Shown: positions 1-7,628 of the stretch, one piece after another
Layout of the letters: each line of letters begins with the position of its first letter
Numbering within the stretch: the first letter of the stretch is position 1
DNA from: Cyanobium sp.
GTDB lineage: Bacteria > Cyanobacteriota > Cyanobacteriia > PCC-6307 > Cyanobiaceae
Assembly (NCBI GenBank): GCA_014191535.1
Contig: BJHC01000062.1
Location: 1 to 7,628, forward strand
Direction of reading: 5' to 3'
Length of the DNA stretch: 7,628 nt
Translations under genes and position numbers: made by a program
The notes under the pieces: model-generated
The model's input: the letters and a program-made list of their open reading frames with translations, nothing else
What the model was told of the DNA's origin: nothing
The model's database searches: none

Positions 1-923
1 CCCTGATCCGCGCCGCCGAAAACGGCAAGCAGGTGATGGCCCTGGTGGAGCTCAAGGCCCGCTTCGATGAAGACAACAACATCCAGTGGGCCCGCCAGCT
101 GGAGCGCTCCGGCGTGCATGTGGTTTATGGGGTGATCGGCCTCAAGACCCACACCAAGATCGCCCTGGCCATCCGCCGGGAGAAGGGTGAACTTCGCGGC
201 TACTGCCATGTGGGCACTGGCAACTACAACTCCCGCACCGCTGGCCTCTACACGGATGTCGGCATCCTGAGTTGCAATGCCGACCTGGTTCAAGACCTGG
301 TGGAGTTGTTCAACTACCTCACCGGCTTCTCCAAACAGCAGAACTTCCGCAAGTTGCTGGTGGCCCCGGTCACCCTGCGCCAGCGCATGCAGGAGCTGAT
401 CCAACGGGAAACCGAGCATGCCCGTGCCGGCCGACCCGCCGCCATCAAGGCCAAGATGAATGCCCTGGTGGATCCGGCGATCATCGCCCTGCTCTACGAA
501 GCCTCCCAGGCCGGCGTGCAGATCGACCTGGTGGTGCGCGGCATGTGCAGCCTGCGGCCGGGGCTGGAGGGCATCAGCGACAACATCCGCGTGAGCAGCG
601 TGATCGGTCGCTTCCTGGAACACTCACGCCTGTTCTGGTTCGCCAATGGCGGCAGCGATGAGATGTACATCGGCAGCGCCGATTGGATGGCCCGCAACCT
701 GGATCGCCGCGTCGAAGCGGTGGTGCCGATTGAAGATCCGGATCTTCACGCCCGGCTGCTGCGCCTGATCAACACCTACCTGAGCGACAACAGCACCGCC
801 TGGGACATGCAGGCGGATGGCAGTTTCAGCCGCCGCATTCCTGAAGACGACAGCATCGCCGTACAGGCCACCTTGATGACGGGTTGGAGACATGGACTGA
901 GCAACGACGACGACGCGCCGTAA
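1..923 (+). CDS. ppk: Polyphosphate kinase 1, C-terminal part (5' end outside window)
   Basis: PPK1 reversibly transfers the gamma-phosphate of ATP onto inorganic polyphosphate through a phosphohistidine intermediate. The open frame is read from base 3 with no start in the window, leaving 306 residues against about 690 for a full PPK1, so only the two C-terminal catalytic domains are present. The motif GLKTHTKIAL carries the expected autophosphorylated histidine (codon at 150-152), followed by HVGTGNYN and LYTD. The second catalytic histidine is in FLEHSRLF (codon 621-623). The two histidines are 157 residues apart, the same distance as His435 and His592 of the E. coli enzyme. The C-terminal tail after about base 800 is acidic and probably disordered. 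The stop is TAA at 921-923. No hairpin with a T-run follows, so no intrinsic terminator is seen. The GTG and ATG at 33-38 are internal codons. Identity is very secure from the motifs. Confidence 0.97.
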   Translation, partial: LIRAAENGKQVMALVELKARFDEDNNIQWARQLERSGVHVVYGVIGLKTHTKIALAIRREKGELRGYCHVGTGNYNSRTAGLYTDVGILSCNADLVQDLVELFNYLTGFSKQQNFRKLLVAPVTLRQRMQELIQRETEHARAGRPAAIKAKMNALVDPAIIALLYEASQAGVQIDLVVRGMCSLRPGLEGISDNIRVSSVIGRFLEHSRLFWFANGGSDEMYIGSADWMARNLDRRVEAVVPIEDPDLHARLLRLINTYLSDNSTAWDMQADGSFSRRIPEDDSIAVQATLMTGWRHGLSNDDDAP

Positions 924-985
924 CGCCCACTACAAAAGCTAAGAAAATCAAACGAAAAGACTGCGGCAAGTCTTCCAATTCGTCG

Positions 986-1014
986 TGTTCTGTTGATGGT
1001 GGTAGTGCTACATT
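986..1014 (+). promoter_or_regulatory. Candidate extended -10 promoter for the sigma factor gene
   Basis: TGCTACATT at 1006-1014 reads as an extended -10 element (TGn followed by TACATT, 4 of 6 matches to TATAAT). The hexamer at the usual -35 distance (around 986-991) is a poor match, which is tolerable for an extended -10 promoter. Just upstream, about 934-958 is an A-rich, low-GC island in otherwise GC-rich DNA, as often found in promoter upstream regions. Transcription would start near 1021, giving a leader of about 20 bases before the ATG at 1043. This is a pattern match only, with no experimental support. Confidence 0.35.
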
Positions 1015-1042
1015 CCGGCCAACCATTTACGGAGCCTGGGGC

Positions 1043-2098
1043 ATGGGCGCACCTCAACACTCCACATCCCCTGAGTTGCCCGCAACGTCCCGCTCCCAAG
1101 CATCCAACCAATCCGCCAGGATCGCAGCACCGATGGAATCCTCAGAGGCCCGCGCTTCCCAGCGAAATGAAAACAGATCAACCACCCGAAACGCCGCATC
1201 CAAACAGAGCGGTCGCCTCAGTGCTGATTCGATCGGCTGGTACCTGAGCAACATCGGCCGTGTGCCGCTGCTCACCCCCGCCGAAGAAATCGAGCTGGCC
1301 CACCATGTGCAAGCCATGAAGCGGCTGCAAGCACTGCCGGCTGAGCAACTCACACCGCGCCAAAACCATCAGATCCGCATGGGCACCCGGGCCCGCGATC
1401 GCATGATGGCCGCCAACCTGCGCCTGGTGGTGAGCGTGGCCAAGAAGTATCAGAACCAGGGCCTCGAACTGCTCGATCTGGTGCAAGAGGGGGCGATCGG
1501 CCTGGAGCGGGCCGTCGATAAGTTCGACCCCGCCATGGGCTACAAGTTCTCCACCTATGCCTACTGGTGGATTCGCCAAGGCATGACGCGCGCCATCGAC
1601 AACAGCGCCCGCACCATTCGTCTGCCGATCCACGTGAGCGAAAAGCTCTCCAAGATGCGGCGCATCACCCGCGAACTGTCCCACCGCTTCGGCCGTCAGC
1701 CCAATCGTCTGGAAATGGCCCATGCCATGGGCATGACCCCCAACGAGCTGGAGGAACTGATCGCCCAGAGCGCCCCCTGCGCCTCCCTCGACGCCCATGC
1801 CCGCGGCGACGACGACCGCAGCACCCTCGGCGAACTGATTGCCGACCCCAACAGCAACGAATCCATGGATGGCATGGATCGCAGCCTGCAGAAGGAGCAC
1901 CTCGGCACGTGGCTGTCCCAGCTCAATGAGCGGGAGCGCCGCATCATCGAACTGCGCTTCGGCCTGGCGGGCCAGGAGCCGCTGACGCTGGCTGAAATCG
2001 GCCGCCAGATCAACGTGTCCCGCGAGCGGGTGCGCCAGCTGGAATCGAAGGCGCTGCTGAAGCTGCGCCTGATGACCAACTACCAACAGGCCGCCTGA
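1043..2098 (+). CDS. Group 2 RNA polymerase sigma-70 factor (RpoD-like)
   Basis: This sigma factor directs RNA polymerase to -10/-35 promoters. Region order is standard: region 1.2 from about residue 62 (DSIGWYLSNIGRVPLLTPAE), region 2 from about 117 (MMAANLRLVVSVAKKY, LDLVQEGAIGLERAVDKF), and the 2.3-2.4 DNA-melting and -10 recognition segment at about 171-197 (TYAYWWIRQGMTRAID, RTIRLPIH). Region 3 follows to about 250. Region 4 spans about 291-346, with the helix-turn-helix LTLAEIGRQINVSRERVRQL. There is no region 1.1, and the near-RpoD region 2.4 marks it as group 2 rather than the primary factor. The chosen ATG has GGAG 8 bases upstream and gives 351 residues. An internal ATG at 1133 (AGGA 11 bases upstream, 321 residues) is a real alternative. 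The first ~60 residues are a Ser/Asn/Arg-rich tail with lower-GC codons. It lies downstream of ppk and overlaps the next gene by 4 bp. Confidence 0.93.
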   Translation: MGAPQHSTSPELPATSRSQASNQSARIAAPMESSEARASQRNENRSTTRNAASKQSGRLSADSIGWYLSNIGRVPLLTPAEEIELAHHVQAMKRLQALPAEQLTPRQNHQIRMGTRARDRMMAANLRLVVSVAKKYQNQGLELLDLVQEGAIGLERAVDKFDPAMGYKFSTYAYWWIRQGMTRAIDNSARTIRLPIHVSEKLSKMRRITRELSHRFGRQPNRLEMAHAMGMTPNELEELIAQSAPCASLDAHARGDDDRSTLGELIADPNSNESMDGMDRSLQKEHLGTWLSQLNERERRIIELRFGLAGQEPLTLAEIGRQINVSRERVRQLESKALLKLRLMTNYQQAA

Positions 2099-2763
2099 AC
2101 CCGGAGCCGCTGCTGGGGGTTGCCGTTGTCGCAGCCTGGCTCGCCGTTGTGGTGGCCATGGCTCTGGCGGTGCGCCATCGCTGGCCCCAACAGCGGGAGT
2201 GGAGCCGCAAGCTGGTGCACATCGGCACCGGGCCGGTGGTGCTGTTGGCCTGGGCCTTCGGCATCGGCCGGGAGATCGCCCTGCCGGTGGCGCTGTTGGT
2301 CACCGCCGCCACCGCCCTCAACCACCGGCTGCAGCTGTTGCCGGCCGTGGAAGATGTGGGGCGCCACAGCTACGGCACCGTGGCCTACGGCGCGTCGATC
2401 GCCGTGCTGCTGGCCCTGTTCTGGCCGCAGCAGCCCCTGGCGGTGGCCGCCGGGGTGCTGGTGATGGCCTTCGGGGATGGCTTGGCGGGGCTGGTGGGGC
2501 CGGCGCTGCCCTCACGGCGCTGGCAGCTGTGGGGCCAGACCAAATCCCTGGCGGGCACGGGCTGCATGCTGATCGCCGCGGGGATCGTGTTGGCCCTGCT
2601 CACGGCCCTGGCGACCGCCAGCGGCCAACCGGCCCCGCCCCTGCAGGCCTGTTTGGGGTTGGCGGTGCTCGCCACGGCCCTGGAGCAGTGGAGCGTGTTT
2701 GGGGTCGACAACCTCAGCGTGCCCGTGCTCACCGGGGTGCTGTGGAGCCACTGGAGCGGCTGA
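2095..2763 (+). CDS. Phytol kinase / phosphatidate cytidylyltransferase family membrane protein, probable CTG start
   Basis: The family includes cyanobacterial and plant phytol kinase (VTE5), which phosphorylates phytol for tocopherol and chlorophyll-tail recycling, as well as dolichol kinases and CDP-DAG synthases. Seen here (222 residues): a short N-terminal hydrophobic helix (about 6-26), SRKLVHIGTGPVVLLAW (about 37-53), ALNHRLQLLPAVEDVGR, the family signature MAFGDGLAGLVG (about 124-135), the downstream TKSLAGT (149-155), and a C-terminal EQWSVFGVDNLSVPV. About six hydrophobic segments indicate an integral membrane protein. The frame is open back to a stop at 1993, but no ATG, GTG or TTG occurs before GTG at 2149, which would cut into the first helix. 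CTG at 2095 gives the intact helix and a 4-bp CTGA overlap with the sigma stop, with a weak CAGG 4 bases upstream. Substrate (phytol versus another lipid alcohol) is inferred from the family only. Confidence 0.85.
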   Translation: MNPEPLLGVAVVAAWLAVVVAMALAVRHRWPQQREWSRKLVHIGTGPVVLLAWAFGIGREIALPVALLVTAATALNHRLQLLPAVEDVGRHSYGTVAYGASIAVLLALFWPQQPLAVAAGVLVMAFGDGLAGLVGPALPSRRWQLWGQTKSLAGTGCMLIAAGIVLALLTALATASGQPAPPLQACLGLAVLATALEQWSVFGVDNLSVPVLTGVLWSHWSG

Positions 2764-2774
2764 GGCCAGCTCCC

Positions 2775-3122
2775 TCACACCCGCAGCATCGCCTCACAGC
2801 GCTGCTCCCAGTCGTGCTGGGTGCCCAGACCGGCCACCAACAGATGACCGGCGGGTTCCTCCTGCAGCCGCAACTGCCATTGGCGAATGGCCTCGGCCCG
2901 CTCCATCCACACCTCCAGCACCGTGGCCTGGATGCGGTCCCGATCCCAGCCCCGGCGGCAGGCGGCGTCCTGCGCCCAGCCCAGCAACCCATCCAATTGG
3001 AACGGCCGCAAGCCGGTGAACACCGGGCCGGGGGCCTCCACGCTGCGCTGCTCCAAATAGAAGAGCTGCAGCGGATCGGAAACCCCGCAGAACTGCAACA
3101 GGTAGGTGATGCGTGCCGCCAT
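2775..3122 (-). CDS. Uncharacterised small soluble protein downstream of a CIRCE operator
   Basis: I do not recognise a named domain. The 115-residue product starts MAARITYLLQFCGVSDPLQL and ends CEAMLRV. It has no signal peptide or membrane helix, has five tryptophans in GW, VW, QW and DW contexts, and looks mostly helical in its second half. ATG at 3122 was chosen because GGGGG lies 5 bases upstream in the transcript. The same frame extends to an ATG at 3143 and a GTG at 3209, but neither has a ribosome site and the GTG form would run through the inverted repeat. GC-rich codon use and compact placement support a real gene: its stop is 11 bp from the convergent stop of the phytol kinase gene, with no terminator visible between them. 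It is the only gene positioned to be controlled by the CIRCE element about 90 bp upstream, suggesting a heat- or protein-stress role. That role is inference from the operator alone. Confidence 0.75.
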   Translation of the reverse strand: MAARITYLLQFCGVSDPLQLFYLEQRSVEAPGPVFTGLRPFQLDGLLGWAQDAACRRGWDRDRIQATVLEVWMERAEAIRQWQLRLQEEPAGHLLVAGLGTQHDWEQRCEAMLRV

Positions 3123-3172
3123 CACAACCCCCGTGGAATGCATCACCGCAACGTAAGCCGCACGGCAGGCAA

Positions 3173-3206
3173 CACCGTTCACAGCAAACCTTTGTTGTGA
3201 ACGGTG
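3173..3206. repeat. Perfect 11-bp-arm inverted repeat with nested dyad
   Basis: CACCGTTCACA (3173-3183) and TGTGAACGGTG (3196-3206) are exact reverse complements separated by 12 bases. The spacer itself holds CAAA-CC-TTTG (3185-3194), so the outer stem is continued by an inner one after a single non-Watson-Crick position (G3184/T3195). It lies in the presumed leader of the small minus-strand gene, about 50 bases before its start codon and just beyond the CIRCE element. No T-run follows on either strand, so it is not a standard intrinsic terminator. It could be an mRNA leader hairpin, a processing or 3'-end structure for the upstream DAHP synthase transcript, or a second protein-binding operator. 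Confidence 0.85.
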
Positions 3207-3209
3207 CAC

Positions 3210-3236
3210 TTAGCACTCACACATTGCGAGTGCTAA
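3210..3236. promoter_or_regulatory. CIRCE operator (HrcA binding site)
   Basis: TTAGCACTC (3210-3218), nine spacer bases, then GAGTGCTAA (3228-3236) is an exact match to the CIRCE consensus TTAGCACTC-N9-GAGTGCTAA. HrcA binds this palindrome and represses heat-shock genes, classically groES/groEL, dnaK and hrcA. Here neither neighbour is a chaperone. Transcribing leftwards, the first gene is the 115-residue unknown protein (start at 3122). Transcribing rightwards, only the antisense strand of the DAHP synthase is met. The operator abuts and slightly overlaps a candidate -10 element of the leftward promoter, a layout suited to repression. Confidence 0.95.
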
Positions 3237-3262
3237 ATATGCGTTTGAACGGCTTAAACCAA
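3234..3262 (-). promoter_or_regulatory. Candidate promoter of the small CIRCE-controlled gene
   Basis: On the minus strand, TTGGTT (3262-3257) and TATTTA (3239-3234) are separated by 17 bases. The hexamers are imperfect (-10 about 3 of 6), but spacing is ideal and the -10 runs into the CIRCE half-site. Transcription would start near 3227, inside CIRCE, leaving a leader of about 105 bases that contains the inverted repeat. The -35 overlaps the last codons of the DAHP synthase gene. CATATT, one register upstream, is an alternative -10. Confidence 0.35.
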
Positions 3263-4327
3263 AGCCACTGAGCGGGATTGGGCGCTGGCCACGGCTCCGG
3301 CCAGCTCCTGCAGCAGCGCACGGGTGGTGTCCAGATCGATGCAGGCATCGGTGATGCTCTGGCCGTAGGTGAGCTGGGAGAGATCCGCTGGGATTTTCTG
3401 GTTACCCGCCACCAGGTGGCTCTCGATCATCACGCCCATCACATGGCGGCTGCCGCTGCGCAGCTGCTCGGCCACCTGGCCGGCCACCTCCCCCTGACGG
3501 CGGTAGTCCTTGTTGGAGTTGCCGTGGCTGCAATCCACCATCACCCGGGCCGGTAGCCCCTCCTTCTCCAGGGCGGCGGCGGCGCTCTCAATCGCTTCGG
3601 AGTGGTAGTTGGTGCCCTGTTTGCCGCCGCGCAGCACCAGGTGGCCGTCGGGATTGCCGGTGGTGGTCACGATCGCGGCGTGGCCGTCTTTGTTGATGCC
3701 CAGGAAATTGTGGGGACGGGCCGCCGCCTCCATGGCGTTGATGGCGGTGATGGCACTGCCATCGGTGCCGTTCTTGAAACCAATCGGCATCGACAGCCCC
3801 GAGGCCATCTCCCGGTGGGTCTGGCTCTCGGTGGTGCGGGCGCCGATGGCGGTCCAGCTGATCAAATCAGCGATGTACTGCGGCACCACCGGATCCAGCA
3901 GTTCCGTGGCGGCGGGCAGGCCCATGTCGGCCAGGTGCAGCAGCAAGCCACGGGCCAGCCGCAGGCCGGTGTTGATGTCGTAGCTGCCGTCGAGGTGGGG
4001 ATCGTTGATCAGCCCTTTCCAGCCCACGGTGGTGCGCGGCTTCTCGAAATACACCCGCATCACCACCTCCAGCTGATCGCGGTGGCGGCGGTGCTCCTCC
4101 GCGATGGCGGCGGCGTACTCCTGGGCCGCCTGCACGTCGTGCACGGAGCAGGGGCCCACGATCACCAGCAGGCGTGAATCCTCACCCCGCAGGATGGCCT
4201 TGATCCGCTCGCGGGCCTCACGCACCGTGGTGGCCGCCGTCTCCCCCATCGGCAGTTCGCCGTGCAACAGGGAGGGCGCCACCAGCGGCCGCGTTTCCAC
4301 CACGTGGAGATCGGAGGTGGGGATCAT
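3254..4327 (-). CDS. aroG: 3-deoxy-7-phosphoheptulonate (DAHP) synthase, type I AroG-like
   Basis: This cytosolic enzyme condenses phosphoenolpyruvate and erythrose 4-phosphate to DAHP, the first step of the shikimate pathway. The 357-residue product matches the ~350-residue AroF/G/H class. Visible active-site and metal residues align almost one-to-one with E. coli AroG: Cys60 in IVGPCSVHD, Arg91 and Lys96 in MRVYFEKPRTT, Lys185 in GFKNGTDGSA, His268 in VDCSHGNSNKD, Glu302 in VMIESHLVAG and Asp327 in QSITDAC. The residues that line the Phe/Tyr feedback pocket are broadly preserved, but which amino acid inhibits it cannot be told from sequence. ATG at 4327 was chosen because the family begins just before the TSDLHVVETRPL segment; the frame extends to 4420, but the extra 31 residues are Cys/Pro-rich and unlike the family. 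It is divergent from acnB, with no intrinsic terminator after its TAA. Confidence 0.97.
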   Translation of the reverse strand: MIPTSDLHVVETRPLVAPSLLHGELPMGETAATTVREARERIKAILRGEDSRLLVIVGPCSVHDVQAAQEYAAAIAEEHRRHRDQLEVVMRVYFEKPRTTVGWKGLINDPHLDGSYDINTGLRLARGLLLHLADMGLPAATELLDPVVPQYIADLISWTAIGARTTESQTHREMASGLSMPIGFKNGTDGSAITAINAMEAAARPHNFLGINKDGHAAIVTTTGNPDGHLVLRGGKQGTNYHSEAIESAAAALEKEGLPARVMVDCSHGNSNKDYRRQGEVAGQVAEQLRSGSRHVMGVMIESHLVAGNQKIPADLSQLTYGQSITDACIDLDTTRALLQELAGAVASAQSRSVALV

Positions 4328-4363
4328 GCCGGCAGCCGCAGGGCAGCACAGGGGACAGACCAG

Positions 4364-4392
4364 CCTAAAAGCCCGATTGCAGCCGTTGTCAC
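4364..4392 (-). promoter_or_regulatory. Candidate promoter of the DAHP synthase gene
   Basis: On the minus strand GTGACA (4392-4387, 5 of 6 matches to TTGACA) is followed after 17 bases by TTTAGG (4369-4364), a weak -10. Transcription would begin near 4357, about 30 bases before the ATG at 4327. The -35 is persuasive and the -10 is not, so this is a tentative call. Confidence 0.25.
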
Positions 4393-4398
4393 CAGAGC

Positions 4399-4407
4399 GG
4401 GGGGGGG
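4399..4407 (+). repeat. G9 homopolymer in the aroG/acnB divergent intergenic region
   Basis: Nine consecutive G residues lie between the divergent starts of the DAHP synthase (4327) and aconitase (4468) genes. The tract is about 60 bases upstream of the acnB start codon. Such tracts are prone to slipped-strand length change and to sequencing error. No convincing acnB promoter could be defined around it; AACAAT at 4416-4421 is the closest -10 resemblance but lacks a well-spaced -35. Confidence 0.8.
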
Positions 4408-4467
4408 TGGCAAAGAACAATGGGTGTCACGTCACAGTTCGTCAGGTCCCCCAGGACCCCTGCGCCG

Positions 4468-7083
4468 ATGGTTGCCAGCAGCTTCCTGTCCGACTACCGC
4501 ACCGCCGCCGCGGAACGGGAAGCCCAGGGGGTGCCGGCCCTGCCGCTCACCGCCCCCCAAACCGAGGCCCTCACCGAGCTGCTGGCGGCCCCGCCCACCG
4601 GCGAAGAGGCCTTCCTGCTGCACCTGCTCAGTGAACGCATCCCCCCGGGGGTGGATGAGGCCGCCTATGTGAAGGCCAGCTGGCTCAGCGCCGTGGCCCA
4701 GGGCACCGCCACCAGCCCGCTGGTGAGCCCGGTGGAGGCGGTTCAGCTGCTGGCCACCATGATCGGCGGCTACAACGTGGGCGCCCTGATCGCTCTGCTC
4801 TCCAACCCGGACAGCAGCATCGCCGAGGCCGCCGCCACAGGGCTGAGCCGCACCCTGCTGGTGTACGACGCCTACAACGATGTGCTGGAGCTGGCGGCCT
4901 CCAACCCCTACGCCCAGCGGGTAATCGACAGCTGGGCCGCCGCCGAATGGTTCACCGCCAAGCCGGAGCTGCCCGCGGAAATCACCGTGACGGTGTTCAA
5001 GGTGGAGGGCGAAACCAACACCGACGACCTCTCCCCCGCCACCCACGCCACCACCCGGCCGGACATCCCCCTCCACGCCATGGCGATGCTGGAGACCCGC
5101 ATGCCCGGCGGCCTGGAGCAGATCGCCCAGCTCAAGCAGAAGGGCTACCCCGTGGCCTACGTGGGCGATGTGGTGGGCACCGGCAGTTCCCGCAAGTCCG
5201 CCATCAACTCGGTGCTCTGGCACACCGGCACCGACATCCCCCACGTGCCCAACAAGCGCAGTGGCGGCGTGGTGCTGGGGGGCAAGATCGCGCCGATCTT
5301 CTTCAACACCGCTGAGGACTCCGGCGCCCTGCCGATCGAATGCGATGTCACCGGCCTCAGCAGCGGTGACGTGATCACCATCCGCCCCTACGCCGGCACC
5401 ATCGAGCGCGCCGCCGGTGAAGCCAAGGCCGGGGAGATCGTGGCGCGCTTCGAGCTCAAGCCCAGCACCATCACCGATGAGGTGCGCGCCGGCGGCCGCA
5501 TCCCCCTGCTGATCGGCCGCTCCCTCACCGACAAGGTGCGCGCCCAGCTGGGTCTACCCGCTAGCGACCTGTTCATCCGCCCCAGCGCCCCGGCCGACAG
5601 CGGCAAGGGCTTCACCCTGGCCCAAAAGATGGTGGGCAAGGCCTGCGGCCTGGCCGGCGTGCGCCCCGGCACCAGCTGCGAGCCGCTGATGACCACCGTG
5701 GGCTCCCAGGACACCACCGGGCCCATGACCCGCGATGAGATGAAGGAGCTGGCCTGCCTGGGCTTCTCCGCCGACCTGGTGATGCAGAGCTTCTGCCACA
5801 CCGCGGCCTACCCCAAGCCGGTGGACCTCAAAACCCACGCCGAACTGCCCGACTTCATCAGCTCCCGCGGCGGCGTGGCCCTGCGCCCCGGCGACGGCAT
5901 CATCCACAGCTGGCTGAACCGCATGCTGCTGCCGGACACCGTGGGCACCGGCGGCGACAGCCACACCCGCTTCCCCCTGGGCATTTCCTTCCCCGCCGGC
6001 TCCGGCCTGGTGGCCTTCGCCGCCGCCATCGGCGCCATGCCGCTGGACATGCCCGAATCGGTGTTGGTGAAATTCAGCGGCTCCCTGCAGCCGGGCGTGA
6101 CCCTGCGGGATGTGGTCAATGCCATCCCCTACGTGGCCATCCAGCAGGGGCTGCTCACCGTGGCCAAGGAGGGCAAACAGAACGTCTTCAACGGCCGGAT
6201 CATGGAGATCGAGGGCCTGCCCGATCTCAAGCTCGAACAGGCCTTTGAGCTCACCGACGCCACCGCCGAGCGCTCCTGCGCCGGCAGCACCATCAAGCTC
6301 TCGGTGGAAACCGTGAGCGAGTACCTGCGCAGCAACGTGGCGCTGCTCAAGAACATGATTGCCCGCGGCTACAGCGACGCCCGCACCCTGGCCCGCCGCA
6401 TCAAGGCCATGGAGGCCTGGTTGGCCAACCCGGTGCTGCTGGAGGCCGACGCCGATGCCGAGTACGCCGCCGTGATCGAGATCGACCTCGACCAGATCAC
6501 CGAGCCGATCCTGGCCTGCCCCAACGACCCGGACAACGTCAAAACCCTCAGCGCTGTGGCCGGCGACCGCGTCGATGAGGTGTTCATCGGCTCCTGCATG
6601 ACCAACATCGGCCACTACCGCGCCGCCGCCACGGTGCTGGAGGGGCAGGGCGAGAACACCGCCCGCCTCTGGGTGTGCCCCCCCACCCGCATGGATGAGG
6701 ACATGCTCAAGCAGGAGGGCTACTACGCCATCTTCGAAAAGGCGGGCTCCCGCATGGAGATGCCCGGCTGCTCGCTGTGCATGGGCAACCAGGCCCGCGT
6801 GGAGGACAACACCACCGTGTTCTCCACCAGCACCCGCAACTTCAACAACCGCCTCGGCAACGGCGCCCAGGTGTACCTGGGCAGCGCCGAACTGGCGGCC
6901 GTGTGCGCCCAGCTGGGCCGCATCCCCACCAAGGAGCAGTACCTGGCCATCGCCGCCGCCAAGATCGACCCCCGCGGCGCCGAGCTCTACCGCTACCTCA
7001 ACTTCGACCAGATCGAGGGCTTCGAGGACAGCGGCCGGGTGGTGAGCGCCGAGCAGGAAGCCAGAGTGCTGGCGGAAGTGTGA
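4468..7083 (+). CDS. acnB: Aconitate hydratase B (bifunctional aconitase / 2-methylisocitrate dehydratase family)
   Basis: AcnB isomerises citrate to isocitrate through cis-aconitate using a [4Fe-4S] cluster, and in cyanobacteria supplies 2-oxoglutarate for nitrogen assimilation. The product is 871 residues (E. coli AcnB 865). It has the AcnB-specific order: an N-terminal HEAT-like domain (to about 160, including [12 protein letters not shown]), the swivel domain ([16 protein letters not shown] near 176; [17 protein letters not shown] near 233), then the catalytic domains ([20 protein letters not shown] near 493). Cluster ligands are Cys710 in [10 protein letters not shown] and Cys768/Cys771 in GCSLCMGNQ, matching 710/769/772 of E. 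coli. ATG at 4468 was chosen because the family starts just before [12 protein letters not shown]; an in-frame ATG at 4420 adds 16 unconserved residues. AGGA lies 11 bases upstream. The radical SAM gene follows after 7 bp, so the two are probably co-transcribed. Confidence 0.98.
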
Positions 7084-7090
7084 GGCGCCG

Positions 7091-7628
7091 CTGAATCAGG
7101 AAACCCTGCTGTTCGAGCCCGCCCAGCCCCAGGCCGGGGCACTGCGGGCGGTGCTGGCCTTCCCCAGCACCTACAGCGTGGGCATCACCAGCCTCGGGTT
7201 TCAGGTGGTGTGGGCCACCCTGGCCCGCCGCCCCGACGTCGACGTGCGGCGTCTGTTCACCGACCAGGGGGATCCCCCCCATGGGGGCCAGCGCGGCCGC
7301 GGCCCCGACCTGGATCTGTTCGGCCTCTCCCTGAGCTGGGAGCTCGATGGCCCCGTGCTGCTGGACTTGCTCGAACAGCAGCGCATCCCCCTCTGGGCGG
7401 CGGAACGCGGCGATCACGATCCGATCGTGTTCGGGGGCGGGCCGGTGCTCACCGCCAACCCCGAACCCCTGGCCCCCTTCTTCGATGCGGTGCTGTTGGG
7501 GGATGGCGAGCTGCTGCTGCCGGCCTTCCTCGATGCCCTGCAGGACTGCCGCACGGCCCCGCGGGCCCAACGGCTGCGGCACCTGCCCCAGGTGCCGGGG
7601 GCGTCCGTGCCCAGCCCCCACGCCCCCC
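7091..7628 (+). CDS. B12-binding-type radical SAM protein, N-terminal part (3' end outside window), probable CTG start
   Basis: The 179 residues visible resemble the N-terminal cobalamin-binding-like domain that precedes the radical SAM core in a family of cyanobacterial proteins of unknown substrate. The features are LAFPSTYSVGITSLGFQVVW (about residues 22-41), LFGLSLSWELD, and the family-like IVFGGGPVLTANPEPLAPF with LLGDGEL. The CxxxCxxC cluster motif would lie beyond the window, so the radical SAM assignment rests on the N-terminal domain pattern. The frame is closed by TGA at 7043, and no ATG, GTG or TTG occurs before GTG at 7151, which would remove the start of the first conserved strand. 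CTG at 7091 has GAGG (7082-7085) 5 bases upstream, overlapping the acnB stop, so it is the best start and implies translational coupling with acnB. Substrate is unknown. Confidence 0.78.
   Translation, partial: MNQETLLFEPAQPQAGALRAVLAFPSTYSVGITSLGFQVVWATLARRPDVDVRRLFTDQGDPPHGGQRGRGPDLDLFGLSLSWELDGPVLLDLLEQQRIPLWAAERGDHDPIVFGGGPVLTANPEPLAPFFDAVLLGDGELLLPAFLDALQDCRTAPRAQRLRHLPQVPGASVPSPHAP

What the first reader, a model, noticed from the sequence alone, without database searches (positions are those of the whole stretch)
2775..3262. Perfect CIRCE/HrcA operator in front of an uncharacterised small gene rather than a chaperone gene
TTAGCACTC-N9-GAGTGCTAA at 3210-3236 is an exact CIRCE, overlapping a candidate -10 (3239-3234) and lying about 90 bp before the ATG of a 115-residue unknown protein. 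CIRCE normally marks groESL, dnaK or hrcA. A match of 18 fixed positions is very unlikely by chance, and rightward transcription meets only antisense DNA. This nominates the small protein as a new member of the HrcA heat-shock regulon, possibly a chaperone cofactor or stress adaptor.
Basis: partly seen in the sequence, partly recalled or inferred. Interest (0 to 1): 0.82.

Follow-up and report, generated by a model that had tools for sequence, protein, structure and literature searches.

The report
Unknown gene sharing the chaperonin switch
A small cyanobacterial gene of unknown function carries the same DNA switch (CIRCE) that sits in front of the chaperonin genes, kept in many related lineages, so it is likely turned on together with them under stress and may help the protein-folding machinery.

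Summary
In detail: an exact CIRCE lies at 3210-3236, 87 nt before the ATG (3122-3120) of a 115-residue minus-strand ORF. The assembly encodes HrcA; its only other CIRCE found is at groESL. Regulon membership is strongly supported by comparison. CIRCE (at most 4 of 18 mismatches) precedes the homologue in 104 of 126 usable genomes of the same family and 38 of 70 from other families; three controls gave none. In 22 genomes chosen because they hold the gene, 54 of 55 CIRCE sites found lie at groESL, solo groEL or this gene. Two genomes without the gene show one site each, at groESL. Papers seen in passages name only groESL and groEL2 as CIRCE genes of cyanobacteria. The protein is under purifying selection and has no family or convincing structural match. 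HrcA binding, heat induction and a chaperonin-linked function are untested.

The parts
3210..3236 (-). CIRCE, the HrcA operator (exact 9-9-9 inverted repeat)
   Evidence: 0 mismatches, none in 200 shuffles; conserved before homologues
2775..3122 (-). Uncharacterised 115-residue protein gene, stop codon included
   Evidence: homologues in 134 of 400 family genomes and 81 of 292 phylum-sample genomes; median dN/dS 0.13
3150..3155 (-). TACGTT, candidate -10 element downstream of CIRCE, 20 bases after GAACG (3176-3180)
   Evidence: GRRCR-N20-TAnnnT in 83 of 115 family leaders against 25 of 2300 mononucleotide shuffles; the pattern was drawn up after looking at the same leaders
3173..3206 (-). Inverted repeat in the leader (arms 3196-3206 and 3173-3183); operator half-sites or RNA hairpin, undecided
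   Evidence: read from the sequence; related GTTC/GAAC arms in many family leaders by eye
3234..3239 (-).
   Evidence: present; not conserved in the family
3254..4420 (-). Upstream neighbour: DAHP synthase gene, whose stop lies 17 bases before CIRCE
   Evidence: PF00793 E 8.5e-91, TIGR00034

Best explanation
A conserved CIRCE operator lies in front of a small uncharacterised gene, and the repressor HrcA, which this genome encodes, is predicted to hold the gene down in unstressed cells and release it under heat or similar stress together with groESL. Shown here: the operator, the HrcA gene, the conservation of operator plus gene across several cyanobacterial families, and that nearly all other CIRCE sites in the genomes examined are chaperonin genes. 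Inferred: that HrcA binds this site, that the gene is stress-induced, and that the protein, a compact alpha/beta fold by prediction, works in the chaperonin pathway, most likely as a soluble GroEL-linked accessory factor or adaptor. Where transcription starts is unsettled: a promoter-like element downstream of CIRCE is better conserved in the family than the one overlapping CIRCE.
For: Exact CIRCE. HrcA E 4.9e-27. CIRCE before 104 of 126 family and 38 of 70 other homologues, 0 in three controls. 54 of 55 CIRCE sites in 22 selected gene-bearing genomes are groESL, solo groEL or this gene. Two gene-less genomes show only the groESL site. 80 of 81 gene-bearing genomes of the phylum sample have HrcA. 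Upstream neighbours differ between families. On the gene tree CIRCE is clustered yet reaches both deep halves.
Against: No CIRCE before 10 of 126 family homologues although all ten genomes have HrcA, nor before 32 of 70 others. G450 has gene and CIRCE but no HrcA match. In several other-family loci the upstream neighbour is divergent (for example L173, L183, L185), so CIRCE could serve it too. No -10 next to CIRCE is conserved in the family. No expression or binding data; no sequence or fold evidence for a chaperonin link.
Confidence: 0.72

Rival explanations
1. HrcA controls the gene, but the protein belongs to the HrcA circuit itself: a small feedback factor that binds HrcA or HrcA-GroEL and tunes its return to the operator.
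For: 80 of 81 gene-bearing genomes of the phylum sample have HrcA, also where the gene has no CIRCE.
Against: 60 genomes have HrcA without the gene, and G450 has the gene without an HrcA match; shared ancestry can explain much of the overlap.
Confidence: 0.15
2. HrcA controls the gene, but the protein protects something unrelated to chaperonin under stress, such as a metabolic enzyme or the photosynthetic apparatus.
For: Nothing in sequence or predicted structure ties it to chaperonins.
Against: Its company in the CIRCE set is chaperonin genes in 43 of the 44 sites that are not at this gene's own promoter or its tandem copy, in the 22 selected genomes; this shows co-regulation, not function.
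Confidence: 0.3
3. The CIRCE is a relic or serves another transcript, and the gene is not under HrcA control.
For: Promoter-like element lies downstream of CIRCE; some homologues lack CIRCE; some loci have a divergent neighbour.
Against: 18 positions kept in 104 of 126 family genomes while the bases around them drift; neighbours differ between families.
Confidence: 0.08
4. The protein is a VapI-like antitoxin, as some source names suggest.
For: JGI names; a weak profile match to the HTH protein YbaQ (2eby, E 0.05).
Against: No HTH family in Pfam or NCBIfam for any of 76 members; predicted order strand-helix-strand-three helices-strand-helix.
Confidence: 0.03

Closest known systems
Cyanobacterial HrcA/CIRCE regulon (groESL1 and groEL2; PMC4227741, PMC4390874, PMC5381637, passages)
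   Same: Same operator, same repressor family in the genome, same genomes; in the family, groESL and this gene each have one site.
   Different: The product is not a chaperonin, and in the family the operator lies farther from the conserved promoter-like element than at groES.
wcw_0502 of Waddlia (PMC12038028, passages)
   Same: A lineage-specific non-chaperone gene with a conserved CIRCE; HrcA occupancy was measured there by ChIP-qPCR.
   Different: Another phylum and a candidate type III effector; no relation between the two proteins was tested.
GroES and GroEL
   Same: Share the operator.
   Different: No Pfam match of this protein family to either.

Membership tests
HrcA/CIRCE regulon | CIRCE inverted repeat upstream of the gene | tested here: met
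   exact
HrcA/CIRCE regulon | HrcA encoded in the genome | tested here: met
   contig C226, E 4.9e-27
HrcA/CIRCE regulon | operator conserved before orthologues beyond chance | tested here: met
   104 of 126 and 38 of 70, controls 0; not universal
HrcA/CIRCE regulon | operator overlaps promoter or start of transcription | tested here: inconclusive
   TATTTA overlaps CIRCE but is not conserved; another element lies downstream
HrcA/CIRCE regulon | HrcA binding, derepression in an hrcA mutant, heat induction | not testable with these tools
   needs bench work
GroES/GroEL chaperonin family | Cpn10 or Cpn60 profile match | tested here: not met
   no such match among 76 members
VapI/HigA-type antitoxin | helix-turn-helix profile match | tested here: not met
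   no HTH family among 76 members
Any solved fold | structural match of the predicted model | tested here: inconclusive

The most novel reading that the evidence does not exclude
This is a third, non-chaperonin member of the cyanobacterial HrcA regulon: an unrecognised GroEL-linked factor, with no relative found among solved structures, that cyanobacteria make whenever they make more chaperonin.
Probability: 0.35. Interest if true: 0.88.

Novelty: new member of a known kind. Interest (0 to 1): 0.76.

Why it matters
The papers seen here name only chaperonin genes as CIRCE/HrcA targets in cyanobacteria. A further target kept across several families, and nearly the only non-chaperonin one in the genomes examined, gives a single small gene to test as a partner of the chaperonin system in photosynthetic cells. 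It is a concrete knock-out and pull-down target.

Tried and rejected
Wrong frame: searches used 2775/2778-3121 for the small gene, one base off (it starts at 3122). Their null results for it are void and the in-frame stop counts are artefacts; the loci were real and were re-read. The work was repeated in the right frame. One search printed minus-strand loci on the wrong strand; only its CIRCE hits are usable.

Gene decay in some families: one search reports one stop inside a few matches (G475, G479, G492, G530, G545), but the translated proteins run to a slightly earlier C-terminus, so I dropped that idea.

Literature: eight searches listed no paper that, by title, start of abstract or the passages I opened, ties CIRCE to this gene; one search returned no paper at all. 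Nine papers were opened, in passages only: PMC2662882, PMC4755962, PMC7734504, PMC7760821, PMC8400943, PMC4227741, PMC5381637, PMC4390874, PMC12038028. The 2003 and 2006 hrcA-mutant papers cited there and the RegPrecise database were not read.

Full report
OBSERVATION. The window holds one CIRCE, exact, at 3210-3236; 200 dinucleotide shuffles gave none at up to 3 mismatches. On the minus strand it is followed after 87 bases by the ATG (3122-3120) of a 115-residue ORF that ends at 2775. Upstream on the same strand is a DAHP synthase gene (3254-4420), whose stop lies 17 bases before CIRCE.

THE GENOME. The window's assembly is incomplete (1.94 Mb, 84% complete, 439 contigs). At up to 3 mismatches it has two CIRCE sites, this one and one on contig C8, the latter before groES-groEL. 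HrcA is encoded on contig C226 (E 4.9e-27). Sites in the missing part cannot be excluded.

THE GENE IS REAL. With the 19-row alignment A1, 134 of 400 genomes of the same family match. With the 76-row alignment A2, 81 of 292 genomes of the phylum sample match, 70 of them outside the family. Among 113 pairs drawn from 97 family genes (equal length, 80-99% identity, moderate synonymous divergence; pairs not independent) dN/dS has median 0.13 and maximum 0.34. Of the 321 database relatives of a Nostocales homologue, 120 were listed; their names are 'hypothetical' or 'uncharacterized' protein, source names such as VapI or GTPase that no profile here supports, or missing. The window protein has no Pfam or NCBIfam match at E 1. 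Of 76 members one has a stray Pfam match (C2c1_helical, E 2.7e-4) and none an NCBIfam match.

CIRCE FOLLOWS THE GENE. I fetched loci for 131 of the 134 family genomes (not fetched: G221, G281, G331); 5 were set aside for a missing N-terminus or under 300 bases upstream, leaving 126. The 70 other-family genomes were all used. Best CIRCE within 450 bases upstream: family, 104 of 126 with 4 or fewer mismatches of 18, 12 with 5, 10 with 7 or more; other families, 38 of 70 with 4 or fewer. Three controls (reversed pattern and scrambled palindrome on the same upstreams; CIRCE in 450 bases downstream, 124 and 69 sequences) never went below 5. Eight of the twelve with 5 mismatches share one symmetric variant (CTGGCACTC...GACTGCCAG), and a ninth, G102, has it in a shifted register. 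Outside the window's family, at 3 or fewer mismatches: f7 27 of 28, f9 3 of 3, f14 3 of 3, f2 2 of 2, f6 1 of 5, f11 1 of 7, and 0 of 22 genomes in the other 16 families. Upstream neighbours differ: an M42 peptidase, an ATP-grasp protein and a divergent EamA transporter by Pfam in three loci, further ones by eye. Where the neighbour is divergent CIRCE could serve it as well.

WHAT ELSE CARRIES CIRCE. In 12 family genomes chosen because they hold the gene, the scan found two sites each; 23 of 24 are groESL or this gene (21 loci by tblastn, 3 by gene coordinates), and one of the 21, L359 in G099, is near neither. In 10 such genomes of other families it found 31 sites: groESL 10, groEL without groES alongside 10, this gene 11 (tandem in G564); 22 by tblastn, 9 by gene coordinates. 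As a contrast, 15 genomes that lack the gene (2) or lack CIRCE before it (13) show 24 sites; the 15 fetched, one a genome, are all groESL or groEL, and 9 were not looked at. The 14 family genomes checked for HrcA, among them the ten without CIRCE before the gene, all have it.

CO-OCCURRENCE AND TREE. HrcA matches 140 of 292 genomes; both 80, gene only 1 (G450), HrcA only 60, neither 151. The Fisher p (8.7e-32) ignores shared ancestry and should not be taken at face value. On a 131-row gene tree (family thinned; CIRCE called at 5 or fewer mismatches, 91 rows) the label needs at least 11 changes, 9 forced by supported branches, against a shuffled mean of 34.4. So the link is either old with repeated loss or arose more than once at this gene; few columns, and the tree does not decide.

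PROMOTER. Bases just upstream of CIRCE are not conserved in the family, whereas GRRCR-N20-TAnnnT occurs between CIRCE and the gene in 83 of 115 leaders against 25 of 2300 mononucleotide shuffles. I drew up that pattern after reading leaders of the same set, so it needs independent data. In the window it is GAACG at 3180-3176 and TACGTT at 3155-3150. At most family groES loci a CATA-type -10 abuts CIRCE by eye; the window has GCATAT in nearly the same place. In Synechocystis the groES start was mapped to the CIRCE loop (PMC2662882, passages). HrcA may therefore act here from a different position, or there are two promoters. This is open.

PROTEIN. Predicted structure of the window protein: mean pLDDT 91.6, pTM 0.82; of a distant homologue 87.0 and 0.78; both strand-helix-strand-helix-helix-helix-strand-helix. 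Foldseek and VIA give nothing convincing; this does not show a new fold. Invariant in A2: G13, L43, D44, W59, W72, W82. No function can be read from this.

MECHANISM. Shown: operator, HrcA gene, conservation, company of chaperonins. Inferred: HrcA occupies the site, stress frees it, the protein rises with GroESL and acts in that pathway. I put regulon membership near 0.85-0.9 and the chaperonin-linked function near 0.35-0.5.

KNOWN OR NEW. Passages of PMC4227741, PMC4390874, PMC5381637 and PMC8400943 name groESL and groEL2 (in one, a further groESL copy) as the cyanobacterial CIRCE genes; PMC7760821 (passages) says hrcA-mutant arrays hinted at further genes without CIRCE. Eight searches listed no paper tying CIRCE to this gene; most subscription papers and regulon databases were out of reach.

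Noticed in passing
genome G450 (locus L181): Holds the gene and a CIRCE with 2 mismatches but has no HrcA match, while its close relative G611 has HrcA.
   Followed up: no
L359 (genome G099): A CIRCE-like site with neither groESL nor this gene beside it.
   Followed up: partly
genome G564 (locus L157): Two CIRCE-like sites in tandem, 1 and 2 mismatches, before the gene.
   Followed up: no
viral contigs, loci L406-L485: 104 viral stretches carry an exact CIRCE; of 80 examined 8 have groES and/or groEL similar to the cyanobacterial ones nearby, the rest are unexplained.
   Followed up: partly
window 2101-2763, + strand: A 220-residue frame beside the gene with no Pfam match at E 1.
   Followed up: no
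window 884-2098, + strand: Sigma-70 family factor of the cyanobacterial RpoD/SigA type next to a polyphosphate kinase end.
   Followed up: no
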